From the NCBI GenBank assembly GCA_902596675.1, contig CACJUO010000002.1:1-64000 (forward strand): a stretch of 64,000 bases of DNA, written 5' to 3'. A program made the translations under genes and the position numbers. The notes under the pieces are model-generated. The model had not been told where the DNA came from and did no database searches. It saw only the letters and a list, made by a program, of their open reading frames with translations. Shown here piece after piece: positions 1-64,000 of this stretch. The stretch comes from an uncultured Pelagibacteraceae bacterium (GTDB lineage Bacteria; Pseudomonadota; Alphaproteobacteria; Pelagibacterales; Pelagibacteraceae). Each line of letters opens with the position of its first letter. Positions within the stretch are counted from its first letter, which is position 1.

Positions 1-645
1 TCGACAATGAAAAAAAGCAACTGAACCTGCTTTTCCAGTTAAAGAAACTGATTTTTTTAGATTAATTTTGTTTTTTTTAGTGTTAATTTTTCCTACAAAA
101 TAATTATCTTTACTATGATGGCTATATAATTTTTTTTTGTGTGATCCTCTAATAACTTTTAATGGACCATTTTTTTCGTAACAATCTTCCAGATAAATTC
201 CTACTGTTATTAAATCATCATTTGTATGAGGATAAAATGCAAAGTCTTGATGCCATTCAACTTGACTTCCTTTTTTCTTATTAGGTAACTTAAAGTTTAA
301 TTTTCCAAGATGGAATCTTACTGTTCCACCAATAAGCTTTTTAACTATATCAATAATCTTTTTATTTCTTGATAAATCATAAAATAATTTATTATTATTT
401 TGAGGGTTATTTAATCTTAATATTTCTTTATTTTTTGACGAGTTGCTATTGAATACAAAATGGTAATTATCGTAACTTTGAGTTCCGCCTTGATCTTTAA
501 TTTTTCTTCTACTGTTCTTTTCTTTAGTTATAATCTTATTAATAAGAGTGTTTAATTTATTAATATCTTTCTTTGAAATAAGCTGATCTTTAACTAAATA
601 GCCATTCCTTTTATAAAAGCTTTTCTCTGATCTAGTGATACTCAT
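1..645 (-). CDS. Phytanoyl-CoA dioxygenase (PhyH) family protein, 3' end outside window
   Basis: This gene is absent from the ORF track because it runs off the left edge. Translating the minus strand from the ATG at 645 gives at least 215 residues with no stop. About residue 125 has the iron-ligand pattern WHQDF (H-x-D) of the Fe(II)/2-oxoglutarate dioxygenases of the PhyH family, followed by a run like those in ectoine hydroxylase and phytanoyl-CoA dioxygenase (YLEDC, GPLKVIRGSHK). The piece ends in GSVAFFHC, where the second half of the fold begins; the distal His and Arg may lie in the last residues or outside the window. Such enzymes hydroxylate varied small molecules, so the substrate cannot be named. 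Family assignment is fairly sure; function is not. Confidence 0.8.
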   Translation of the reverse strand, partial: MSITRSEKSFYKRNGYLVKDQLISKKDINKLNTLINKIITKEKNSRRKIKDQGGTQSYDNYHFVFNSNSSKNKEILRLNNPQNNNKLFYDLSRNKKIIDIVKKLIGGTVRFHLGKLNFKLPNKKKGSQVEWHQDFAFYPHTNDDLITVGIYLEDCYEKNGPLKVIRGSHKKKLYSHHSKDNYFVGKINTKKNKINLKKSVSLTGKAGSVAFFHCR

Positions 646-686
646 TTGTGAATTTTATAATAAAATTATTATTTTTAATAGATTAA

Positions 687-929
687 TTATCTATAAGGAT
701 CACAAGCTCTTCTAACTTTATAATTTGCATTAAAAGCTTTGGCATAATGTGTAATAAAATTTTTTGAGTTTACGTCATTCCTTCTACTTAATTTTTTTTG
801 TTCAACAGCTATTCTACATTCTTTTTTAACAACATCTTCAGATCTAAATTTATATTTAATAGTGTTAACACCTTGTGCAGCACAACCATAAATAAATATA
901 AAAAATAATATGCAAGTAAAAAATTTCAT
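687..929 (-). CDS. Small predicted lipoprotein, unknown function
   Basis: An 80-residue protein starting with a short hydrophobic segment (residues 3-14) that ends in FIYGC, a credible lipobox with the lipidated cysteine near residue 16. The mature part is basic and polar, with two further cysteines (KKECR and RRACDPY) that could form a disulfide in the periplasm. It lies between the PhyH gene and azlD on the same strand, with short gaps (41 and 28 bases). I do not recognise a family. The lipobox and its placement in a co-directional run support a real gene. Confidence 0.6.
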   Translation of the reverse strand: MKFFTCILFFIFIYGCAAQGVNTIKYKFRSEDVVKKECRIAVEQKKLSRRNDVNSKNFITHYAKAFNANYKVRRACDPYR

Positions 930-957
930 TAGTTTATTAATAATAGATAATTTAATT

Positions 958-1269
958 TTATAATAAGAAAATAATAACCCAGTAAGAGGATAATCCAGAT
1001 AATATTGTCGCTATTACATTTCTAGAAAAGTAACCGACTAAAATTGCAATTATTGCACCAAAGATTTTAGGATCATTTATTTCTATAAAAGTTCCATAAT
1101 CATTAATAAATATTCCAGGAAATATTATTGCTGGAAATACTGCTGAAGGAACATATGCTAAAACCTCTTTAACTTTTTCGCCTAATAAATCTCTGTCAAC
1201 CAATGCAATCATAGTCATCCTTGTAAAGTAAGTAACAATTCCTGCAATTATGATTGTTGACCAAGTCAT
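958..1269 (-). CDS. azlD: AzlD-type branched-chain amino acid exporter, small subunit
   Basis: A 103-residue membrane protein with three to four hydrophobic segments. The start MTWSTIIIAGIVTYFTRMT and the later LAYVPSAVFPAIIFP are typical of the AzlD family (PF05437), the small partner of AzlC. The pair exports branched-chain amino acids or analogues across the inner membrane. Its ATG overlaps the end of azlC by 4 nt (ATGA), so translation is probably coupled. Length is normal for AzlD. Substrate is taken from the family and not proven here. Confidence 0.85.
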   Translation of the reverse strand: MTWSTIIIAGIVTYFTRMTMIALVDRDLLGEKVKEVLAYVPSAVFPAIIFPGIFINDYGTFIEINDPKIFGAIIAILVGYFSRNVIATILSGLSSYWVIIFLL

Positions 1270-1952
1270 TTTTTTAATTTCAATACTAATGCTCCAACAA
1301 ATAATGCAATTATAGGTGAAATGATTATGTAGGATTTAAAGGGCGCATCAAAAAATAATAATGAACTTAATCCACATGTAATCATTACTATTACATGATC
1401 TATTTTTTTTAAATCTTGAACAACAATTGCTATAAAGGTTAAAGGGATTGCAAATTTTAAACCCAGTTCCTCTGGTACAAATGAACCTAAAACTATACCT
1501 GCTAAAGTTGACAACTGCCAAAAGATCCAAAGTGTAACACCACTCCCAATTAAATGGTAATGTAAGTGGTGCTCGGATCTATTTTTCATAAAAAATTTAT
1601 TACTCTCTGCAAATCCTTGATCAACTACGATGTAAGAAATTAATAATTTTTTAATAAATGATAATTTTTCAAGGTATTCAGATAAAACTGCGCCATATAA
1701 TAAATGTCTGGAATTTATTACCCCAACAGAAGTAACAGCAATCAAGGCTGAAGCCCCACCTGATAACAATTGAAGAAATACTATTTGAGATGCACCACCA
1801 AAGATAATAATGGACATTGCATATACTAAAACAGGATCAAAACCTAATTCTATACCTATTGCTCCACATATTATGCCAAATGGAATAACTGAAAACATGT
1901 GAGGCGCAACAGCAAGAAAACCCTTTGAAAATAGTTGTGTTTTTGTAAGCAT
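1266..1952 (-). CDS. azlC: AzlC-type branched-chain amino acid exporter, large subunit
   Basis: A 228-residue multi-span membrane protein matching AzlC (PF03591). It opens with FSKGFLAVAPHMFSVIPFGIICGA and has the family block FGGASQIVFLQLL (about residues 51-63) and SRHLLYGAVLS (about 82-92). With AzlD downstream it forms a two-subunit exporter. It is the first gene of this minus-strand pair and is divergent from the glycosyltransferase at 2012. The 59-base gap is almost pure A/T, and I could not pick a convincing promoter there. No clear Shine-Dalgarno precedes its ATG. Confidence 0.88.
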   Translation of the reverse strand: MLTKTQLFSKGFLAVAPHMFSVIPFGIICGAIGIELGFDPVLVYAMSIIIFGGASQIVFLQLLSGGASALIAVTSVGVINSRHLLYGAVLSEYLEKLSFIKKLLISYIVVDQGFAESNKFFMKNRSEHHLHYHLIGSGVTLWIFWQLSTLAGIVLGSFVPEELGLKFAIPLTFIAIVVQDLKKIDHVIVMITCGLSSLLFFDAPFKSYIIISPIIALFVGALVLKLKK

Positions 1953-2011
1953 TTTTGATAGAGGAAATTATATTATTTTTATTTTAAATTATATCTTTAA
2001 ATATCAATAAA

Positions 2012-2980
2012 ATGAAAAATATTCTCATTTATAATTCTGGAGGAGGACTTGGAGATAGCATTCAACTATTTAATCTAGTGACAAGTTTAAAAACAAATTT
2101 TGAGGATGCATCTTTATTCTATTTAGGTGCACATGAGAACCACTTTCGAGGAAGTTTAAAAGAATATGGAATAAATATACCGACTTTCGAAATGGGACTA
2201 AAATATTTTGGTTTTAGGTGGAAACATTTATTTCTAGCAAAAAAAATATTTAATAAAAATTCAATAAATAAATTTGATCTAATAATTGATCTCCAATCTA
2301 AAATTAGAAATACATTAATACTTAATAGAATTCCTTCAAAGTTTTTTTATTCATCTACTCTCAATTATTTTTTTTCTACAAAAAAAAAAAATTATATAAG
2401 TACAAAGAATGATTTAAATTTGATTTTAAGGAATATTGGAAAATTAATTGATAAAGAAATTGCCATGCAGAAATATGATATAAAAAATATAAACTCTAAA
2501 TATTTTGAAGAAGCTAAAAGATTATTACCTAAGGAAAAATATATAGGAATATCGTTAACTCAAGGAAATGCTTATAGAAAAAAATCATGGTCTTTACAGA
2601 AATTTATTAATTTATCAAAATCAATATTTAATAAAGGTTATAAACCAGTATTTTTTTTAAATAATAAGGATAAGGACTTGATAGATAATATTAAATTAGA
2701 GATTAATGACGCCTTGTTTCCTGAGCTAGAAACAAATTTGTCCTGTCCAGCGTTAATAACAGCAATGGCTACCAGGCTTGAAAAAGCAATCTCTATAGAC
2801 AATGGAATAATGCACATGATTGGACTTGCAAATATTCCTATGATTGTGTTATTCGGTCCGACAAATTCAAAAAAATTTGCTCCCAAAATTGACAATATTA
2901 AAATATTAGACTCAAAAATCCTTAAAAAATCTGATGATATTGAAACAATAAATGAAGAGGATGTATTAGAATTTATTTAA
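2012..2980 (+). CDS. Glycosyltransferase family 9 (heptosyltransferase-like)
   Basis: A 322-residue GT-B protein. The N-terminus carries the loop NSGGGLGDSIQ (residues 8-18) seen in ADP-heptose:LPS heptosyltransferases. The C-terminal half has the nucleotide-sugar region ISIDNGIMHMIGLANIPMI followed by LFGPTNSKKFAP, matching the S/D-NDTGPMH-GLA-VP--LFG-T signature of family GT9 in a degenerate form (NGIMH for TGPMH). It probably adds a sugar to lipid A core or another surface glycan at the inner membrane. It stands alone, not next to other LPS genes, and its last 15 bases overlap the convergent gene at 2966. The donor sugar is unknown. Confidence 0.75.
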   Translation: MKNILIYNSGGGLGDSIQLFNLVTSLKTNFEDASLFYLGAHENHFRGSLKEYGINIPTFEMGLKYFGFRWKHLFLAKKIFNKNSINKFDLIIDLQSKIRNTLILNRIPSKFFYSSTLNYFFSTKKKNYISTKNDLNLILRNIGKLIDKEIAMQKYDIKNINSKYFEEAKRLLPKEKYIGISLTQGNAYRKKSWSLQKFINLSKSIFNKGYKPVFFLNNKDKDLIDNIKLEINDALFPELETNLSCPALITAMATRLEKAISIDNGIMHMIGLANIPMIVLFGPTNSKKFAPKIDNIKILDSKILKKSDDIETINEEDVLEFI

Positions 2981-3370
2981 TGCTTTAGTTAAATATTCAA
3001 AATTTAATTTACAATCTTTATAGCCTTGTTTTACAACATTAAGATACCTCTCTGTTGGATATCTAAATTCTGTTTTATTTACCATTATGTAAGTCATTAC
3101 TTTTTTATTATAGTATGTAAAATATAATTTTTTATAAAGAATTGGAAAATCTTCATATACATCTAATTTTTTTTCATCACTTTTTGATATTTCAAATAAT
3201 GCTCCTGGAACTAAAGAATTTTTACTCTTTTCAATATCTGCCGCTCTGTATTTGCTTCTAAAATTTAATTTATACCCTTTAAGCTCAAATTTTTTTAAAA
3301 AAACAGAGTCTTTGCATCTACGTTTCATTTGAAAAAGATTTAGATTACTCCCGTAGGCAAAATATAACAT
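2966..3370 (-). CDS. Gamma-glutamylcyclotransferase-like (AIG2/GGCT fold) protein
   Basis: A 134-residue protein beginning MLYFAYGSNLNLFQMKRRC, the YGSN substrate-binding loop of the gamma-glutamylcyclotransferase/AIG2 family. The glutamate usually acting as base would be in the stretch VPGALFEISKSDEKKLDVYE, typical of the fold (ALFEI--SDEKKLD-YE). Family members release 5-oxoproline from gamma-glutamyl amines or peptides; the natural substrate here is unknown. Its ATG overlaps the stop of the upstream MoaB/CinA-like gene by one base (TAATG), so the two are probably co-transcribed. Confidence 0.8.
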   Translation of the reverse strand: MLYFAYGSNLNLFQMKRRCKDSVFLKKFELKGYKLNFRSKYRAADIEKSKNSLVPGALFEISKSDEKKLDVYEDFPILYKKLYFTYYNKKVMTYIMVNKTEFRYPTERYLNVVKQGYKDCKLNFEYLTKALNKF

Positions 3371-4122
3371 TAATCTAGTTCAACTACTTTAATATTTTTT
3401 GCTTTTACAAATTCTAGAATTAATAAATTGCATAAATCTATTTTATTTTGATCTTTAGATCTTAATACAATTGATACACCTAGTTTACCTTGTCTAAAAA
3501 ATGGATAACTTCCAATTTCAACATCTTTATGATTGTCCTGTACATTTGTTAATGAACTTGCAATTTCACTTTCATATGTCATTAAATTAATAGTTTTACT
3601 AAGGATTGGATCACCACCAACTAGTACATTTCCTAATCCACCGATCATTGCTTTTAATATTGATGGAACACCAGGGAGAGAAAACACGTTTTCAACGTAA
3701 AATCCAGGAGCGCCACTTGTTGGGTTTAAAATTAATTTAGCTGTAATTGGCATCTTTGCCATTTTCTGCCTTCCATCGTTAAAATTACCTGGCTCGTAAT
3801 ATTTTTCTAAAATCGCAAATGCATCTTTATGAAAACCGTACTCAATATTGAAAGCTTTTGATATTGATTCTGCAGTTATGTCATCGTGTGTAGGGCCAAT
3901 GCCACCAGTAGTAAACACATAGTTGTATTTAACTCTTAACTCATGAACAGTATCTATTATTTTTTTTTCTACATCAGGAATTACTCTTACCTCTCCAACA
4001 GAAATTCCAAGAGAATTAAGCCAAGTAGCTAAAGTACTTGTATTCAAATCCTTAGTTCTGCCAGATAATACTTCATTGCCAATAATAATAATTGCTGCAG
4101 ATATTTCTTTTTTATTACTCAT
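3370..4122 (-). CDS. MoaB/CinA N-terminal domain protein (molybdopterin-binding fold)
   Basis: The ORF track extends this frame to 4251, but the first 43 residues overlap the divergent sfsA and look random. The likely start is the ATG at 4122 (MSNKKEISAAIIIIGNEVLSGR), giving 250 residues. It has the MoCF_biosynth signature GNEVLSG at the start and TTGGIGPTHDD near residue 70, as in MoaB/Mog and the N-terminal half of CinA. The CinA deamidase domain is missing, so it is the short type often annotated as competence/damage-inducible protein A or as a nicotinamide-nucleotide pyrophosphatase-like protein. The family is clear; the biochemical role of the short type is not established by sequence. 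Confidence 0.82.
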   Translation of the reverse strand: MSNKKEISAAIIIIGNEVLSGRTKDLNTSTLATWLNSLGISVGEVRVIPDVEKKIIDTVHELRVKYNYVFTTGGIGPTHDDITAESISKAFNIEYGFHKDAFAILEKYYEPGNFNDGRQKMAKMPITAKLILNPTSGAPGFYVENVFSLPGVPSILKAMIGGLGNVLVGGDPILSKTINLMTYESEIASSLTNVQDNHKDVEIGSYPFFRQGKLGVSIVLRSKDQNKIDLCNLLILEFVKAKNIKVVELD

Positions 4123-4144
4123 TTCTAAATATAAATAAAATTCT

Positions 4145-4831
4145 ATGAAATTTACCAGCACTTTATTAAAAGGCAAATTACAACGGAGGTATAAGAGATT
4201 TTTTGCAGATATAGAAGTAAATAATAAAACAGTAGTAGCACACTGCCCCAATACAGGCTCTATGATGGGTTTATTAGATCAAGGAAATGATGCTTGGATA
4301 ACTGAGCATAATGACCCAAAGCGAAAATTAAAATTTACTCTTGAAATGATAAAGGTAAACAAAAGAATAATTGGGGTAAATACCCATAGAGCAAATAGAA
4401 TTGTTGAACATGCTTTAGATAACAAATTGATAAAAGAATTTAATAATATTAAAAATATTCAAGCAGAATTTAAGTATTCTGATGAAACTAGATTTGATTT
4501 TTTGTGTGATAAAAAAATATTAGAGGTAAAAAATACAACTTTAATGAGGGAAGACGATATCGCAGAATTTCCAGATGCCGTAACCTCTAGAGGTACAAAA
4601 CACCTCCAGAAGTTAAAGGAATCTATTAAAAAAGGATATGAACCTTATGTCTTATTTTTAACTCAAATTCAGGGTATAAATAATTTTAGAATAGCAAAAG
4701 ATATAGACTCTACTTATTATAAAGAATATTTAGATGCTAAAAAATCTGGTGTAAGCTTTCTTGCTTACAGATGCAGCTTAAATTCTAAAGAAATAAAAAT
4801 TGAAAAGAAAATAAAAATTTTAGATGAGTAA
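4145..4831 (+). CDS. sfsA: SfsA family protein (sugar fermentation stimulation protein homologue)
   Basis: A 228-residue protein of standard SfsA length. It has the N-terminal DNA-binding-like part KGKLQRRYKRFFADIE and the conserved CPNTGSMMGLL (about residues 35-45), and later the nuclease-like core FDFLCDKKILEVKN (about residues 119-132), with a GRFD-like Asp and E-x-K residues. SfsA proteins are described as nucleic-acid binding or nuclease-fold proteins with an unclear cellular role. It is the first gene of the long plus-strand purine run and overlaps map by 8 nt. Only 22 bases separate its ATG from the divergent MoaB/CinA-like start, so the promoters must sit inside the neighbouring reading frames or be very short. 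Confidence 0.9.
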   Translation: MKFTSTLLKGKLQRRYKRFFADIEVNNKTVVAHCPNTGSMMGLLDQGNDAWITEHNDPKRKLKFTLEMIKVNKRIIGVNTHRANRIVEHALDNKLIKEFNNIKNIQAEFKYSDETRFDFLCDKKILEVKNTTLMREDDIAEFPDAVTSRGTKHLQKLKESIKKGYEPYVLFLTQIQGINNFRIAKDIDSTYYKEYLDAKKSGVSFLAYRCSLNSKEIKIEKKIKILDE

Positions 4832-5594
4832 TTATTCAGAAAAATTTGAGAAAATGAGAATTGCTGGAAAACTAGCATCTCAAACTTTAGATATGCTTAC
4901 AAATGAAGTTAAAGAAGGCGTGTCTACAGATAAAATTGATCAACTTGGATATGAATTCATAAGAGATAATGGTGGTCACTCTGCTCCTTTATTTTACAGG
5001 GGTTTTAAAAAATCTTTATGTACTTCTTTAAATCATGTTGTTTGTCATGGCATTCCGTCTGATAGAGTATTAAATGATGGTGATGCAGTTAACATAGATG
5101 TAACTGCAATAGTGAATGAATATTATGGTGATACTAGCCGAATGTTTACTATTGGAGATATACCAGTCAAAGCAAAAAATTTAATTGAGACAACTTATGA
5201 GTCGATGATGAAAGGAATAGAAATTTTAAAACCAGGAATTAAATTAGGTGACATTGGCTATGAAATTCAATCCTTTGTTGAAGAAAGAGGTTTTTCAGTT
5301 GTTAGAGATTTTTGTGGCCATGGTATTAGTAATACTTTTCATGAACAACCTAATATTCTTCATTATGGTAAGAAAAATACAGGTCTTGAACTTACGCCTG
5401 GTATGACCTTTACAATAGAGCCTATGATAAATGTCGGTAAATTAGATGTAAAAGTCCTCAATGATGGATGGACAGCAGTTACAAAGGATAAGTCTTTATC
5501 AGCACAATTTGAGCATACAATAGGAATCACAGAAGACTCTTATGAAATTTTTACAGAATCTGTTAAAGGTTATAAGAGGCCTCCATATAATTAA
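4824..5594 (+). CDS. map: Methionine aminopeptidase type I
   Basis: A 256-residue cytosolic metalloprotease that removes the initiator methionine from new proteins. All expected residues are visible: substrate His in NHVVCHGIP, metal ligands Asp in NIDVTA and GDTSRMF, His in FCGHGIS, Glu in FTIEPM and Glu in SAQFEHT. Length is normal for type I enzymes without an N-terminal extension. It overlaps sfsA by 8 nt and purB by 1 nt, so it is translated within the same operon. Confidence 0.97.
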   Translation: MSNYSEKFEKMRIAGKLASQTLDMLTNEVKEGVSTDKIDQLGYEFIRDNGGHSAPLFYRGFKKSLCTSLNHVVCHGIPSDRVLNDGDAVNIDVTAIVNEYYGDTSRMFTIGDIPVKAKNLIETTYESMMKGIEILKPGIKLGDIGYEIQSFVEERGFSVVRDFCGHGISNTFHEQPNILHYGKKNTGLELTPGMTFTIEPMINVGKLDVKVLNDGWTAVTKDKSLSAQFEHTIGITEDSYEIFTESVKGYKRPPYN

Positions 5595-6886
5595 TGATTA
5601 CGCGATACTCTAGAAAAGAACTCACGGATATCTGGTCCGAGTACAATAAATATAAAATTTGGTTAGATGTAGAAATTGCTGCAGCTGAAGGAATGGAAAA
5701 ATTAGGAACTATTCCAAAAGGAGTTGCAAGTGCAGTTAGAAAAAAAGCAAAAATTAATGTTAAAAGAATTCATAATATTGAAGCAAAAGTAAAACATGAT
5801 GTTATAGCTTTCTTAACCTCTGTTACTGAAAAAGTGGGAATTAAAGCAAGATATTTACACCAAGGAATGACCTCATCAGATGTTGTAGATACAAGTTTTA
5901 ATATCCAATTAGTCCAATCAGGAAAGATTTTGTTAAAAGATATAGATCAAATTTTAAAAGTCTTAAAATCAAAAGCCAAAAAATATAAATTTACACCATG
6001 TATGGGTAGAAGCCATGGTATTCATGCTGAACCTATAACATTTGGACTTAAATTAGCCTCATATTATGAAGAATTTAAAAGAAATAGAAAGAGATTAATT
6101 AGTGCTATAGATGAAGTATCAACTTGTGCAATCTCTGGTGCTGTTGGGACATTTGCAAACATTAACCCTAATGTAGAAAAACATGTTGCAAAAAAAATGG
6201 GATTAAAAGCTGAACCAGTATCTACACAGGTTATTCCAAGAGATAGACATGCATATTATTTTTCAGTTTTAGGTATTATAGCAGGATCAATTGAGAGAGT
6301 TTCAACTGAAATAAGACACTTACAAAGAACTGAAGTTTATGAATTGCAGGAATTTTTTTCAAAAAAACAAAAAGGGTCAAGTGCAATGCCACATAAAAAG
6401 AATCCTATATTAAGTGAAAACTTAACAGGACTTGCCAGAATGGTTAGAAGCTATACTATCCCAGCTTTAGAAAATATTGCACTTTGGCATGAAAGAGATA
6501 TTTCACATTCAAGTGTAGAAAGAAACATAGGGCCAGATGCAAATATTACATTAGATTTTGCTTTAGTGAGATTAGCAAACGTTTTAGATAAAATGATAGT
6601 TTATCCAAAGAAAATGCTTAATAACCTTAATATTACAAAGGGTACTATTTTCTCACAAGAATTGATGCTTGAATTAACAAAAACAGGTTTAACTAGAGAA
6701 AACTCCTATAGATTAGTCCAAGCACACGCTAAAAAATGCATAGCAGATAATCTTAATCTTTTAGATGTTGTGATGAGCGACAAAAACATTACATCTAGGA
6801 TATCAAGTAAAAAAATGAAAAAAATATTTGATTATTCCTCACACTTTAAGAATGTTAATTTAATTTTTAAAAGGATTTTTAAATAA
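5594..6886 (+). CDS. purB: Adenylosuccinate lyase
   Basis: A 430-residue member of the fumarase/aspartase superfamily. PurB acts twice in purine synthesis: it releases fumarate from SAICAR and from adenylosuccinate. Conserved regions are GRSHGIHAEP (catalytic His, about residue 138) and the flexible signature loop KQKGSSAMPHKKNP (about residues 256-269) with the catalytic serine. The ATG overlaps the map stop by one base. It heads the purB-C-S-Q-L series, which covers consecutive or neighbouring steps of IMP and AMP synthesis. Confidence 0.97.
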   Translation: MITRYSRKELTDIWSEYNKYKIWLDVEIAAAEGMEKLGTIPKGVASAVRKKAKINVKRIHNIEAKVKHDVIAFLTSVTEKVGIKARYLHQGMTSSDVVDTSFNIQLVQSGKILLKDIDQILKVLKSKAKKYKFTPCMGRSHGIHAEPITFGLKLASYYEEFKRNRKRLISAIDEVSTCAISGAVGTFANINPNVEKHVAKKMGLKAEPVSTQVIPRDRHAYYFSVLGIIAGSIERVSTEIRHLQRTEVYELQEFFSKKQKGSSAMPHKKNPILSENLTGLARMVRSYTIPALENIALWHERDISHSSVERNIGPDANITLDFALVRLANVLDKMIVYPKKMLNNLNITKGTIFSQELMLELTKTGLTRENSYRLVQAHAKKCIADNLNLLDVVMSDKNITSRISSKKMKKIFDYSSHFKNVNLIFKRIFK

Positions 6887-7671
6887 TGAAAAAAGGTAAA
6901 AAATTATACGAGGGTAAAGCAAAAATAATTTATGCAACCAGTGACAAGAATTTAGTAATTCAACACTTCAAGGATGATGCTACTGCTTTCAATAATCAAA
7001 AGAAAGATGTAATTGAAGGAAAAGGAATTTTAAACAATAGAATTTCAGAACATATTCTTACTCAATTGAGCAATGTTGGTATCAAAAATCATTTAGTAAA
7101 AAGACTTAATATGAGGGAACAACTTGTTAAGTTAGTTGAAATTATTCCAATTGAATTTATTGTTAGAAATATTGCAACAGGATCTTTGACAAAAAGATTG
7201 GGAATAGAGGATGGGACAGTGCTTGATTATCCACTAGTTGAATATTGCTTAAAAAATGATGATCTTGGAGATCCTCTTGTAAGCAGAGAACATATTTTAG
7301 CATTTAAATGGATGGATGTTTTCGAATTAGATTTTATTTATGAAGAAGTAAGAAGAATAAATGACTTTCTGCAAGGCATGTTTAGAGGTGTTGGAATTAA
7401 ATTAGTAGATTTTAAAGTTGAATTTGGGAGAAGTGAAAGTGCTAACAAAAGAGAAATCATGCTTGCTGATGAAATTAGTCCTGATACGTGCAGACTTTGG
7501 GACATGAGAACAGATAAAAAACTAGATAAAGATAGATTTAGAAATAATCTTGGAAACTTAGTTGAAGCCTACCAGGAAGTAGCAATTAGACTAAATATAT
7601 TGCACGAACAATCAAATATTAGACCACTAACTTATCCTAAACCTAAAGCAGTAAAAATTAAGAAAAAATGA
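6886..7671 (+). CDS. purC: Phosphoribosylaminoimidazole-succinocarboxamide synthase
   Basis: A 261-residue SAICAR synthetase that joins CAIR and aspartate with ATP. The N-terminal LYEGKAKIIYAT and the blocks PIEFIVRNIATGSL, VDFKVEFG and LADEISPDTCRLWD are textbook PurC signatures. It overlaps purB by one base and purS by 4 nt (ATGA). The C-terminus carries about 20 extra basic residues (PKPKAVKIKKK) compared with short bacterial PurC, which I take as lineage style and not as a separate domain. Confidence 0.97.
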   Translation: MKKGKKLYEGKAKIIYATSDKNLVIQHFKDDATAFNNQKKDVIEGKGILNNRISEHILTQLSNVGIKNHLVKRLNMREQLVKLVEIIPIEFIVRNIATGSLTKRLGIEDGTVLDYPLVEYCLKNDDLGDPLVSREHILAFKWMDVFELDFIYEEVRRINDFLQGMFRGVGIKLVDFKVEFGRSESANKREIMLADEISPDTCRLWDMRTDKKLDKDRFRNNLGNLVEAYQEVAIRLNILHEQSNIRPLTYPKPKAVKIKKK

Positions 7672-7901
7672 AAGTAAAAGTAATAGTCACTTTAAAAACA
7701 GGAGTGCTAGATCCACAAGGTAAAGCAATTCAACAAACTTTAAATGGAATGACCTTTGATAATGTTTCAGAAGTAAGACAAGGTAAATATTTTGATATTG
7801 AGGTAAATGAGAGCGATGAAAATAAAGCTAAATCACAAGTAGAAGTAATGTGTAAAAAGCTTTTAGCAAACCTAGTTATTGAGGATTATAAAATCTTGTA
7901 A
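7668..7901 (+). CDS. purS: Phosphoribosylformylglycinamidine synthase, PurS subunit
   Basis: A 77-residue protein with the PurS pattern VIVTLKTGVLDPQGKAIQQTL. PurS bridges PurL and PurQ in the three-subunit FGAM synthetase. Its position between purC and purQ and the 731-residue PurL downstream (the small type that needs PurS) agree. It starts within the purC stop (ATGA overlap) and ends 7 bases before purQ. Confidence 0.95.
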   Translation: MKVKVIVTLKTGVLDPQGKAIQQTLNGMTFDNVSEVRQGKYFDIEVNESDENKAKSQVEVMCKKLLANLVIEDYKIL

Positions 7902-7908
7902 CTACTGA

Positions 7909-8589
7909 ATGAAATCATCTGTAATTATATTCCCTGGTTCAAATTGTGATAGAGACATGGATGTGGCTCTTAAGAAATTTGGGTTTAAAAATCAAATGGT
8001 TTGGCACAATGATTCAAATATTCCTAAAAGTGATTTAATTGTTCTCCCAGGAGGTTTTTCTTATGGAGATTACCTTCGATGTGGAAGTATTGCTGGAAAA
8101 TCTAAGATTATTAAATCTGTAATCGATTTTGCAAATTCAGGAGGATTAGTTCTTGGAATTTGTAATGGTTTTCAAATACTCACTGAGACAGGTTTGTTAC
8201 CAGGAATACTCCAACAAAATAAATACTTAAACTTTATTTGTAAAAATGTTTTTGTAAAAATTAAAAATAAAGAAAATAAATATTTTAAAAAAATTAAAAA
8301 AGAAGTTTTAGAACTTCACATTGCTCACAACGAAGGAAATTACTTTTGTTCAAACGATGAATTAAAGTCAATTGAAGATAATGGTCAAATTGCGGTTACA
8401 TATTGTGACCATAAGGGAAATGAAGATGAAAAAAATAACCCAAATGGTGCCTTAAAAAATATAGCTGGAATATTTAATAAAGATAAAAATATTTTGGGTA
8501 TGATGCCACATCCAGAAAGAATGATTGATCCATTTCTTTCAGGTGAAGATGGATCATTATTTTTTAGTAATTTAATTGAAAGTTTATAA
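7909..8589 (+). CDS. purQ: Phosphoribosylformylglycinamidine synthase, glutaminase subunit PurQ
   Basis: A 226-residue class I glutamine amidotransferase that supplies ammonia to PurL. Visible motifs are [14 protein letters not shown] at the N-terminus, [13 protein letters not shown] (oxyanion region), the nucleophile elbow LGICNGFQ (Cys about residue 86) and the C-terminal MMPHPERM with the catalytic His and Glu. It ends with a one-base overlap into purL. Confidence 0.97.
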
Positions 8590-10784
8590 TGGTTGAAGTT
8601 AATGAAAAAATAGCAATAGAGCATGGATTAAAAAGTGACGAATATAAAAAAATCTGTGATCTTTTAAAAAGAACGCCAAATATTACTGAATTGGGTGTTT
8701 TTTCGGCAATGTGGAATGAGCATTGCTCTTACAAGTCATCAAGAAAACATTTAAAAAAATTACACACAAAAGGTGAACAGGTAATTCAGGGTCCAGGAGA
8801 AAATGCTGGAGTCGTGGATATTGATGACGATGATGCAATTGTATTTAAAATAGAAAGTCATAACCATCCTTCATTTATTGAGCCTTATCAAGGGGCAGCT
8901 ACAGGTGTTGGTGGGATTATGAGAGATGTATTTACAATGGGCGCCAGACCTATTGCAAACTTAAACTCTATTCATTTTGGCTCACCCAACCATGAAAAAA
9001 CAAGAAATCTATTAAGAGGAGTTGTCAAAGGTATTGGCGGATATGGTAACTGTATTGGTGTTCCAACAATAGCTGGTCAAACTTGCTTTGATGAGTCTTA
9101 TAATGGAAATATTTTAGTAAACGCAATGACATTGGGTTTAGTTAATAAAAATAAAATATTTTATTCAAAAGCTGCGGGAATTAACAAACCAGTTATTTAT
9201 GTTGGCTCAAAAACAGGGAGAGATGGGATACATGGTGCAAGTATGGCATCCGCAATTTTTGACGACAAAATAGAAGAAAAAAAACCTACTGTTCAAGTTG
9301 GTGACCCATTCACAGAAAAACTTCTACTTGAAGCTTGTCTTGAACTTATGGCAGGTAAATCAATAATATCAATTCAAGATATGGGCGCTGCAGGTTTAAC
9401 ATCTTCTAGTATTGAAATGGCATCTAAAGGAGATTTAGGTATTGAAATAGATTTAACAAAAGTTCCTTGTAGAGAGGAAAATATGACACCTTATGAGATA
9501 ATGCTCTCAGAAAGCCAAGAGAGAATGCTTATAGTTTTAGAGGAAGGAAAAGAAAATGAAGCAAAAAAAATATTTGATAAATGGAATTTAGACTTTGCTG
9601 TAATCGGAAAGACAACAGATAGTAAAAATATTGAATTATTTTTCAAGAATGAAAAAGTTGCTAAAATTCCGATTGATTTTTTAGCGGAGAATGCACCTAT
9701 GTATGATCGAAAATGGATAAAAGCAAAACTTCCAAAAGAAAATAAATTTTCAAAAGATCGATTTAAATCTTTAAAACTTGGTGATTGTTTAAAAAAAATT
9801 TTAATTGATCCAAATATTGCAGATAAAGAATGGATCTGGAACCAGTATGATCATACAGTTATGGGCGATACCATACAAAAACCTGGAGGGAATGCTGGTG
9901 TTGTTAGAGTTCATGGCACAAACAAAGCTGTTGCCGCATCTATAGACTCTTCGGCAACTTATTGTCATGCACACCCATTAACAGGAGGTAAACAAGTAGT
10001 TTGTGAAAGTTGGAGAAATATGATTTCAGTAGGTGCAAAACCAATAGCAATTACAAATTGCCTAAATTTTGGTAACCCAGAAAAAGAGAAAAATATGGGT
10101 GAATTTGTTGAATGTGTAGAAGGGATTGCAGAAGCATCTAAATATTTAAATTACCCAGTGGTTTCAGGAAACGTCTCTTTTTATAATGAAACAAAAGATA
10201 AGGGAATTAAACCCACTCCTTCAATTGGAGGTGTAGGATTACTATCTGATTATAAAAAAATGATGACAATGGAATTAAAAAATGAGGGCAATTATCTTTT
10301 TGTTGTTGGCAAAACCGAAGGACATTTAGATCAATCAATATTTGCAAGAAACATATTATCTGAATTTAATGGTCCTCCGCCAGAAATTAATTTATTCAAC
10401 GAAAAACAAAATGGAATGACTATTTTGAATTTAAAGAATAAAAATTTAATTGAGACCTGTCATGATGTATCCTTAGGAGGGATTTTAACTGCTATATCTA
10501 AAATGAGCATTAAGAGTGGAAAAGGCATAAAATTATTTCCTTTTGAAAGCTTAGTAAATAAATTTGAGTATTTTTTTGGTGAAGATCAAGGAAGATATAT
10601 TATAGAAATCAAACCAGAAAATTTAGAAAATGTTAAAAATATGCTTAAAAAAGACTCAATTCATTTTGATAAATTAGGATTAGTTGAAAGTGATGAAATA
10701 ACATACGGAAATGATCTGAAAATACCAATTGAACAAATCAAACTAGACTATAAAAAATGGTTAAAGGAATATATGGTTAACTAA
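8589..10784 (+). CDS. purL: Phosphoribosylformylglycinamidine synthase, PurL subunit (small type)
   Basis: A 731-residue ATP-dependent FGAM synthetase of the small class, half the size of the fused enterobacterial PurL. It has two repeated PurM-like halves. Motifs include [14 protein letters not shown] (about residues 42-55), the active-site region [11 protein letters not shown], the glycine-rich [12 protein letters not shown] and, in the second half, [11 protein letters not shown] and [10 protein letters not shown]. It overlaps purQ and bolA by one base each. Its size explains the need for the separate PurS and PurQ just upstream. Confidence 0.97.
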
Positions 10785-11014
10785 TGGCAATGGATTTAAA
10801 AGAAATTGAGAGCTTAATAAAAGAAGCATTACCAGATGCTAAGATAGAAATTCAGGATCTTGCAGGAGATGGTAATCATTACTCTGCTACAGTAATTTCG
10901 TCGCAATTTGCAGGAAAGAGTAAAATTCAACAACACAAAATGGTATACAATTCACTAAAGGGAAAAATGGGCAACGAATTACATGCATTAGCAGTTAAAA
11001 CTAAGGAGAACTAA
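10784..11014 (+). CDS. BolA family protein
   Basis: A 76-residue BolA-like protein with the typical pattern of the IbaG/BolA fold: an acidic LKEIESLIKEALPDAKIEIQDL start, then DGNHYSATVISSQFAGKSKIQQHKMVYNSL with the conserved histidines, and an ELHALAVKTKE tail. BolA proteins pair with monothiol glutaredoxins to carry a [2Fe-2S] cluster. Here the glutaredoxin gene follows directly with no gap, the classic BolA-Grx pair. Confidence 0.93.
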   Translation: MAMDLKEIESLIKEALPDAKIEIQDLAGDGNHYSATVISSQFAGKSKIQQHKMVYNSLKGKMGNELHALAVKTKEN

Positions 11015-11353
11015 ATGGATAATCAAACTAAAGAATTAATTAATAATGAGATTAAAAATAATGAAGTATGCTTATTTATGAAAGGCACACCAGATGCACC
11101 TCAGTGTGGATTTTCCATGGCTGTTACAAATATTTTAAAAATACTTGAAGTGAATTTTAAAGGTGTAAATGTTTTAGCTGATCAAAGTCTTAGAGAAGGA
11201 ATTAAAGTATTTAGTGACTGGCCTACAATCCCGCAGTTATACGTAAAAAATGAATTCATTGGTGGATGTGATATTGTTAAAGAAATGTACGAGAGTGGAG
11301 AATTAGCAAAACTTCTTGAAGATAACGGAATAGAATTTAAAAAGAAAAGTTAA
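11015..11353 (+). CDS. grxD: Monothiol glutaredoxin (Grx4/GrxD type)
   Basis: A 112-residue CGFS-type glutaredoxin: the motif PQCGFSM lies near residues 30-36 after FMKGTPDA, and FSDWPTIPQLYVKNEFIGGCDIV follows, with TIP and GGCD glutathione-binding elements. It probably delivers Fe-S clusters together with the BolA protein encoded immediately upstream. This is the last gene of the 7-kb sfsA-to-grxD run; the convergent rpsD ends 26 bases further on with no strong terminator between them. Confidence 0.96.
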   Translation: MDNQTKELINNEIKNNEVCLFMKGTPDAPQCGFSMAVTNILKILEVNFKGVNVLADQSLREGIKVFSDWPTIPQLYVKNEFIGGCDIVKEMYESGELAKLLEDNGIEFKKKS

Positions 11354-11378
11354 AATTACTTTTGATGTTATAAATTAA

Positions 11379-11996
11379 TTATCTAGAATAATACTCAATT
11401 ACGAGATTAGGCTCCATCACAACAGGATAAGGAACTTCCTCAAATTTTGGAATTCTTACAAATTTAACTTTTTTATTTTTTTCATCTAATTGTAAATACT
11501 CTGGAACTTCTCTTTCTTTATTAGCAAGAGCTATGTCGATCAAAGCTAATTGTTTTGATTTGTCTCTTATTTCAATACTGTCTTCTTCTTTAACTTGGTA
11601 GCTCGAGATATTTACTTTTTTACCATTAACTCTAACGTGTCCATGATTTATTAATTGTCTGGATGAAAAAATAGTATTTGATAATTTTGATCTATAAATT
11701 ACTGCATCTAATCTTCTCTCAAGCAGACCAATTAAATTTTCTGCAGTATCACCTTTTTTCATAATAGCTTTTTTATACATATTTCTAAATTGTCTTTCAT
11801 TCATATTACCATAATAACATTTTAGTTTTTGTTTTGCTTGTAATTGAATTCCATAATCTGAAGGTTTTGCTGATTTAGTTTGACCGTGTTGTCCTGGGGG
11901 GTAAGCTCGTGTATTAAAAGGACTTTTAGGTCGTCCCCATAAATTAACTTTTAGTCTTCTATCTACCTTGTGTTTTGAGTTTAATCGTTTTGTCAT
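11379..11996 (-). CDS. rpsD: 30S ribosomal protein S4
   Basis: A 205-residue ribosomal protein of normal S4 length. It has the basic N-terminal part SPFNTRAYPPGQHGQ (alphaproteobacterial type, without a zinc knuckle) and the S4 RNA-binding domain RRLDAVIYRSKLSNTIFSSRQ to HGHVRVNGKKVNI (about residues 93-130). S4 starts assembly of the small subunit and often represses its own operon. Here it is outside the alpha operon and has its own good promoter just upstream. Confidence 0.98.
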   Translation of the reverse strand: MTKRLNSKHKVDRRLKVNLWGRPKSPFNTRAYPPGQHGQTKSAKPSDYGIQLQAKQKLKCYYGNMNERQFRNMYKKAIMKKGDTAENLIGLLERRLDAVIYRSKLSNTIFSSRQLINHGHVRVNGKKVNISSYQVKEEDSIEIRDKSKQLALIDIALANKEREVPEYLQLDEKNKKVKFVRIPKFEEVPYPVVMEPNLVIEYYSR

Positions 11997-12011
11997 ACTG
12001 TGATTATGGGG

Positions 12012-12039
12012 TTTATAGACATGAAAATATTTTTGTCAA
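12012..12039 (-). promoter_or_regulatory. Predicted sigma-70 promoter of rpsD
   Basis: Reading the minus strand, a perfect -35 TTGACA (12034-12039) and a -10 TATAAA (12012-12017) are separated by 16 bases. They lie in the 43-base gap between the stop of the upstream SPOUT methyltransferase gene and the rpsD ATG at 11996. The leader would be only about 8-10 bases long. This is one of the best-scoring promoters by eye in the window and fits a highly expressed ribosomal protein gene. Confidence 0.65.
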
Positions 12040-12753
12040 TCAAGGTTTTTTAGTAAGACCCGCAAATACGCTTGATAATATGCGTATTTCTTTTTGAGAT
12101 AGTTCCATTTTATAAAAAATACTTCTTAAATTTTCCAACATTATCGGTTTTTTAGCTTTTTGTTTAAAAAAGTTTTGATTTTCTAAATTTGAAAAACAAA
12201 AATTTAACATTTTGGATATTTCTTTTTTTGTAGCTTTTTGTATTTTTTTTGACTTTTGAAAACTGTAGGTATTTTTTGAAATTAAAAAAGAAACCGCTTG
12301 TGCTACAATAACTAGGCTATGTGATAAATTCAATGATCTGAATTTACTGTCACTAGGTATTTGTAAAGTATAATCAGCATAACTAATTTCATTATTTGTT
12401 AATCCAGATGCTTCTGAGCCAAATAAAAAGGTTACTTTTTTATTAAAATTTATTTGTTTTAAATCTTCTAAAGAAATATGTTTTATATTTTTATTTCTAA
12501 ATCTTGCCGATGTTGCAATTAAAATATCTGTTTTGTTTAAGGATTTTTCTAAATTAGGATAAACTTTTGATTTCTTGATAATATCTTTAGCTCCAACGGA
12601 TGTTGCAATAATTTTGTCATTTGGAAATATTGGTTTTGGATCAATTAATAATAAATTTTTAAAACCAAAATTTTTAATGCCTCTAGCACACAGACCAATA
12701 TTTTCTGATAATTGAGGTTTATGAAGAATGAAAGATATGTTGTTTAAATTCAT
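12040..12753 (-). CDS. SPOUT-class RNA methyltransferase (TrmH/TrmJ-like)
   Basis: A 237-residue knotted methyltransferase. Motif 1 is NISFILHKPQLSENIGLCARGIKNFG, typical of the TrmJ (tRNA Cm32/Um32) branch. Motifs 2 and 3 are LFGSEASGLTNNE and the C-terminal LQIPSDSKFRSLNLSHSLVIVAQA, which makes the AdoMet-binding knot. It methylates a ribose 2'-OH in RNA, most likely tRNA position 32, but the exact site cannot be read from sequence. Its ATG overlaps the cimA stop by one base. Confidence 0.87.
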   Translation of the reverse strand: MNLNNISFILHKPQLSENIGLCARGIKNFGFKNLLLIDPKPIFPNDKIIATSVGAKDIIKKSKVYPNLEKSLNKTDILIATSARFRNKNIKHISLEDLKQINFNKKVTFLFGSEASGLTNNEISYADYTLQIPSDSKFRSLNLSHSLVIVAQAVSFLISKNTYSFQKSKKIQKATKKEISKMLNFCFSNLENQNFFKQKAKKPIMLENLRSIFYKMELSQKEIRILSSVFAGLTKKP

Positions 12754-14351
12754 TAAGAACTTGCAGGTGCATTATCTTTAAACAATTTGTAATCAAGACT
12801 ATCTATTAGAGCTTTAAATGATGCATCAATAATATTTGGTGATACACCTATTGTGAACCAATTCTTTCCTTGAGAATCTGTACTTTCAATAGAAACTCTA
12901 GTCACTGCCTCTGTTCCTGTATTTAATATTCTAACTTTATAATCAACCAGTCTTAAATCTTTAAGGTAATCAGAATACTTCGAAATTTTCTTTATGTTGT
13001 TTCTAATGGCATTATCTAGAGCATTTACAGGTCCATTACCCTCTCCTTCACATACAATGGTTTCCCCATCTACTTCTAATTCTGCTTTAGCATAGGAAAT
13101 TATTTCTCCTGAAAAATTTTTTTTTACTGATACATCATATGCTTTAATGATTAAATATCTTGGTATTTCACCAACTATTCTTCTTGCGAGTAATTCAAAT
13201 GATGCATCAGCTCCATCATAACTATATCCAATAAATTCTCTTCCTTTAACTTCTTCAAGAAGCTGTTTGATTTTTGGGTCATTTTTCTTAATATCAATCC
13301 CAATCGTACTAAGTCTTGACAAAATGTTAGACTGACCTGCTTGATCTGATACTACAATATTTCTAACATTTCCAACCTCCATAGGATCTATATGTTCATA
13401 AGTTTTAGGATCTTTTTGAACAGCAGATACATGCATTCCCCCTTTATGAGAAAATGCTGCCGCACCAACATACGGCAAGTGTTTATTTGGTTTTCTATTT
13501 AAAATTTCATCAAGAAGTCTTGAACATTGAGTTAAATGCTTAATATTCTCACTCTTAATATTAATTTCAAATTGTTTTGAAAATTCATTTTTTAAATGCA
13601 AGGAAGGGATAATTGACATTAAATTCGCATTTCCACATCTCTCACCAAGGCCATTAATAGTTCCTTGAATTTGTCTAACCCCAGCTTGTACAGCTATTAA
13701 AGAATTTGCAACTGCATTTTCAGTGTCATTGTGAGCATGAATACCTAGATTTTTTCCAGGTACGTGCTTAATTACATCGGTAACAATCTCTGAAATTTCA
13801 TGCGGTAAAGTTCCACCATTTGTATCACATAAAATAACCCATCTCGCACCCTCATCGTATGCTGATCGAATGCAATTCAATGCATATTCTTTATCAGATT
13901 TATAGCCATCAAAAAAATGTTCAGCATCAAACATAAATTCTTTACCAGAATTTATTACATGTTTAGCACTTTCACTGATATTTTTTAAATTTTGATCTTT
14001 TGAAATACCTAGAGCTACATCCACATGAAAATCCCATGATTTTCCAAATAAACAAATTGAGTTTGCTTTTGAATTAATTAATGATGAAATCATAGGATCG
14101 TTTTCAGCACTATGCTCAGTTTTTTTTGTCATACCAAATGCTGTGAGGGTTGAATGATTAAATGAATATTCTTTGTTAAAAAACTCTGTGTCCGTGGGAT
14201 TTGCTCCAGGCCACCCACCTTCGATGTAGTCCACACCCAAGTTGTCTAAAGCGTTTGAGATTTTTTCTTTATCGTCTAAAGAAAAATCAACTCCTTGTGT
14301 TTGTGCGCCATCTCTTAAAGTGGTATCAAAAATATATATTTTGTCTGTCAT
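12753..14351 (-). CDS. cimA: Citramalate synthase
   Basis: A 532-residue enzyme of the isopropylmalate/citramalate synthase family. The catalytic start IFDTTLRDGAQTQGVDF, then EGGWPGANPTD and later HAHNDTENAVANSL (metal-binding HxH) match the CimA (TIGR00977) branch better than LeuA. A C-terminal LeuA-type allosteric domain covers about residues 390-525. It condenses pyruvate and acetyl-CoA to (R)-citramalate, giving 2-oxobutyrate for isoleucine without threonine deaminase. It overlaps cysS and the SPOUT gene by one base on each side. Confidence 0.92.
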   Translation of the reverse strand: MTDKIYIFDTTLRDGAQTQGVDFSLDDKEKISNALDNLGVDYIEGGWPGANPTDTEFFNKEYSFNHSTLTAFGMTKKTEHSAENDPMISSLINSKANSICLFGKSWDFHVDVALGISKDQNLKNISESAKHVINSGKEFMFDAEHFFDGYKSDKEYALNCIRSAYDEGARWVILCDTNGGTLPHEISEIVTDVIKHVPGKNLGIHAHNDTENAVANSLIAVQAGVRQIQGTINGLGERCGNANLMSIIPSLHLKNEFSKQFEINIKSENIKHLTQCSRLLDEILNRKPNKHLPYVGAAAFSHKGGMHVSAVQKDPKTYEHIDPMEVGNVRNIVVSDQAGQSNILSRLSTIGIDIKKNDPKIKQLLEEVKGREFIGYSYDGADASFELLARRIVGEIPRYLIIKAYDVSVKKNFSGEIISYAKAELEVDGETIVCEGEGNGPVNALDNAIRNNIKKISKYSDYLKDLRLVDYKVRILNTGTEAVTRVSIESTDSQGKNWFTIGVSPNIIDASFKALIDSLDYKLFKDNAPASS

Positions 14352-15712
14352 TATTTAAATTTCCACGCGGTTTTACCATTTTTATCCTCTATTTGAACTC
14401 CTTTTTCTAAAAGCTCATTACGAATTTGGTCTGCTAATTGGTAATTTTTAAGGTCTCTAGCTTCATTTCGTTCTTTTATTTTGGCCTCTATAAATTCCTC
14501 GCTGACCTCAGATTTTATTTTTTTGAAGTTTGCCCACTCATCTTGATCTTGAGTCAATAGTCCAATGAAATTGCAAGCCGATACAAACAATTGTTTGTCC
14601 TCCAAGTTTCCATTTTGTGATTTTTCAAATAATTTATGTAGATTGGCTATGTACTTTGGAGTATTCAAATCGTCATATAATGGATAAAGATTTTCATCAG
14701 AAATTAATTTTGGTTTGTCAACTTTGACATAGCTTTTGTACCATTTATCTATAGTCTTTTGACTTTCCTCTAAAAGTTTTTTATTCCAATCTAAAGGTTG
14801 TTTATAATGGGTACTTATTAAAGCCAATCTTAGAGCTTGGCCATTAATAGTTTTTTTAAAATCACTTATTTTTAAAATATTACCTTGTGATTTTGCCATT
14901 TTTTCATTTGAAAGTGTAATAAAACCATTGTGCACCCAATAATTTGAAAATACATCAGTATCATTAGCACATCTTGATTGAGCAATTTCATTTTCATGAT
15001 GAGGAAAAATTAAATCTCTCCCACCTCCATGAATATCAAATTTCAATCCAAGGTATTTTTTTGACATAGCAGAACATTCTAAATGCCAACCCGGTCTACC
15101 TTTTCCCCAGGGAGACTGCCAGCTAGGTTCGTCGTCTTTAGATGGTTTCCATAATACAAAATCCTCCGCATTCTTCTTGTAACTTGATACCTCAACCCTA
15201 GATCCAGATATTAAATCATCAATTTTTTTATTTGATAACTTTCCATATTCTTTAAATTTTTTTACTTCAAAATAAATATGATTATTACTTTCATAAGCAT
15301 AACCTTTAGATATTAAAGAGTTGATCATCTCAATCATTTCGTTAATATTTTCTGTTGCTCTTGGTTGAAAACTTGGATCTTCACAGTTAAGATATTTACA
15401 GTCATCTTGGAAATTTTTATTTGTATTATTTGTTAAATCTTTAATTGAAATCTTCTTTTCTTTTGCTGAATGTATTATTTTATCATCAATATCTGTTATG
15501 TTTCTGATATAAGTAACTTTATCGTTACCATATTTGCACTTTAATACTTTAAAAAGAATATCGAACACAACTAAAGGTCTCGCATTACCAATGTGAGGAT
15601 CATCATAAACAGTTGGACCACAGACATACATTTTAATATTATTAATATCTATAGGCTGAAATTTTTCTTTATTTCCGCCATAAGTATTTGTTAAAAAAAT
15701 ATCTTTATTCAT
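14351..15712 (-). CDS. cysS: Cysteinyl-tRNA synthetase
   Basis: A 453-residue class I synthetase. The zinc Cys sits in YVCGPTVYD, the HIGH-type motif is HIGNA, further zinc ligands are in WHLECSAMS and FPHHENEIAQS, and the KMSKS loop reads KMAKS (about residues 265-269). A DALR-type helical domain and the CysS C-terminal helices complete it. Length is normal. It is upstream of cimA in the same run. Confidence 0.97.
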   Translation of the reverse strand: MNKDIFLTNTYGGNKEKFQPIDINNIKMYVCGPTVYDDPHIGNARPLVVFDILFKVLKCKYGNDKVTYIRNITDIDDKIIHSAKEKKISIKDLTNNTNKNFQDDCKYLNCEDPSFQPRATENINEMIEMINSLISKGYAYESNNHIYFEVKKFKEYGKLSNKKIDDLISGSRVEVSSYKKNAEDFVLWKPSKDDEPSWQSPWGKGRPGWHLECSAMSKKYLGLKFDIHGGGRDLIFPHHENEIAQSRCANDTDVFSNYWVHNGFITLSNEKMAKSQGNILKISDFKKTINGQALRLALISTHYKQPLDWNKKLLEESQKTIDKWYKSYVKVDKPKLISDENLYPLYDDLNTPKYIANLHKLFEKSQNGNLEDKQLFVSACNFIGLLTQDQDEWANFKKIKSEVSEEFIEAKIKERNEARDLKNYQLADQIRNELLEKGVQIEDKNGKTAWKFK

Positions 15713-15757
15713 TACTCAAGGAATATACTTTAATTTAAGATTTGTGAATCTATTTGA

Positions 15758-16495
15758 TTAGCTTGGAATCTTGCAAACTGGAATAGGATCCATTTTATGC
15801 AAGTTTGCGTTTCTAATTTTGATATATTTTTCTCTATTTATTGAATTTTTATTTTCCATAGCTTCTTCAAGCTCTTTATAACTTAATCCAAGTTGTCCTT
15901 CATCTGTTCTACCGTCATCCCATAATCCATCTGTTGGGGGAGCATCGATAATTTCTTGTGAAATATTTAACTCTTTTCCTAATTCCCAAACTTCAGTTTT
16001 ATTGCAATCAGCAATTGGAGATATATCTACCCCACCATCTCCATACTTTGTATAAAAACCTACTCCAAAATCCTCCACTTTATTTCCTGTTCCTACTACT
16101 ATTCCATTATTAGCAGCAGCTACTTGGTAAAGTGTAGTCATTCTTAGTCTTGCCCTTGAATTTGCCATACCGTGTAAACTATCAAAATTTTTTAAAGTTT
16201 TTTCAAATGTTGAAAAAAGACTATCAAGCTCAACAGTAATTCCCTCAACATTTTTAAAATTTTCTTTTAACCACTCTTGATGTTTTAAGCTTAAGTCATG
16301 CTGTGAACTTTTTTGTTTAATTGGCATAGATAGTACAATAGTTTTTAGCCCTGTCATTGCACTCAATGTGCTGGAAACAGAAGAATCTATACCTCCTGAA
16401 ATCCCAATAACCAAAGATTCAGCTTTTTTTGGCATCGAATTTACATAATTCAATATCCAGTCTTTAATAAATATTATTTTTTTGGCGGGTTCCAT
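15758..16495 (-). CDS. nadE: NAD synthetase (ammonia-dependent type)
   Basis: A 245-residue ATP-pyrophosphatase-fold enzyme that amidates nicotinic acid adenine dinucleotide. The PP-loop is GISGGIDSSVSS (about residues 28-39), followed by NSRARLRMTTLYQVA and GTGNKVEDFGVGFYTKYGDGG, then ISPIADCNKTEVWELG, all NadE signatures. The nitrilase domain of the glutamine-dependent type is absent, so free ammonia or a partner must supply nitrogen. Gaps of 46 and 38 bases flank it. Confidence 0.95.
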   Translation of the reverse strand: MEPAKKIIFIKDWILNYVNSMPKKAESLVIGISGGIDSSVSSTLSAMTGLKTIVLSMPIKQKSSQHDLSLKHQEWLKENFKNVEGITVELDSLFSTFEKTLKNFDSLHGMANSRARLRMTTLYQVAAANNGIVVGTGNKVEDFGVGFYTKYGDGGVDISPIADCNKTEVWELGKELNISQEIIDAPPTDGLWDDGRTDEGQLGLSYKELEEAMENKNSINREKYIKIRNANLHKMDPIPVCKIPS

Positions 16496-16532
16496 GTTTA
16501 AAATATAATAAATAATTTAAAAAATTAAATGA

Positions 16533-17912
16533 TTAAGATGCCGCTCTGATACCATTTTTAGCATACAAGGTATTCTTTTTAATCTCATCTGAAATTAAAA
16601 AGGCTAATTCAAGAGCTTGATTTGCGTTTAATCTTGGATCACATTGAGTATGATATCTGCTTGATAAATCTGTGTCTGATATTTTTTGTGCTCCACCAGT
16701 ACATTCTGTCACATTTTGTCCAGTCATTTCAATATGAAGACCTCCTGCATATGATCCTTCGCTTTGATGAACTGCAAAAACATTTTTAACTTCATTTAGA
16801 ACATTATTAAACGGTCTTGTCTTAAATCCTGTTGAGGATTTAATTGTATTGCCGTGCATCGGGTCACATGACCAGATAACATTAAGACCTTCTTTTTTAA
16901 TACCTCTTATTAGTTTTGGCAAAAACTTTTCAACTTTGTCATGACCAAATCTAGAAATTAATGTAATTTTACCTTTTTCATTTTTAGGATTAATTATTTC
17001 ACAAATTTTTGCGATCTCTGATGGATCAGATGTTGGTCCACATTTAATTCCAATAGGATTTTCAATTCCTTTACAAAATTCAACATGACCTCCATCGATT
17101 TGTCTTGTTCTATCACCTATCCAAACAAAATGAGCAGATGTGTCATGATATTCACCAGTCGTCGAATCTATTCTAGTCATAGCTTCTTCGAACGGCAAAT
17201 GTAAAGCCTCATGTGATGTCCAGAAATTAACAGTGTACAATCTTCTATTAAAATCAGATGTTATTCCGCAAGCTTCCATAAATGCAAGTGCATCAGCTAT
17301 TTTATCCTCTAATTCCTTAAATTTTTTGGCTTGGGCTGCAGATTTTATATATCCTAAATTCCACATATGAACATTTTTTAAATCAGCAAAGCCACCATTT
17401 GAAAATGCTCTTAACAAATTTAATGTTGAAGCAGATTGCGAATAAGCTCTGAATAATCTCTTTGGATCATATGCTCTACCCTTTTCAGTAAATTCAATAG
17501 AGTTAATATTGTCTCCTAAATAACTAGGTAGCTCGACATCTCCAATTTTTTCCGTTGGTGCGCTTCTTGGTTTAGAAAATTGACCAGCAATTCTTCCAAG
17601 TTTCACAACAGGCAAAGATGCAGAATATGTGAGCACGAGAGACATCTGTAACATTAATTTAAAATAGTCCCTTATATTGTCTGGATGAAATTCTGCAAAA
17701 CTTTCTGCACAGTCCCCACCTTGTAGTAGGAAAGCTTTGCCATCAACAACATTGGCTAACTGATCTTTAAGATGTCTTGTTTCACCGGCAAATACTAAAG
17801 GAGGAAAATTTTTTAATTTACTTAAAACTAAATTTAATTCATCCTCATCCTCATATTTAGGGATGTGCTTAACTGGATAATTTTTCCAACTATTTACTTT
17901 CCATTTTTTCAT
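16533..17912 (-). CDS. 3-deoxy-7-phosphoheptulonate synthase, class II (plant/actinobacterial type)
   Basis: A 459-residue class II DAHP synthase, the entry enzyme of the shikimate pathway. Signatures: PPLVFAGE, FLLQGGDCAESF (about residues 62-73), KLGRIAGQFSKPRS, and near the end IWSCDPMHGNT and SEGSYAGGLHIEMTGQNVTEC with metal ligands. The track starts two codons earlier at a TTG (17918). I prefer the ATG at 17912 because an AGG element sits 7-8 bases before it. This family is unrelated in sequence to the E. coli AroF/G/H type. Confidence 0.94.
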   Translation of the reverse strand: MKKWKVNSWKNYPVKHIPKYEDEDELNLVLSKLKNFPPLVFAGETRHLKDQLANVVDGKAFLLQGGDCAESFAEFHPDNIRDYFKLMLQMSLVLTYSASLPVVKLGRIAGQFSKPRSAPTEKIGDVELPSYLGDNINSIEFTEKGRAYDPKRLFRAYSQSASTLNLLRAFSNGGFADLKNVHMWNLGYIKSAAQAKKFKELEDKIADALAFMEACGITSDFNRRLYTVNFWTSHEALHLPFEEAMTRIDSTTGEYHDTSAHFVWIGDRTRQIDGGHVEFCKGIENPIGIKCGPTSDPSEIAKICEIINPKNEKGKITLISRFGHDKVEKFLPKLIRGIKKEGLNVIWSCDPMHGNTIKSSTGFKTRPFNNVLNEVKNVFAVHQSEGSYAGGLHIEMTGQNVTECTGGAQKISDTDLSSRYHTQCDPRLNANQALELAFLISDEIKKNTLYAKNGIRAAS

Positions 17913-17947
17913 ATTCAACCTATGAGTGTTCTAGCAGAGTTTTAATA

Positions 17948-19768
17948 TTATTCAACAGTGACAGATTTTGCTAAATTTCTTGGCTTATCAATATCATAAC
18001 CTTTTTCTAATGCTGAATAAAAAGCAAGTTTTTGTAAAGGAAGTGTCATTAAAAAAGGAATTAAATCATCATCAAGTTGATCAACTTCAATCTTTTCCCA
18101 AATATTTTCTGAAATAACTTCATCCTTATTTTTATTTGTAATCAATAAAACTTTAGCACCTCTGGCTATTACTTCTTGCATATTAGAAATCGTTTTTTTG
18201 TAATGCTCATCTCTCGGGGCCAAAACAACTACTGGCATACCCTCTTCTATAAGTGCCAATGGTCCATGTTTCATTTCACCAGCTGGATATCCCTCAGCAT
18301 GAACATAAGCCAATTCTTTTAATTTTAGTGCACCCTCTAAAGCAATTGGGAATGAATTACCTCTTCCTAAAAACATAGAACCTTTAGCTTTAGCAAAAAC
18401 CTTACCAATATTTAATATTTTTTGATCTTGTCTAAGAGTTTTTTTTGCAGAATTCGATAAATTTAATATATTTTTTATTTTTGATTTATACTCTTTTCCG
18501 TTAATGCACTTTTGATCAAAAGAAATTTTTGTTGATAAGATATATAAAACTAGCATTTGACCTATAAATGCTTTAGTTGAAGCTACACCAATTTCTTGTC
18601 CACAATAAATAGGTAATACTAAATCAGCGTTTCGTGCAATCGAGCTCTCAATAACATTAACTATCGCACAAGTTTTCATTTTATTTTTTTTACATAAATC
18701 TAATGCTGCATATGTGTCCGCAGTCTCTCCTGATTGAGAAACAAAAATATATAGACAATCTTTTTTAAATCTAACTTTTCGGTATCTAAATTCTGAAGCT
18801 ATATCAACTGAAATATCTAGATTTGTATTTTGTTCCATCCAATATTTTGCAATTAAACACGAATGAAACGCAGTACCACATCCAATTAACATTGCAGATT
18901 TAAAAGAGCTTATTTTCCAAGGAAAATTGTAAATATTAATTTGATTATTAAACTTATCAATATACTCATTAATACAATCGTTTATAGTTGAAGGTTGTTC
19001 GTCTATTTCTTTCTCCATAAAGTATTTATAATCGCCTTTGTCATAATTTAATTCATCTTTAGATAAATTCATCACTTTTTTATTTATTTTTAATCCTTCG
19101 TTATCAAAAAAATCTATATGATCTTTTTTGACAAAACAAAACTCTCCATCATCTAAATAAGAAATTTTATTTGTCATAGACTTTAGTGCATAAGAATCTG
19201 AGCCTAGATAATTTTCATTTGGTCCATAACCAACTGCTAAGGGAGAACCTCTTCTTGCTCCTATCATTAAATCATTTTGACCTTTAAATATAATTCCAAG
19301 TGCAAAACTACCATGAAGTTTTTTAAGAACTTTTATTATTGTATTTTTTAATGAATTCTTTTTTAAGTAATCTGTTACTAAATGAGCTATTACTTCTGTA
19401 TCTGTTTGTGATTTAAAGATATAACCTTTTTTTTCCAAAATTTTTTTTAATATTGTTGAATTTTCAATAATTCCATTGTGAACCACTGAGACTTCTTCGG
19501 AAGAATGAGGATGAGCATTAATTTTACTAGGTTTGCCATGTGTTGCCCACCTTACATGTCCAATGCCGATATCGCCTTTGAGGTTAAATTTATTAATGTC
19601 TCTCTCTAAAACATCGACCCTACCCTCGCACTTAACTTCATTTATGTTTCCATTGACCAAAGTAGCAATACCAGCTGAATCATATCCCCTGTACTCAAGT
19701 TTTTTTAAGGAGTTAATTATTCTACCAGATACTTCTTTTGAGCTGATTATTCCGACTATACCGCACAT
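17948..19768 (-). CDS. glmS: Glutamine--fructose-6-phosphate aminotransferase (isomerizing)
   Basis: A 606-residue enzyme making glucosamine-6-phosphate for peptidoglycan and lipid A. The N-terminal class II amidotransferase domain starts with the nucleophile Cys2 (MCGIVGIIS) and contains GHVRWATHGKPS; two SIS sugar-isomerase domains follow (FVSQSGETADT and GRGNSFPIALEGALKLKE). The C-terminus PRNLAKSVTVE is the conserved end. Full length and intact. It follows the GlmU-like gene with no intergenic base, so both steps of UDP-GlcNAc supply are coupled. Confidence 0.97.
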   Translation of the reverse strand: MCGIVGIISSKEVSGRIINSLKKLEYRGYDSAGIATLVNGNINEVKCEGRVDVLERDINKFNLKGDIGIGHVRWATHGKPSKINAHPHSSEEVSVVHNGIIENSTILKKILEKKGYIFKSQTDTEVIAHLVTDYLKKNSLKNTIIKVLKKLHGSFALGIIFKGQNDLMIGARRGSPLAVGYGPNENYLGSDSYALKSMTNKISYLDDGEFCFVKKDHIDFFDNEGLKINKKVMNLSKDELNYDKGDYKYFMEKEIDEQPSTINDCINEYIDKFNNQINIYNFPWKISSFKSAMLIGCGTAFHSCLIAKYWMEQNTNLDISVDIASEFRYRKVRFKKDCLYIFVSQSGETADTYAALDLCKKNKMKTCAIVNVIESSIARNADLVLPIYCGQEIGVASTKAFIGQMLVLYILSTKISFDQKCINGKEYKSKIKNILNLSNSAKKTLRQDQKILNIGKVFAKAKGSMFLGRGNSFPIALEGALKLKELAYVHAEGYPAGEMKHGPLALIEEGMPVVVLAPRDEHYKKTISNMQEVIARGAKVLLITNKNKDEVISENIWEKIEVDQLDDDLIPFLMTLPLQKLAFYSALEKGYDIDKPRNLAKSVTVE

Positions 19769-20389
19769 TTATTTTTTTCTTTTATATTTTTTAACTTCAA
19801 TTTGATTAGATCTTGTTAATGCCAATGAGCCTTTAGCAACTTTTTTTGTAATAACAGATCCAGCTCCAATTACACTTTTTTTTTCTAGCTTAACTGGAGC
19901 GACTAAAGATGTATTTGATCCAACAAAAACATCATCATCAATAATAGTTTTCATTTTTTTAACACCGTCATAATTACATGTAATTGTTCCTGCTCCAATA
20001 TTAACTTTTTTACCAAGTTTTGAGTCTCCGACATAAGAAAGATGACTTAGTTTCGAATTTTTACCTATTATACTTTTTTTAACTTCAACAAAATTTCCAA
20101 CTTTTGATCCAGACTTTAGTATTGTGCCTGGCCTTAACCTTGCGTAAGGACCAACATTTACATTGCTTTCTATTTTTACTCCCTCTAAATGAGAGAAAGA
20201 TAAAATTCTTACATTATTACCTAATGAAACATTATCTGAAATAACAACATATGGATCAATAGTTACATTTTTGCCAATTTTAGTATTTTTTGAAAAAAAT
20301 ACTGTTTCAGGAGCGGTCATTTTAACACCACTTTTTATAAATTTATTTCTAAGTTTTATTTGTTCGTTCTGAAATTTTTTTTGTTTCAT
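19769..20389 (-). CDS. GlmU-like acetyltransferase domain only (truncated relative to bifunctional GlmU)
   Basis: A 206-residue left-handed beta-helix protein matching the C-terminal half of Glm[43 protein letters not shown], the catalytic His in [24 protein letters not shown] and [11 protein letters not shown]. That half acetylates glucosamine-1-phosphate. The uridylyltransferase domain of about 230 residues (with the GTA-type nucleotide loop) is not present upstream: the divergent gph begins 69 bases away. So this gene encodes a stand-alone acetyltransferase, and the uridylyl step must be elsewhere in the genome. It sits directly before glmS, supporting a role in UDP-GlcNAc synthesis. Confidence 0.88.
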
Positions 20390-20457
20390 TTGATATTTTT
20401 ATATATTTGGGTATTAGTTTAATTAATTCACAATATATTTCTTAATAATACTTTTAA

Positions 20458-21123
20458 ATGGCACAAAAATTTACAATTCTGTTTGATCTTGATGGAACAT
20501 TAGTTGATACAGCACCAGATTTGATACGTGCTCATAATCATGTAATGAAAAAATTTGGTTATCCAACCAAAACTTTAGGTGAATTAAAAAATGCTGTCGG
20601 CAAAGGTGCAAAGGCAATGATGGCAAAAGCTAACGGTCAGTGGAAATGGTTTGATGAAAAAATTCAAAATGAAATGACAAATGAGTTTTTAACTTACTAT
20701 GGTGATAATATTTTACATGAGAGTAAATTAATTAATGGTGTTAAAGAATTTCTAAATTGGTGCAAAAAAGAAAATATTTCGATGGCTGTTTGCACTAATA
20801 AGACTGAACATTTAGCGGTTGATCTTTTAAAGAAAATTGGAATTTATGATTATTTTGAGTATGTTGCAGGTTATAATACTTTTGAATATTGTAAGCCAGA
20901 CCCTAGGCACTTAACCACAACTATCCAAATTTTAGATGGTAAAATAAATAAATCAATTATGATCGGAGATAGTGAAACAGATGCAAATGCTGCTAAAGCA
21001 GCTGAAATTCCAATAATTTTACTCAAATATGGTTATACAGAAAAGCATTCAAACGAAATTTATCATAATCACCTAATTAAAGACTTTGTCGGAATTGAAA
21101 AAATAGTAACTGAATATCTTTAA
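20458..21123 (+). CDS. gph: HAD-superfamily phosphatase, phosphoglycolate phosphatase type
   Basis: A 221-residue HAD hydrolase of subclass IA. Motif I is FDLDGTLVDTAPDL (nucleophile Asp about residue 10), motif II lies in AVCTNKTEH, motif III Lys is near YCKPDPRHL, and motif IV is MIGDSETDANAAKAA. This matches Gph-type enzymes that remove phosphate from 2-phosphoglycolate formed during DNA repair or oxygenase reactions. HAD substrate ranges are broad, so the exact substrate is inferred. It faces the GlmU-like gene across a 68-base A/T-rich gap. Confidence 0.86.
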   Translation: MAQKFTILFDLDGTLVDTAPDLIRAHNHVMKKFGYPTKTLGELKNAVGKGAKAMMAKANGQWKWFDEKIQNEMTNEFLTYYGDNILHESKLINGVKEFLNWCKKENISMAVCTNKTEHLAVDLLKKIGIYDYFEYVAGYNTFEYCKPDPRHLTTTIQILDGKINKSIMIGDSETDANAAKAAEIPIILLKYGYTEKHSNEIYHNHLIKDFVGIEKIVTEYL

Positions 21124-21166
21124 TATTGATTAATTTAATTTAACTATTAAAACAAAATAACAACCT

Positions 21167-21170
21167 AGGA
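21167..21170 (+). promoter_or_regulatory. Ribosome binding site of prpD
   Basis: AGGA lies 6 bases before the first of two tandem TTG codons (21177 and 21180). No ATG is in frame nearby, so this site supports a TTG start for prpD. Spacing of 9 to the second TTG would also be acceptable. Confidence 0.55.
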
Positions 21171-21176
21171 ATTATT

Positions 21177-22679
21177 TTGTTGTTAAACACTGTTAAAGTA
21201 TACCCGTCTAAAATCAAACTTCCAAAGAAGAAACAGCTTGCGTGGAAAATAGCGATGATTGCTAGTGATAATGCAAATTTAAATAATGATTCAGTGGAAA
21301 TGGTTATCAACAGAATAATAGATAATGCTTCTGTAGCGATAGCATCCTTAAACAGAAAACCAGTTATATCAGCAAGAGAAATGGCTAAATGTCATGTTAG
21401 AAAATTAGGATCCACTGTTTTCGGAATTAACTCTAAAACAAAATTTGATCCTGAATGGGCTGCGTGGGCAAATGGAACGGCAGTTAGAGAATTAGATTTT
21501 CACGATACTTTTTTAGCAGCAGATTATAGTCACCCAGGTGATAACATTCCTCCAATTTTGGCTGTTGGACAAAAACTTAATCGAAGTGGATTAGATCTCT
21601 TAAGAGGTATAATTACTGCTTACGAAGTACAAGTCAATTTAGTAAAAGCAATTTGCTTACACAAACATAAAGTTGACCATATTGCTCACTTAGGACCTAG
21701 TGTTGCAGCTGGAATTGGTTCAATGTTAAAATTAAATACTGAAACTATTTATCAAGCTGTACAACAAGCTCTTCATGTTAGTATTTCAACTCGTCAATCT
21801 AGAAAAGGTGAAATATCAAGTTGGAAAGCATATGCTCCCGCTCATGCTGGTAAGTTAGCAATTGAAGCAGTTGATAGAGCTATGAGAGGTGAAGGCGCTC
21901 CTAGTCCTATTTATGAAGGAGAAGACAGTGTTATTGCTAGAATACTAGATGGAAAGAATGCAAAATACTACGTTCCATTACCTAAAAAGAATGAACCGAA
22001 AAAAGCAATTTTAGAAACGTATACAAAAGAATACTCGGCAGAATATCAAGCACAAGCATTGATAGATATTGGCAAAAAATTAAATAAAAAAATTTCAGAT
22101 TTAAAAAACATTAAAAAAATAGATATCTATACTAGCCACCATACGCATTTTGTAATTGGAACAGGTGCTAATGATCCTCAAAAAATGGATCCGAATGCAT
22201 CAAGAGAAACTTTAGATCACTCTATTATGTACATTTTTGCTGTAGCTTTAGAGGACGCAGATTGGCATCATGTAAAGTCGTATACTAAGGCTAGAGCAAA
22301 TAAAAAAAGCACAATTAAAATATGGAAATCAATAACAACTCATGAAAATAAAAAGTGGACCAAAAAATATCATCATCCAGATCCAAAAAAGAAATCATTT
22401 GGGGCAAAAGTTTTAGTTACTTTAAATAATGGTAAAAAAATATCCGAGGAGCTTGAAAAAGCTGATGCACATCCATTTGGAGCAAGACCTTTTGAAAGAA
22501 AAGATTATATTAAGAAATTTTTAACTTTAACAAATAAAATATTATCAAAAAAAGAAAGTGATAGATTTTTAAAAACTGTGCAAAATTTAAAAAAATTAAA
22601 AAAAGGGAGTCTCGATAGATTAAATATCGAGGTGAACAGGAAATATTTAAAGAAAAATAATAAAAAAGGTATTTTTTAA
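21177..22679 (+). CDS. prpD: 2-methylcitrate dehydratase (MmgE/PrpD family)
   Basis: A 500-residue PrpD that dehydrates 2-methylcitrate in the methylcitrate cycle. Family blocks are [29 protein letters not shown] (read about residues 98-126), [11 protein letters not shown] and [16 protein letters not shown]. Start is a TTG; two adjacent TTG codons are possible, with AGGA upstream. prpB follows after one base and prpC overlaps prpB by one, giving a complete D-B-C set for oxidising propionyl-CoA to pyruvate. No PrpR-type regulator is adjacent. Confidence 0.95.
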
Positions 22680-22680
22680 A

Positions 22681-23577
22681 ATGCATTTTGTTGAAAAAGA
22701 TTTAACACAAAAAAGAATTGATTTAGATGCTAAACTTAAATCTAATAAAATTCTAAGAGTACCTGGTGCCTACAATCCCTTAACAGCTAAATTGATAGAA
22801 GAAATAGGTTATGATGCAGTCTATGTGTCTGGCGGTGTAATGGCTAATGATTTAGGATTTCCAGATATTGGATTAACAACTCTTCAAGATGTTAGCACAA
22901 GATCTTATTTAATTTCTAGAGTAACAAATCTTCCAACAATTGTTGATATTGATACTGGATTTAAGTCATGCAAAGAAACAATTGAGACATTTGAAGAATT
23001 TGGAGTTGCTGCCGTTCATTTGGAAGATCAGATTGAGCAGAAAAGATGTGGCCATTTAGATAACAAAGAACTTATCTCAAAAGAGAAAATGGTTGAAAAG
23101 ATAAAAGAATGCGTGTCCTCAAGAAAAGACAAAAATTTTAAGATTATAGCAAGATCAGATGCAAAAAGTGTTGAAGGAATTGATAGTATGATTGATAGAT
23201 GTAAGGCTTATATTGATGCAGGAGCTGAGGTAATATTTCCAGAAGCTTTAGAAGATGAGAAGGAATTTGAATTCGTTAGAAAATCCCTTGATTGTTATCT
23301 TTTAGCAAACATGACAGAGTTTGGAAAATCAAAATTACTCAATTATAAACAACTTGAAGAATTGGGATATAATATTGTTATTTATCCAGTATCCACTCAA
23401 AGATTAGCAATGAAAAATGTTGAGGACGGTTTACGTGCCATTTTTGCTGATGGACATCAAAACAATATTATTGATAAAATGCAAACGCGGAAAAGATTAT
23501 ACGATTTAGTAGAATACGAAAAATATAATGCTTTAGACGAAAAGATTTATAATTTTAATACAGATGGGCATGAATAA
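22681..23577 (+). CDS. prpB: Methylisocitrate lyase
   Basis: A 298-residue isocitrate-lyase-superfamily enzyme that cleaves 2-methylisocitrate to pyruvate and succinate. Visible features are VYVSGGVMAND, PTIVDIDTGF (Mg ligand Asp pair), HLEDQIEQKRCGH with the catalytic cysteine loop KRCGH, and IARSDAKSVEG. It is packed between prpD and prpC. Confidence 0.95.
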   Translation: MHFVEKDLTQKRIDLDAKLKSNKILRVPGAYNPLTAKLIEEIGYDAVYVSGGVMANDLGFPDIGLTTLQDVSTRSYLISRVTNLPTIVDIDTGFKSCKETIETFEEFGVAAVHLEDQIEQKRCGHLDNKELISKEKMVEKIKECVSSRKDKNFKIIARSDAKSVEGIDSMIDRCKAYIDAGAEVIFPEALEDEKEFEFVRKSLDCYLLANMTEFGKSKLLNYKQLEELGYNIVIYPVSTQRLAMKNVEDGLRAIFADGHQNNIIDKMQTRKRLYDLVEYEKYNALDEKIYNFNTDGHE

Positions 23578-24701
23578 TGAGTGATGATATCAAAAAAGGG
23601 TTATTAGGTATAGTTGTTGACGAAACAGAAGTTTCAAAAGTAATGCCAGAAATCAATTCTTTGACTTATAGAGGATATGCCGCTCAAGATTTATGTGCGA
23701 AATGTAAATTTGAAGAGGTCGCTTATCTAATACTCAATGGTGAACTGCCAACCAAAAAACAATTAAAAAAATTTGAAAAAGTGGAAAGAAATGAGAGAAA
23801 GCTATCTAAAACATTATTAGATGATATTAAGAAGTTTCCAAAAAAAGCTCATCCTATGGATGTTGCTAGAACAGCAGTTAGTATTATGGGACTTGAAGAC
23901 AAAGAAACCAAAGATAATTCCCCTAAAGCCAATATGCGAAAAGTTATGAGAATTTTTGCAAAAATGCCAGTTGCTCTAGCTGCATTTTATAGAGCAAGGA
24001 AAGGAAAAAAGATTATTCCACCCAAAAAAAATCTATCTTTTTCAGAAAATTTTTTTCATATGTGTTTTGGAAAGGTTCCAAACAAAGATATAGTTAAAGC
24101 GTTTGATGTATCTCTAATTTTATATGCAGAACACAGTTTTAATGTTTCAACTTTTACAGCAAGAACAATAACAAGTAGTTTATCTGATATTCACGGTGCA
24201 ATTACTGGTGCAATAGCAAGTTTAAAAGGTCCTCTTCATGGAGGTGCTAACGAAGAAGTCATGCATATGATGAATAAAATTAAAAAACCAGAAAACGCAC
24301 TAAAATGGATAAATAAAGCTTTAGATAATAAAGATGTTGTTATGGGATTTGGCCATAGAGTTTATAAAAGTGGAGACTCTAGAGTTCCCACGATGAGAGA
24401 ATATTTTGGTAAAGTTGCAAAGATTAAAAAAGATAAAAAGTTTGAAAAGATTTATGACATTGTTGAAAAAGTAATGATTGATAGAAAAAATATTCATCCA
24501 AACGTAGATTACCCTACTGGACCGACTTATCATTTGATGGGTTTTGACACTGATTTCTTTACTCCTATTTTTGTTATTTCAAGAATTACTGGTTGGTCTG
24601 CCCATATTATAGAACAACATGCTGCTAATAAATTAATTAGGCCTTTAGCAAGTTACAAAGGTAGTAAACACCGCAAAGTTCTTCAATTAAATCAAAGATA
24701 A
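23577..24701 (+). CDS. prpC: 2-methylcitrate synthase (citrate synthase family)
   Basis: A 374-residue citrate-synthase-fold enzyme of the short bacterial type. Catalytic residues are seen in LYAEHSFNVSTFT, GPLHGGANE (His) and VMGFGHRVYKSGDSR (His), with an Asp in the later PTGPTYHLMGFDTDFFTPIF. Family and operon identify it as the methylcitrate synthase condensing propionyl-CoA with oxaloacetate; side activity with acetyl-CoA is common. Its gene starts inside the prpB stop. Confidence 0.93.
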   Translation: MSDDIKKGLLGIVVDETEVSKVMPEINSLTYRGYAAQDLCAKCKFEEVAYLILNGELPTKKQLKKFEKVERNERKLSKTLLDDIKKFPKKAHPMDVARTAVSIMGLEDKETKDNSPKANMRKVMRIFAKMPVALAAFYRARKGKKIIPPKKNLSFSENFFHMCFGKVPNKDIVKAFDVSLILYAEHSFNVSTFTARTITSSLSDIHGAITGAIASLKGPLHGGANEEVMHMMNKIKKPENALKWINKALDNKDVVMGFGHRVYKSGDSRVPTMREYFGKVAKIKKDKKFEKIYDIVEKVMIDRKNIHPNVDYPTGPTYHLMGFDTDFFTPIFVISRITGWSAHIIEQHAANKLIRPLASYKGSKHRKVLQLNQR

Positions 24702-24710
24702 ATTAATATT

Positions 24711-24896
24711 TTAATCAAGGTCTAATTTTCCACATTGTACTCTTGTAAATACGCAAGTTGAATAATGGTATGTAGTTTTCACATCCTTAACCACACCTAA
24801 AGCCCCACCCTCTATTGTTCCTGTAACTGTGTTACAGCCAGTAACTAATGTGAATAAACCAACTATCAATATTCTTAAGAAAAAGCTTCTGTCCAT
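24711..24896 (-). CDS. Small entericidin-like lipoprotein
   Basis: A 61-residue protein with a hydrophobic leader (FFLRILIVGLFTLVTGC) and a lipobox LVTGC with the lipidated Cys near residue 21. The mature part starts NTVTGTIEGGALGVVKDVKT, reminiscent of entericidin-type lipoproteins (CNTVxGxGxDV), then holds two more cysteines. It starts inside the nrdB end (22-base overlap) and shares that transcript. A GAGG lies only three bases before its ATG, so initiation may rely on coupling. Family link is tentative. Confidence 0.6.
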   Translation of the reverse strand: MDRSFFLRILIVGLFTLVTGCNTVTGTIEGGALGVVKDVKTTYHYSTCVFTRVQCGKLDLD

Positions 24897-25882
24897 GATC
24901 CTCTGGTTGAAGCTTTAGAGTATTCTGTAGCTCTACCTTCAAAGAAGTTCATATGTTCCACTGCATTCAACATGGTATCAAGCCAAGTTAATGGATTTTT
25001 TTGAACGTCATAAATAGGTTCTAAGCCTAACTGATCTAATCTTCTATTTGCAATAAACCTTATATATTCTTTAACCTCTTTTGCTGTTAAACCTTCCATA
25101 GGTCCCATTTCAAAAGCTAGATCAATAAACGAATCTTCATGCTCAACAATAGTTCTGCATGCCTCATAAAGTTCTTTTTTAAGTTTTGGTGTCCATATTT
25201 CAGGGTTTTCTTTAATAAACTCTTTAAAGACTCTAATCATTGAATTACAGTGAAGCGTTTCATCTCTTACTGACCAAGTAACAATTTGGCCCATACCCTT
25301 CATCTTATTATGTCTTGGGAAGTTAAGTAAGATGGCAAAACTTGCAAATAATTGTAAACCTTCTGTGAATGCACTAAATACAGCAACTGTTTTTGCAATA
25401 TCTTCTTTTGAATTTACATTAAAACCTTGCATGTAATCATATTTATCCTTCATTTCTTTGTACTTCATGAAAGCCGAATATTCTGACTCTGGCATTCCAA
25501 TTGTATCAAGTAGATGTGAATAAGCTGCAACGTGAACGGTTTCCATAGATGCAAATGCGGTCATCATCATTAGCACTTCAGTTGGTTTAAATACTGTTGT
25601 GTAGTGTCTTAAGTAGCAATTGTTAACTTCAACATCAGCTTGTGTAAAAAATCTAAAAATCTGAGTTAATAAATTTTTCTCAGGTTGTGACAAATTTTTT
25701 TGCCAATCTCTTACATCATCTCCTAGTGGAACTTCTTCAGGCAACCAATGAATCCTTTGTTGTGTTAACCATGCATCATAACACCACGGATATCTAAAAG
25801 GTTTATAGACCGGGTTCTCAACTAATAAACCCATTTTTTTTGGTTGAATTATTTCTTTATTAATTTTTTCAGCTACTGACAC
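24875..25882 (-). CDS. nrdB: Ribonucleotide reductase class I, beta subunit
   Basis: Ferritin-like R2 protein that generates the radical for NrdA. By track numbering the metal ligands are D86 (TQADVE), E117 and H120 (SMETVHVAAY), E177 (AFTEGLQ), E211 and H214 (RDETLH). The radical tyrosine is present (Y124), so this is not a Tyr-less subclass. The track begins at a GTG at 25891. I choose the GTG at 25882 (335 residues, starting SVAEKINKE) because GAGGAG stands 8 bases before it and nothing precedes the first GTG. It overlaps the CLSC-coding tail of nrdA by 10 bases. Confidence 0.95.
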   Translation of the reverse strand: MSVAEKINKEIIQPKKMGLLVENPVYKPFRYPWCYDAWLTQQRIHWLPEEVPLGDDVRDWQKNLSQPEKNLLTQIFRFFTQADVEVNNCYLRHYTTVFKPTEVLMMMTAFASMETVHVAAYSHLLDTIGMPESEYSAFMKYKEMKDKYDYMQGFNVNSKEDIAKTVAVFSAFTEGLQLFASFAILLNFPRHNKMKGMGQIVTWSVRDETLHCNSMIRVFKEFIKENPEIWTPKLKKELYEACRTIVEHEDSFIDLAFEMGPMEGLTAKEVKEYIRFIANRRLDQLGLEPIYDVQKNPLTWLDTMLNAVEHMNFFEGRATEYSKASTRGSWTEAFS

Positions 25883-27810
25883 GATAAACACTCCTCATAA
25901 TCTTGTTGGTTATTACTTTCTTCTTTTGATTTATAAACGTTAGCTGCAATGTCGGTTGAATTTGCATCATTAACATTTTCAGCACGTTGTATTGATTTAG
26001 ACCTACAGTAATAAAGACTCTTCAAACCCTTCTTCCAAGCTTGAAGATGAATTTGATGCAAATCTCTTTTATGTACATCTGCAGGTAAAAATAAGTTAAT
26101 AGATTGAGCTTGAGAAATGTGAGGCGTTCTGTCGGCACTCAAATCCACAAGCCATCTTTGATCTAACTCAAATGCTGTTTTGAAAACATCTTTTTCATCT
26201 TGAGTTAAAAAATCTAAATGTGAGACAGATCCTTGGTTAGTTGTAATACTTGACCAAACTTCATCTGTATCTTTTCCATGTTTTTCTAACAATTTTCTTA
26301 AATATTTATTACGTACGTTAAAAGATCCTGAAAGAGTTTTATGTGTAAAGCTATTAGCAGCAATTGGCTCAACACCCGGTGATGTTCCACCACATATAAT
26401 TGAGATAGATGCAGTAGGAGCAATTGCAGTTTTATTTGAAAATCTCTCCATAATACCATAATCAGAAGCATCAGGACATGGTCCTCTTTCTTCGGCTAAA
26501 TCTTTTGATGCCCTATCCACACTTTTATGAATATGTTCAAATATCTTTTTGTTCCAAGCTTTACTCATAACAGATTCGATTGGAATCATTTTCTTTTGAT
26601 AATAAGAATGAAGTCCCATCACACCTAATCCAACACTTCTTTCTCTCATTGCTGAATATGTTGCATCACTAAATTGCTCAGGTGCATTTTCAATAAAATC
26701 AGTCATAACGTTGTCTAGGAACCTCATGACATCTTGTATAAAGTTTTCATCATCTTTCCATTCATCGTACTTCTCTACATTTAAAGATGATAAACAGCAC
26801 ACAGCAGTTCTGTCTTTTCCATCTTTATCAATTCCTGTTGGAAGTGTAATCTCGCTACAAAGATTTGAAGTTTTAACAGTAAGACCAGCAAGTTTATGAT
26901 GTTGGGGAATTTGTCTATTAACTGTATCTATGAAAATAATATATGGTTCTCCTGTTTCAATTCTTGCTGTTAATAATCTTATCCATAAATTTCTGGCAGA
27001 AACGGTTGCTTGAACAGCTCCATCTTTTGGACTTTTAAGACCCCATTGCTCATCTAATTCGACAGCTCTCATGAACGCATCTGAAACCAAGACGCCATGA
27101 TGTAAATTTAATGATTTTCTATTAGGATCTCCTCCAGTTGGTCTTCTCATTTCTATAAATTCTTCGATTTCTGGATGATCTATTGGAATGTAACAAGCAG
27201 CTGAGCCTCTTCTTAATGAACCTTGGCTAATTGCCATAGTCAAAGAATCCATTACTTTAATGAATGGAATTATGCCTGAAGTTTTACCAACTCTTCCAAT
27301 TTTCTCACCTATTGATCTTAGATTTCCCCAATAACTTCCAATACCACCGCCTCTTGCAGCTAGCCAAACGTTCTCACTCCACAAATCTAGAATACCATTA
27401 AGACTATCGCTAGCTTCATTTAGAAAACAAGATATTGGCAATCCTCTTGTTGTTCCTCCATTTGATAAAACTGGTGTTGCTGGCATGAACCAAAGCTTGC
27501 TAATATAGTTATATAATCTTTGAGCGTGTAAATTGTCGTCAGCATAATGACTTGCAACTCTAGCGAATAAGTCTTGAAAAGACTCGTTAGCACCTAAATA
27601 TCTATCTTTAAGAGTAGCTTTACCGAAGTCAGTTAAATTATTATCTCTGCTTCTATCAATTTTAATTGTTATGCCTTTTGAGTTTTGAAATAGTTCTGTT
27701 TCACTATTAAGAGAAAATAAATCTAATCTTTTATCTTTAGGATCTTGACTCACGTTTGGTGTATAATCAGAGACAGCTTTCCTAATAGCTTGTGATAAAA
27801 TCTTGTTCAT
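25873..27810 (-). CDS. nrdA: Ribonucleotide reductase class I, alpha subunit
   Basis: A 645-residue catalytic subunit making deoxyribonucleotides. The substrate-site Cys lies in GLPISCFLNEASDS, the radical-site SNLCSEITLP supplies the Asn, Cys and Glu set, ACCLSSLN (in TAVCCLSSL) gives the second redox Cys, and the tail ECLSCQ carries the shuttle thiols. An N-terminal ATP-cone of about 90 residues, present in many NrdA, is not visible: the protein begins close to the finger and barrel domain. Overall activity control by dATP may therefore be missing. A good Shine-Dalgarno (AAGGAGCG) precedes the ATG. Confidence 0.95.
   Translation of the reverse strand: MNKILSQAIRKAVSDYTPNVSQDPKDKRLDLFSLNSETELFQNSKGITIKIDRSRDNNLTDFGKATLKDRYLGANESFQDLFARVASHYADDNLHAQRLYNYISKLWFMPATPVLSNGGTTRGLPISCFLNEASDSLNGILDLWSENVWLAARGGGIGSYWGNLRSIGEKIGRVGKTSGIIPFIKVMDSLTMAISQGSLRRGSAACYIPIDHPEIEEFIEMRRPTGGDPNRKSLNLHHGVLVSDAFMRAVELDEQWGLKSPKDGAVQATVSARNLWIRLLTARIETGEPYIIFIDTVNRQIPQHHKLAGLTVKTSNLCSEITLPTGIDKDGKDRTAVCCLSSLNVEKYDEWKDDENFIQDVMRFLDNVMTDFIENAPEQFSDATYSAMRERSVGLGVMGLHSYYQKKMIPIESVMSKAWNKKIFEHIHKSVDRASKDLAEERGPCPDASDYGIMERFSNKTAIAPTASISIICGGTSPGVEPIAANSFTHKTLSGSFNVRNKYLRKLLEKHGKDTDEVWSSITTNQGSVSHLDFLTQDEKDVFKTAFELDQRWLVDLSADRTPHISQAQSINLFLPADVHKRDLHQIHLQAWKKGLKSLYYCRSKSIQRAENVNDANSTDIAANVYKSKEESNNQQDYEECLSCQ
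25891..25896 (-). promoter_or_regulatory. Ribosome binding site deciding the nrdB start
   Basis: GAGGAG on the minus strand, 8 bases before the GTG at 25882. It lies inside the last codons of nrdA (EEC), so nrdB translation initiates within the end of nrdA. Confidence 0.6.
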
Positions 27811-27845
27811 TTCGCTCCTTTTTTGTACTATACTTAACTTTGTAA

Positions 27846-27892
27846 AACAACTAGATGTTGTATGATGGTTTGGTAAATATACTATATGACCA
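27846..27892 (-). promoter_or_regulatory. Candidate tandem NrdR boxes upstream of nrdAB
   Basis: Two related sites lie in the 159-base gap before nrdA. On the plus strand, site 1 (27846-27861) contains ACTAGATG within the inverted repeat ACAAC-N5-GTTGT. Site 2 (27877-27892) contains ACTATATG. The shared core ACTAnATG is offset by exactly 31 bases, the three-helical-turn spacing known for paired NrdR boxes (consensus roughly ACACTATATCTAGTGT). NrdR is the usual repressor of ribonucleotide reductase genes. Match to consensus is moderate, spacing and position are strong. The rest of the gap is A/T-rich, without an RNA gene that I can see. Confidence 0.5.
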
Positions 27893-27969
27893 ACAAATCA
27901 ATAGAACATTTATAGAACTTGATAAAAAAATTATCAATAGAAAAATAAACAAAATATAAAAATATTAAC

Positions 27970-29424
27970 ATGAAAAATTCAATAAAAATTGATCCTTTTG
28001 GCTTTAGAGAGTACGACGCGCGATGGTTGTACCCAGATAATATCAATTTAGAAGGTGTGACAAATTTGGGAAAAGGTTTAGGAACTCAGATCATTAGTCA
28101 TACAAATAAAAGTAATCCAAGAATCATAGTTGGCCATGATTACAGATCTTATAGTGAAGAAATCAAATCAGCTTTGAAAAAAGGACTTATATCAACAGGT
28201 TGTTGTGTTGAAGATGTAGGATTAGCATTATCTCCAATGGTTTATTTTGCACAATTCAATTTAGAGAGTGATGCAGTTGCAATGGTTACTGCTAGTCATA
28301 ATGAAAATGGTTGGACAGGAGTGAAAATGGGAATCAAGAAAGGTTTAACTCATGCACCAGAAGAAATGCAAGAATTGAAAGATATAACTTTAAATAACAA
28401 ATTTATTGAAGGTCAAGGAAATGAAAAAGAAATATCTAATTTTCAAAATGTTTATAAAAAAGATCTTATAAATAAAAATAAAATTAAGAAAAAAATTAAA
28501 GCTGTTGTTGCCTGTGGCAATGGAACAGCAGGAATATTTGCACCTGACATTTTAAGAGGTATAGGATGTGAAGTTATAGAACTAGATTGTAATTTGGACT
28601 ATACTTTTCCAAAATATAACCCCAATCCTGAAGATCTTGAAATGCTACATGCTATAAGTAAATGTGTAAAAAAAAACAACGCTGATATTGGATTTGGATT
28701 TGACGGTGATGGTGATCGTGTAGGTGTAATAGATAACGATGGTAATGAAATTTTTTCAGATAAAATTGGATTATTGATTGCAAGGAACTTATCTTCAAAA
28801 CACAAGGGGTCTAAATTTGTTGTAGATGTTAAATCAACTGGGTTATATTCAACAGATGAAGTTCTTAAAAATAACTCGTGTGAAACATTATATTGGAAAA
28901 CTGGACATTCCCATATCAAAAGAAAAGTAAATAATGAAAAAGCACTTGCGGGCTTTGAAAAAAGTGGTCATTTCTTTTTTAACAAACCTTTAGGTTACGG
29001 ATATGATGATGGTATAAATTCAGCTATACAAGTTTGCCATTTACTAAATAATAATCATAAAAAAATGAGTGAAATCATAAGTGAATTACCTAATACATAT
29101 CAATCACCTACCATGGCTCCTTTTTGTGAAGATAATGAAAAATATCAAGTTGTTGAAGAAATAATTAGACAAATTGAGTATTATAAATCAAATAATTTTC
29201 AAATTGATAATCAAGAAATTGAGGGCATACTTACAGTAAATGGTATAAGATTTTCTTTTAAAGACGGCTCTTGGGGTTTAATAAGAGCCTCATCTAATAA
29301 GCCTTCTCTGGTAGTTGTTACTGAAAGTCCAACATCTGATGAGAGAAAGAAAAAAATCTTCGAATTTATCGACGATTTGCTCCAAAAAACTGGTAAAATA
29401 GGTGAATACGACCAAAAAATTTAA
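27970..29424 (+). CDS. Phosphomannomutase/phosphoglucomutase family
   Basis: A 484-residue alpha-D-phosphohexomutase. The phosphoserine loop is TASHNENGWTGVKMG (Ser about residue 108), the Mg loop is FGFDGDGDRVGVID (about residues 239-252), the sugar-specificity loop reads AGFEKSGHFFF (GEKSGH type: E-x-SGH), and a phosphate-binding loop sits in the C-terminal ESPTSDE region. It interconverts hexose 1- and 6-phosphates for surface glycans. The E-K-SG-H form fits a PMM/PGM (AlgC/ManB-like) enzyme more than GlmM. It is divergent from nrdAB and transcribed alone. Confidence 0.85.
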   Translation: MKNSIKIDPFGFREYDARWLYPDNINLEGVTNLGKGLGTQIISHTNKSNPRIIVGHDYRSYSEEIKSALKKGLISTGCCVEDVGLALSPMVYFAQFNLESDAVAMVTASHNENGWTGVKMGIKKGLTHAPEEMQELKDITLNNKFIEGQGNEKEISNFQNVYKKDLINKNKIKKKIKAVVACGNGTAGIFAPDILRGIGCEVIELDCNLDYTFPKYNPNPEDLEMLHAISKCVKKNNADIGFGFDGDGDRVGVIDNDGNEIFSDKIGLLIARNLSSKHKGSKFVVDVKSTGLYSTDEVLKNNSCETLYWKTGHSHIKRKVNNEKALAGFEKSGHFFFNKPLGYGYDDGINSAIQVCHLLNNNHKKMSEIISELPNTYQSPTMAPFCEDNEKYQVVEEIIRQIEYYKSNNFQIDNQEIEGILTVNGIRFSFKDGSWGLIRASSNKPSLVVVTESPTSDERKKKIFEFIDDLLQKTGKIGEYDQKI

Positions 29425-30255
29425 TTAAAGTTCTAAAAACCTAATTAGAAATAAAGTCCCTATTACATATAAAAATACCCCAAACATTCTTTGAGTTTTA
29501 TTTTTATCAGTGGTGTGAACCATATTAGCTCCAACTCTAGCCATAAAAGATGTAATTGGAATAAATATCAAAAAGGCAGGAATATTTACAAAACCAATAC
29601 TTAGAGGAAGATTTGCATTCAGCAAAAAACCAGATGTCAAAAAACCAATTGAACCAATAGATGCTATCACAAATCCTATTGCAGCTGAACTTCCAATTGC
29701 TCTACTTATAGGATATCCAAAATATCTTAGGATTGGAACATTCATCATAGCTCCTGTAATACCCATAGGTGCAGATATAAAACCAGAAATGAAACCAAAA
29801 GTTGCTTTTGGTAGAAACTTAAACTTTTTATTTTTTTTTAATTCCTGTTTTACTAGTAATAAATATCCACCAAAAAAATATACAACCACAGCAAAAAATA
29901 AAACTAAAGATTTTGTATTTAACAATGCTGCCATGTATGTACCAAGCAAAACTCCAAAGATAACAAATAGACCATAAGTTTTTAAAATATTTGTATCTAC
30001 AGCTTTATGTTTTCTGTGAGTCATCACTGAAACAAAAGCAGTAAAAATTGTAATAGAGAAAGCGGTTCCTACAGAAAGGTGCATCAAATAAGATTTATCT
30101 ACATCAGCTGTTTCAAAAATAAAAAAAAGTACAGGTACAGATATTAGACCTCCACCTATGCCAAAATAACCTGCAAAAAATCCAACTGGAAAGGCAGTGA
30201 CTATCATTAACAAAATTAAAAGATAATACTGATTAGATAGAATAGTATTAATCAA
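29425..30255 (-). CDS. TSUP family membrane transporter (TauE/SafE)
   Basis: A 276-residue protein with about eight membrane spans and the two-fold glycine-rich repeats of the TauE/SafE family: GFFAGYFGIGGGLISVPVLFF in the first half and GFISGFISAPMGITGAMMNVPIL in the second. Members export sulfite, sulfoacetate or other organic anions. It ends the minus-strand run dctP-dctQ-dctM-mcd-dusA-TSUP and overlaps dusA by 8 bases. Substrate unknown. Confidence 0.85.
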   Translation of the reverse strand: MINTILSNQYYLLILLMIVTAFPVGFFAGYFGIGGGLISVPVLFFIFETADVDKSYLMHLSVGTAFSITIFTAFVSVMTHRKHKAVDTNILKTYGLFVIFGVLLGTYMAALLNTKSLVLFFAVVVYFFGGYLLLVKQELKKNKKFKFLPKATFGFISGFISAPMGITGAMMNVPILRYFGYPISRAIGSSAAIGFVIASIGSIGFLTSGFLLNANLPLSIGFVNIPAFLIFIPITSFMARVGANMVHTTDKNKTQRMFGVFLYVIGTLFLIRFLEL

Positions 30256-31249
30256 TTCGACCTGCCGAATGTAATTTAGGAGAAAGTCTTACTTTATCCA
30301 TAATATGATCTATTTTTTTTACATCCGCATCTCTTACACACATATTTTCACTTAAATATCTTTTCCAATGGCTTGAACCTTTTTGTCCATGGAATAAACC
30401 TAGTGTATGTCTCATAACTTGATTTACTCTTATACCCATTTGTACTTGTGTCTTAACATATTCAATTAACTCCTCTACAATTTCTTCCCGTTCTTTAATG
30501 TCGTGATTGTTAAATATTTCTTTTTCAATATCAGCTAAAAGATAAGGGGAATGATAAACTGATCTTCCAATCATTGTGCCATCCACTTTATCTAAATGAT
30601 CTTTCACTTCTTCCACTGTAGTCACACCACCATTAATAATTATTTCAAGGTCTTTAAAATCTTGTTTTAGTTTATATACATAATCATATTTTAAAGGAGG
30701 TATATTAAGGTTCTGCTTAGGTGTAAATTTACCTAACATAGCTTTTCTTGCATGTATTATAAATGTTTTAACTCCAGTTTCCTTTAAAGTTTTTATGAAA
30801 TTATAAAAATGTTCGTAATCTTCTACATCATCATAACCAATTCTAGTCTTAACTGTAACTGGTAAAGATGTTGAATTAATCATTTCTGACAAACAATCAG
30901 CCACTAAGTTTGGCTCCTTGATTAAACATGCGCCAAATCTATTTTTTTGAACTTTTTTACTTGGGCATCCTAGATTTAAATTAATTTCATCATAACCAAA
31001 TTCCTCGCCAATTTTTGCTGAATTAGCTAATAATTTTGGCGTAGAGCCACCTAATTGAAGTGCGACTGGCTTTTCTCTAAGGTCAAAAGATAATAATTTT
31101 TCTTTATCTCCCCTATCAATAGCCTCAGACACAACCATTTCAGTGTAAAGAAGAACGTTTTTGCTTATCAATCTTAAAAAGTATCTTTCGTGCCTGTCAG
31201 TACAATCCATCATAGGTGCAACTGATACCAATCTATTAATCTTAGACAT
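30248..31249 (-). CDS. dusA: tRNA-dihydrouridine synthase A
   Basis: A 333-residue FMN-dependent enzyme reducing uridines in the tRNA D-loop. It starts SVAPMMDCTDRHERYFLRL as DusA does, with the catalytic-Cys block LNLGCPSKKVQKNRFGACLI (Cys about residue 94-104), TVKTRIGYDD and INGGVTTVEE. DusA-type features (RHxR in the N-terminal loop and the long HTLGLFHGQKGSSHWKRYLSE tail) separate it from DusB and DusC. It is a housekeeping gene embedded in a catabolic operon by 8-base overlaps on both sides. Confidence 0.94.
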   Translation of the reverse strand: MSKINRLVSVAPMMDCTDRHERYFLRLISKNVLLYTEMVVSEAIDRGDKEKLLSFDLREKPVALQLGGSTPKLLANSAKIGEEFGYDEINLNLGCPSKKVQKNRFGACLIKEPNLVADCLSEMINSTSLPVTVKTRIGYDDVEDYEHFYNFIKTLKETGVKTFIIHARKAMLGKFTPKQNLNIPPLKYDYVYKLKQDFKDLEIIINGGVTTVEEVKDHLDKVDGTMIGRSVYHSPYLLADIEKEIFNNHDIKEREEIVEELIEYVKTQVQMGIRVNQVMRHTLGLFHGQKGSSHWKRYLSENMCVRDADVKKIDHIMDKVRLSPKLHSAGRID

Positions 31250-32549
31250 GTTTTTTAACTTTATTCGAAATGTTAACTTTCTTTTCGTTTACATATTCTT
31301 GGTGATTTTTCTCAATTTTAGCTAATTCGTATCTATAGTTAACCATAACACCAAAAGACCTTTTGAAACCAACTTCTGAAACATTTGCGTTTACTGCAAT
31401 ATCATCAATATCAGCTCCATTTTTCAAATGAAATCTGCAAACATCATTTATTGGAAAACCAAAGTCATTTTTCTGTTTTACTAAATAATTTACCGCTAAC
31501 TTACTAATTAAAGCTTTATTATCAGCAATTCTTTTGTCTCCTATTTTTAAATCAGAAGACTTCAAAAAATCTAAACTATTTTTATTTGCCTCTCCTAATA
31601 TTTCAGCAGCCTGAATACTTTCCATTTTTTTAAACCAATCAGCAAATCCAACCATTGGTGATAAGGTTCCAAAATATTTTACATCTGGGAGTTCTTCTTG
31701 AAGTTCATAAACAACTCTTTTTATTAAAAAATTCCCTAACGTTACTCTTGATAAACCTTCTTGACAATTACTAATCGAATAAAAAGTTGCAGTATCATAA
31801 TTTTTTATTTTTTCTTCTGAGGGTCTTGTTAATTCTTGTATTGATTGACTAAGACCTTTTGTTAAAGCAATTTCAACAAATATTATTGGTTCGTCGTCTA
31901 ATGCTGGATGAAAATAGGCAAAAAATCTTCTATCTTTTCCAAGTCTTCTTTTAAGTTCATTCATATCTTTCATGGAATGTACTTTTTCATACTTTAATAA
32001 TTTTTCTAAAATATTTGCTTTTGTATCCCATGTAATCTTTCTTAATTTTAAAAATCCTGGATTAAACCAGTTTTTAAATATATCTATTAAATCATAATCT
32101 AAACTTTTAAGTTTAGGTTGTTCTTTTATTAAGTTTAATAAATCCTCTCTTAAGGAGACTATCTCAGAGGTGCCATTTGGAGCCATATTTAGTCTTACAA
32201 ATAGCTCTTTTCTTATTCCTGATGCAACCCGAGATAGATTTAATATAGATGAGGTATCTTTTGATTTACTGTAACTTTTAATGGCTTCATCTATTTTTGC
32301 TGAGTCAGGTTTATACTTATCATTTACTTGAATTAAAAATTTGTTTTTATCCTCTATAGATAAATTTTGATATCTAAACAAGATATCTCTTGCTAGTGTT
32401 ATTCCAAAAGCTGCACCTTTTGTTGACAATAAATCATCACAAAGATCTAGAAGATCTCTTTTTTTTGCAATGCTTTTGATAGATTTTTTTTCTAAAATCT
32501 TTTGTCCAGCATCAGCTATGGTCTCAAAAATTCTTTTTATATTTAACAT
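31242..32549 (-). CDS. Malonyl-CoA decarboxylase
   Basis: A 435-residue protein matching malonyl-CoA decarboxylase (PF05292): an N-terminal helical domain (about residues 1-180) and a GNAT-like catalytic domain with the block FAYFHPALDDEPIIFVEIALTKGLS (about residues 213-237) and SISNCQEGLSRVTLGNFLIKRV. It turns malonyl-CoA into acetyl-CoA and CO2. It follows the TRAP permease after a 15-base gap. With the divergent class III CoA-transferase it gives a route from imported malonate to acetyl-CoA. Confidence 0.88.
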   Translation of the reverse strand: MLNIKRIFETIADAGQKILEKKSIKSIAKKRDLLDLCDDLLSTKGAAFGITLARDILFRYQNLSIEDKNKFLIQVNDKYKPDSAKIDEAIKSYSKSKDTSSILNLSRVASGIRKELFVRLNMAPNGTSEIVSLREDLLNLIKEQPKLKSLDYDLIDIFKNWFNPGFLKLRKITWDTKANILEKLLKYEKVHSMKDMNELKRRLGKDRRFFAYFHPALDDEPIIFVEIALTKGLSQSIQELTRPSEEKIKNYDTATFYSISNCQEGLSRVTLGNFLIKRVVYELQEELPDVKYFGTLSPMVGFADWFKKMESIQAAEILGEANKNSLDFLKSSDLKIGDKRIADNKALISKLAVNYLVKQKNDFGFPINDVCRFHLKNGADIDDIAVNANVSEVGFKRSFGVMVNYRYELAKIEKNHQEYVNEKKVNISNKVKKHV

Positions 32550-32564
32550 GGTGTTTTTTATATA

Positions 32565-33896
32565 TTAAAAACCTAAACTTTTGCCCATTATTTTATCAGG
32601 CAGCCAGGTAACAATTTCAGGAAAAATACACAAAATTAATATAGCTAAAGCCATAATTATCATAAAAGGTATAGAACCTTTTAATATTTCAGACAAACTT
32701 ACATCCGGCGTAATACCTTTAATTATGTATAGATTTAGTCCAACAGGTGGGGTTATAAGGCCAATTTCCATATTAATTGTAAATACAATTGCAAACCAGT
32801 ATGGATCGAAACCTAAGGTAGTTATAACTGGTAATAATATTGCTGAAGTCATTACTATAACTGCAACAGGTGGGAGAAAAAAACCGGCTATAAGTAAAAA
32901 AATATTAATTAAAATAAATACAACCCATTTATTAGAACTTAATTCAACCATGCTTTGGGCTAATGATTGAGTTACGTAAAGTTGAGATAATGTAAAAGCA
33001 AAAAGATAAGACGCTGCAATGATGAACATTATCATCACACTTTCTTTCATTGAAACCTTAACAATATTCCATATTTTTTTTGGTTGATAAATTTTATAAA
33101 CTACAGCTATCAATACAAATACTAAAAATGCTCCTACACCAGATGCTTCTGAAGGTGTAGCTACCCCGCCATATAAAACATAAAGAACGCCAGCTATAAT
33201 TGCTAAGAAAGGAAAAATTCTTGGCAATACTTCAATTTTCTCTTTAAAAGTTGGGGGTGTTCTATTCTTTAAGGCTTTTGCTGAGTCTTTATCAATAAAA
33301 TAACTATGTACGAGAGCCCATATTGCAAACATTCCTGCTAACATAAATCCAGGTATCAAACCACTTAAGAATAATCTTCCAATTGATGTTCCTGTAGCAA
33401 TCCCATATACAATTAAAACAATGCTGGGAGGAATTAAAACTCCAAGCGTACCACCAGCTGCGATAGTCCCAGTTGCAATTTGATCTGAATACCCTCTTTT
33501 CCTCATCTCAGGTATTCCCATAGTTCCAATTGCTGCACATGTTGCAGGACTTGATCCACTTAAGGCGGCAAATATTGAACAAGCGCCTATATTAGAAATT
33601 ACTAATCCACCTGGTACTCTCCAAAGCCATCTATCTAATCCTGTATATAAATCTTTTCCTGCTGGTGAATTGGCAACTGCCATTCCCATTAAAATAAACA
33701 TAGGAATTGAAAGCAAAACAAAAGAGTTTAGTCCTGCATAAAATGTTTCTGCAAAAACATCTAACATTTGAAAACCTTCAAATGCAACTAACAATGTTAT
33801 TGAAACAAAGCTCAAACCAAACGCAATTGGTATTCCAGAAAATAAAACTACTAAAGTGAAAACTGCAACGATTATTGCTATTATTAATGGATCCAT
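32565..33896 (-). CDS. dctM: TRAP transporter large permease (DctM)
   Basis: A 443-residue integral membrane protein with about twelve spans: the DctM signature GIPIAFGLSFVSITLL, SIPMFILMGMAVANS, AALSGSSPATCAAIGTMGIPEM and GTLGVLIPPSIVLIVYGI (substrate and Na+ gate regions). It uses the sodium gradient to take up an organic acid handed over by DctP. The ATG overlaps the dctQ stop by one base. Neighbouring malonyl-CoA decarboxylase suggests malonate or a similar small dicarboxylate. Confidence 0.94.
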   Translation of the reverse strand: MDPLIIAIIVAVFTLVVLFSGIPIAFGLSFVSITLLVAFEGFQMLDVFAETFYAGLNSFVLLSIPMFILMGMAVANSPAGKDLYTGLDRWLWRVPGGLVISNIGACSIFAALSGSSPATCAAIGTMGIPEMRKRGYSDQIATGTIAAGGTLGVLIPPSIVLIVYGIATGTSIGRLFLSGLIPGFMLAGMFAIWALVHSYFIDKDSAKALKNRTPPTFKEKIEVLPRIFPFLAIIAGVLYVLYGGVATPSEASGVGAFLVFVLIAVVYKIYQPKKIWNIVKVSMKESVMIMFIIAASYLFAFTLSQLYVTQSLAQSMVELSSNKWVVFILINIFLLIAGFFLPPVAVIVMTSAILLPVITTLGFDPYWFAIVFTINMEIGLITPPVGLNLYIIKGITPDVSLSEILKGSIPFMIIMALAILILCIFPEIVTWLPDKIMGKSLGF

Positions 33897-34390
33897 TAAT
33901 AACCACCTTCCTCGTCGATAAGTTTAATTATTTCGGCAATATATTGAAGTATCATTAAGGCTGCTCCAATCATCATTGATGAATAAGGTATCCATAAAGG
34001 AGGATCCCAAACAGTTCCTGTTGAATAATTTTTTGTAAATGCTTCCTCAACCATTAAATATCCAAAATAAAATAAAATTAAAAAAAATAATAAACTAATA
34101 AGTGATGTAAAAATTTTGAGTCTAAGAATATTTTTCTTTGATAAAAAATCATAAATCCACTCCATACTCACATGTGCCTTTTCGCTTAAAACATAAGCAC
34201 TTCCTATAAATGTTGAAGCAACCAAAAGCATAGTGACTAGCTCCGTTTGCCATGTGATTGCTCTTTGAAAAAAATATCTTTCAAAAACTAACTCAACAAT
34301 TACCAATATTGATAAAAGCAGAGCTAGAACAGCAAAAGCACCACATGCTTGTGAACTGTAATTACAGAATTTTAAATATTTTTGTTTCAT
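33896..34390 (-). CDS. dctQ: TRAP transporter small permease (DctQ)
   Basis: A 164-residue protein with four hydrophobic segments and the DctQ patterns FERYFFQRAITWQTELVTMLLVASTFIGSAYVL and KAHVSMEW. It forms the transporter's membrane unit with DctM. Its ATG directly follows the poly-U tail of a strong hairpin, and the only Shine-Dalgarno-like G run (GGGG) lies within that hairpin's stem, so translation may be held low. Confidence 0.92.
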   Translation of the reverse strand: MKQKYLKFCNYSSQACGAFAVLALLLSILVIVELVFERYFFQRAITWQTELVTMLLVASTFIGSAYVLSEKAHVSMEWIYDFLSKKNILRLKIFTSLISLLFFLILFYFGYLMVEEAFTKNYSTGTVWDPPLWIPYSSMMIGAALMILQYIAEIIKLIDEEGGY

Positions 34391-34396
34391 AAAAAA

Positions 34397-34426
34397 AACC
34401 CCTATTTAAAATATTAAATAGGGGTT
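34397..34426 (-). terminator. Perfect hairpin with U-tract between dctP and dctQ (attenuator)
   Basis: A 13-bp perfect inverted repeat, AACCCCTATTTAA and TTAAATAGGGGTT, with a 4-base loop. In the minus-strand transcript it is followed by a run of eight U that ends at the dctQ ATG. This has the form of an intrinsic terminator placed after the binding-protein gene, and its 3' arm also hides the GGGG that could serve as dctQ Shine-Dalgarno. Likely effects are partial termination, protection of dctP mRNA and reduced permease translation. Confidence 0.85.
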
Positions 34427-34440
34427 CTTTATATATTGTT

Positions 34441-35451
34441 TTATTTAACTGCTAAAGCCATTTCCATCAGCTTATCACCACCTGGAACTTTTTCAGCAAA
34501 TGCTTTGTGTGAAGATTGTTTAGCAATTTCAACCCAAGCCGCATGGTCGTTTGCATCCATATATACTAGTTTTACTCCTGCAGCTTTATAAGCGTCTTCA
34601 AATTTTTTATCTAAATTTTCAACTTGCGCAGTCATATATTTTTCAGCAACTTTACCAGCTTTCATTAAAGCATCTTGTTGTTTTGAATTTAATTTATCAA
34701 AGCTCATTTTTGACATCAAAATCGGCTCATACATAAACCACAATCCAAATTTTCCTGGAGGTGTTGCACATGTTACTTGTTCATAAATTTTGTAACTTAC
34801 AAAACTTCCTGAACTAGTGTTTGCACCTGTTAATACTCCTGTTTGTAATCCAGTATAAATTTCTGATGAAGGCATACTTTGAATACCAGCACCAGCTGCC
34901 TCTAACATTTGGTTAAAAGCCTTACCAGCTGCTCTCATTACTTGACCTTTAGCATCTGACGGATTTTTAATACATTTTGACTTAGATGCAAAACCACCAC
35001 CAAGCCAAGCATCAGAAAGAACAACAACACCAGCATCATTAATAATTCTCTTTATTTCGGTCATCATTGGACCTTTATTAAATCTCAATGCGTGGTCATG
35101 ATTTTTAACTGTTCCTGGCATTAAAGTTGCATCAAATTCTGGATGGAATTTTGAAGCGTACGCCAATGGAAAAGCTGAAATATCTAACTGACCAGTTGTC
35201 ATTGGTTTCCATTGTTCTTTTGGTTTATATAATGATTTTGCTGGGTAAATTCTGATATCTAAATCTACTCCTGCTTTTTTAACTTCATCTGCAATTATTT
35301 GAACCATTTCATGTCTTGGATCGAAAGAACCATCTGCTCTAGGCGTTCCTGGCCATTGGTGACTTGCTTTTAGTGTCACAGCATATGCTGATCCAATTAA
35401 TGAGAAAGCTAAAAATAATGTTGTGAAATAAAAACTTATTTTTTTTAACAT
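34441..35451 (-). CDS. dctP: TRAP transporter substrate-binding protein (DctP)
   Basis: A 336-residue periplasmic binding protein with a Sec signal peptide cleaved after about SAYA (residues 1-24). The mature part begins VTLKASHQWPGT, and it carries the DctP substrate-site Arg region GQVMRAAGKAFNQMLEAAGA (about residues 165-184), usually binding the carboxylate. A strong Shine-Dalgarno (AGAGGGG) lies 5 bases before the ATG. It is first in the operon with its own promoter. Predicted ligand: malonate-like acid, inferred only from the decarboxylase downstream. Confidence 0.92.
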   Translation of the reverse strand: MLKKISFYFTTLFLAFSLIGSAYAVTLKASHQWPGTPRADGSFDPRHEMVQIIADEVKKAGVDLDIRIYPAKSLYKPKEQWKPMTTGQLDISAFPLAYASKFHPEFDATLMPGTVKNHDHALRFNKGPMMTEIKRIINDAGVVVLSDAWLGGGFASKSKCIKNPSDAKGQVMRAAGKAFNQMLEAAGAGIQSMPSSEIYTGLQTGVLTGANTSSGSFVSYKIYEQVTCATPPGKFGLWFMYEPILMSKMSFDKLNSKQQDALMKAGKVAEKYMTAQVENLDKKFEDAYKAAGVKLVYMDANDHAAWVEIAKQSSHKAFAEKVPGGDKLMEMALAVK

Positions 35452-35484
35452 GTTTTCCCCTCTTTAAATTAATTTAATAATGAT

Positions 35485-35513
35485 ATTAAATTGAACTTAA
35501 GGGTAAGAGTCAA
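35485..35513 (-). promoter_or_regulatory. Predicted promoter of the dctP operon
   Basis: Minus strand -35 TTGACT (35508-35513) and -10 TTTAAT (35485-35490), spacer 17 bases. The same spacer and -10 occur before tctC. It overlaps a plus-strand promoter candidate for the CoA-transferase, so the two may compete. Confidence 0.55.
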
Positions 35514-35519
35514 TATAAG
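35491..35519 (+). promoter_or_regulatory. Possible promoter of the CoA-transferase gene, overlapping the dctP promoter
   Basis: TTGAAC (35491-35496) and TATAAG (35514-35519) with a 17-base spacer, 20 bases before the ATG at 35540. The -35 is only a 4/6 match, so this is tentative. It interlocks with the opposite promoter, as expected for divergently co-regulated genes. Confidence 0.4.
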
Positions 35520-35539
35520 GAAATGTCGTATATTTTATT

Positions 35540-36682
35540 ATGGATGGACCACTAAAAAATTTATTAGTTGTTGATTTAACAAGGGTTTTGGTAGGACCTT
35601 ATTGTACAATGATACTCTCAGATTTAGGTGCGAGAGTTATAAAAATTGAGGCACCCGAAACAGGTGATGACTCTCGAAAATTTGGACCTTTTGTTAAAGA
35701 TTATTCTGCATACTTTATGTCGTTAAACAGAGGAAAAGAAAGTATCGCTTTGAATTTGAAGAACGATGAAGATAAAAAAATATTTAATAAAATATTATCA
35801 AAAGCAGATATTTTAGTAGAAAACTTTAAACCTGGCACATTAGAAAAATGGGGTTTTGGCTGGAAAGATGTAAGTAAAAAATATCCTAAATTAATTTATG
35901 CATCGGCATCAGGGTTTGGTCAAACTGGACCTTTAAAAGAGCTGCCAGCATATGACATGGTAGTTCAAGGTATGGGGGGCTTGATGAGTGTAACTGGCCA
36001 TCCAAACTCAGAACCAACAAGGGTTGGAACCTCTATTGGTGATATCACAGCAGGGCTGTTTACAGCAATTGGAATTAATGCAGCTTTATACGATAGGCAA
36101 AAAACTGGTAAAGGAGCTTTTATAGATGTCTCAATGTTAGATTGCCAAATAGCAATTTTAGAAAATGCAATTGCAAGATATCTTTCTAAAAATGAAATTC
36201 CAGGACCAATGGGTTCAAGACATCCATCTATTGCTCCCTTTGAAGCTTTTAAAACGAAAGATAGTTATATAATTATTGCTGCAGGAAATGATAAACTTTT
36301 TACAAAACTTTGTGACGTATTAAAAATTCCTGAAACTGCAAATGATGAAAGATTTAATTCTAATTCACTTAGATGTGAAAACATGGATCACTTAAAAGAA
36401 ATTTTTGAAAAACAATTGAGCTCCAAATCTACAGATGAATGGGTTAAAGAAATGGAAGAATTGAAAATTCCATGTGGGCCAATTTTTAATATAAAACAAG
36501 CTGTAGAAAATCCTCAAATTCAAGAAAGAAATATGATTGTAAAATCATACCACAAAATTATTGGTGAATTTAAATCTGCAGGAAACCCTATCAAAATGTC
36601 TACCTACAAAGATGAAAATACAAGGGGGAATATTCCTGATTTAGATGAGCACAGGGAAAAAATAATAAAGGAATTTAGTTAA
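35540..36682 (+). CDS. Class III (CaiB/BaiF/Frc family) CoA-transferase
   Basis: A 380-residue family III CoA-transferase. It has the N-terminal DLTRVLVGPYCTMILSDLGARVIKIE, the block ENFKPGTLEKWGFGW, and the catalytic Asp in the GD motif of SIGDITAG (Asp about residue 168). These enzymes move CoA between carboxylic acids through an aspartyl thioester. Divergent from the TRAP-malonyl-CoA decarboxylase operon, it could activate malonate with CoA taken from acetyl-CoA or succinyl-CoA, replacing the ligase MatB. That substrate is inference; family assignment is firm. Confidence 0.9.
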   Translation: MDGPLKNLLVVDLTRVLVGPYCTMILSDLGARVIKIEAPETGDDSRKFGPFVKDYSAYFMSLNRGKESIALNLKNDEDKKIFNKILSKADILVENFKPGTLEKWGFGWKDVSKKYPKLIYASASGFGQTGPLKELPAYDMVVQGMGGLMSVTGHPNSEPTRVGTSIGDITAGLFTAIGINAALYDRQKTGKGAFIDVSMLDCQIAILENAIARYLSKNEIPGPMGSRHPSIAPFEAFKTKDSYIIIAAGNDKLFTKLCDVLKIPETANDERFNSNSLRCENMDHLKEIFEKQLSSKSTDEWVKEMEELKIPCGPIFNIKQAVENPQIQERNMIVKSYHKIIGEFKSAGNPIKMSTYKDENTRGNIPDLDEHREKIIKEFS

Positions 36683-36683
36683 T

Positions 36684-37202
36684 TTATTCTTGGTTGTCTG
36701 TTTCGTCTGATACAGTCTCCTCTTGATCTTTCATTTCGTCCAATGAAACATCAGTCTCTTCTTCTTGCATGTCCTCAACAGGTTCAGATGAAGGTTGTTC
36801 AGCTGTATTTTGTAACTCAGCCAAATCATCTTTAGAGACTTGAATTTTTTCTGGAATTTTTCTAGCTCTCTTAGATGGAAGAATTGGTACACCACTTTTT
36901 GAAATTTCACCTTTATAAAGATTTTCAAAATCATCGCCAATATCATCTTCGTCCTCTGATGTATCATCAACTTGCTCAACATGTTTTCTTAACTTGTAAA
37001 CTGCAGCATCTGTTAAATCAGGAACTTTAATTGTTTCTTCAGCGATTTCTCTTAATGCTATGACAGTATTTTTGTCATTATCTCTATCTAAAGTAGGCTC
37101 TAATCCTGAGTTAAGTTGTGTAGCTCTTTCCTTAGCAACTAAAACTAATTCATAAGGACTATCCACTTTATCTATACAATCTTCTACTGTAACTCTTGCC
37201 AT
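36684..37202 (-). CDS. rpoZ: RNA polymerase omega subunit with long acidic tail
   Basis: The first 70-75 residues are clear Rpo[31 protein letters not shown] and [12 protein letters not shown]. The protein is 172 residues, against about 90-130 in most bacteria. The extension from about residue 75 is very rich in Asp and Glu ([15 protein letters not shown], then repeated EE/DE groups) with a short basic patch ([11 protein letters not shown]) in the middle, and looks disordered. Omega helps assemble the beta' subunit. It stands alone, not next to gmk or spoT. Confidence 0.92.
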
Positions 37203-37244
37203 GGACGGTTAGATACACCTCGATTGCGAAAAAATCAAGCAGTA

Positions 37245-38453
37245 TTAGATATAAACAGGGTTTAATTTTTTTCTAATGGTGAAAAGCAAGGCTATAGAGC
37301 ACGCAATAGCAATTGCTGCAATAAATGCGATTTTTTCAATTGAAAATCCAGCATCTATAAAAAAGCCAAATAATGCAGTACCAAAAGCAGTTGCAAATAC
37401 CATTAAAGCAGTAGTCAAAGCTTTTATAGATCCAATATATTTTACACCGTAAATTTCTGCCCATGTTGATGATCCTAATAAGTTTGCTAGACCGTTTGAT
37501 ATTCCTACCAGTCCAAGAAATAAAAAAGCAGTTTGCGAAGCATCAAAATATATAATAACTAAAGTTCCTAAGAATAATGGAATATTCATATAGATTAGTA
37601 ATTTTCTACTTGTAAACTTATCAATTAAATAACCAGCAACAATTAAAGTAATTACAGAAAAAATTGAGTAAGACATAAAAGATTGCGCAATTGTATATTC
37701 ACCCCACCCTTTTGAATTAGTGACGAAAGATTGATACACAAATACTCCTGTAGCTATCCATGGCATTGCCAACATGTTTAATGAAACAATATAAAATCTA
37801 TAATCTCCAAGAACTTCTATTCTTTTCCAGTTTTTTATATTTTCTTCTTTTAAAATTTTGTTTTGATTACCCTCTCTAGTATCTAATTTGACATCTTTAA
37901 CTAAAATATAAGATGCCAATGGTAAGCAAATTAAAACTATTAAAGAAAATATTACCCATAAATCCTGCCAAACTATTAGAGTTAAAAGATAAACGATTAA
38001 TACGGGCATTATGAACTCTGCAGAAGATAAACCAAACCAAATAATGCTTAATGCTTTACCTCTAGATTTTGTAAAATATCTTGAAATGGTAGTTGAAGCT
38101 GTATGAGACATTAATCCTTGTCCAGAAAACCTCATTAAAAAAATTGCAACAAATAGAAAAGCTACTGAAGATGTTTTGGAAAAGAAAAAAGAGGAAAATG
38201 ATAAAAGTATAGTAACAAAAATTGCAAATTTAAGTACGTTTACATCATCAATTTTTTTTCCAATCCATATTAGAAGTAAACTACTAAATAGAGTAGCTGA
38301 TGCATAAATCGTGCCAAATTGTCCATGTGAAATAGAAAGTGTTTCTCTTATGCTTGAATTGAATAAACCTATAAAAAAACTCTGTCCAAAACATGAAAAA
38401 AATGTAAAAATAAATCCAAAAATAATTACTTTTAAACTTAAATTTTTAAACAT
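37245..38453 (-). CDS. Major facilitator superfamily transporter
   Basis: A 402-residue protein with about twelve membrane spans in two halves. The loop between spans 2 and 3 reads WIGKKIDD, a degenerate MFS motif A (G-x-x-x-D-R type), and its equivalent in the second half is GYLIDKFTSRKLL. A charged central loop (about residues 190-220) divides the halves. Substrate cannot be predicted. Its start is only 11 bases from the divergent dehydrogenase at 38465. Confidence 0.85.
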   Translation of the reverse strand: MFKNLSLKVIIFGFIFTFFSCFGQSFFIGLFNSSIRETLSISHGQFGTIYASATLFSSLLLIWIGKKIDDVNVLKFAIFVTILLSFSSFFFSKTSSVAFLFVAIFLMRFSGQGLMSHTASTTISRYFTKSRGKALSIIWFGLSSAEFIMPVLIVYLLTLIVWQDLWVIFSLIVLICLPLASYILVKDVKLDTREGNQNKILKEENIKNWKRIEVLGDYRFYIVSLNMLAMPWIATGVFVYQSFVTNSKGWGEYTIAQSFMSYSIFSVITLIVAGYLIDKFTSRKLLIYMNIPLFLGTLVIIYFDASQTAFLFLGLVGISNGLANLLGSSTWAEIYGVKYIGSIKALTTALMVFATAFGTALFGFFIDAGFSIEKIAFIAAIAIACSIALLFTIRKKLNPVYI

Positions 38454-38464
38454 ATATATATTTT

Positions 38465-39340
38465 ATGACTTGTAATGTTGCTTTCATAGGTCTCGGGGTA
38501 ATGGGTTATCCGATGGCTGGTTATATATCAAAAGCTGGGCACAATGTAACTGTTTTTAATAGAACAACTGCTAAAGCTGAAAAATGGATTACTGAATATA
38601 AAGGTAAAATGGCCCCAACACCAAAAGAAGCTGTGGAAGGTGCTGATTTTATTTTTACATGTGTGGGTAACGATGAGGATTTGAAACAAGTTACTTTAGG
38701 CGAAAACGGTTTATTTCATAGTGCTAAGGAAGGTTCAATCTACATAGATAATTCAACTGTATCTGCAGAAGTATCGAGAGAACTTTATATTAAAGCTAAA
38801 GAAAAAGGATTTGCATTTTTAGATGCACCAATTTCTGGAGGTCAATCAGGTGCTGAAGGTGGAATTCTAACAGTCATGGTAGGAGGTGATGAAGAAGTTT
38901 TCGAAAAAGCCGAACCAGTAATTGATTGCTATAGTAAAAAAGTAAAATTAATTGGTCCATCGGGAAGTGGTCAACTTACAAAAATGATGAACCAAATGTG
39001 TATTGCAGGTGTTGTTCAAGGTCTATCAGAAGCTATCAATTTTGGAATAAATGCTGGTTTAGATATTGATAAAGTAATGGAAACAATATCAAAAGGCGCA
39101 GCTCAATCTTGGCAAATGGAAAATAGATATAAAACAATGGTTGAAGACAAATTTGATTACGGTTTTGCAGTAGATTGGATGAGAAAAGATTTAAAGATTG
39201 TAATTGAAGAAGCTAAAAGAAATGGTTCACCTGTTCCTATCACTGAAATTGTTGATAACTATTATGCTGATGTTCAAAAAATGGGTGGTAACCGTTGGGA
39301 TAGTTCTAGTCTGATCGCTAGGCTTAAAAAAAAGAAATAA
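38465..39340 (+). CDS. Beta-hydroxyacid dehydrogenase (3-hydroxyisobutyrate/tartronate semialdehyde type)
   Basis: A 291-residue NAD(P)-dependent oxidoreductase. The Rossmann start is FIGLGVMGYPMAGYISKAGH, the substrate loop is DAPISGGQSGAEGG (about residues 121-134), and the catalytic Lys lies in GSGQLTKMMNQM (about residue 173). FNRTTAKAEKW after the second strand (Arg following Asn) suggests NADP preference. It could act on 3-hydroxyisobutyrate, 2-hydroxy-3-oxopropionate or succinic-semialdehyde-like substrates. It begins only 11 bases from the divergent MFS gene, and a flavin-binding protein follows after 4 bases. Confidence 0.88.
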   Translation: MTCNVAFIGLGVMGYPMAGYISKAGHNVTVFNRTTAKAEKWITEYKGKMAPTPKEAVEGADFIFTCVGNDEDLKQVTLGENGLFHSAKEGSIYIDNSTVSAEVSRELYIKAKEKGFAFLDAPISGGQSGAEGGILTVMVGGDEEVFEKAEPVIDCYSKKVKLIGPSGSGQLTKMMNQMCIAGVVQGLSEAINFGINAGLDIDKVMETISKGAAQSWQMENRYKTMVEDKFDYGFAVDWMRKDLKIVIEEAKRNGSPVPITEIVDNYYADVQKMGGNRWDSSSLIARLKKKK

Positions 39341-39344
39341 TCTA

Positions 39345-39950
39345 ATGTCAAATACCGTCCCATACTATGAGGACTTTTCTGAAATAAAGAAAAAAATATG
39401 GTCGATGCTCGATGATGCTGTAACGAATAGATCATCACCTTTTCGAATTCCAGTATTTGTTTGTGGAGATCAATCAGAATTTGATGGAAGAATAGTAGTT
39501 CTTAGAAAATCTGACCAATCAAATAATCTTCTTCAGTTTCATAGCGATATTAGATCAGATAAAATTCCAAAATTAAAAAAAAACAGCAGTGCAGCGCTCA
39601 TATTCTATGACAAAGAAGAAAAGATACAGCTTAGAGTAAAAGTTAAATGTGTTGTCAATCATGACAATGAAATCACAGAACAATCATGGTCAAAAACAGC
39701 TCATGTAAGTCGTAAATGTTATTTGGTAAATAATGGTCCTGGAACAGAAATTGATGAACCGAGTTCTGGTTTAGATGATGAAATAGAAAAATCAGGCTTT
39801 AACATGGAACAAAGCGAAGAAGGTTATAAAAACTTTACCGTAATTCAATGCAACATTGAAAGAATTGAGTGGCTTTATCTTGCAGCAAAAGGTCATAGAA
39901 GAGCAAGATTTGATATTACAAGTAATAAACAAAGCTGGCTAATTCCGTAA
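39345..39950 (+). CDS. Pyridoxamine 5'-phosphate oxidase-like FMN-binding protein
   Basis: A 201-residue split-barrel protein. Recognisable parts are FSEIKKKIWSMLDDAVTNRSSPFRIPVFVCGD, FDGRIVVLRKSDQSNNLLQFHSDIRSDKI (FMN-phosphate region with R-S-x-K) and a C-terminal IERIEWLYLAAKGHRRARFD similar to the PNPOx end W--L---GHRRA-F. It resembles the alr4036-type family of unknown substrates more than true PdxH. It lies 4 bases after the dehydrogenase and 2 bases before a small membrane protein. Confidence 0.8.
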   Translation: MSNTVPYYEDFSEIKKKIWSMLDDAVTNRSSPFRIPVFVCGDQSEFDGRIVVLRKSDQSNNLLQFHSDIRSDKIPKLKKNSSAALIFYDKEEKIQLRVKVKCVVNHDNEITEQSWSKTAHVSRKCYLVNNGPGTEIDEPSSGLDDEIEKSGFNMEQSEEGYKNFTVIQCNIERIEWLYLAAKGHRRARFDITSNKQSWLIP

Positions 39951-39952
39951 AA

Positions 39953-40153
39953 ATGTTAAGTGGATTTATTATTGCTGTAGCACTTGTTTTGGGTGGCTTA
40001 GCTGTAATGAGATTTGGTATTTTCCAAATCAGAAAATTTAAAAAGGGTGAAACTAGAGTTACTAAGAAATTTAGTGAACAAATAGCTTTTTTAATATTTT
40101 TTGTAATTATTTTAGGATTAATTATTTACTCGATTAATGATTTTCTTTTCTAA
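39953..40153 (+). CDS. Small two-span membrane protein, unknown
   Basis: A 66-residue protein with two hydrophobic segments (about residues 3-24 and 46-65) around a basic cytoplasm-type loop (QIRKFKKGETRVTKKFSEQ). It begins two bases after the flavoprotein gene on the same strand and overlaps the convergent gene by 4 bases. I do not recognise a family. Tight operon position and clean hydrophobic pattern support it. Confidence 0.6.
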   Translation: MLSGFIIAVALVLGGLAVMRFGIFQIRKFKKGETRVTKKFSEQIAFLIFFVIILGLIIYSINDFLF

Positions 40154-41013
40154 AAGTTATTGAAATCTTTGTATCTATTATAAGTGCACCAAGTTCTTTT
40201 TTTTTTAATTTTTTTTAGTTTTTTATGGGAATATCTATCCCTCCACTCATAATTACTATCAGGAGAAATACCTCGACCAACCTCCGCAGCCATTGCACAT
40301 TTTAAGTATACTGGATTAAAAGGTGTGCTTGAGGTTGGTTCTAAAAATACAGAATCTTTAAAATCAGGACAAGTGGGATCTTTATGATTATATAATGATC
40401 CCAAATTATATTTGTCTCCCCCGTCAGGTCCTCCAATTATTGTTCCAAACTTGTGTCCGTTTTTATTTCCTTTTGTGCATGGCCATGCAAATCCATTTAC
40501 ATGCATTAATTCGTGTAGTGTAATTAGAATTCTTTTTTTGGCACTTGGATTATATTTACTTTTTAAAAAGATGTATCCATGGTGAACACTTCCTTGTCCA
40601 CCATCTCTATGTCCTACATCAACCCATGCAAAGTACAATTTATTGGGATCATTAAAACCTAATTTTGTTAAATAAGCGTCAGGGTAATTCATCCCATAGT
40701 TTCCTTTGTATTGTTTATCAAATCTAACAAAAGAAATATCCATTTTGCCGTCTTCCCTTAAGTCATACCTAAACTTCTGATTACCCTTTGTCATTTCCAG
40801 CATTTTTTCATTAGCCTCTAATAATTCCTTCTCCATTTTTCCATTTATATCCCACTCTCTATCTTCGCTGTCTTTATTTAATAGATATATAAAATGAATT
40901 TGAGGTTCATCAGAAACATCTGGTTGATCTACAAAATATCTTCCAACTTTTTGATCTGATGCAAAAACAGAATTTGAAAATAGGAAAAAAACTATTATTA
41001 ATATTTTAATCAT
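40150..41013 (-). CDS. Secreted putative zinc metalloprotease-like protein (HELMH)
   Basis: A 287-residue protein with a short signal peptide (MIKILIIVFFLFSNSVFA, cut after about residue 18). The centre has LITLHELMHVNGFAWPC, an HExxH zinc site with a possible third ligand among later histidines (for example in GHKFG). Six or so cysteines (WPCT, PTCPD, LKCAM, RTWCTY) suggest disulfides outside the cytoplasm. I do not recognise a named family. It follows a second secreted gene with a 4-base ATGA overlap, so the two probably act together. Confidence 0.7.
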   Translation of the reverse strand: MIKILIIVFFLFSNSVFASDQKVGRYFVDQPDVSDEPQIHFIYLLNKDSEDREWDINGKMEKELLEANEKMLEMTKGNQKFRYDLREDGKMDISFVRFDKQYKGNYGMNYPDAYLTKLGFNDPNKLYFAWVDVGHRDGGQGSVHHGYIFLKSKYNPSAKKRILITLHELMHVNGFAWPCTKGNKNGHKFGTIIGGPDGGDKYNLGSLYNHKDPTCPDFKDSVFLEPTSSTPFNPVYLKCAMAAEVGRGISPDSNYEWRDRYSHKKLKKIKKKRTWCTYNRYKDFNNF

Positions 41014-41600
41014 TTAGATATTTTTTTATCATTTAATCCTACCATCGCTTTTCCTGGAGAAAAAGTATAATCATTATCATCCATTAACTTACCGTTTTTC
41101 ATATTATATAATTTCCAATTAAATTTTATGCTGCTATTTTTTTTTTTTCCTAATTTTAAAATTGTTAATTCAATTTTTCTAGGTTTCCCTCCAGAAGACC
41201 CTTCAAAAGACCTTGTTTCTCCCTCTTTCCAAATTCCCAAGGGAAATTTACATCCATTTTCAATTATTCTACCACCACGTCTACTATCCCAAATTCTTCC
41301 TATGCATTGTCCATCGTTAGTTATAGTAAATAGCTGGGTTTTGAGACCACTTTGCCCTTTTCTTGTTCTTTTATAAACTTTTATTTTTTCTCCAGTTTCT
41401 GGATGATCCCAATCTTCAGGACCTATAATTTCCTTTTTTTTCTTTTCGCCAAATACCAAATTAGCTTTTGTAAATTTAATTTCTGTATCATTTCTAATTT
41501 TTCCACCTGTGAAAAGCTCTAAAGGTATAAATCTCTCAAAAGCTTGGGAAAATTGAGTTAATAAAACTAATATTACAAAACTATAAAAAAGTTTTTTCAT
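41010..41600 (-). CDS. Secreted protein of unknown function, partner of the HELMH protein
   Basis: I start it at the ATG at 41600 (MKKLFYSFVILVLLTQFSQA), where it overlaps the upstream stop by one base (TAATG); the track's start ten codons earlier runs into the carbonic-anhydrase-like gene. That gives 196 residues with a signal peptide cut near residue 20. The mature protein is polar and basic with two cysteines (GQCIGRIW and NGCKFPLG) and looks beta-rich. No family recognised. It is translationally coupled to the HELMH gene downstream. Confidence 0.65.
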   Translation of the reverse strand: MKKLFYSFVILVLLTQFSQAFERFIPLELFTGGKIRNDTEIKFTKANLVFGEKKKKEIIGPEDWDHPETGEKIKVYKRTRKGQSGLKTQLFTITNDGQCIGRIWDSRRGGRIIENGCKFPLGIWKEGETRSFEGSSGGKPRKIELTILKLGKKKNSSIKFNWKLYNMKNGKLMDDNDYTFSPGKAMVGLNDKKISK

Positions 41601-42112
41601 TAAAAAATAGACTTTGAATATTTTTTCCAATTTTCTTGGTACCTAATTGCGTTTTGTTTTATTGCATCAATTTCATCATCAGTACACTGCCTTATTACTT
41701 TTCCAGGTGATCCAATTACTAAAGAATTATCAGGAATTTCTTTTCTCTCTGTTACCAATGATTTAGCACCAATTATACAATTCTTTCCAATTTTTGCTCT
41801 GTTAAGAACTACTGCTCCAATCCCAATTAAAGAATTATCGTCAATTGTGCAACCATGAAGCATAACCATATGACCAATCGTTACATTTTTTCCAATTTTC
41901 AAAGGGTAACCTGGGTCTGTATGTAAAACACTTCCATCTTGTACATTTGAACCTTCTCCAATGTGTATATTTTCGATATCACCTCTAAGAGTTGCATTAA
42001 ACCAGACACTGGAGTTTTTTTCTAATGTTACATCTCCAATTATAACAGCGTTAGGCGCTACCCAATTTTCGCCAAGGTTTTTTGGTTTTTTATCTTTTAA
42101 ATCATAAAACAT
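41600..42112 (-). CDS. Gamma carbonic anhydrase-like hexapeptide-repeat protein
   Basis: A 170-residue left-handed beta-helix protein of the gamma-CA/PaaY family. Zinc histidines sit in SVLHTD (about residue 66), TIGHMVMLHG (two His, about 83 and 88). Repeats such as VIIGDVTLEKNSSVWFNATLRGD and IGKNCIIGAKSLVTE are typical. It may hydrate CO2 or act on another small molecule; many relatives have no proven activity. It heads the run leading to the two secreted proteins and faces a redoxin gene across 20 bases. Confidence 0.87.
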   Translation of the reverse strand: MFYDLKDKKPKNLGENWVAPNAVIIGDVTLEKNSSVWFNATLRGDIENIHIGEGSNVQDGSVLHTDPGYPLKIGKNVTIGHMVMLHGCTIDDNSLIGIGAVVLNRAKIGKNCIIGAKSLVTERKEIPDNSLVIGSPGKVIRQCTDDEIDAIKQNAIRYQENWKKYSKSIF

Positions 42113-42132
42113 AAATTATATAGTCTTTTATC

Positions 42133-42684
42133 ATGGCATTAACAAAAACACCAATTTGTGACTTTGGTAAAAAAGCTGATTACTTTGAACTTAAATCAAT
42201 AGATAATAAAATAATTTCATTGAATGATGTAAAAGGTGAAAACGGAACATTAATAATGTTTATTTGTAATCACTGTCCTTATGTTTTGGCAGTTATTAAA
42301 AATGTTGTTGAGGACTGTAAAGAATTAGAAATTGATGGAATTAAGTCTATAGCAATAATGTCAAATGACCCAAAAAGATATGAAGAAGACTCATTTGATA
42401 ATATGATTAAATTTTCAAAAAATCATAATTTTAATTTTCCATATGTAATAGATGAAACTCAAGAAGTAGCAAAAACTTATGGTGCAGTCTGTACTCCTGA
42501 TTTTTTTGGATACAATAAAGATCTTGAGCTTCAATACAGAGGAAGAATAAGAGAATTAAAAAACTTAAAACCTTCTAAAAATGGAGACAGTGAACTTAAA
42601 AAAGCTATGAAAATGATAGCAAAGTTCAACAAAGGTCCAAATGAGCAGTTTCCAAGTATGGGCTGCAGTATTAAGTGGTTTTAA
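42133..42684 (+). CDS. Thioredoxin-fold redoxin (AhpC/TSA-like)
   Basis: A 183-residue peroxiredoxin-like protein. The N-terminal DFGKKADYFELKSIDNKIISLNDVKG is followed by the active-site region MFICNHCPYVLAV (Cys pair C-x-x-C, about residues 47-50) and a GAVCTPDFFGYN cis-Pro loop. No signal peptide, so cytosolic. Similar proteins are annotated as thioredoxin family or peroxiredoxin-like; the reductant and substrate are unknown. Confidence 0.85.
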   Translation: MALTKTPICDFGKKADYFELKSIDNKIISLNDVKGENGTLIMFICNHCPYVLAVIKNVVEDCKELEIDGIKSIAIMSNDPKRYEEDSFDNMIKFSKNHNFNFPYVIDETQEVAKTYGAVCTPDFFGYNKDLELQYRGRIRELKNLKPSKNGDSELKKAMKMIAKFNKGPNEQFPSMGCSIKWF

Positions 42685-42690
42685 CTAATA

Positions 42691-43773
42691 ATGTATTTAT
42701 TAATTACTAGAACTTTTCCACCAGAGTTAGGGGGTATGCAAAATCTCATGTGGGGATTGGCAAGATCTCTTGCAAAACTTAATTTGATAAAAGTATTTGC
42801 TGATTACCATGAAAATCACGAAGAATTTGATAGTTCTGTCTCATTTTCTATTGAAAGAGTTAGTGGAATGAAACTAATAAGAAAATATCGAAAATCTTAT
42901 TTGATAAATGATTATCTTGAAAATAATAAAAATGTAGAATGTTTGATTGCTGATCATTGGAAAAGTTTAGAACTAATTAAAACAAATAAAAAGAAAATCT
43001 GTCTAATTCATTCAAAAGAAATAAATCACCCTAAAGGCTCAGGATTAAATAAAAAAGTTTTAACAGTTTTAAAAAATGTTGATCATGTTGTTGCTAATTC
43101 AAATTATACAAAAAACTTAGCTATAGACTTAGGAGTAGATGAAAGAAAAATAGTTGTTATTAATCCTGGCGTTGACCCAGTAATTGAAGTTCCAAAAAAA
43201 TCTTTAGATGAGGCTGAGGAAATATTAAAGGGTAAGAAAAATAGACTAATTACAGTTTCAAGATTTGACAAAAGGAAAAATCACGAAAAAGTAATAATGG
43301 CAGTTAGAAACTTAAAAGAAATTTATCCAGAAATAATTTATACTTGTATTGGCTATGGAGATGAGGAAGAAAAATTAAAAAAATTAGTTGTTGAGCTAAA
43401 ATTAGAAGATCAAGTAACTTTTTTAAAAGATATACCAACTGATTTAAAAAATGCTCTCATTGCAAAATCAAATATTTTTGTAATGCCATCTATAATTTAT
43501 AAAAAATCAGTTGAAGGTTTTGGTATAGCCTATGTTGAAGCTGCCCAATATGGAATTCCGTCTATTGGAGGTAAAGATGGAGGAGCTTCAGATGCAATAA
43601 TTCATGAAAAAACTGGTTTAATATGCGATGGTAATAAACTAGAAGATATTTACGCAAGTATAGATACTCTTTTTAAAGAAAATAAATATCTAGAGTATGG
43701 AAAAGAAGCAAAAATTAATTCTACAAACTTTTTATGGGATAAGATAATTGAAAAATATAAGAGAATCCTATAA
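42691..43773 (+). CDS. Glycosyltransferase family 4
   Basis: A 360-residue GT-B enzyme. It starts LITRTFPPELGGMQNLMWGLARSL, the acceptor-site pattern of GT4 (FPP-x-x-GG). The donor site is VSRFDKRKNHEKVI (Arg and Lys), and the E-x7-E motif is EGFGIAYVEAAQYGIPSI (about residues 271-288). It transfers a sugar from a nucleotide donor to a lipid or glycan. It follows the redoxin gene after 6 bases, and a small membrane protein follows after 9. Confidence 0.87.
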   Translation: MYLLITRTFPPELGGMQNLMWGLARSLAKLNLIKVFADYHENHEEFDSSVSFSIERVSGMKLIRKYRKSYLINDYLENNKNVECLIADHWKSLELIKTNKKKICLIHSKEINHPKGSGLNKKVLTVLKNVDHVVANSNYTKNLAIDLGVDERKIVVINPGVDPVIEVPKKSLDEAEEILKGKKNRLITVSRFDKRKNHEKVIMAVRNLKEIYPEIIYTCIGYGDEEEKLKKLVVELKLEDQVTFLKDIPTDLKNALIAKSNIFVMPSIIYKKSVEGFGIAYVEAAQYGIPSIGGKDGGASDAIIHEKTGLICDGNKLEDIYASIDTLFKENKYLEYGKEAKINSTNFLWDKIIEKYKRIL

Positions 43774-43782
43774 AATAGAAAT

Positions 43783-44202
43783 ATGATTGCAAAGTTTAAT
43801 AACATTTTTTACTTAATTGTCTTTCTTGCACATTTTATAGGAATAGCTGCATATTGTTTTCAAACAATTGCTGGAACCAAAAAATTTATGGATAAGTTTG
43901 GTATAGATCATAGTGCAGCTGTAATGGTTAGATTTGTCGGAGCACTAATGCTTGGTTGGGTAATAATGGCTATTTATATAATGTTTGTAAGACCAAATGG
44001 AGTTGAAGGTACTTGGGCATTTTTTAATTTAATATTTATTATACATGCATGTGTTTTAGGAACAAATTTCTACTCGCTTAAAATTGATAAAACTGGTCTT
44101 AATGAAAAAGTTACTAATGAAGGTATTATAGCGCCTATAGTCTTTTTAATTATGATGGCTATACTTTGTTACGGTCTATCAGATAAAATTTATATCACTT
44201 AA
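43783..44202 (+). CDS. Four-span membrane protein of unknown function
   Basis: A 139-residue protein with four hydrophobic segments (about residues 8-27, 45-67, 76-96 and 113-133). Between the first two lies QTIAGTKKFMDKFGIDHSAAVMVRFVGALMLGW. I do not recognise a family by name. It is the third gene after the redoxin and glycosyltransferase and overlaps the convergent amine oxidase by 4 bases. Confidence 0.65.
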   Translation: MIAKFNNIFYLIVFLAHFIGIAAYCFQTIAGTKKFMDKFGIDHSAAVMVRFVGALMLGWVIMAIYIMFVRPNGVEGTWAFFNLIFIIHACVLGTNFYSLKIDKTGLNEKVTNEGIIAPIVFLIMMAILCYGLSDKIYIT

Positions 44203-45548
44203 ACAAAACTTAATACTTCTTTTGCCACTCTTGCTCCACTTCTATCTGCTCCGTGGACTGTTCCATAATTTTTTGCTGTAGCTTCTCCTGCAAAAAAAAG
44301 TTTATCTGCAACTGAAGTTTTAATATTCTTTCTTAAATCAGCTTTTCCTGGTGTTGCTGAGGCCCAAGCGCCCAATACAAATGGATTTTTGCCCCAAGTA
44401 GTCATATGTCCTTTCACAAAAAATTTATCAAAATCAGACCCAAAAGTATCTCGTAAGGTTTGTAAAACGAAATCTATACCTGCCTTACTTCCTGCTTTTT
44501 CTAAATCTTTTGCAAATTCTCCACCCACATCAAAATATGATATTTTAGAATTATGTAAATTCATTGTTGAACAATATCCCTCTGGAGATTTAAAACCATC
44601 AGTTTTGATTTTTGGAGTAAAATACATGTCTGGTTTTACTTTATACTCTTTATAAAAATCATCTTTTAACTGTAATGTTACATGATTATAATTTGAACAG
44701 GAAAATGCATCATAAGCTTCATACTTTTCAATAGGTAGTGCTGGAGTAAATTTGATTTTTCCTGAATTAAATGCTGAGGTTGATACTGTTATAACGCAAG
44801 CTTTTGCACTTATAGTTCCTTTATTTGTGACTACCTTAACCCCATTGCCATCCCATTTAACCTCATTAACAGTTGTTTGAAGTTGAACTGGCACATTTTG
44901 TCTATAATGAGCAAGTAACGCACCATATCCTTGTTTTACAAATCCATCTCCACCTTGACTACCCTCACCATAACTTTCCCAGTTAAGTTTACCATCTGCG
45001 GCTGTGTATTGATCTATATCTTTTCCAGATTCGCAAGGAAATCTTATTTGATGCGCTGTTGCAAACCATTCATTTTCTAACCATTTTTCTTTAACTTTAT
45101 TACTTAAAGGAACGTCATCTTTTGTTTTGTTTTTTAACTTTCCCAATTTACTGTACATTCCATAAAGTTTCATTCCCTTAACTTTTTTTTGACCGTCATA
45201 AATTATGACTTTGTCTGGATCTTTATAAATATCAAATATATCTTTTTGTTTTTTTCCGTACTTTGCAATTTGATTAAAATTAAAATTATGTAACCAATGA
45301 GCTCCAAGATCATAAGGAACACCAAATATCGAGGTGTTTGTAAAACATCTTCCACCCTTTCTGCTCATTGCATCAAGACAAACAACTGATTTTCCTTTTT
45401 TCATTAATTCAGCTGTTACCGATAATCCTGATGCGCCACCACCAATTACCACAACTTCTGGATTTGATTGTGAAAATGAAATTTTTGGTATGGCTGCAAA
45501 TGCTAATGCTGATAGTGATGTTTTTAAAAATCGCCTTCTTGATATCAT
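44199..45548 (-). CDS. Tat-exported FAD-dependent amine oxidase
   Basis: A 449-residue flavoprotein. The N-terminus MISRRRFLKTSLSALAFAAIPKISFSQ is a twin-arginine signal (RRRFLK). FAD motifs follow: VVIGGGASGLSVTAELMKKG, RKGGRC (GG doublet) and the C-terminal LFFAGEATAKNYGTVHGADRSGARVA of flavin monoamine oxidases. It should act in the periplasm, oxidising an amine and releasing ammonia, an aldehyde and peroxide. Its ATG overlaps the tctA stop by 4 bases, so it belongs to the TTT transporter operon. Substrate unknown. Confidence 0.88.
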   Translation of the reverse strand: MISRRRFLKTSLSALAFAAIPKISFSQSNPEVVVIGGGASGLSVTAELMKKGKSVVCLDAMSRKGGRCFTNTSIFGVPYDLGAHWLHNFNFNQIAKYGKKQKDIFDIYKDPDKVIIYDGQKKVKGMKLYGMYSKLGKLKNKTKDDVPLSNKVKEKWLENEWFATAHQIRFPCESGKDIDQYTAADGKLNWESYGEGSQGGDGFVKQGYGALLAHYRQNVPVQLQTTVNEVKWDGNGVKVVTNKGTISAKACVITVSTSAFNSGKIKFTPALPIEKYEAYDAFSCSNYNHVTLQLKDDFYKEYKVKPDMYFTPKIKTDGFKSPEGYCSTMNLHNSKISYFDVGGEFAKDLEKAGSKAGIDFVLQTLRDTFGSDFDKFFVKGHMTTWGKNPFVLGAWASATPGKADLRKNIKTSVADKLFFAGEATAKNYGTVHGADRSGARVAKEVLSFV

Positions 45549-47041
45549 TTTTTTATTATAGTTTTATAAAAATGCCAGACAACTATTAAAATTGTAGTTA
45601 ATAAAATACACAAAGTAAGTGTTCTGTCCCAAAGAAACTCCCATGATCCATTACTTAATAGCAAAGATCGTCTTAAATTTTCTTCCATTAACCCTCCAAG
45701 CACAAAGGCAAGTATTAGTGGTGGCATTGGAAAATCATATAAACGCATAAAAGTTGCAACAACAGCAATTCCTATCATTAAATAAATATCAAAGTTATTA
45801 AATGACATTACATAAATTCCGGTAATAGAAAAAAATAGGATTAACGGGATTAAATAATTTTTTGGAACCGCAAGGATTCTTGCGATGTAAGGAATTAGAG
45901 GTAAGTTTAAAATTAATAATATTACCATACCTATATACATAGACATAATTATAGACCAAAATATTTCTGGATTTGTCATATAAAGTCTTGGGCCAGGTTG
46001 AACGCCAAATCCTAATAAAGCCCCCAACATAACTGCAGTTGTTCCACTGCCTGGTATACCTAAAGTAAGCATAGGTACAAATGATCCTGAGCAAGCTGCA
46101 TTATTTGCGGTTTCTGGAGCAGACAAACCATTAACACTTCCTTTGCCAAACTTTTCTTTTTCTTCGTCGTTAACTACATTTCTTTCCATTCCATATGCTA
46201 AAAAAGAAGCAATTGTTGCTCCTGCCCCTGGCAACACTCCAATTAAAAAACCAATTACTGATGATCTTGGAATTGTCTTGTACATTTTGGTTCTTTCTTC
46301 TTTGTTAATTTTAATTGAGCCAAGCTCTGTTAATGAAACTTGTTTAGCAGCGCTTGTAGGGTCATTTCTCTTTAAAATTATGGTTAAAGCTTCACTCATT
46401 GCAAAGGTTGCCATAACAACAAGAACAAAGCTAATTCCATCTGTTAAATTCATATTATTAAATGTAAATCTTGTAATATCTGATAAGCTATCTTGGCCAA
46501 CAGACGCTAGCATCAATCCTAGCACTACCATCATCATTGCTTTTAAAAATTGACCTTTTGAGGAAAAAGCTGCGATTGCAGTTAAACCTAAAATCATTAA
46601 TGCAAAGTAATCTGGTGATCTAAATGATAAACTTACTTTAGATAAACTAGGAGCCATAAATAACAAATAAATTGCTGACAAAGTTCCACCAGCAAATGAA
46701 CTCCAGGCGGCTATAGCTAAAGCTTTTCCTGCCTTTCCTTGTTGAGCCATTGGGTAACCATCAAATGATGTTGCTACAGTTCCTGGAACACCAGGTGCGT
46801 TTAACAAAATTGATGACGTAGAACCTCCAAATACTGCACCATAGTAAACTCCTGCCATTAAGATTAATCCAGTTGCTGGATCAAAACCATAAGTAATTGG
46901 TATCATTAAAGCTATCGCTGTCATTGGTCCAAGTCCTGGCAACATTCCAATAATTGTTCCAAAAAAACAGCCAAGCATTACCATTAAAATATTTTGAAGA
47001 GTAAGGGCTGTTGTTAAACCAATTAGAATCCCCTCAATCAT
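45545..47041 (-). CDS. tctA: Tripartite tricarboxylate transporter TctA (large permease)
   Basis: A 498-residue membrane protein with about twelve spans. Family motifs: GTIIGMLPGLGPMTAIALMIPIT (about residues 29-51), the paired GVLPGAGATIASFLAYG in the second half, and FGGSTSSILLNAPGVPG and LTLGIPGSGTTAVMLGAL. It forms the sodium-driven channel with TctB, loaded by TctC. It overlaps tctB and the amine oxidase by 4 bases each. Confidence 0.95.
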   Translation of the reverse strand: MIEGILIGLTTALTLQNILMVMLGCFFGTIIGMLPGLGPMTAIALMIPITYGFDPATGLILMAGVYYGAVFGGSTSSILLNAPGVPGTVATSFDGYPMAQQGKAGKALAIAAWSSFAGGTLSAIYLLFMAPSLSKVSLSFRSPDYFALMILGLTAIAAFSSKGQFLKAMMMVVLGLMLASVGQDSLSDITRFTFNNMNLTDGISFVLVVMATFAMSEALTIILKRNDPTSAAKQVSLTELGSIKINKEERTKMYKTIPRSSVIGFLIGVLPGAGATIASFLAYGMERNVVNDEEKEKFGKGSVNGLSAPETANNAACSGSFVPMLTLGIPGSGTTAVMLGALLGFGVQPGPRLYMTNPEIFWSIIMSMYIGMVILLILNLPLIPYIARILAVPKNYLIPLILFFSITGIYVMSFNNFDIYLMIGIAVVATFMRLYDFPMPPLILAFVLGGLMEENLRRSLLLSNGSWEFLWDRTLTLCILLTTILIVVWHFYKTIIKK

Positions 47042-47508
47042 CCCATAACTCCAATTGATTGTAAGAATGGATCTCTTAAATAAATATCAAGAACGCCATG
47101 AAGCAAATACATAAAAGCTGCTACAAAAGGAAAAGACAATAAGAACATTAAAACCCATCTTCTCTCTCCTAAAAAATAATATGAAGAGAACAAAAATAGC
47201 GAAGTAGTTAAAAAATAACCAACTTTTAAAATTGTAGCACCATAAATTATCGCAATAACAATAAGTATTACTGTTTTTTTATATTCTAAAGTTTTATGTT
47301 GAACTTTTATTGTATTAGGATCTGGTAAAATTAGTTTTAATCCTGAAAAAAAAAGACCTGCATAACCTAGATAAATTGGGAATGTTCTTGCATTAAAAGG
47401 TGCATTTTCATCGAATGCAAAAACTTGAATTTGATAAGCTGTATATAAATAAAATGCGGAAAATATAAAAAAGAGCAGTGATATAACTTTTGTAGTATTT
47501 ATATTCAC
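47038..47508 (-). CDS. tctB: Tripartite tricarboxylate transporter TctB (small permease)
   Basis: A 156-residue protein with four hydrophobic segments, the TctB layout: spans near residues 8-25, 44-60, 76-115 (two) and 120-140. Start codon is GTG at 47508. A 10-bp stem pairs the start region (AGAGCAGTGA, containing the GTG) with codons 10-13, so initiation is probably damped. It overlaps tctA by 4 bases. Confidence 0.87.
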   Translation of the reverse strand: MNINTTKVISLLFFIFSAFYLYTAYQIQVFAFDENAPFNARTFPIYLGYAGLFFSGLKLILPDPNTIKVQHKTLEYKKTVILIVIAIIYGATILKVGYFLTTSLFLFSSYYFLGERRWVLMFLLSFPFVAAFMYLLHGVLDIYLRDPFLQSIGVMG

Positions 47509-47514
47509 TGCTCT
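47472..47514 (-). promoter_or_regulatory. Long-range stem covering the GTG start of tctB
   Basis: AGAGCAGTGA at 47505-47514 (minus strand) and TCACTGCTCT at 47472-47481 are perfect complements of 10 bp with a 23-base loop. The 5' arm contains the AGAG that could act as Shine-Dalgarno and the GTG start codon itself. It lies just after the tctC stop, in the same position as hairpins behind the other binding-protein genes in this window. Confidence 0.6.
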
Positions 47515-47535
47515 AATATTAAATAATCGTTAAGA

Positions 47536-48516
47536 TTATATAACTCCTAATTTCTTCATAAGAGCTGTCATTTCTTCAGTTTGTTTTTCTAAGAAAGAGA
47601 CAAACTTACCTTCTGGATTGTAAATATTAACCCATGCATTTCTTGCTCTAACAGTTTCCCATTCAGAAGTTTTTTGAACATCGCCTAACATTTTTGCAAT
47701 TTTAGATTTATCTGCATCGCTCATTCCTGGAGGTCCAAAGAAACCTCTCCAGTTAACAAATTGCACATCATAACCTTGTTCTTTAAGAGTTGGTGCATCT
47801 GGAGCATCAGAAACTCTTGAAGGAGCTGTAATACCAATAATTCTTACTTGGTCTCTTGCACCCATAAGCTCACCTAAACCAGTAGAGATAATTTGTGTTT
47901 CCCCAGATAAAAGTCCAGCTAAAGCTTTTCCACCAGCATCATAAGGAATATAAGCGACATCATTAGGATTAGCACCAGCAGCTTGGAAAGCTAAAGCACC
48001 AATTAAATGGTCCATGCTTCCTCTTACTGATCCACCAGCCATTTTAATAGAGCTTGCATCTTTTTTATACGCATCAACTACATCTTTGAAATTTTTATAA
48101 GGTGAATCTTTGGCAACTGCTATTGCACCGTAATCACCAATGACTCCCGCTATCGGCACAACATCTTTATATGACAAAGTTCCACTTCCACTCACATAAC
48201 CTTTGTGTCTTGTTATTGATCTTAAAACTAATGGTGTTGATTGAACTAAGACTGTATTAGCAGGCTTATTATTAATCATATAGGCTAATGCTTTTCCACC
48301 ACCACCACCTGACATATTTTCAAATGATGCACTTTTTAACATTCCAGCTTTTGTCAAAGCTTCTCCAGTACCTCTAGCAGTTCCATCCCAACCACCACCA
48401 GCACCACCGCCAATTACAAAATGCAATTTATCAATTGCTAATGAGTTAGTTGTTGTTGCTGAAAATAAAAGTAAAGTTGAGAATAAAACTGTAATTAAAG
48501 ATTTAATTAGTTTCAT
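47536..48516 (-). CDS. tctC: Tripartite tricarboxylate transporter binding protein TctC
   Basis: The track starts 21 codons early; the ATG at 48516 (MKLIKSLITVLFSTLLLFSATTTNSLA) has a perfect GGAGG placed 5 bases ahead and gives 326 residues with a signal peptide cut after about residue 27. The mature part LHFVIGGGAGGGWDGTARGTGEALTKAG is the TctC opening, with FKDVVDAYKKDASSIKMAGGSVRG later. It binds a carboxylate in the periplasm and delivers it to TctAB. Ligand unknown. Confidence 0.93.
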   Translation of the reverse strand: MKLIKSLITVLFSTLLLFSATTTNSLAIDKLHFVIGGGAGGGWDGTARGTGEALTKAGMLKSASFENMSGGGGGKALAYMINNKPANTVLVQSTPLVLRSITRHKGYVSGSGTLSYKDVVPIAGVIGDYGAIAVAKDSPYKNFKDVVDAYKKDASSIKMAGGSVRGSMDHLIGALAFQAAGANPNDVAYIPYDAGGKALAGLLSGETQIISTGLGELMGARDQVRIIGITAPSRVSDAPDAPTLKEQGYDVQFVNWRGFFGPPGMSDADKSKIAKMLGDVQKTSEWETVRARNAWVNIYNPEGKFVSFLEKQTEEMTALMKKLGVI

Positions 48517-48520
48517 TATT

Positions 48521-48526
48521 TCCTCC
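48521..48526 (-). promoter_or_regulatory. Ribosome binding site deciding the tctC start
   Basis: GGAGGA on the minus strand, 4 bases before the ATG at 48516. It sits downstream of the alternative upstream start proposed by the ORF track, so the shorter signal-peptide form is the real one. The amino-acid binding protein at 54795 has the same leader (GGAGGAAATAATG). Confidence 0.8.
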
Positions 48527-48538
48527 CTTATTATAATT

Positions 48539-48552
48539 ATACTATATAGTAT
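48539..48552. promoter_or_regulatory. 14-bp palindrome at the tctC transcription start (operator candidate)
   Basis: ATACTATATAGTAT is a perfect palindrome overlapping the edge of the tctC -10 element and the expected start point. Its position would suit a repressor. It is pure A/T-rich sequence apart from two G/C pairs, so chance is possible. Confidence 0.35.
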
Positions 48553-48579
48553 TAAACATAGATTCATATTTAGTGTCAA
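48551..48579 (-). promoter_or_regulatory. Predicted sigma-70 promoter of tctC
   Basis: Minus strand -35 TTGACA (48574-48579, perfect) and -10 TTTAAT (48551-48556), spacer 17 bases. Leader of about 30 bases to the GGAGG and ATG. Strong by eye. Confidence 0.7.
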
Positions 48580-48593
48580 TAATCATTAATTAA

Positions 48594-49664
48594 ATGTTAG
48601 CTGCTTTATCATTTCAAAATTTTTTTAAAGATTTGGGTGCCAGCTATAAAGCTCTAACTATTGGTATTATAGGTGGATATATTGGGACTATAATCGGACT
48701 ACCTTTGCCTTGGTTATTAGGTTCTCTTGGTTTAAACCTTTGTGTAGCTTTTACAAAATTTGACATAAGGTTTCCCACAAAATTATTAAATCCTATTTTT
48801 TTAATGGTTGGAATAATTCTTGGAGGGACACTTAATGTATCTTTATTATACAAAATACATTTGTGGGTATTCTCATCCTTAGCAATGTTGGTATGTACAA
48901 TTGTGAGTACAATATTGGCTGGTTTATATTTTGTTAAAGTTTGTAAATTTGATAAATTTATTGCTACTTTAGCAGCTCTACCAGGTGCATTTGTTCCAAT
49001 TACAGCAGCACTCTTAGAATATGGTAAAAAAGATAATCATAAGCAAGTATTAATACCACAAGCAACCAGAGTAATTTTTATTGTTAGTTTTGTGCCAATT
49101 TTATTTATTAGTAATTTGGGTTTTTCAGAGATCGAAGGATATAATTACGATAACATCTACAATCTTAGATATTATTTTGAAATAATATTTTTAATTTTTA
49201 TTTGTTATTTATTTTCAATATTTTTAAAAAAACTAAAAGTTCCATCTCCAATTCTTGTTGGGGCGATGGCTTTGTCTGGATTATTTTATACTTTTGAAAT
49301 TGTGAATGCTAGATTTCCTGATTTTATAATAAATATTGCTTTCATTTTTTTAGGAACCGCGCTTGGAAGTAGATTGAATGGTTTAAAATTGAAAGAATTA
49401 TTTTTTTATATATTTCACGGAGTTATTGTCAGCTCTATACTTGTAATAGTTGCAATGGTTACAGCTTATTTTTTGCAATTTCTTGGCTTTGATTTCATTC
49501 CTACATTTTTAAGTTTTGCCCCAGGAGGTATACATGAGATGGTTGTAATAAGTGTAGCTTATAATATTGATCCAATCTTTGTTAGTTATCATCACTTTTT
49601 AAGAATATTAATTATTGTAGCTTTTCTTCCTATTATTCTTAAAAAATTTAATGATGATGTTTAA
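48594..49664 (+). CDS. AbrB-family membrane protein (PF05145, 'ammonia monooxygenase' type)
   Basis: A 356-residue membrane protein with about ten spans in two repeats; each repeat holds a GxxxGxxxGLPLPWLLGSLG or KVPSPILVGAMALSG element and LPGAFVPITAALLEYG / FAPGGIHEMVVISVAY, the AbrB duplication pattern. Despite the database label it is not an ammonia oxidation enzyme; relatives are often found beside TTT transporters. It is divergent from tctC across 77 bases. Transport or regulatory role unknown. Confidence 0.82.
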   Translation: MLAALSFQNFFKDLGASYKALTIGIIGGYIGTIIGLPLPWLLGSLGLNLCVAFTKFDIRFPTKLLNPIFLMVGIILGGTLNVSLLYKIHLWVFSSLAMLVCTIVSTILAGLYFVKVCKFDKFIATLAALPGAFVPITAALLEYGKKDNHKQVLIPQATRVIFIVSFVPILFISNLGFSEIEGYNYDNIYNLRYYFEIIFLIFICYLFSIFLKKLKVPSPILVGAMALSGLFYTFEIVNARFPDFIINIAFIFLGTALGSRLNGLKLKELFFYIFHGVIVSSILVIVAMVTAYFLQFLGFDFIPTFLSFAPGGIHEMVVISVAYNIDPIFVSYHHFLRILIIVAFLPIILKKFNDDV

Positions 49665-49668
49665 ATAT

Positions 49669-50412
49669 TTAAATAAAGTCTATAATGAGTTTTGTACTGC
49701 TTAAAAGTATTAATGCATAAAGAATGTTGTAAAATAAATTTTCTTCTATAATTTTTAATAATTTATACCCAATAAAAATTCCAATTATAGCCAAAGGGAA
49801 AAGGGAGATAGATTGATACAATGTATCAAAATTCATCATTGATAAATAAATGTATAGTGGAAGTTTTATTAGATTAACACAGCTAAAAAAAATTATTCTA
49901 GTTCCAACGTAAACTTCTTTTTTTAATCTTAATGGTAATAAATAAAGACTCGTAGGAGTTCCACCTGCATGTACACAAAAACTTGAAAATCCAGCAATTG
50001 ACGAACATATAGCACCCTTTAAAAAATTTTGCTTTGCTGGAATTGTTTTTTCTTTTTTAAACAAAAAATAATGTCCAGCAAATAAAAAACCCATTACCCC
50101 TACTATTAGTTTGAGCAAATCTTCTGAGAAATTATTAAATGTAAAAGAACCTATTAGAATACCTAGTGCTGCAAAGGGCACTATTACTTTTAGAATACTA
50201 AAATCAAATTCTCTTCTAAATCTGTAAACAGCTATAATATCTGAAAATATTAGAATAGGTAGAATGATTGCAAGTGCCTGTTGTAATGGCATAACAACAG
50301 TCATTAAAGGAACAGATATCAATGATATAGAACCACCTAAACCAGACTTTGCAATTCCATAAAGTATTATGGCTGGAACAACACTTATAAAGAAAAGGAA
50401 GTTTATTTCCAT
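49669..50412 (-). CDS. TSUP family membrane transporter (TauE/SafE)
   Basis: A 247-residue protein with about eight spans and the family repeats YGIAKSGLGGSISLISVPLMTVV (about residues 18-40) and CSSIAGFSSFCVHAGGTPTSLYLLP (about 135-160). It probably exports an organosulfur or other organic anion. The ATG overlaps the stop of the GT9 gene by one base. It is only distantly similar to the other TSUP at 29425. Confidence 0.84.
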   Translation of the reverse strand: MEINFLFFISVVPAIILYGIAKSGLGGSISLISVPLMTVVMPLQQALAIILPILIFSDIIAVYRFRREFDFSILKVIVPFAALGILIGSFTFNNFSEDLLKLIVGVMGFLFAGHYFLFKKEKTIPAKQNFLKGAICSSIAGFSSFCVHAGGTPTSLYLLPLRLKKEVYVGTRIIFFSCVNLIKLPLYIYLSMMNFDTLYQSISLFPLAIIGIFIGYKLLKIIEENLFYNILYALILLSSTKLIIDFI

Positions 50413-51353
50413 TAATCTAAAGATTGTAAAAAGTATTCAAAAACTTTTTCTGGTGAAAGTTTATTAAGATCTGTTACTTGGATTGCTTTAAAATTTTCTC
50501 TTTCTATACTTACTTTGTATGCTGTTGTATGTGATCCGAATAATGCCACCCCTTTAACACCAAGATGTGAAGTCATATGTGCTGGCCCTGTATCATTTGA
50601 TATAACAAAAGTACTGTCTTTTATCAAAGATGCAAGTTCCTGTATGTTTAATGATTTATTTTCGTTTAAAATTGAAATTGCATTAATATGTTTTGTCATA
50701 TCAATCTCCTTAGGGCCTGGAGCAACCACAATTTTATATTCATCATCAAATTTTTTTTTTATTAACTCTATGAGTTCATTGTAATAAGGCCATTTTTTAA
50801 TTGTCAAATGTGGTGAACAGAAAGGAAATAAAACTATATATTTATTTAAATCAAATTTTTTTTTAATATTTTCTATATTGGAGCAAGCCCATTTAAAATC
50901 AGGAAACATAGTATGATGAATTTTGATACCCGATGTTTTTAATTGATGTTTAAATCTATCTAGAACAGGATTTTTATCAAATTCATTTTTAGATTTATCA
51001 TTCGGCAATGTAGTTTCAGAAGATGACCAAATATGATTACCAGCATTAGGAAACAATATTTTTTTATAGAAACTTGAACGAGAAGAATTTTGTAAATCAA
51101 AAACTTTTATAAATTTGTATTTTTTCAATTTACTCATAAGATTGAACAAATAAATCAAATTAAATCTTGATAATCTCTTATCTAAAATTGTGTCTGCTAG
51201 ATGCGGGTTTTGCTTAAAGAGATCAATATAAGGCCTTGATGTTAATAAATAGATTTTATCATGTTTGTGAAAATCAGAAATATCTTGAATTGCACCACTT
51301 GCCTGGGCTATATCACCTAAAGAACCATGTTTAATTATAAGAATATTAGACAT
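50412..51353 (-). CDS. Glycosyltransferase family 9 (heptosyltransferase-like)
   Basis: A 313-residue GT-B protein with canonical GT9 features: LIIKHGSLGDIAQASGAIQDI at the start, LFPFCSPHLTIKKWPY in the middle and FVISNDTGPAHMTSHLGVKGVALFGSHT (about residues 247-274) at the donor site, better preserved than in the GT9 at 2012. Likely builds LPS core. Starts 32 bases from the divergent DUF6165-like gene. Confidence 0.88.
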   Translation of the reverse strand: MSNILIIKHGSLGDIAQASGAIQDISDFHKHDKIYLLTSRPYIDLFKQNPHLADTILDKRLSRFNLIYLFNLMSKLKKYKFIKVFDLQNSSRSSFYKKILFPNAGNHIWSSSETTLPNDKSKNEFDKNPVLDRFKHQLKTSGIKIHHTMFPDFKWACSNIENIKKKFDLNKYIVLFPFCSPHLTIKKWPYYNELIELIKKKFDDEYKIVVAPGPKEIDMTKHINAISILNENKSLNIQELASLIKDSTFVISNDTGPAHMTSHLGVKGVALFGSHTTAYKVSIERENFKAIQVTDLNKLSPEKVFEYFLQSLD

Positions 51354-51385
51354 ATTTTAAACAATTTAACACACTATCTTTATTT

Positions 51386-51775
51386 ATGAATAAAATTTTA
51401 ATTGAGGTATCCGTTGGTGAACTTCTGGATAAAATTTCAATTTTAGAAATCAAAAAAGAGAGAATTAAAGACACTGATAAATTAAAATTTATTGATGATG
51501 AATATTTGATACTAAAAAAACAATTAGATGAAAACATAACTTTAAGTGACCAATTAAAAAAACTTTATGAAGAATTAAAGGCAATTAATACAAAACTTTG
51601 GGACATAGAAGATAATAAAAGAATGTGTGAAAAAAATAGTGATTTTGGTGAAAATTTTATAAAATTATCTAGAGATGTTCATTTTCTCAATGATGATAGA
51701 GCAAAAATAAAATTAGCTATTAACAATCAAACTGGTTCGAAGATAAAAGAAATTAAGCAATACACAAATTATTAA
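51386..51775 (+). CDS. DUF6165-like coiled-coil protein
   Basis: A 129-residue, helical, charged protein. Its start MNKILIEVSVGELLDKISILEIKKERI matches my memory of DUF6165 proteins (VSxGELLDKITILEIK). Two cysteines only (KRMCEKN). No membrane span or signal. Such proteins often accompany GT9 or LPS genes, as here with the divergent glycosyltransferase. Function unknown; family recall is moderately sure. Confidence 0.7.
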   Translation: MNKILIEVSVGELLDKISILEIKKERIKDTDKLKFIDDEYLILKKQLDENITLSDQLKKLYEELKAINTKLWDIEDNKRMCEKNSDFGENFIKLSRDVHFLNDDRAKIKLAINNQTGSKIKEIKQYTNY

Positions 51776-52557
51776 AGCATACTAGGAATTACTTTTCTTA
51801 AATCCATTGCTATTTTTGGTTTTATATTTGAATATATAATTCCTTTACCAAATTTTTTGAGAGCCATTATTTTCCCATCGGGTGAAATAATAACTGTATG
51901 CCCAAAAGTTTCTCTTTTAATCGTATTTTTTCCAGTTTGATTAGGAGCGAAAATATAACAAAAGTTTTCAATAGCTCTTGCTTTTAATAAAGCTAACCAA
52001 TGTCTTTGACCAGTTTTTTTGGTAAATGCAGACGGAACAGTTATAAAACTTAAATTTCTTTTTGATAAGTTTCTATAAAGTTCTGGAAATCTTAAATCAT
52101 AACAAATTGAAAGACCTATTTTTCCCCATGGCAATGAGGCTGATACTAATCTTTTACCTGCCTTAAAAACTTTACTTTCTTTATGTTGCTCTTTTTTTGA
52201 AACTTTAACATCAAACATATTTATTTTATCGTAATAGGTATTTATTTTACCATTAGGTCCAATAAGAATAGATCTATTTCTTAATTTGTTTTTTTCTTTA
52301 ATACACATTGAGCCAAGGAGTATCCATTTTTTCTTTGATTTAGCTGTTAGTTTTACTTTTTTTATTATTGGATCATTATTCATTTCATATGAATATTTAA
52401 ATAAATTTTTTTTATCAGCCGACATTAATGAAGAAGTTTCTGGTGTAATTATTAGGTCTGCTTGGTTCTTTATCGCTTGATTTACATATTTTATAATATC
52501 TTTAAAATTTTTAGTATAATCCTCCCCACTAGATAATTGAATACAAGCTACTTTCAT
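51772..52557 (-). CDS. Carbon-nitrogen hydrolase (Nit/omega-amidase-like)
   Basis: A 261-residue nitrilase-superfamily enzyme. The catalytic triad is visible: Glu in ITPETSSL (about residue 41), Lys in TYYDKINMFDV (about residue 111) and Cys in GLSICYDLRFPELYR (about residue 151). This matches the Nit1/Nit2 branch, which hydrolyses deaminated glutathione or omega-amides of 2-oxo acids. It overlaps the ABC permease gene by 4 bases and shares its operon. Confidence 0.87.
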   Translation of the reverse strand: MKVACIQLSSGEDYTKNFKDIIKYVNQAIKNQADLIITPETSSLMSADKKNLFKYSYEMNNDPIIKKVKLTAKSKKKWILLGSMCIKEKNKLRNRSILIGPNGKINTYYDKINMFDVKVSKKEQHKESKVFKAGKRLVSASLPWGKIGLSICYDLRFPELYRNLSKRNLSFITVPSAFTKKTGQRHWLALLKARAIENFCYIFAPNQTGKNTIKRETFGHTVIISPDGKIMALKKFGKGIIYSNIKPKIAMDLRKVIPSML

Positions 52558-53231
52558 GTTTGAAATCCGTATTTTTTTTCTAAATTCTTTACAATATTGT
52601 GAATTATAAAAGTTAAAAATAAATATATTATTCCTGCAGTAATAAAAGCTTCGAATGGCTTAAAAGTTAAAACGTTTACTTTTCTAGCTTCTCCCATTAA
52701 ATCCATAATTGTTATTACACTTGCCAAAGATGTACCTTTTAGCATTAAAATTATCTCATTACCATAAGCAGGTAGTGATTGTTTTATTGCTATTGGGATT
52801 TGTATTTTATAAAAAGTAATTTTCTTTGAGACGCCTAAACTTTGTGCAGCCTCTATATAACCCTCTTTTATTGTTTGGAAAGCCGATCTTAAAATTTCAG
52901 ATGTGTAAGCTCCAGTATTTAGTGAAAAGGCAATAATTGCACACCAATAAGGTTCTCTAATAATCACCCATAAAAATGAATTTCGTAGAAATTCAATATT
53001 AGCTAAACCATAATAGATTAAATATAACTGAACAAGTAACGGTGTACCTCTAAAAAAATAAGAGTAACCATAGGCAAACTTATTAATTAAAGGATTATTG
53101 TTAATCCTTAGAATTGCAAAAAATAGACCAATTAACAGTCCAAAAAACATAGAGGATATTAGAAGTTTGAAAGTTATGACTGTCCCATTTAACAAGCTAG
53201 GAAAAATACTAATCATTAAATTTATATCCAT
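52554..53231 (-). CDS. Polar amino acid ABC transporter permease (HisM type)
   Basis: A 225-residue inner-membrane permease with about five spans. The N-terminal FPSLLNGTVITFKLLISSMFFG and FRGTPLLVQLYLIYYGL are typical of the HisM/GlnP family. The EAA loop for the ATPase is EAAQSLGVSKKITFYKIQIPIAIKQSLPA (about residues 132-160). Overlaps the sister permease by one base. No ATP-binding subunit lies in this operon, so it must borrow one from elsewhere. Confidence 0.93.
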   Translation of the reverse strand: MDINLMISIFPSLLNGTVITFKLLISSMFFGLLIGLFFAILRINNNPLINKFAYGYSYFFRGTPLLVQLYLIYYGLANIEFLRNSFLWVIIREPYWCAIIAFSLNTGAYTSEILRSAFQTIKEGYIEAAQSLGVSKKITFYKIQIPIAIKQSLPAYGNEIILMLKGTSLASVITIMDLMGEARKVNVLTFKPFEAFITAGIIYLFLTFIIHNIVKNLEKKYGFQT

Positions 53232-53923
53232 TAGTATCCTTTGTTAAATCTAATTTCTAATTTGTTGATTATTTTCATGCTCAAAAATGTGAGAACTAAA
53301 TATAGAGCTGCAGCAACAGAATAAAAAAATAATGGATCTCTTGTAGATCCTGCAGCGATATAGGACTGTCTCATAATTTCTACCAACCCTGTCACAGATA
53401 TTAAAGATGTATCCTTTAATGTAATTTGCCAAACGTTACTTAAGTTTGGAATAGATAGTCTCAACATCTGTGGTAAAATAACTTTATAAAATTGAATACT
53501 TTTCTTTATTCCTAAAACTTGAGATGCTTCGAATTGACCTTTATCAATTGACAATATTGCTCCTCTAAAAACTTCTGTTGAATATGCTCCTGATATAATC
53601 CCTATCGCAAGAGCACCAGTTATAAATGCATTAATCTCAATATAACCATCATATCCAAAAATTGAGGCAACATACATTACTGCTCCTGTGCCGCCAAAAA
53701 ATAATAAATAAATTACTAACAGCTCTGGAACACCTCTAATAATTGTAGTGTAACAATTTCCAATTACATTAAGTGTTTTATTTTTAGATAATTTTAAAGG
53801 AGTAAATATTAATGCAAACACAAATCCAATTGCCATTGCAGCGATTGATACAGCAATTGTCATTAGGGTTGCGAAAAATAGTTCGTCTCCCCAACCAGTA
53901 TCTCCAAATGATAGAAGTTCCAT
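53231..53923 (-). CDS. Polar amino acid ABC transporter permease (HisQ type)
   Basis: A 230-residue permease paralogous to the previous one. Signatures: LFFATLMTIAVSIAAMAIGF, TIIRGVPELLVIYLLFFGG, and the EAA loop EASQVLGIKKSIQFYKVILPQMLRLSIPN. The pair forms the heterodimeric channel fed by the binding protein upstream. The ATG comes 7 bases after a 10-bp hairpin and has no evident Shine-Dalgarno. Confidence 0.93.
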   Translation of the reverse strand: MELLSFGDTGWGDELFFATLMTIAVSIAAMAIGFVFALIFTPLKLSKNKTLNVIGNCYTTIIRGVPELLVIYLLFFGGTGAVMYVASIFGYDGYIEINAFITGALAIGIISGAYSTEVFRGAILSIDKGQFEASQVLGIKKSIQFYKVILPQMLRLSIPNLSNVWQITLKDTSLISVTGLVEIMRQSYIAAGSTRDPLFFYSVAAALYLVLTFLSMKIINKLEIRFNKGY

Positions 53924-53930
53924 ATAGATT

Positions 53931-53953
53931 GGCGACTATATATTATAGTCGCC
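53931..53953 (-). terminator. Hairpin between binding-protein and permease genes (no U-tract)
   Basis: A 10-bp perfect stem, GGCGACTATA with TATAGTCGCC, and a 3-base loop. It stands in the 44-base gap between the stop of the binding-protein gene and the permease ATG. No U run follows, so it is better explained as a 3' exonuclease barrier protecting the binding-protein mRNA or as a block near the permease start than as a terminator. Confidence 0.75.
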
Positions 53954-53967
53954 ACATCTAAAATTAA

Positions 53968-54795
53968 TTACATAGAAGCGTCAAAACCAAACCATTTAAT
54001 AGCAATTCTACTAATATGGCCGTCTTTTCTTGCTTTATCTATAGCTTTATTAAAGGCTTTTAAAAGTTTAGTGTCATCTTTTCTAATACCTACTCCAACA
54101 CCATTACCAAATGCACCACCTGAAAAAGTTGGTCCCACAAGTACAACAGCTTCACCAGACTTTTCAGCATAATCGGTAAATGCAACCGCAGCAGCTAATG
54201 CTACATCACATCTTCCGTTAGATAAATCAAGGTTAACCTCATCTTGTGTCTTGTAAGTTTTTAAATTTACTTTTCCTACATCTCCAGACTCAAGAAAGTT
54301 TTGGTGAATTGTACCAATTTGAGTACAAACTGTTTTTCCCGATAAAGCAGATGTTAATGTTTTCATTGCTTTATTAACAGCTGATCCGCCTAGGTTTAAG
54401 TTTACAGCATCAGGAGTGTCTATTCCTTCAAGATCTGAACCTTTCATAACTGCTAAAGATGCAACTTCATCTGCATATCCTTGTGAAAAATTAATTGTTT
54501 TCATTCTTTCCTCAGTGATTGACATTCCGGCCATAATTGCATCAAATTTTTTAGATGTTAATGCCGGTATCATACCGTCCCAATCTTGTTCAACTATTTC
54601 ACATTGTTGACCGATATATCTGCATAACTGCCAAGCCAGTTCTACTTCAAAACCAATTAATTTCCCTGAAGCATCTTTTGAATTCCAGGGAGGATAAGCG
54701 CCCTCTGTTCCAATTCTTATTTTATCAGCATTAGAACTGCTGATTAAAAATAAAGAAATTATAATCGAAAAAAAAGTTTTTTTTAATATATTCAT
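53968..54795 (-). CDS. Polar amino acid ABC transporter binding protein (LAO/HisJ-like)
   Basis: A 275-residue periplasmic protein: signal peptide to about residue 23 (ending SSNADK), then IRIGTEGAYPPWNSKDASGKLIGFEVEL, the classical opening of basic/polar amino-acid binding proteins, then EQDWDGMIPALTSKKFDAIMAGMSITEERMKTINFSQGY with the conserved Arg of the ligand site. Close to lysine/arginine/ornithine or octopine binding types. A GGAGG lies 4-5 bases before the ATG. The neighbouring polyamine gene makes ornithine, arginine or related ligands attractive, but this is inference. Confidence 0.92.
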   Translation of the reverse strand: MNILKKTFFSIIISLFLISSSNADKIRIGTEGAYPPWNSKDASGKLIGFEVELAWQLCRYIGQQCEIVEQDWDGMIPALTSKKFDAIMAGMSITEERMKTINFSQGYADEVASLAVMKGSDLEGIDTPDAVNLNLGGSAVNKAMKTLTSALSGKTVCTQIGTIHQNFLESGDVGKVNLKTYKTQDEVNLDLSNGRCDVALAAAVAFTDYAEKSGEAVVLVGPTFSGGAFGNGVGVGIRKDDTKLLKAFNKAIDKARKDGHISRIAIKWFGFDASM

Positions 54796-54852
54796 TATTT
54801 CCTCCGTTAAAATTTAATTATTTCATAAATTGATAGAATAAAAAAGAAAATT

Positions 54853-55896
54853 CTAATGATTTATAGATGATGAAAAGTTCCAAGAGCAGTCAAAACTAGG
54901 TATGTAAACTCTCGATAATTTTGTATTACCAAAATTTTTATTAAATACATTAAGCCAGTTATTTACTTGATCAGGTTTTTTATCCTGACTGCCTACTTGA
55001 GCTGTTATTACACCTTTTGGTTTTAATATTCTTTCTAAGGCATTCATATTTTTTGCAGCTAGGTCGATGCAGTACTGATCATCATTTAAATCAACAAATA
55101 TTTGATCATAAGTATTATCGTTAACTGTTTTAATACTTTCAAAAGCATCTCCCCAAACACAATTTACTGAATTTTTTTCTGTAGCTTTGTTTCCAATTTT
55201 TGCTAAGTGTTTGTCGCAAACATTTACAACCTCTGGATCTAATTCAAACCAATCAATAAAACCAAAATTTTTTGAAATACACTCTCTTGCAACACCTCCG
55301 TCACCTCCACCAATTATTGCAGCTTTTTCTTTATTTGAATTTAGATTAAGTCCAGAGTTAACAAATGTTGAGCTATATAAGTGCTCATCACTCTCAGCCA
55401 CCTGAATTTCATTATCTATGAAAAGTGCTTTACCAAACTGTTCTAATTCTAAAATTTCTATTTGCTGTCCAACCTCAGATTTAAATTTTTCTAAAATTTT
55501 TTTAACTATGTAAGACTTCTTTAGACCCGGAGAGCTATAATTGTCATGATAATGGTCTATAGTATCCCTATTAAATTTTTTAATAATTATATTTGTATGA
55601 TCAATTTCCTCTTTAATAACATCCAAAGCTACTAAAGGGGATACCTTTGCACATGTAAAAAAATCAAAACTTATTATGCCTTTTTCAGGAAATGTATGAA
55701 AACTTATATGGCTTTCTGCGAGTAAAGCTACAAGGGTAAATCCTTGTGGTTCAAACTTATATTTTGTTATTTCTAATACTGTTACTTTTGCAATTTTTGC
55801 AATTTTATAGACTAATTTTTCATAAAAAGCTGGATCGTATTCTTTCTTTGTTCCTAAAATATCAAGTGTAATATGTTCTCCAACTTTTGTTATCAT
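54853..55896 (-). CDS. Fused S-adenosylmethionine decarboxylase - spermidine synthase
   Basis: A 347-residue fusion. Residues 1-115 are a class 1b AdoMet decarboxylase (SpeD) with the self-cleavage site AESH (Ser62, becoming the pyruvoyl group), the processing His67 in SFHTFPE and the acid Cys82 in FFTCAK. Residues about 120-345 are a spermidine synthase (SpeE) with GGGDGG (196-201), ELDPEVV (acidic residue at 218), WGDAF (Asp250) and FVDLNDDQY with a catalytic Asp. The protein should make decarboxylated AdoMet and use it at once to aminopropylate putrescine. It lies one base after a class II aldolase gene and 57 bases before the amino-acid binding protein. Confidence 0.92.
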   Translation of the reverse strand: MITKVGEHITLDILGTKKEYDPAFYEKLVYKIAKIAKVTVLEITKYKFEPQGFTLVALLAESHISFHTFPEKGIISFDFFTCAKVSPLVALDVIKEEIDHTNIIIKKFNRDTIDHYHDNYSSPGLKKSYIVKKILEKFKSEVGQQIEILELEQFGKALFIDNEIQVAESDEHLYSSTFVNSGLNLNSNKEKAAIIGGGDGGVARECISKNFGFIDWFELDPEVVNVCDKHLAKIGNKATEKNSVNCVWGDAFESIKTVNDNTYDQIFVDLNDDQYCIDLAAKNMNALERILKPKGVITAQVGSQDKKPDQVNNWLNVFNKNFGNTKLSRVYIPSFDCSWNFSSSINH

Positions 55897-55897
55897 T

Positions 55898-56527
55898 CTA
55901 ATTTTTTTTATATGTTTTGCTCTTATTTAAAACTTTTTTCATTTCATTTAAACTTAAAAGTTTAGGCCGTCCTAATAAGAGAGCTTTGATGTACTGTTTG
56001 GCAAGATTATCTACTTCCTCTGCTAATTCAAATGCTTCTGCAAGACTAGATCCAAATGTGATCTGTCCATGATTGGCGATTAAACATGCTAATCTGTTTT
56101 TTAAAGCTTTAAGAATATTTTTTGATAATTCTCTCGTTCCGTAAGTTGCATATTTTGCACATTTAATATCTGATCCGCCAGCTAAGGCCACCATGTAATG
56201 AAATGCAGGTATTTTTTTATTATGTGTTGATAGAGCTGTAGCATTTGTAGAATGAGAATGAACTATTGCTTTAGCATTTTTCTTTGAAATATATATGTCT
56301 TGATGAAATCTCCATTCAGAAGAAGGTTTTTGTTTATTATTAAACTCACCTTTTAGATTTACAAAAACAATATCTTTTACTTTTAAAGATGAATATTTTT
56401 GACCTGAGGGTGTTATTAGAAATCCATTTTTATATCTTATTGAAATATTACCTGATCTTAATGCTGATAATTTTTTATCATTAAGCATTTTAGCAAATTT
56501 AATAATTTCTTTTTTTTGTAGTTTCAT
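55898..56527 (-). CDS. Class II aldolase (fuculose-phosphate aldolase/Ald2-like)
   Basis: The track's start at 56620 runs into the divergent BKACE gene; the ATG at 56527 (MKLQKKEIIKFAKML) gives 209 residues. Features: SGNISIRY, ITPSGQKYSSL, PSSEWRFHQDIY (catalytic Glu), zinc ligands in VHSHSTNATAL and ANHGQITFG, and the stretch HYMVALAGGSDIKCAKYATYGTRELS. It cleaves or forms a ketose 1-phosphate, giving dihydroxyacetone phosphate. Next to the SpeD-SpeE fusion, a role in salvage of methylthioadenosine (5-methylthioribulose- or 5-deoxyribulose-1-phosphate) is possible. Confidence 0.85.
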   Translation of the reverse strand: MKLQKKEIIKFAKMLNDKKLSALRSGNISIRYKNGFLITPSGQKYSSLKVKDIVFVNLKGEFNNKQKPSSEWRFHQDIYISKKNAKAIVHSHSTNATALSTHNKKIPAFHYMVALAGGSDIKCAKYATYGTRELSKNILKALKNRLACLIANHGQITFGSSLAEAFELAEEVDNLAKQYIKALLLGRPKLLSLNEMKKVLNKSKTYKKN

Positions 56528-56571
56528 TTTATTTATATATAATAATTCTAAAATTTGATTAGAATCAATAT

Positions 56572-57357
56572 ATGGCTTTTTTTCAACCAGATAAATTACC
56601 GAGTTTAATGGTTGCTCCAAATGGAGCTAGAAAAGTAAAGAAAGATCATCCTGAAGTACCTTTAACAATAAAAGAGACTGTTGAAGTAGCTAAAAACTGC
56701 TTTGAAGCAGGTGCTAAAGCAATCCATTTACATGTAAGAAATGATAAAGGAGAACATGTGCTTGATGCTGGCTTGTATAAAGAAGCTTTAAAAGAGTTAG
56801 AATTTCAAGTTCCAAATATGCACATACAAGTTACAACTGAGGCAATAGGAAAATATTCCCCAGATGATATGAGGAAACTTGCTTATGATGTTACCCCACC
56901 AGGAACTTCTATTGGCACATCTGAATTAATACCCTCCAGAAAGCCCACAATAGAAGATATTAAATTGTATAAATATTTGACTGAAGCTGGGACAAAAATT
57001 CAACATATTTTGTATAACCCAGATGACATAGATTTATTAATTGATCTTTTGAAAAAATCAGAAATTCCTGTAGATGGGGTGTGGTGTTTATTTGTAATTG
57101 GTCATTACACTGGCAAAATTAGTTATCCAGAAAAAATTCCTGAGTTCATTGAAAAAATGAAAGTAAATAGTATTAATTTTGACTGGTCTATATGTGCATT
57201 TGGAAAAGAAGAAATGAGTTGTCTAGAAAAGGCAGTTAGTCTAGGTGGCAAGATAAGAGTAGGATTTGAAAACTCTTTATTTATGCCGGACGGAGAAATT
57301 GCACCTGATAATCATTCAAAGATAAAAGCAGTAAATAAGCTTTTTAATTTATCTTAA
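56572..57357 (+). CDS. BKACE family beta-keto acid cleavage enzyme (DUF849)
   Basis: A 261-residue TIM-barrel enzyme. The N-terminus SLMVAPNGARKVKKDHPEVPLT, the zinc HxH in KAIHLHVRND (His52, His54), and GGKIRVGFENSLFMPDGEIA near the end match the 3-keto-5-aminohexanoate cleavage (Kce/BKACE) family, which uses acetyl-CoA to split a 3-oxo acid into acetoacetate and a new CoA ester. It is slightly shorter than the usual 275-300. Substrate is unknown. It is divergent from the aldolase and convergent with the aromatic hydroxylase (9-base overlap). Confidence 0.9.
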   Translation: MAFFQPDKLPSLMVAPNGARKVKKDHPEVPLTIKETVEVAKNCFEAGAKAIHLHVRNDKGEHVLDAGLYKEALKELEFQVPNMHIQVTTEAIGKYSPDDMRKLAYDVTPPGTSIGTSELIPSRKPTIEDIKLYKYLTEAGTKIQHILYNPDDIDLLIDLLKKSEIPVDGVWCLFVIGHYTGKISYPEKIPEFIEKMKVNSINFDWSICAFGKEEMSCLEKAVSLGGKIRVGFENSLFMPDGEIAPDNHSKIKAVNKLFNLS

Positions 57358-58809
57358 AATATTTGAATATTTTTTTAAAATCGAATTAAATTCTTGATTT
57401 GAATTAGCAGAACCCAAAATAAATCTATCTGGTCTTACTAAAATAGCTTTTGAATTAATATTTTTTAAATAGGCTGATATACTTTTTAAGTTATTCACTT
57501 TTAGTAAAGAACAATTTTTTATATTTTTTGCTTTAATTCCAGATGACATTATTATAATTCCTTTTTTTGAAAAATAATCGTCCAAATTTTTTTTATTTTT
57601 TAATTTAAATTGAGGAAAAATTTTTCCTCTATTTTTATCTTTCACATGTCCTATACCATCTCCTAATTTTGGTTTAATGGATTGCATACTTTTAATGCCT
57701 TTATCATTAGAACTTATATTTTTAGTTATTTGTATAGATTCTACTGCATTTACAAACTCTCCCATTCTCATAGTTGTTTCAATATATTCTTTAGCATTAA
57801 GCGACCTTTCAGATTGATATGAATTTAAAAGAGCCTCATTATGTTTAACCCTTAAGCATAATGAAATTTTCCATGCTAGATTCGATGCATCTCTTATTCC
57901 AGCGCACATTCCTTGTCCCATAAATGGAGGCATTAAATGAGCTGCATCACCAGCAATAAATATTCTACCATTACGCCATTTTCTCGCTATTTCTGATTTA
58001 AAGGTATAAACAGTTTTCCTTTCAAGTATAGCTTCACTTTTCTTAATCCAAGGTTTTAAAAAATTCCAAATATAATTTTCAGATAAAACTTTTTTTTCGC
58101 TAAGATTTTTTTTAATTGCAAATTCCCATCTTCTTCTTTTGCCGACATTTCTACAGTAAGTTGCCGGTTGTTTAGGATTTGAATACTGAATTGTCCTATC
58201 CGGTAAATTTTTTTTATTCTTTTTTAAAATTAGGTCTACAACTGCCCATTTCTGTGTAAACCCTAAGTTATTCATCTTTGTTTTCATTTGTCTTCTAGTA
58301 ATTGAATTGGCTCCATCACATCCAACTAAATATTTTGACTTTATATTAAAAATTTTTTTGCTTTTGGAATTTATATATTTGATATTTACATTATTTTTAG
58401 AATTTTTAATTTTTAATACATTGGCATTTTGCTCTATTAATACTTTTTTATAACTTTTTAATCTTTTTCTGAGCTGTTTTTCCAAATCTGGTTGATGGAA
58501 TCTATAACTTGGGTACCAACCATTATCTGTAATTTTTTTTGGTCTAGGCCAATCTAATATTACTTTTTGCTTCGAATTAACAAATTTTGTACCTTTGTTT
58601 ATGATAGTATATTTCAAAAAATTTTTTGTTATCCCTATAGTTTGAAATACCCTCATTATTTCATCATCAAAATGAACAGCTCTGGGTAATGGATAAAAAC
58701 TTTCTTCTTTATCAAGTATTAAAATTGAAAAACCATGCATAGCAAATAGATTTGCTAAAGTTCCCCCCGTAGGACCTAATCCTACAATAACTATATCAAA
58801 TTCTCTCAT
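57349..58809 (-). CDS. FAD-dependent aromatic hydroxylase (MhpA-like)
   Basis: A 486-residue class A flavin monooxygenase. Motifs: the dinucleotide fold VGLGPTGGTLANLFAMHG (residues 9-26), the DG motif VGCDGANSITRRQM (about residues 163-176) and the GD motif IFIAGDAAHLMPPFMGQGM (about residues 272-290), then CAGIRDASNLAWKI. This is closest in pattern to 3-(3-hydroxyphenyl)propionate hydroxylase and resorcinol-type hydroxylases that add an ortho hydroxyl. It is 100 or so residues shorter than E. coli MhpA at the C-terminus. It follows the extradiol dioxygenase gene by 11 bases, as expected for hydroxylation then ring cleavage. Confidence 0.87.
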   Translation of the reverse strand: MREFDIVIVGLGPTGGTLANLFAMHGFSILILDKEESFYPLPRAVHFDDEIMRVFQTIGITKNFLKYTIINKGTKFVNSKQKVILDWPRPKKITDNGWYPSYRFHQPDLEKQLRKRLKSYKKVLIEQNANVLKIKNSKNNVNIKYINSKSKKIFNIKSKYLVGCDGANSITRRQMKTKMNNLGFTQKWAVVDLILKKNKKNLPDRTIQYSNPKQPATYCRNVGKRRRWEFAIKKNLSEKKVLSENYIWNFLKPWIKKSEAILERKTVYTFKSEIARKWRNGRIFIAGDAAHLMPPFMGQGMCAGIRDASNLAWKISLCLRVKHNEALLNSYQSERSLNAKEYIETTMRMGEFVNAVESIQITKNISSNDKGIKSMQSIKPKLGDGIGHVKDKNRGKIFPQFKLKNKKNLDDYFSKKGIIIMSSGIKAKNIKNCSLLKVNNLKSISAYLKNINSKAILVRPDRFILGSANSNQEFNSILKKYSNILR

Positions 58810-58820
58810 TGATATTTTTA

Positions 58821-59795
58821 TTAATTTTTTTTATTTAAGTTAGAATATAACCAAGGACAATCGATTAACAATGGCGCTTGTTTTCCTTGAGATGCAGTCT
58901 CAAGTCTTTTATTTCTGAATTTCATTCTTTCTTCATCAGGTAAATAAAGTCTTTCATGTCCCCAAAAACTAGGTCCCTCAAATGTTTCTATAGGTTGCCA
59001 AGTTGCTGGGTCAATAATTCGCCCTCCCCAGCCATTTTCAATAAAAAAACCAGATGGTGTTATTGAATAAAAAGATGTCATGTAATCATTTGTATGTCTT
59101 CCCATTGTATAAGCGATTGCATTATCTTTATACTGTAATAGGTCATAACCTTGGCCAACATCATCAAGATTATTATATTCAACCATAAAATGGTGAAAGC
59201 CTGTTCTTCCAGAACCAAACAACGCTAAACTATGGTGCCTTCCATTAACATGAAAAAAACATAATGATATAGGTGTATGGCTATAATCACTAATTTTAAA
59301 GCCCATTATATCTCTGTAAAAAGGTATTAAATCGTCAATTTTTTTTACATGAACAACAGCGTGTCCCATTCCTAAAGCTCCTGTCTTAAATCCAGAAATA
59401 GGTCTTCCAGGCTTAAAAGGATCAGTATCTAACATTGGTTTATAAACAAGTTCTATATGGTTTCCTTGTGGATCATCAAAATAAATTAAATCTTCAACAA
59501 AACGTTTATCTGCTAAAGAAGATTTGCCTTGTTGAACAACTGTTTTATTTTTTTCAAGTTTTGATGCAAAAATTTGAAGATCTTCTTTTGTTTCAACTTC
59601 CCACCCTAAAAAACCAAGGTTATCTCCATTTTCGCCTGTGATAGTTAATCTTTGTTTTTGATCATCCATACGAAAAGATAAAATATCTTTTCCACGATCT
59701 ATCTTTTGCATACCTAAGTACTTTTGTGAATAAATAGACCAATCCTCAAATTTATCAGAATTAACTCCAATATAACTAAGTGCTTTAACTGCCAT
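58821..59795 (-). CDS. Extradiol ring-cleavage dioxygenase (VOC/type I, BphC-like)
   Basis: A 324-residue two-domain VOC protein. The iron triad of type I extradiol enzymes is intact: His145 in GMGHAVVHV, His201/202 in TGFHHFMVEY and Glu253 in GFFIENGWG. Second-sphere residues HHSLALF and DYMTSFY also agree. It should open a catechol-type ring next to the hydroxyls. The N-terminal domain (1-120) is the degenerate half (FDDPQGNHIELVY). The C-terminal tail of about 60 residues (WQPIETFEGPSFWGHERLYLP) is common in family members acting on larger catechols. Substrate unknown. Confidence 0.9.
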   Translation of the reverse strand: MAVKALSYIGVNSDKFEDWSIYSQKYLGMQKIDRGKDILSFRMDDQKQRLTITGENGDNLGFLGWEVETKEDLQIFASKLEKNKTVVQQGKSSLADKRFVEDLIYFDDPQGNHIELVYKPMLDTDPFKPGRPISGFKTGALGMGHAVVHVKKIDDLIPFYRDIMGFKISDYSHTPISLCFFHVNGRHHSLALFGSGRTGFHHFMVEYNNLDDVGQGYDLLQYKDNAIAYTMGRHTNDYMTSFYSITPSGFFIENGWGGRIIDPATWQPIETFEGPSFWGHERLYLPDEERMKFRNKRLETASQGKQAPLLIDCPWLYSNLNKKN

Positions 59796-59820
59796 TTTAT
59801 TAATATACTAGATTTTGAAA

Positions 59821-59846
59821 GAGCCCGCTATGAAATTAGCGGGCTC
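59821..59846 (-). terminator. GC-rich hairpin after the second dctP
   Basis: A 10-bp perfect stem, GAGCCCGCTA with TAGCGGGCTC, loop of 6 bases, 12 bases after the dctP stop. In the transcript it is followed by a weak U run (UUUC). It is one of the most GC-rich spots in the window. It probably ends part of the transcripts or protects dctP mRNA before the dioxygenase gene. Confidence 0.8.
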
Positions 59847-59858
59847 GGAATTAAACGA

Positions 59859-60872
59859 TTAACCGTCTATTTTAGAAATTACTTCTCTTGCTCTTTTTAA
59901 AACAGCATCTCCATCAAGGCCTTTGCCTTTCATTTCTGCTAACCAGTCTGCTTCGATTGGAGCTAATATTTTTTTGTATTCAGCTAGAACTGAGTCTGAT
60001 GCAACAGTAATCTCATGACCAGGCGTGTTTTCAACCTGTACCTTCATTTTAGCATTCTGAGTATCAATAAGATTAGAAGCCCAGTCTCCGAACCACTGAC
60101 CTGAATGTTTATCAATACATCCTTTTGCTGCTGAAGAAAGGCCATTATACTTACCTTCATTCATTATTAATCCAAATGTTGCATTAGTAATGTTAACCTC
60201 TGTATGATATTTTGTTACATCGAATAATCTAAATGAACCAATAGCTGTATAAGGAAATGGAGTTCCATCTATAACACCTTTGTTTAGTGCTTCAGAAGTT
60301 CCGGGCGCTGGTACTTTCACTCCTGTTGCTCCTAAAGTTTTAAGTATAGTTCCAGCTATTTTGCTTGGTACTCTCATTTTTTTACCTTTGAAATCTGCAG
60401 GTTTGACTACTTTTGTATCCTTCATATGGATTTGATATCCAGGGTTGGAATGTAAACCTATAAGTTTAATTCCAGCCATTTCTTTATCAAGGTAACCTTC
60501 CTCATAAAGAGTGTTCAAAGCTCTAGATCCTGCTTTTGAAGTTTTTGTTAAAAATGGTAATTCAACAACAGAACTTAGTGGGAATTGACCACCAATGTAT
60601 CCTAATACTGTCCAAGAGATATCTGCTACACCTGATGTTACAATATCATATTGTTTAGGAGGACTTCCTAAAACTCCACCTGCATACATTTTTACATTTA
60701 AAGCACCATTTGAGCATTTATTTACCTTATCTGCCCAAGCAGCTAAAATCTTACTTGCTATGAATGCTTTTGGTGGTTCAAAAGTTGCCAACTTTAATTC
60801 AGTAGCAGAAGCTGAACTAATAATGCCTAAGGAAAAGATTCCTAAAACAATTCCAATTAATTTTTTTTTCAT
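59859..60872 (-). CDS. dctP: TRAP transporter substrate-binding protein (DctP family)
   Basis: A 337-residue periplasmic binding protein with a signal peptide (MKKKLIGIVLGIFSLGIISSASA). The mature part starts TELKLATFEPPKAFIASKILAAW and includes the carboxylate-binding region ADFKGKKMRVPSKIAGTILKTLGATGV (Arg about residue 166). A strong AGAGGG precedes the ATG. Its permeases are divergent at 61840. Neighbouring ring-cleavage genes suggest an aromatic or phenolic acid ligand; binding proteins of this length and opening include aromatic-acid TRAP types, but this remains inference. Confidence 0.9.
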   Translation of the reverse strand: MKKKLIGIVLGIFSLGIISSASATELKLATFEPPKAFIASKILAAWADKVNKCSNGALNVKMYAGGVLGSPPKQYDIVTSGVADISWTVLGYIGGQFPLSSVVELPFLTKTSKAGSRALNTLYEEGYLDKEMAGIKLIGLHSNPGYQIHMKDTKVVKPADFKGKKMRVPSKIAGTILKTLGATGVKVPAPGTSEALNKGVIDGTPFPYTAIGSFRLFDVTKYHTEVNITNATFGLIMNEGKYNGLSSAAKGCIDKHSGQWFGDWASNLIDTQNAKMKVQVENTPGHEITVASDSVLAEYKKILAPIEADWLAEMKGKGLDGDAVLKRAREVISKIDG

Positions 60873-60920
60873 ATTAATTTCCCTCTGTTAAAAATAATTT
60901 AAGAAAGTCTATAGTGAAAT

Positions 60921-61772
60921 CTAGATGATTTCATCCTTAATTGTGTTAGATAAAATACCAATTTCAGTAATTTCTATCTCAACTTTATCACCAGGTTTCA
61001 TAAATATTGGCGGGTTTCTTTTAAAACCTACTCCTCCTGGAGTTCCAGTTACTAGAACATCTCCTGCTCTCCAAGCCATAGCTTTAGAAACATAAGAAAT
61101 TAAGATGGGTATATCAAATATGAGTTGGCTTAATTTTGCATTCTGCATGACCTCACCATTTAATCTAGTTTCAATAGTTAGATTTTTGTAATCTTTTATA
61201 TCTTCTGCTAAGACCATATGTGGACCGAAACTTCCTGTTTTTTCAAAGTTTTTCCCCATTCCAAATTGTCTTGTATGTCTTTGCCATTCTCTAACAGTAC
61301 TTTCGTTATAACAAGAATATCCAACTATGTGATTTAGTGCATCATCTGGTTTTATATGTTTTCCACCCTCACCCATAATTACCGCCATCTCGCCCTCAAA
61401 GTCTAAGCTTTGTGAGACAACTGGTCTTTGAATAGATTGCAAGTGTGCTGTCTGGCTTTCTGGAAATCTATGAAATATAACGGGATTTTCTTCTACTGTC
61501 CTATTAGTTTCTTTTACGTGTTCACTGTAATTTAAACCAACACATATAATTTTTCCTGGATTTGGTATTAATGGTAAATATTCAACATCTGAAACATTTA
61601 AATCTCCTGGATTATTTTTTGCATAATTTTTTGCTTCATGGATTCCTTTGTTTGAAATTAAATCTTTTAATGTGTTTGAATTAGAAATTTTTCCAGTCAA
61701 ATCTGTTATTTTATTATTGTTGATAATGCCAAATTTTTTTTGTCCGTTATGCGAAAAGGAAATAAATTTCAT
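60921..61772 (-). CDS. Fumarylacetoacetate hydrolase family protein
   Basis: A 283-residue FAH-fold protein. Conserved metal-site residues are in LDFEGEMAVIMGEGG (two Glu) and NESTVREWQRHTRQFGMGKNFEKTGSFGPHMV; the C-terminal GTPGGVGFKRNPPIFMKPGDKVEIEI is canonical. The start PGKIICVGLNYSEHVKE gives the lid region. Members hydrolyse or isomerise acylpyruvates, fumarylpyruvate, or hydrate 2-oxo-pent-4-enoates, all steps after aromatic ring opening. It is the first gene of the run FAH-dctP-dioxygenase-hydroxylase. Confidence 0.91.
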   Translation of the reverse strand: MKFISFSHNGQKKFGIINNNKITDLTGKISNSNTLKDLISNKGIHEAKNYAKNNPGDLNVSDVEYLPLIPNPGKIICVGLNYSEHVKETNRTVEENPVIFHRFPESQTAHLQSIQRPVVSQSLDFEGEMAVIMGEGGKHIKPDDALNHIVGYSCYNESTVREWQRHTRQFGMGKNFEKTGSFGPHMVLAEDIKDYKNLTIETRLNGEVMQNAKLSQLIFDIPILISYVSKAMAWRAGDVLVTGTPGGVGFKRNPPIFMKPGDKVEIEITEIGILSNTIKDEII

Positions 61773-61799
61773 AAGTAATACTTTCTGTTTTTGGTACAG

Positions 61800-61828
61800 T
61801 TTATATGGTAATGTTTACAGAATTTGAA
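61800..61828 (-). promoter_or_regulatory. Possible promoter of the FAH-dctP-dioxygenase operon
   Basis: Minus strand TTCAAA (61823-61828) and TATAAA (61800-61805), spacer 17 bases, in the 67-base gap to the divergent dctQ. The -35 is a 4/6 match only. Confidence 0.35.
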
Positions 61829-61839
61829 GCAACATTTTT

Positions 61840-62328
61840 ATGATTTCTAAAGTCAGTAGAGTTTTTGATTATTCAGCTATGGCTTCGGGTATTATATTAT
61901 TTTTATTAGCTGTATTAACTTTTTGTGATGTTTTTGGTAGACGTTTTTTAAACTCTCCAGTTACAGGCACAATTGAGCTAGTTGAGATAGGAATGGCTTT
62001 AGTTGCGTTTCTTGCTATGCCAAGAGCTTTTTTCTTAAATGCAAATGTATCAGCAGACTTTATTAATAATTTAAATTTAGGGATATTTAAAACTTATTTA
62101 GTGATTTTAAAGTTTATTTTAATGATATCAATAATGTCATTAATGGCATACTCGACAACTTTAACTTCTTACAAATTTATGAAAAATCAAAGAGTAACTA
62201 TCGATCTAGAACTTTATTTTTATCCATTTTATTTTATATGCTCTATTGGTATGTGGTTAAGTGTAGTTGCTATTCTAGTTTGGTTTGTAAAAACTCTTTT
62301 AGTAAATAATTTAGAGAAACAGGCTTAA
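61840..62328 (+). CDS. dctQ: TRAP transporter small permease (DctQ)
   Basis: A 162-residue protein with four hydrophobic segments and DctQ hallmarks: AVLTFCDVFGRRFLNSPVTGTIELVEIGMALVAFLAMPRAFFLNANVSADF. Overlaps dctM by one base. It completes a TRAP system with the divergent dctP across the 67-base intergenic region. Confidence 0.9.
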   Translation: MISKVSRVFDYSAMASGIILFLLAVLTFCDVFGRRFLNSPVTGTIELVEIGMALVAFLAMPRAFFLNANVSADFINNLNLGIFKTYLVILKFILMISIMSLMAYSTTLTSYKFMKNQRVTIDLELYFYPFYFICSIGMWLSVVAILVWFVKTLLVNNLEKQA

Positions 62329-63638
62329 TGGGAATTGAGGCTGTAATTAACGGTGGCTTAGCTTTCGCTGCGGTCTTAATTTTAATGGTGTTGAACGTTC
62401 CAATAGGTATTGCAATGTTAGTAGTTGGCTTTACTGGTTTTGCAATGATATCAGGTTTTGATCCAGCGATATTTGTGCTAGGAACTGCACCATTCGACGC
62501 TGTATCTAAATATACATTATCGGTTTTACCACTCTTTGTTTTGATGGGAAATCTTGCAAATAGCTCTAATCTATCAAGAAATCTTTATGATGCTGCTTAT
62601 GCAGTTGTAGGTCATTATAAAGGCGGACTAGCAATGTCAACTGTAGGTGCCTGTGCTGGTTTTGGAATGATTTGTGGATCATCAATTGCTACAGCTGCTA
62701 CAATGTCTCAAATGGCCGGTCCAGAAATGAGAAGACATGGATATAGTGATGCTCTAATAAGCGGTTCTATTGCATCAGGTGGAACATTAGGGATTATTAT
62801 TCCTCCAAGTGTAATATTAGTCATATATGCATATTTAACAGAACAATCTGTTCAGGAACTTTTTTTTGCTGCATTAATTCCTGGGATAATTGCTGTTGTA
62901 CTTTATATGATTGCAATAAGGGTTTATCTTTTAATTTATCCGTCACAAGGTGGATACGGAGTTAAGATGCCATTAAAAGAGAGAATTTCTGCTCTATCAA
63001 AAGTTTTTCCTATTTTCTTAATTTTTGTAATCATGATGGGCGGACTTTACTTAGGTTTTTTTACAGCAACTGAAAGTGCAGCTGTAGGAGTAATATTAGT
63101 ATTAATTTTTATATTTTTTAGAGGTCAATTAAAATTAAATCTTTTAAAAGATGCGGTTTGGACGACTATCAAAACGGTTGGATCATTATATTTAATTGTA
63201 ATAGGAGCTAGTATATTTAATTATCTAATAACTGTTACGCAATTGCCTTTTGCGGTAGTTGATTTTATTAATTATCTTGAACTTACTCCGCTAGGGGTAA
63301 TTCTAGTAATTTGTGCAATATATTTAATTCTTGGAACTGTAATGGACTCGTTAGCAATGTTATTTTTAACTATTCCAGTTTTCTATCCAGTAATAGTTGA
63401 TGCAGGAATAGATCCTGTGTGGTTTGGAATATTTGCGGTAATTGTTGTTGAATTTGGATTAATTTCTCCCCCAGTTGGTATGAATTTATTTGTAATTAAA
63501 GGTGTTATGCAGAAAACACCCTTGCAAACTATTTGGTTTGGTACGCTTCCTTTTTTAATGACTGATGTAATTAGACTTGCATTAATTATAGCTTTTCCAG
63601 CTATATGTTTGTATTTGCCTAGTCTGATGACTCCGTAG
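62328..63638 (+). CDS. dctM: TRAP transporter large permease (DctM)
   Basis: A 436-residue membrane protein with about twelve spans. Motifs: LNVPIGIAMLVVGFTGFAMI, SVLPLFVLMGNLANSS, CGSSIATAATMSQMAGPEMRRHGYSDALISG and GGTLGIIIPPSVILVIYAYLTE. Paralogue of the DctM at 32565 with a shared plan. Sodium-coupled uptake is the family mechanism. Ends with a 20-base overlap with the convergent gene. Confidence 0.94.
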   Translation: MGIEAVINGGLAFAAVLILMVLNVPIGIAMLVVGFTGFAMISGFDPAIFVLGTAPFDAVSKYTLSVLPLFVLMGNLANSSNLSRNLYDAAYAVVGHYKGGLAMSTVGACAGFGMICGSSIATAATMSQMAGPEMRRHGYSDALISGSIASGGTLGIIIPPSVILVIYAYLTEQSVQELFFAALIPGIIAVVLYMIAIRVYLLIYPSQGGYGVKMPLKERISALSKVFPIFLIFVIMMGGLYLGFFTATESAAVGVILVLIFIFFRGQLKLNLLKDAVWTTIKTVGSLYLIVIGASIFNYLITVTQLPFAVVDFINYLELTPLGVILVICAIYLILGTVMDSLAMLFLTIPVFYPVIVDAGIDPVWFGIFAVIVVEFGLISPPVGMNLFVIKGVMQKTPLQTIWFGTLPFLMTDVIRLALIIAFPAICLYLPSLMTP

Positions 63639-63957
63639 AATTATTAAAATTTCGAAAATAATTAAAATAAATTAATCCAAAAATAGCTCCAACTAGGATC
63701 AATATATATTGATAAAACTTCAAAAGTACAAATACCACTGGTAAATCTTTTCCAGGGTTCTGAGCAATAAAATTTTCGGTGCCGTCTTTGTATAAGTCAA
63801 TCGGTCCAAAAGTTGCATATAGACCATAAATAAAAATATAAATACAAGGTAATATTGAAATTAATAAAAAAATTTTATTTTTTTTAATTAATTTTAATAA
63901 GTTTGCAGAGACACCGACTAAGACTAAACCAATTAAAGATAATATTAAAGGATTCAT
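63619..63957 (-). CDS. Three-span membrane protein of unknown function
   Basis: A 112-residue protein with three hydrophobic segments (about residues 3-20, 27-47 and 76-98). I take the ATG at 63957 and not the track's ATG at 63963 because it overlaps by one base (TAATG) the stop of a frame entering from the right edge and has AGGTG 7 bases ahead. Between spans 2 and 3 is an exposed loop GPIDLYKDGTENFIAQNPGKDLP. Family not recognised. Confidence 0.6.
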   Translation of the reverse strand: MNPLILSLIGLVLVGVSANLLKLIKKNKIFLLISILPCIYIFIYGLYATFGPIDLYKDGTENFIAQNPGKDLPVVFVLLKFYQYILILVGAIFGLIYFNYFRNFNNSTESSD

Positions 63958-64000
63958 TACCATACACCTATCATAATTCCATCTTCTTTGGTATAATCTC
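63957..64000 (-). CDS. Possible C-terminal end of a gene entering from the right edge
   Basis: Minus-strand frame from the window edge reads DYTKEDGIMIGVW then TAA, whose last base is the first base of the next ATG. The 1-nt TAATG junction is used many times in this window, which favours this frame over the other two. Only 13 residues are visible, so product is unknown. Confidence 0.4.
   Translation of the reverse strand, partial: DYTKEDGIMIGVW

Follow-up and report, generated by a model that had tools for sequence, protein, structure and literature searches.

A putative aromatic-acid catabolic block with its own TRAP importer in SAR11 genomes

A block of seven intact genes from a single-cell genome of the Pelagibacteraceae (SAR11) was analysed within a window of 64,000 nucleotides, the window being the whole stretch of DNA under study. 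We propose that the block serves to catabolise an aromatic carboxylic acid, probably a phenolic one, and for the pathway as a whole we regard the case as evenly balanced. In the proposed route, DctPQM would import the acid, which may arrive as a sulfate ester to be cleaved in the cytoplasm by the adjacent sulfatase; the flavin monooxygenase (FMO) would add a third hydroxyl to a ring that already bears two, and the dioxygenase would cut beside two neighbouring hydroxyls, yielding an acylpyruvate-like 2,4-dioxo acid. Splitting of this acid by the FAH enzyme would give pyruvate and a smaller acid that feeds directly into central metabolism, so that MhpC, MhpD and MhpE would not be needed. The BKACE-fold zinc enzyme probably acts on the smaller acid or an intermediate, and would not do so by the standard acetyl-CoA-dependent BKACE mechanism. 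An incomplete literature search found no paper describing aromatic ring cleavage, or this block, in SAR11.

Gene layout and conservation

The open reading frames lie where the initial annotation had placed them (Table 1), and the profile searches gave strong family matches: PF05853 for the BKACE-like enzyme (E=1e-44), FAD_binding_3 for the FMO (E=2e-59), Glyoxalase and BphC_D1 for the dioxygenase, the DctP (E=4e-42), DctQ and DctM (E=3e-90) families for the transporter, and FAA_hydrolase for the FAH protein (E=4e-61).

Table 1. Features of the block and its flank (positions in the window)
Feature	Position	Strand	Basis
BKACE-fold (PF05853) zinc enzyme, divergent clade	56572..57357	+	family match, residue alignment
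Class A FMO, MhpA-like subfamily NF004829	57349..58809	-	subfamily match, motifs
Type I extradiol (VOC) dioxygenase	58821..59795	-	family match, Fe ligands, tree
DctP, TRAP solute-binding protein, TarP (aromatic-acid) branch	59859..60872	-	family match, sequence ranking
FAH-superfamily hydrolase/decarboxylase	60921..61772	-	family match, residue alignment
Divergent intergenic stretch between FAH and DctQ genes, 67 bases	61773..61839	.	coordinates; presumed promoter region (function inferred)
DctQ, TRAP small permease	61840..62328	+	family match
DctM, TRAP large permease	62328..63638	+	family match
Small membrane-like protein without family	63619..63963	-	family search, locus comparison
S1 sulfatase gene, 3' end inside the window	63957..64000	-	gene body beyond the window (contig C2, 63957-65540)

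The co-conservation of the block, which had been put forward as a check, was examined in related genomes. Across 80 related SAR11 loci, gene order was retained as far as the contigs extend; the single exception, L057, is a 5 kb contig without a full-length FMO. The BKACE-like gene was present in all loci whose contig extends to its position, and wherever a locus had room for it, the TRAP importer was inherited together with the enzymes. The dN/dS values of six of the seven genes, those tested, ranged from 0.01 to 0.21, indicating strong purifying selection; because of these values and the retained gene order, the block is not a chance array.

The TRAP-VOC-FMO-FAH combination was also found in Martelella, Pannonibacter and another alphaproteobacterium (G876), and the module is therefore not unique to SAR11. 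Plasmid clusters of Martelella sp. AD-3 and M. lutilitoris, uncharacterised as far as we found, carry the same run of DctQ, DctM, DctP, dioxygenase, FMO and FAH, with identities of 58-59% for the dioxygenase, 41-42% for the FMO and 46% for the FAH protein. In these clusters all genes lie on one strand, a BKACE-like gene is absent and a regulator stands alongside, whereas in SAR11 the DctQM genes are divergent, a BKACE-like gene is included and a sulfatase gene borders the block, which has no regulator inside. A SAR116-like locus (G356) holds the dioxygenase and FMO only, beside an apparent tungstate-type ABC transporter and without a TRAP link.

A class II aldolase gene (55898-56620) was considered as a member and rejected, being absent or replaced in many loci. 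Its neighbours, as we read the sequences, are a SpeD/SpeE-like gene and, outside the window, mtnA and an MTA-phosphorylase-like gene; this neighbourhood points to methylthioadenosine salvage. The small membrane-like gene at the DctM end overlaps the end of the sulfatase gene and is confined to one of two flank types.

The importer and the adjacent sulfatase

The import of an aromatic acid, as initially suggested, was supported by the grouping of DctP with TarP-type aromatic-acid solute-binding proteins (SBPs). Its best matches among solved structures (E values of 6e-51 to 5e-43) bear entry titles naming TarP with coumarate, cinnamate, ferulate, caffeate or 4-hydroxyphenylacetate, and others are marine SBPs 'specific for aromatic acid ligands'. 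Since the predicted structure of DctP was poor (pLDDT 49.5), the aromatic-binding assignment rests on the sequence ranking, the fold search having been used to read off the entry titles and to cross-check that ranking. TarPQM transporters were the best sequence and structure-library matches, at ~30% identity, and nothing direct on the ligands of the matching TRAP entries was found in the literature. Taken together, these matches support DctP as a TarP-type SBP predicted to bind aromatic acids.

Beside DctM, at the edge of the block, lies an S1 sulfatase gene. It was there in each of the 72 loci that extend far enough, and these loci represent two different genomic contexts; the initial annotation had missed this link because the window ends inside the gene, with the gene body past position 64,000. 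The sulfatase carries the CxPSR formylglycine motif (VCGPSR), its homologue in locus L084 matched PF00884 at 182.7 bits, and six of the six relatives inspected (50-54% identical) lie near tripartite transporters. Such a constant neighbour may mean that the food is a sulfated phenolic compound. On this reading, which extends the proposed pathway and does not exclude it, a sulfated phenolic acid would be imported and the sulfatase would be the first enzyme to act inside the cell, with hydroxylation, ring cleavage and FAH hydrolysis coming after it. We hold it to be possible and lean against it: phosphonate monoester hydrolases and PehA also occur among the relatives of the sulfatase, and in the genome analysed here its gene directly borders mtnA, has the same orientation and may be co-transcribed with the mtn genes. 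Where the block occurs in other Alphaproteobacteria, it comes with no close sulfatase; that of Martelella is 26% identical. A formylglycine-generating enzyme (FGE, PF03781, the maturase type covered by the search) was detected in one of eight genomes, and the lack of a match in the other seven weakens the optional sulfate-ester step.

Predicted hydroxylation and ring opening

The proposed hydroxylation by a class A FMO is supported by a score of 503.5 bits against the MhpA-like subfamily NF004829 (cut-off 390), by the FAD motifs GxGxxG at 10-15, DG at 164 and GD at 287, and by its structural neighbours.

By its sequence, the VOC protein is a type I extradiol dioxygenase. The Fe ligands His145, His202 and Glu253 align with those of BphC, NahC and XylE, forming a complete 2-His-1-Glu site in the second domain of a two-domain VOC chain. 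A second-sphere His equivalent (H188) and an RHTND...SFY motif are held in common with BphC, and about 40 extra C-terminal residues are common to the protein's own clade. In the phylogenetic analysis, the protein fell among characterised extradiol enzymes, in a long-tailed clade of its own (support 100/99) beside BphC, NahC and HsaC, in keeping with the ring opening first suggested; the tree took in no non-dioxygenase VOC protein, and the PDB matches were nearly all named dioxygenases. BphC (2,3-dihydroxybiphenyl 1,2-dioxygenase, PDB 1HAN) has the same two-domain type I plan, Fe ligands and second-sphere residues, but it is ~35-38% identical, lacks the long C-terminal tail and falls in a separate clade. 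Against the BphC equivalog TIGR03213 the SAR11 protein scored 252.6 bits, below the curated cut-off of 366.

The combination of an FMO with a VOC-type protein has precedent in the FdeE/FdeC naringenin and IfcA/IfcB isoflavone A-ring pathways, in which a class A FMO hydroxylates a polyhydroxylated ring and a glyoxalase-annotated VOC-type protein then opens it (PMC11069340). These pathways, likened here by description, differ in acting on soil and plant flavonoids and in the later cupin steps in Variovorax.

The FAH and BKACE-fold enzymes

The block has an MhpA-like hydroxylase and an extradiol step in common with the Mhp pathway (MhpABCDE) for 3-(3-hydroxyphenyl)propionate, of which MhpB is a type III (LigB) enzyme. 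As first noted for MhpC, neither BphD/MhpC-type hydrolases nor MhpE-type aldolases were recognised over the model cut-offs, on which this absence depends, in eight genomes, seven of them at least 90% complete; the best weaker alpha/beta-hydrolase match reached 81 bits, where the cut-off is 462. A standard Mhp/Bph meta pathway therefore appears unlikely in these genomes.

The initial annotation had assigned the MhpC step to the FAH protein. That part did not hold as well as the absence of MhpC: the protein scores highest to diketo-acid (acylpyruvase) and HpaG-type enzymes, so an acylpyruvate-type split of a 1,3-diketone derived from a trihydroxylated ring is more plausible. On chemical reasoning, such a split needs the trihydroxylated ring. 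The His85xxGlu88 dyad, Glu126, Glu128 and Lys174 are kept, and the third metal ligand is Glu157 in place of the Asp that most relatives retain.

A short meta pathway would have the FMO ortho-hydroxylate a monohydroxylated aryl acid (e.g. a 3-hydroxyphenyl acid) and the dioxygenase form a 2-hydroxy-6-oxo-dienoate, on which the FAH protein would perform MhpC-type C-C hydrolysis or MhpD-type hydration. The name of subfamily NF004829 (3-(3-hydroxyphenyl)propionate hydroxylase), the occurrence of 2-hydroxybiphenyl 3-monooxygenase among the structural neighbours of the FMO and the close relation of DctP to marine aromatic-acid SBPs speak for it. We nevertheless judge it unlikely, since its hydroxypentadienoate product would be stranded in the eight genomes, and the FAH protein, besides its resemblance to diketo-acid and HpaG types, gave no match to the MhpD model.

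The BKACE gene noted at the far end was upheld as to the PF05853 fold and zinc ligands, but the protein belongs to a divergent clade in which the catalytic Glu and Asp are missing. Compared with Kce (PDB 2Y7D), of the same fold family, the SAR11 enzyme retains the zinc site (His52, His54, Glu233) and Arg229, the equivalent of Kce Arg226, and shows Glu143 replaced by Ile146, Asp231 by Asn234, Ser82 by Thr88 and Glu14 by Arg20; Kce Glu143 was set equal to BKACE15 Glu171 by a constant offset of 28 (PMC11961710). The close relatives compared also lack Glu at the catalytic position, and relatives at ~40% identity occur in unrelated contexts with aminotransferases. Because both catalytic residues are missing, canonical BKACE chemistry is doubtful, and a canonical step to acetoacetate and acyl-CoA was dropped from the pathway.

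That the enzymes detoxify or transform aromatics (e.g. quinones, algal phenolics) instead of supplying carbon seems improbable: the dioxygenase gene is present in 52 of the 399 genus genomes searched (~13%, about an eighth), and these are streamlined, but a dedicated TRAP importer co-inherited with the enzymes fits nutrition better.

Overall, the initial observation was confirmed and its interpretation was partly supported; at the level of sequence, none of the three outcomes that had been named as refuting it came about. In its fullest form, the catabolic reading would give a SAR11 lineage TarP-type TRAP import of sulfated phenolic acids, cytoplasmic desulfation and a shortened ring mineralisation (FMO, extradiol dioxygenase, acylpyruvate-type FAH and non-canonical BKACE-fold enzyme) bypassing the usual lower meta pathway; this full version we consider quite unlikely. 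The common picture of SAR11 bacteria is of organisms that feed on small, simple compounds. The block is a compact enzyme set open to direct test, through the SBP for the ligand and three purified enzymes for the pathway, and, if the proposal is true, the SAR11 diet would extend to part of the dissolved aromatic matter of the sea, sulfated phenolics perhaps included.

Integrity of the block and its predicted ring-cleavage enzymes

The window comprises bases 1-64000 of contig 2 in a genome of 1.08 Mb (74% complete), and its nearest relatives are uncultured Pelagibacteraceae (SAR11) single-cell genomes, with dioxygenase identity of up to 99%. Family and profile matches recovered the genes of the initial annotation at the positions and in the families claimed there. 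The dN/dS values of six genes, tested against six relatives, were 0.01-0.21, indicating that these are working genes. Judged by sequence, the module is intact and under selection, and would serve aromatic-acid uptake and ring cleavage.

The dioxygenase is a two-domain VOC protein in which the full iron triad that had been claimed (H145, H202 and E253) was present, together with H188 and the RHTND...SFY motif common to BphC. The phylogenetic placement that had been proposed as a check put it inside the BphC/NahC/HsaC family, in a clade with a common C-terminal extension. Besides SAR11, this clade included Martelella, Rhizobium, Pannonibacter, Roseinatronobacter, putative Bradyrhizobium-like genomes and a putative SAR116-like genome (G356); the SAR116-like protein was placed as sister with weak support (84/55). 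The flavin monooxygenase (FMO) kept all three FAD motifs and passed the cut-off of the MhpA-like subfamily, in agreement with its earlier description.

Candidate substrate, proposed lower pathway and the BKACE-like protein

The AlphaFold model of DctP was poor, so the ligand inference rests on sequence ranking. The top PDB matches (E 6e-51 to 5e-43), set apart from most of the remaining ones, were titled as TarP with coumarate, cinnamate, caffeate, ferulate or 4-hydroxyphenylacetate, and included a marine metagenome SBP titled 'specific for aromatic acid ligands'.

Neither BphD/MhpC-type hydrolases, whose absence had been noted, nor MhpE-type aldolases were found over the cut-off in the window's genome and seven block-bearing relatives (each at least 90% complete), and a standard meta-cleavage product would therefore be left without an onward route. 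The top scores of the FAH protein were to a diketo-acid hydrolase and HpaG domains; its HxxE dyad and Lys were retained, with Glu in place of Asp at one metal ligand. FAH-superfamily hydrolases (acylpyruvases) split 1,3-diketones, and a ring with a third hydroxyl, once cleaved, would give a 2,4-dioxo acid. From these points together we infer that hydroxylation would produce a trihydroxy ring, which would be opened by extradiol cleavage and then split by the FAH enzyme to pyruvate and an acid. The order first proposed (hydroxylation, ring opening, FAH step) is kept, but a 1,3-diketone split would fit better than a standard meta product, since the lower meta enzymes were not over cut-off in these genomes. 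The orcinol and dinitrotoluene pathways offer precedents. For hydroxylation followed by ring opening, precedents are also known from the pathways of FdeE/FdeC and IfcA/IfcB (PMC11069340).

The "BKACE gene" of the initial annotation held as to family, with zinc ligands and the Arg226 equivalent retained, but is doubtful as to function: where Kce has Glu143 and Asp231, the window protein has Ile146 and Asn234. In BKACE15 the role of catalytic base falls to E171, whose replacement by leucine abolishes activity (PMC11961710); we equated E171 with Kce Glu143 because R254 versus Arg226 gives the same offset, 28. Loss of the Glu and Asp was common to the alphaproteobacterial relatives compared, so that the protein, by its sequence, represents a distinct, uncharacterised type of BKACE-fold enzyme, and the functional name BKACE is not warranted. 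In some other genomes, such genes adjoin class III aminotransferases.

Extent of the unit in SAR11 and the adjoining sulfatase

Among 399 genomes of the genus, a set with many incomplete members, 52 had the dioxygenase gene. Conservation of the block, another check proposed at the outset, was borne out: the order DctM-DctQ / FAH-DctP-VOC-FMO / BKACE-like was constant across 80 Pelagibacteraceae loci where the contig was long enough, the sole exception being L057, a 5 kb contig without a full-length FMO. Genes on the BKACE side differed between two locus groups (L034-L083 and L084-L113), which sets the boundary of the unit on that side and leaves the class II aldolase outside it; many loci of the second group had urease genes on this side.

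Locations of the sulfatase gene and of other features (L, individual loci compared; C2, the contig carrying the window)
Feature	Location	Remark
S1 sulfatase gene	C2 63957-65540 (L210 558-2141)	Adjoins DctM; only its end, from 63957, inside window
SpeD/SpeE-like protein and class II aldolase	window 54853-56620	Block flank in this lineage
mtnA-like and MTA-phosphorylase-like genes	L210 2141-4083	Block flank in this lineage
Aldolase/short-chain-dehydrogenase-like fusion	L037 13228-15393	Long protein; replaces class II aldolase in many loci
Repetitive Gly/Met/Ala-rich protein, 813 aa	L084 1097-3538	Second-group locus; two genes from sulfatase
Alphaproteobacterial BKACE-fold group	window 56572-57357; L184-L194, L207-L209	Zinc ligands kept, catalytic Glu and Asp gone
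Small one-domain VOC protein, Paraburkholderia and Variovorax	L164 7357-7923; L166 8433-8987	Adjoins same FMO and FAH genes, in place of the two-domain dioxygenase

The S1 sulfatase lay next to DctM in 72/72 SAR11 loci long enough, across both locus groups and thus two genomic contexts; in the second group the genes beyond it are different ones. The top solved relatives of the L084 homologue were 4UPI and 4UPL ('sulfatase family' proteins, E near 1e-180), followed by phosphonate monoester hydrolases. All six inspected homologues of 50-54% identity were near tripartite transporters (TRAP, TAXI-TRAP or TTT), which suggests that the substrate is imported and the ester then cleaved intracellularly. 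Against this, the sulfatase gene of the window's genome lies directly beside mtnA in the same orientation, and of the eight genomes checked (G000 and seven relatives) only one yielded a formylglycine-generating enzyme (PF03781), although the sulfatase is of the formylglycine type. The flanking genes in this lineage look like a methylthioadenosine salvage neighbourhood, within which the block and sulfatase lie.

Related modules in other Alphaproteobacteria

The order DctQ-DctM-DctP-VOC-FMO-FAH was found in Martelella sp. AD-3, M. lutilitoris and one further genome (G876), unlike that of SAR11. Pannonibacter carried FMO, TRAP, VOC and FAH; Roseinatronobacter had DctQM, VOC and FAH with a distant FMO, and a BKACE of standard length nearby; Rhizobium ACO-34A and genomes G504, G622, G831 and G664 had VOC, FMO and FAH with no TRAP system close by. 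The module is therefore a recurring alphaproteobacterial unit, whose arrangement in SAR11 is its own. An aromatic module is of interest in SAR11, and its kind is also found in other Alphaproteobacteria.
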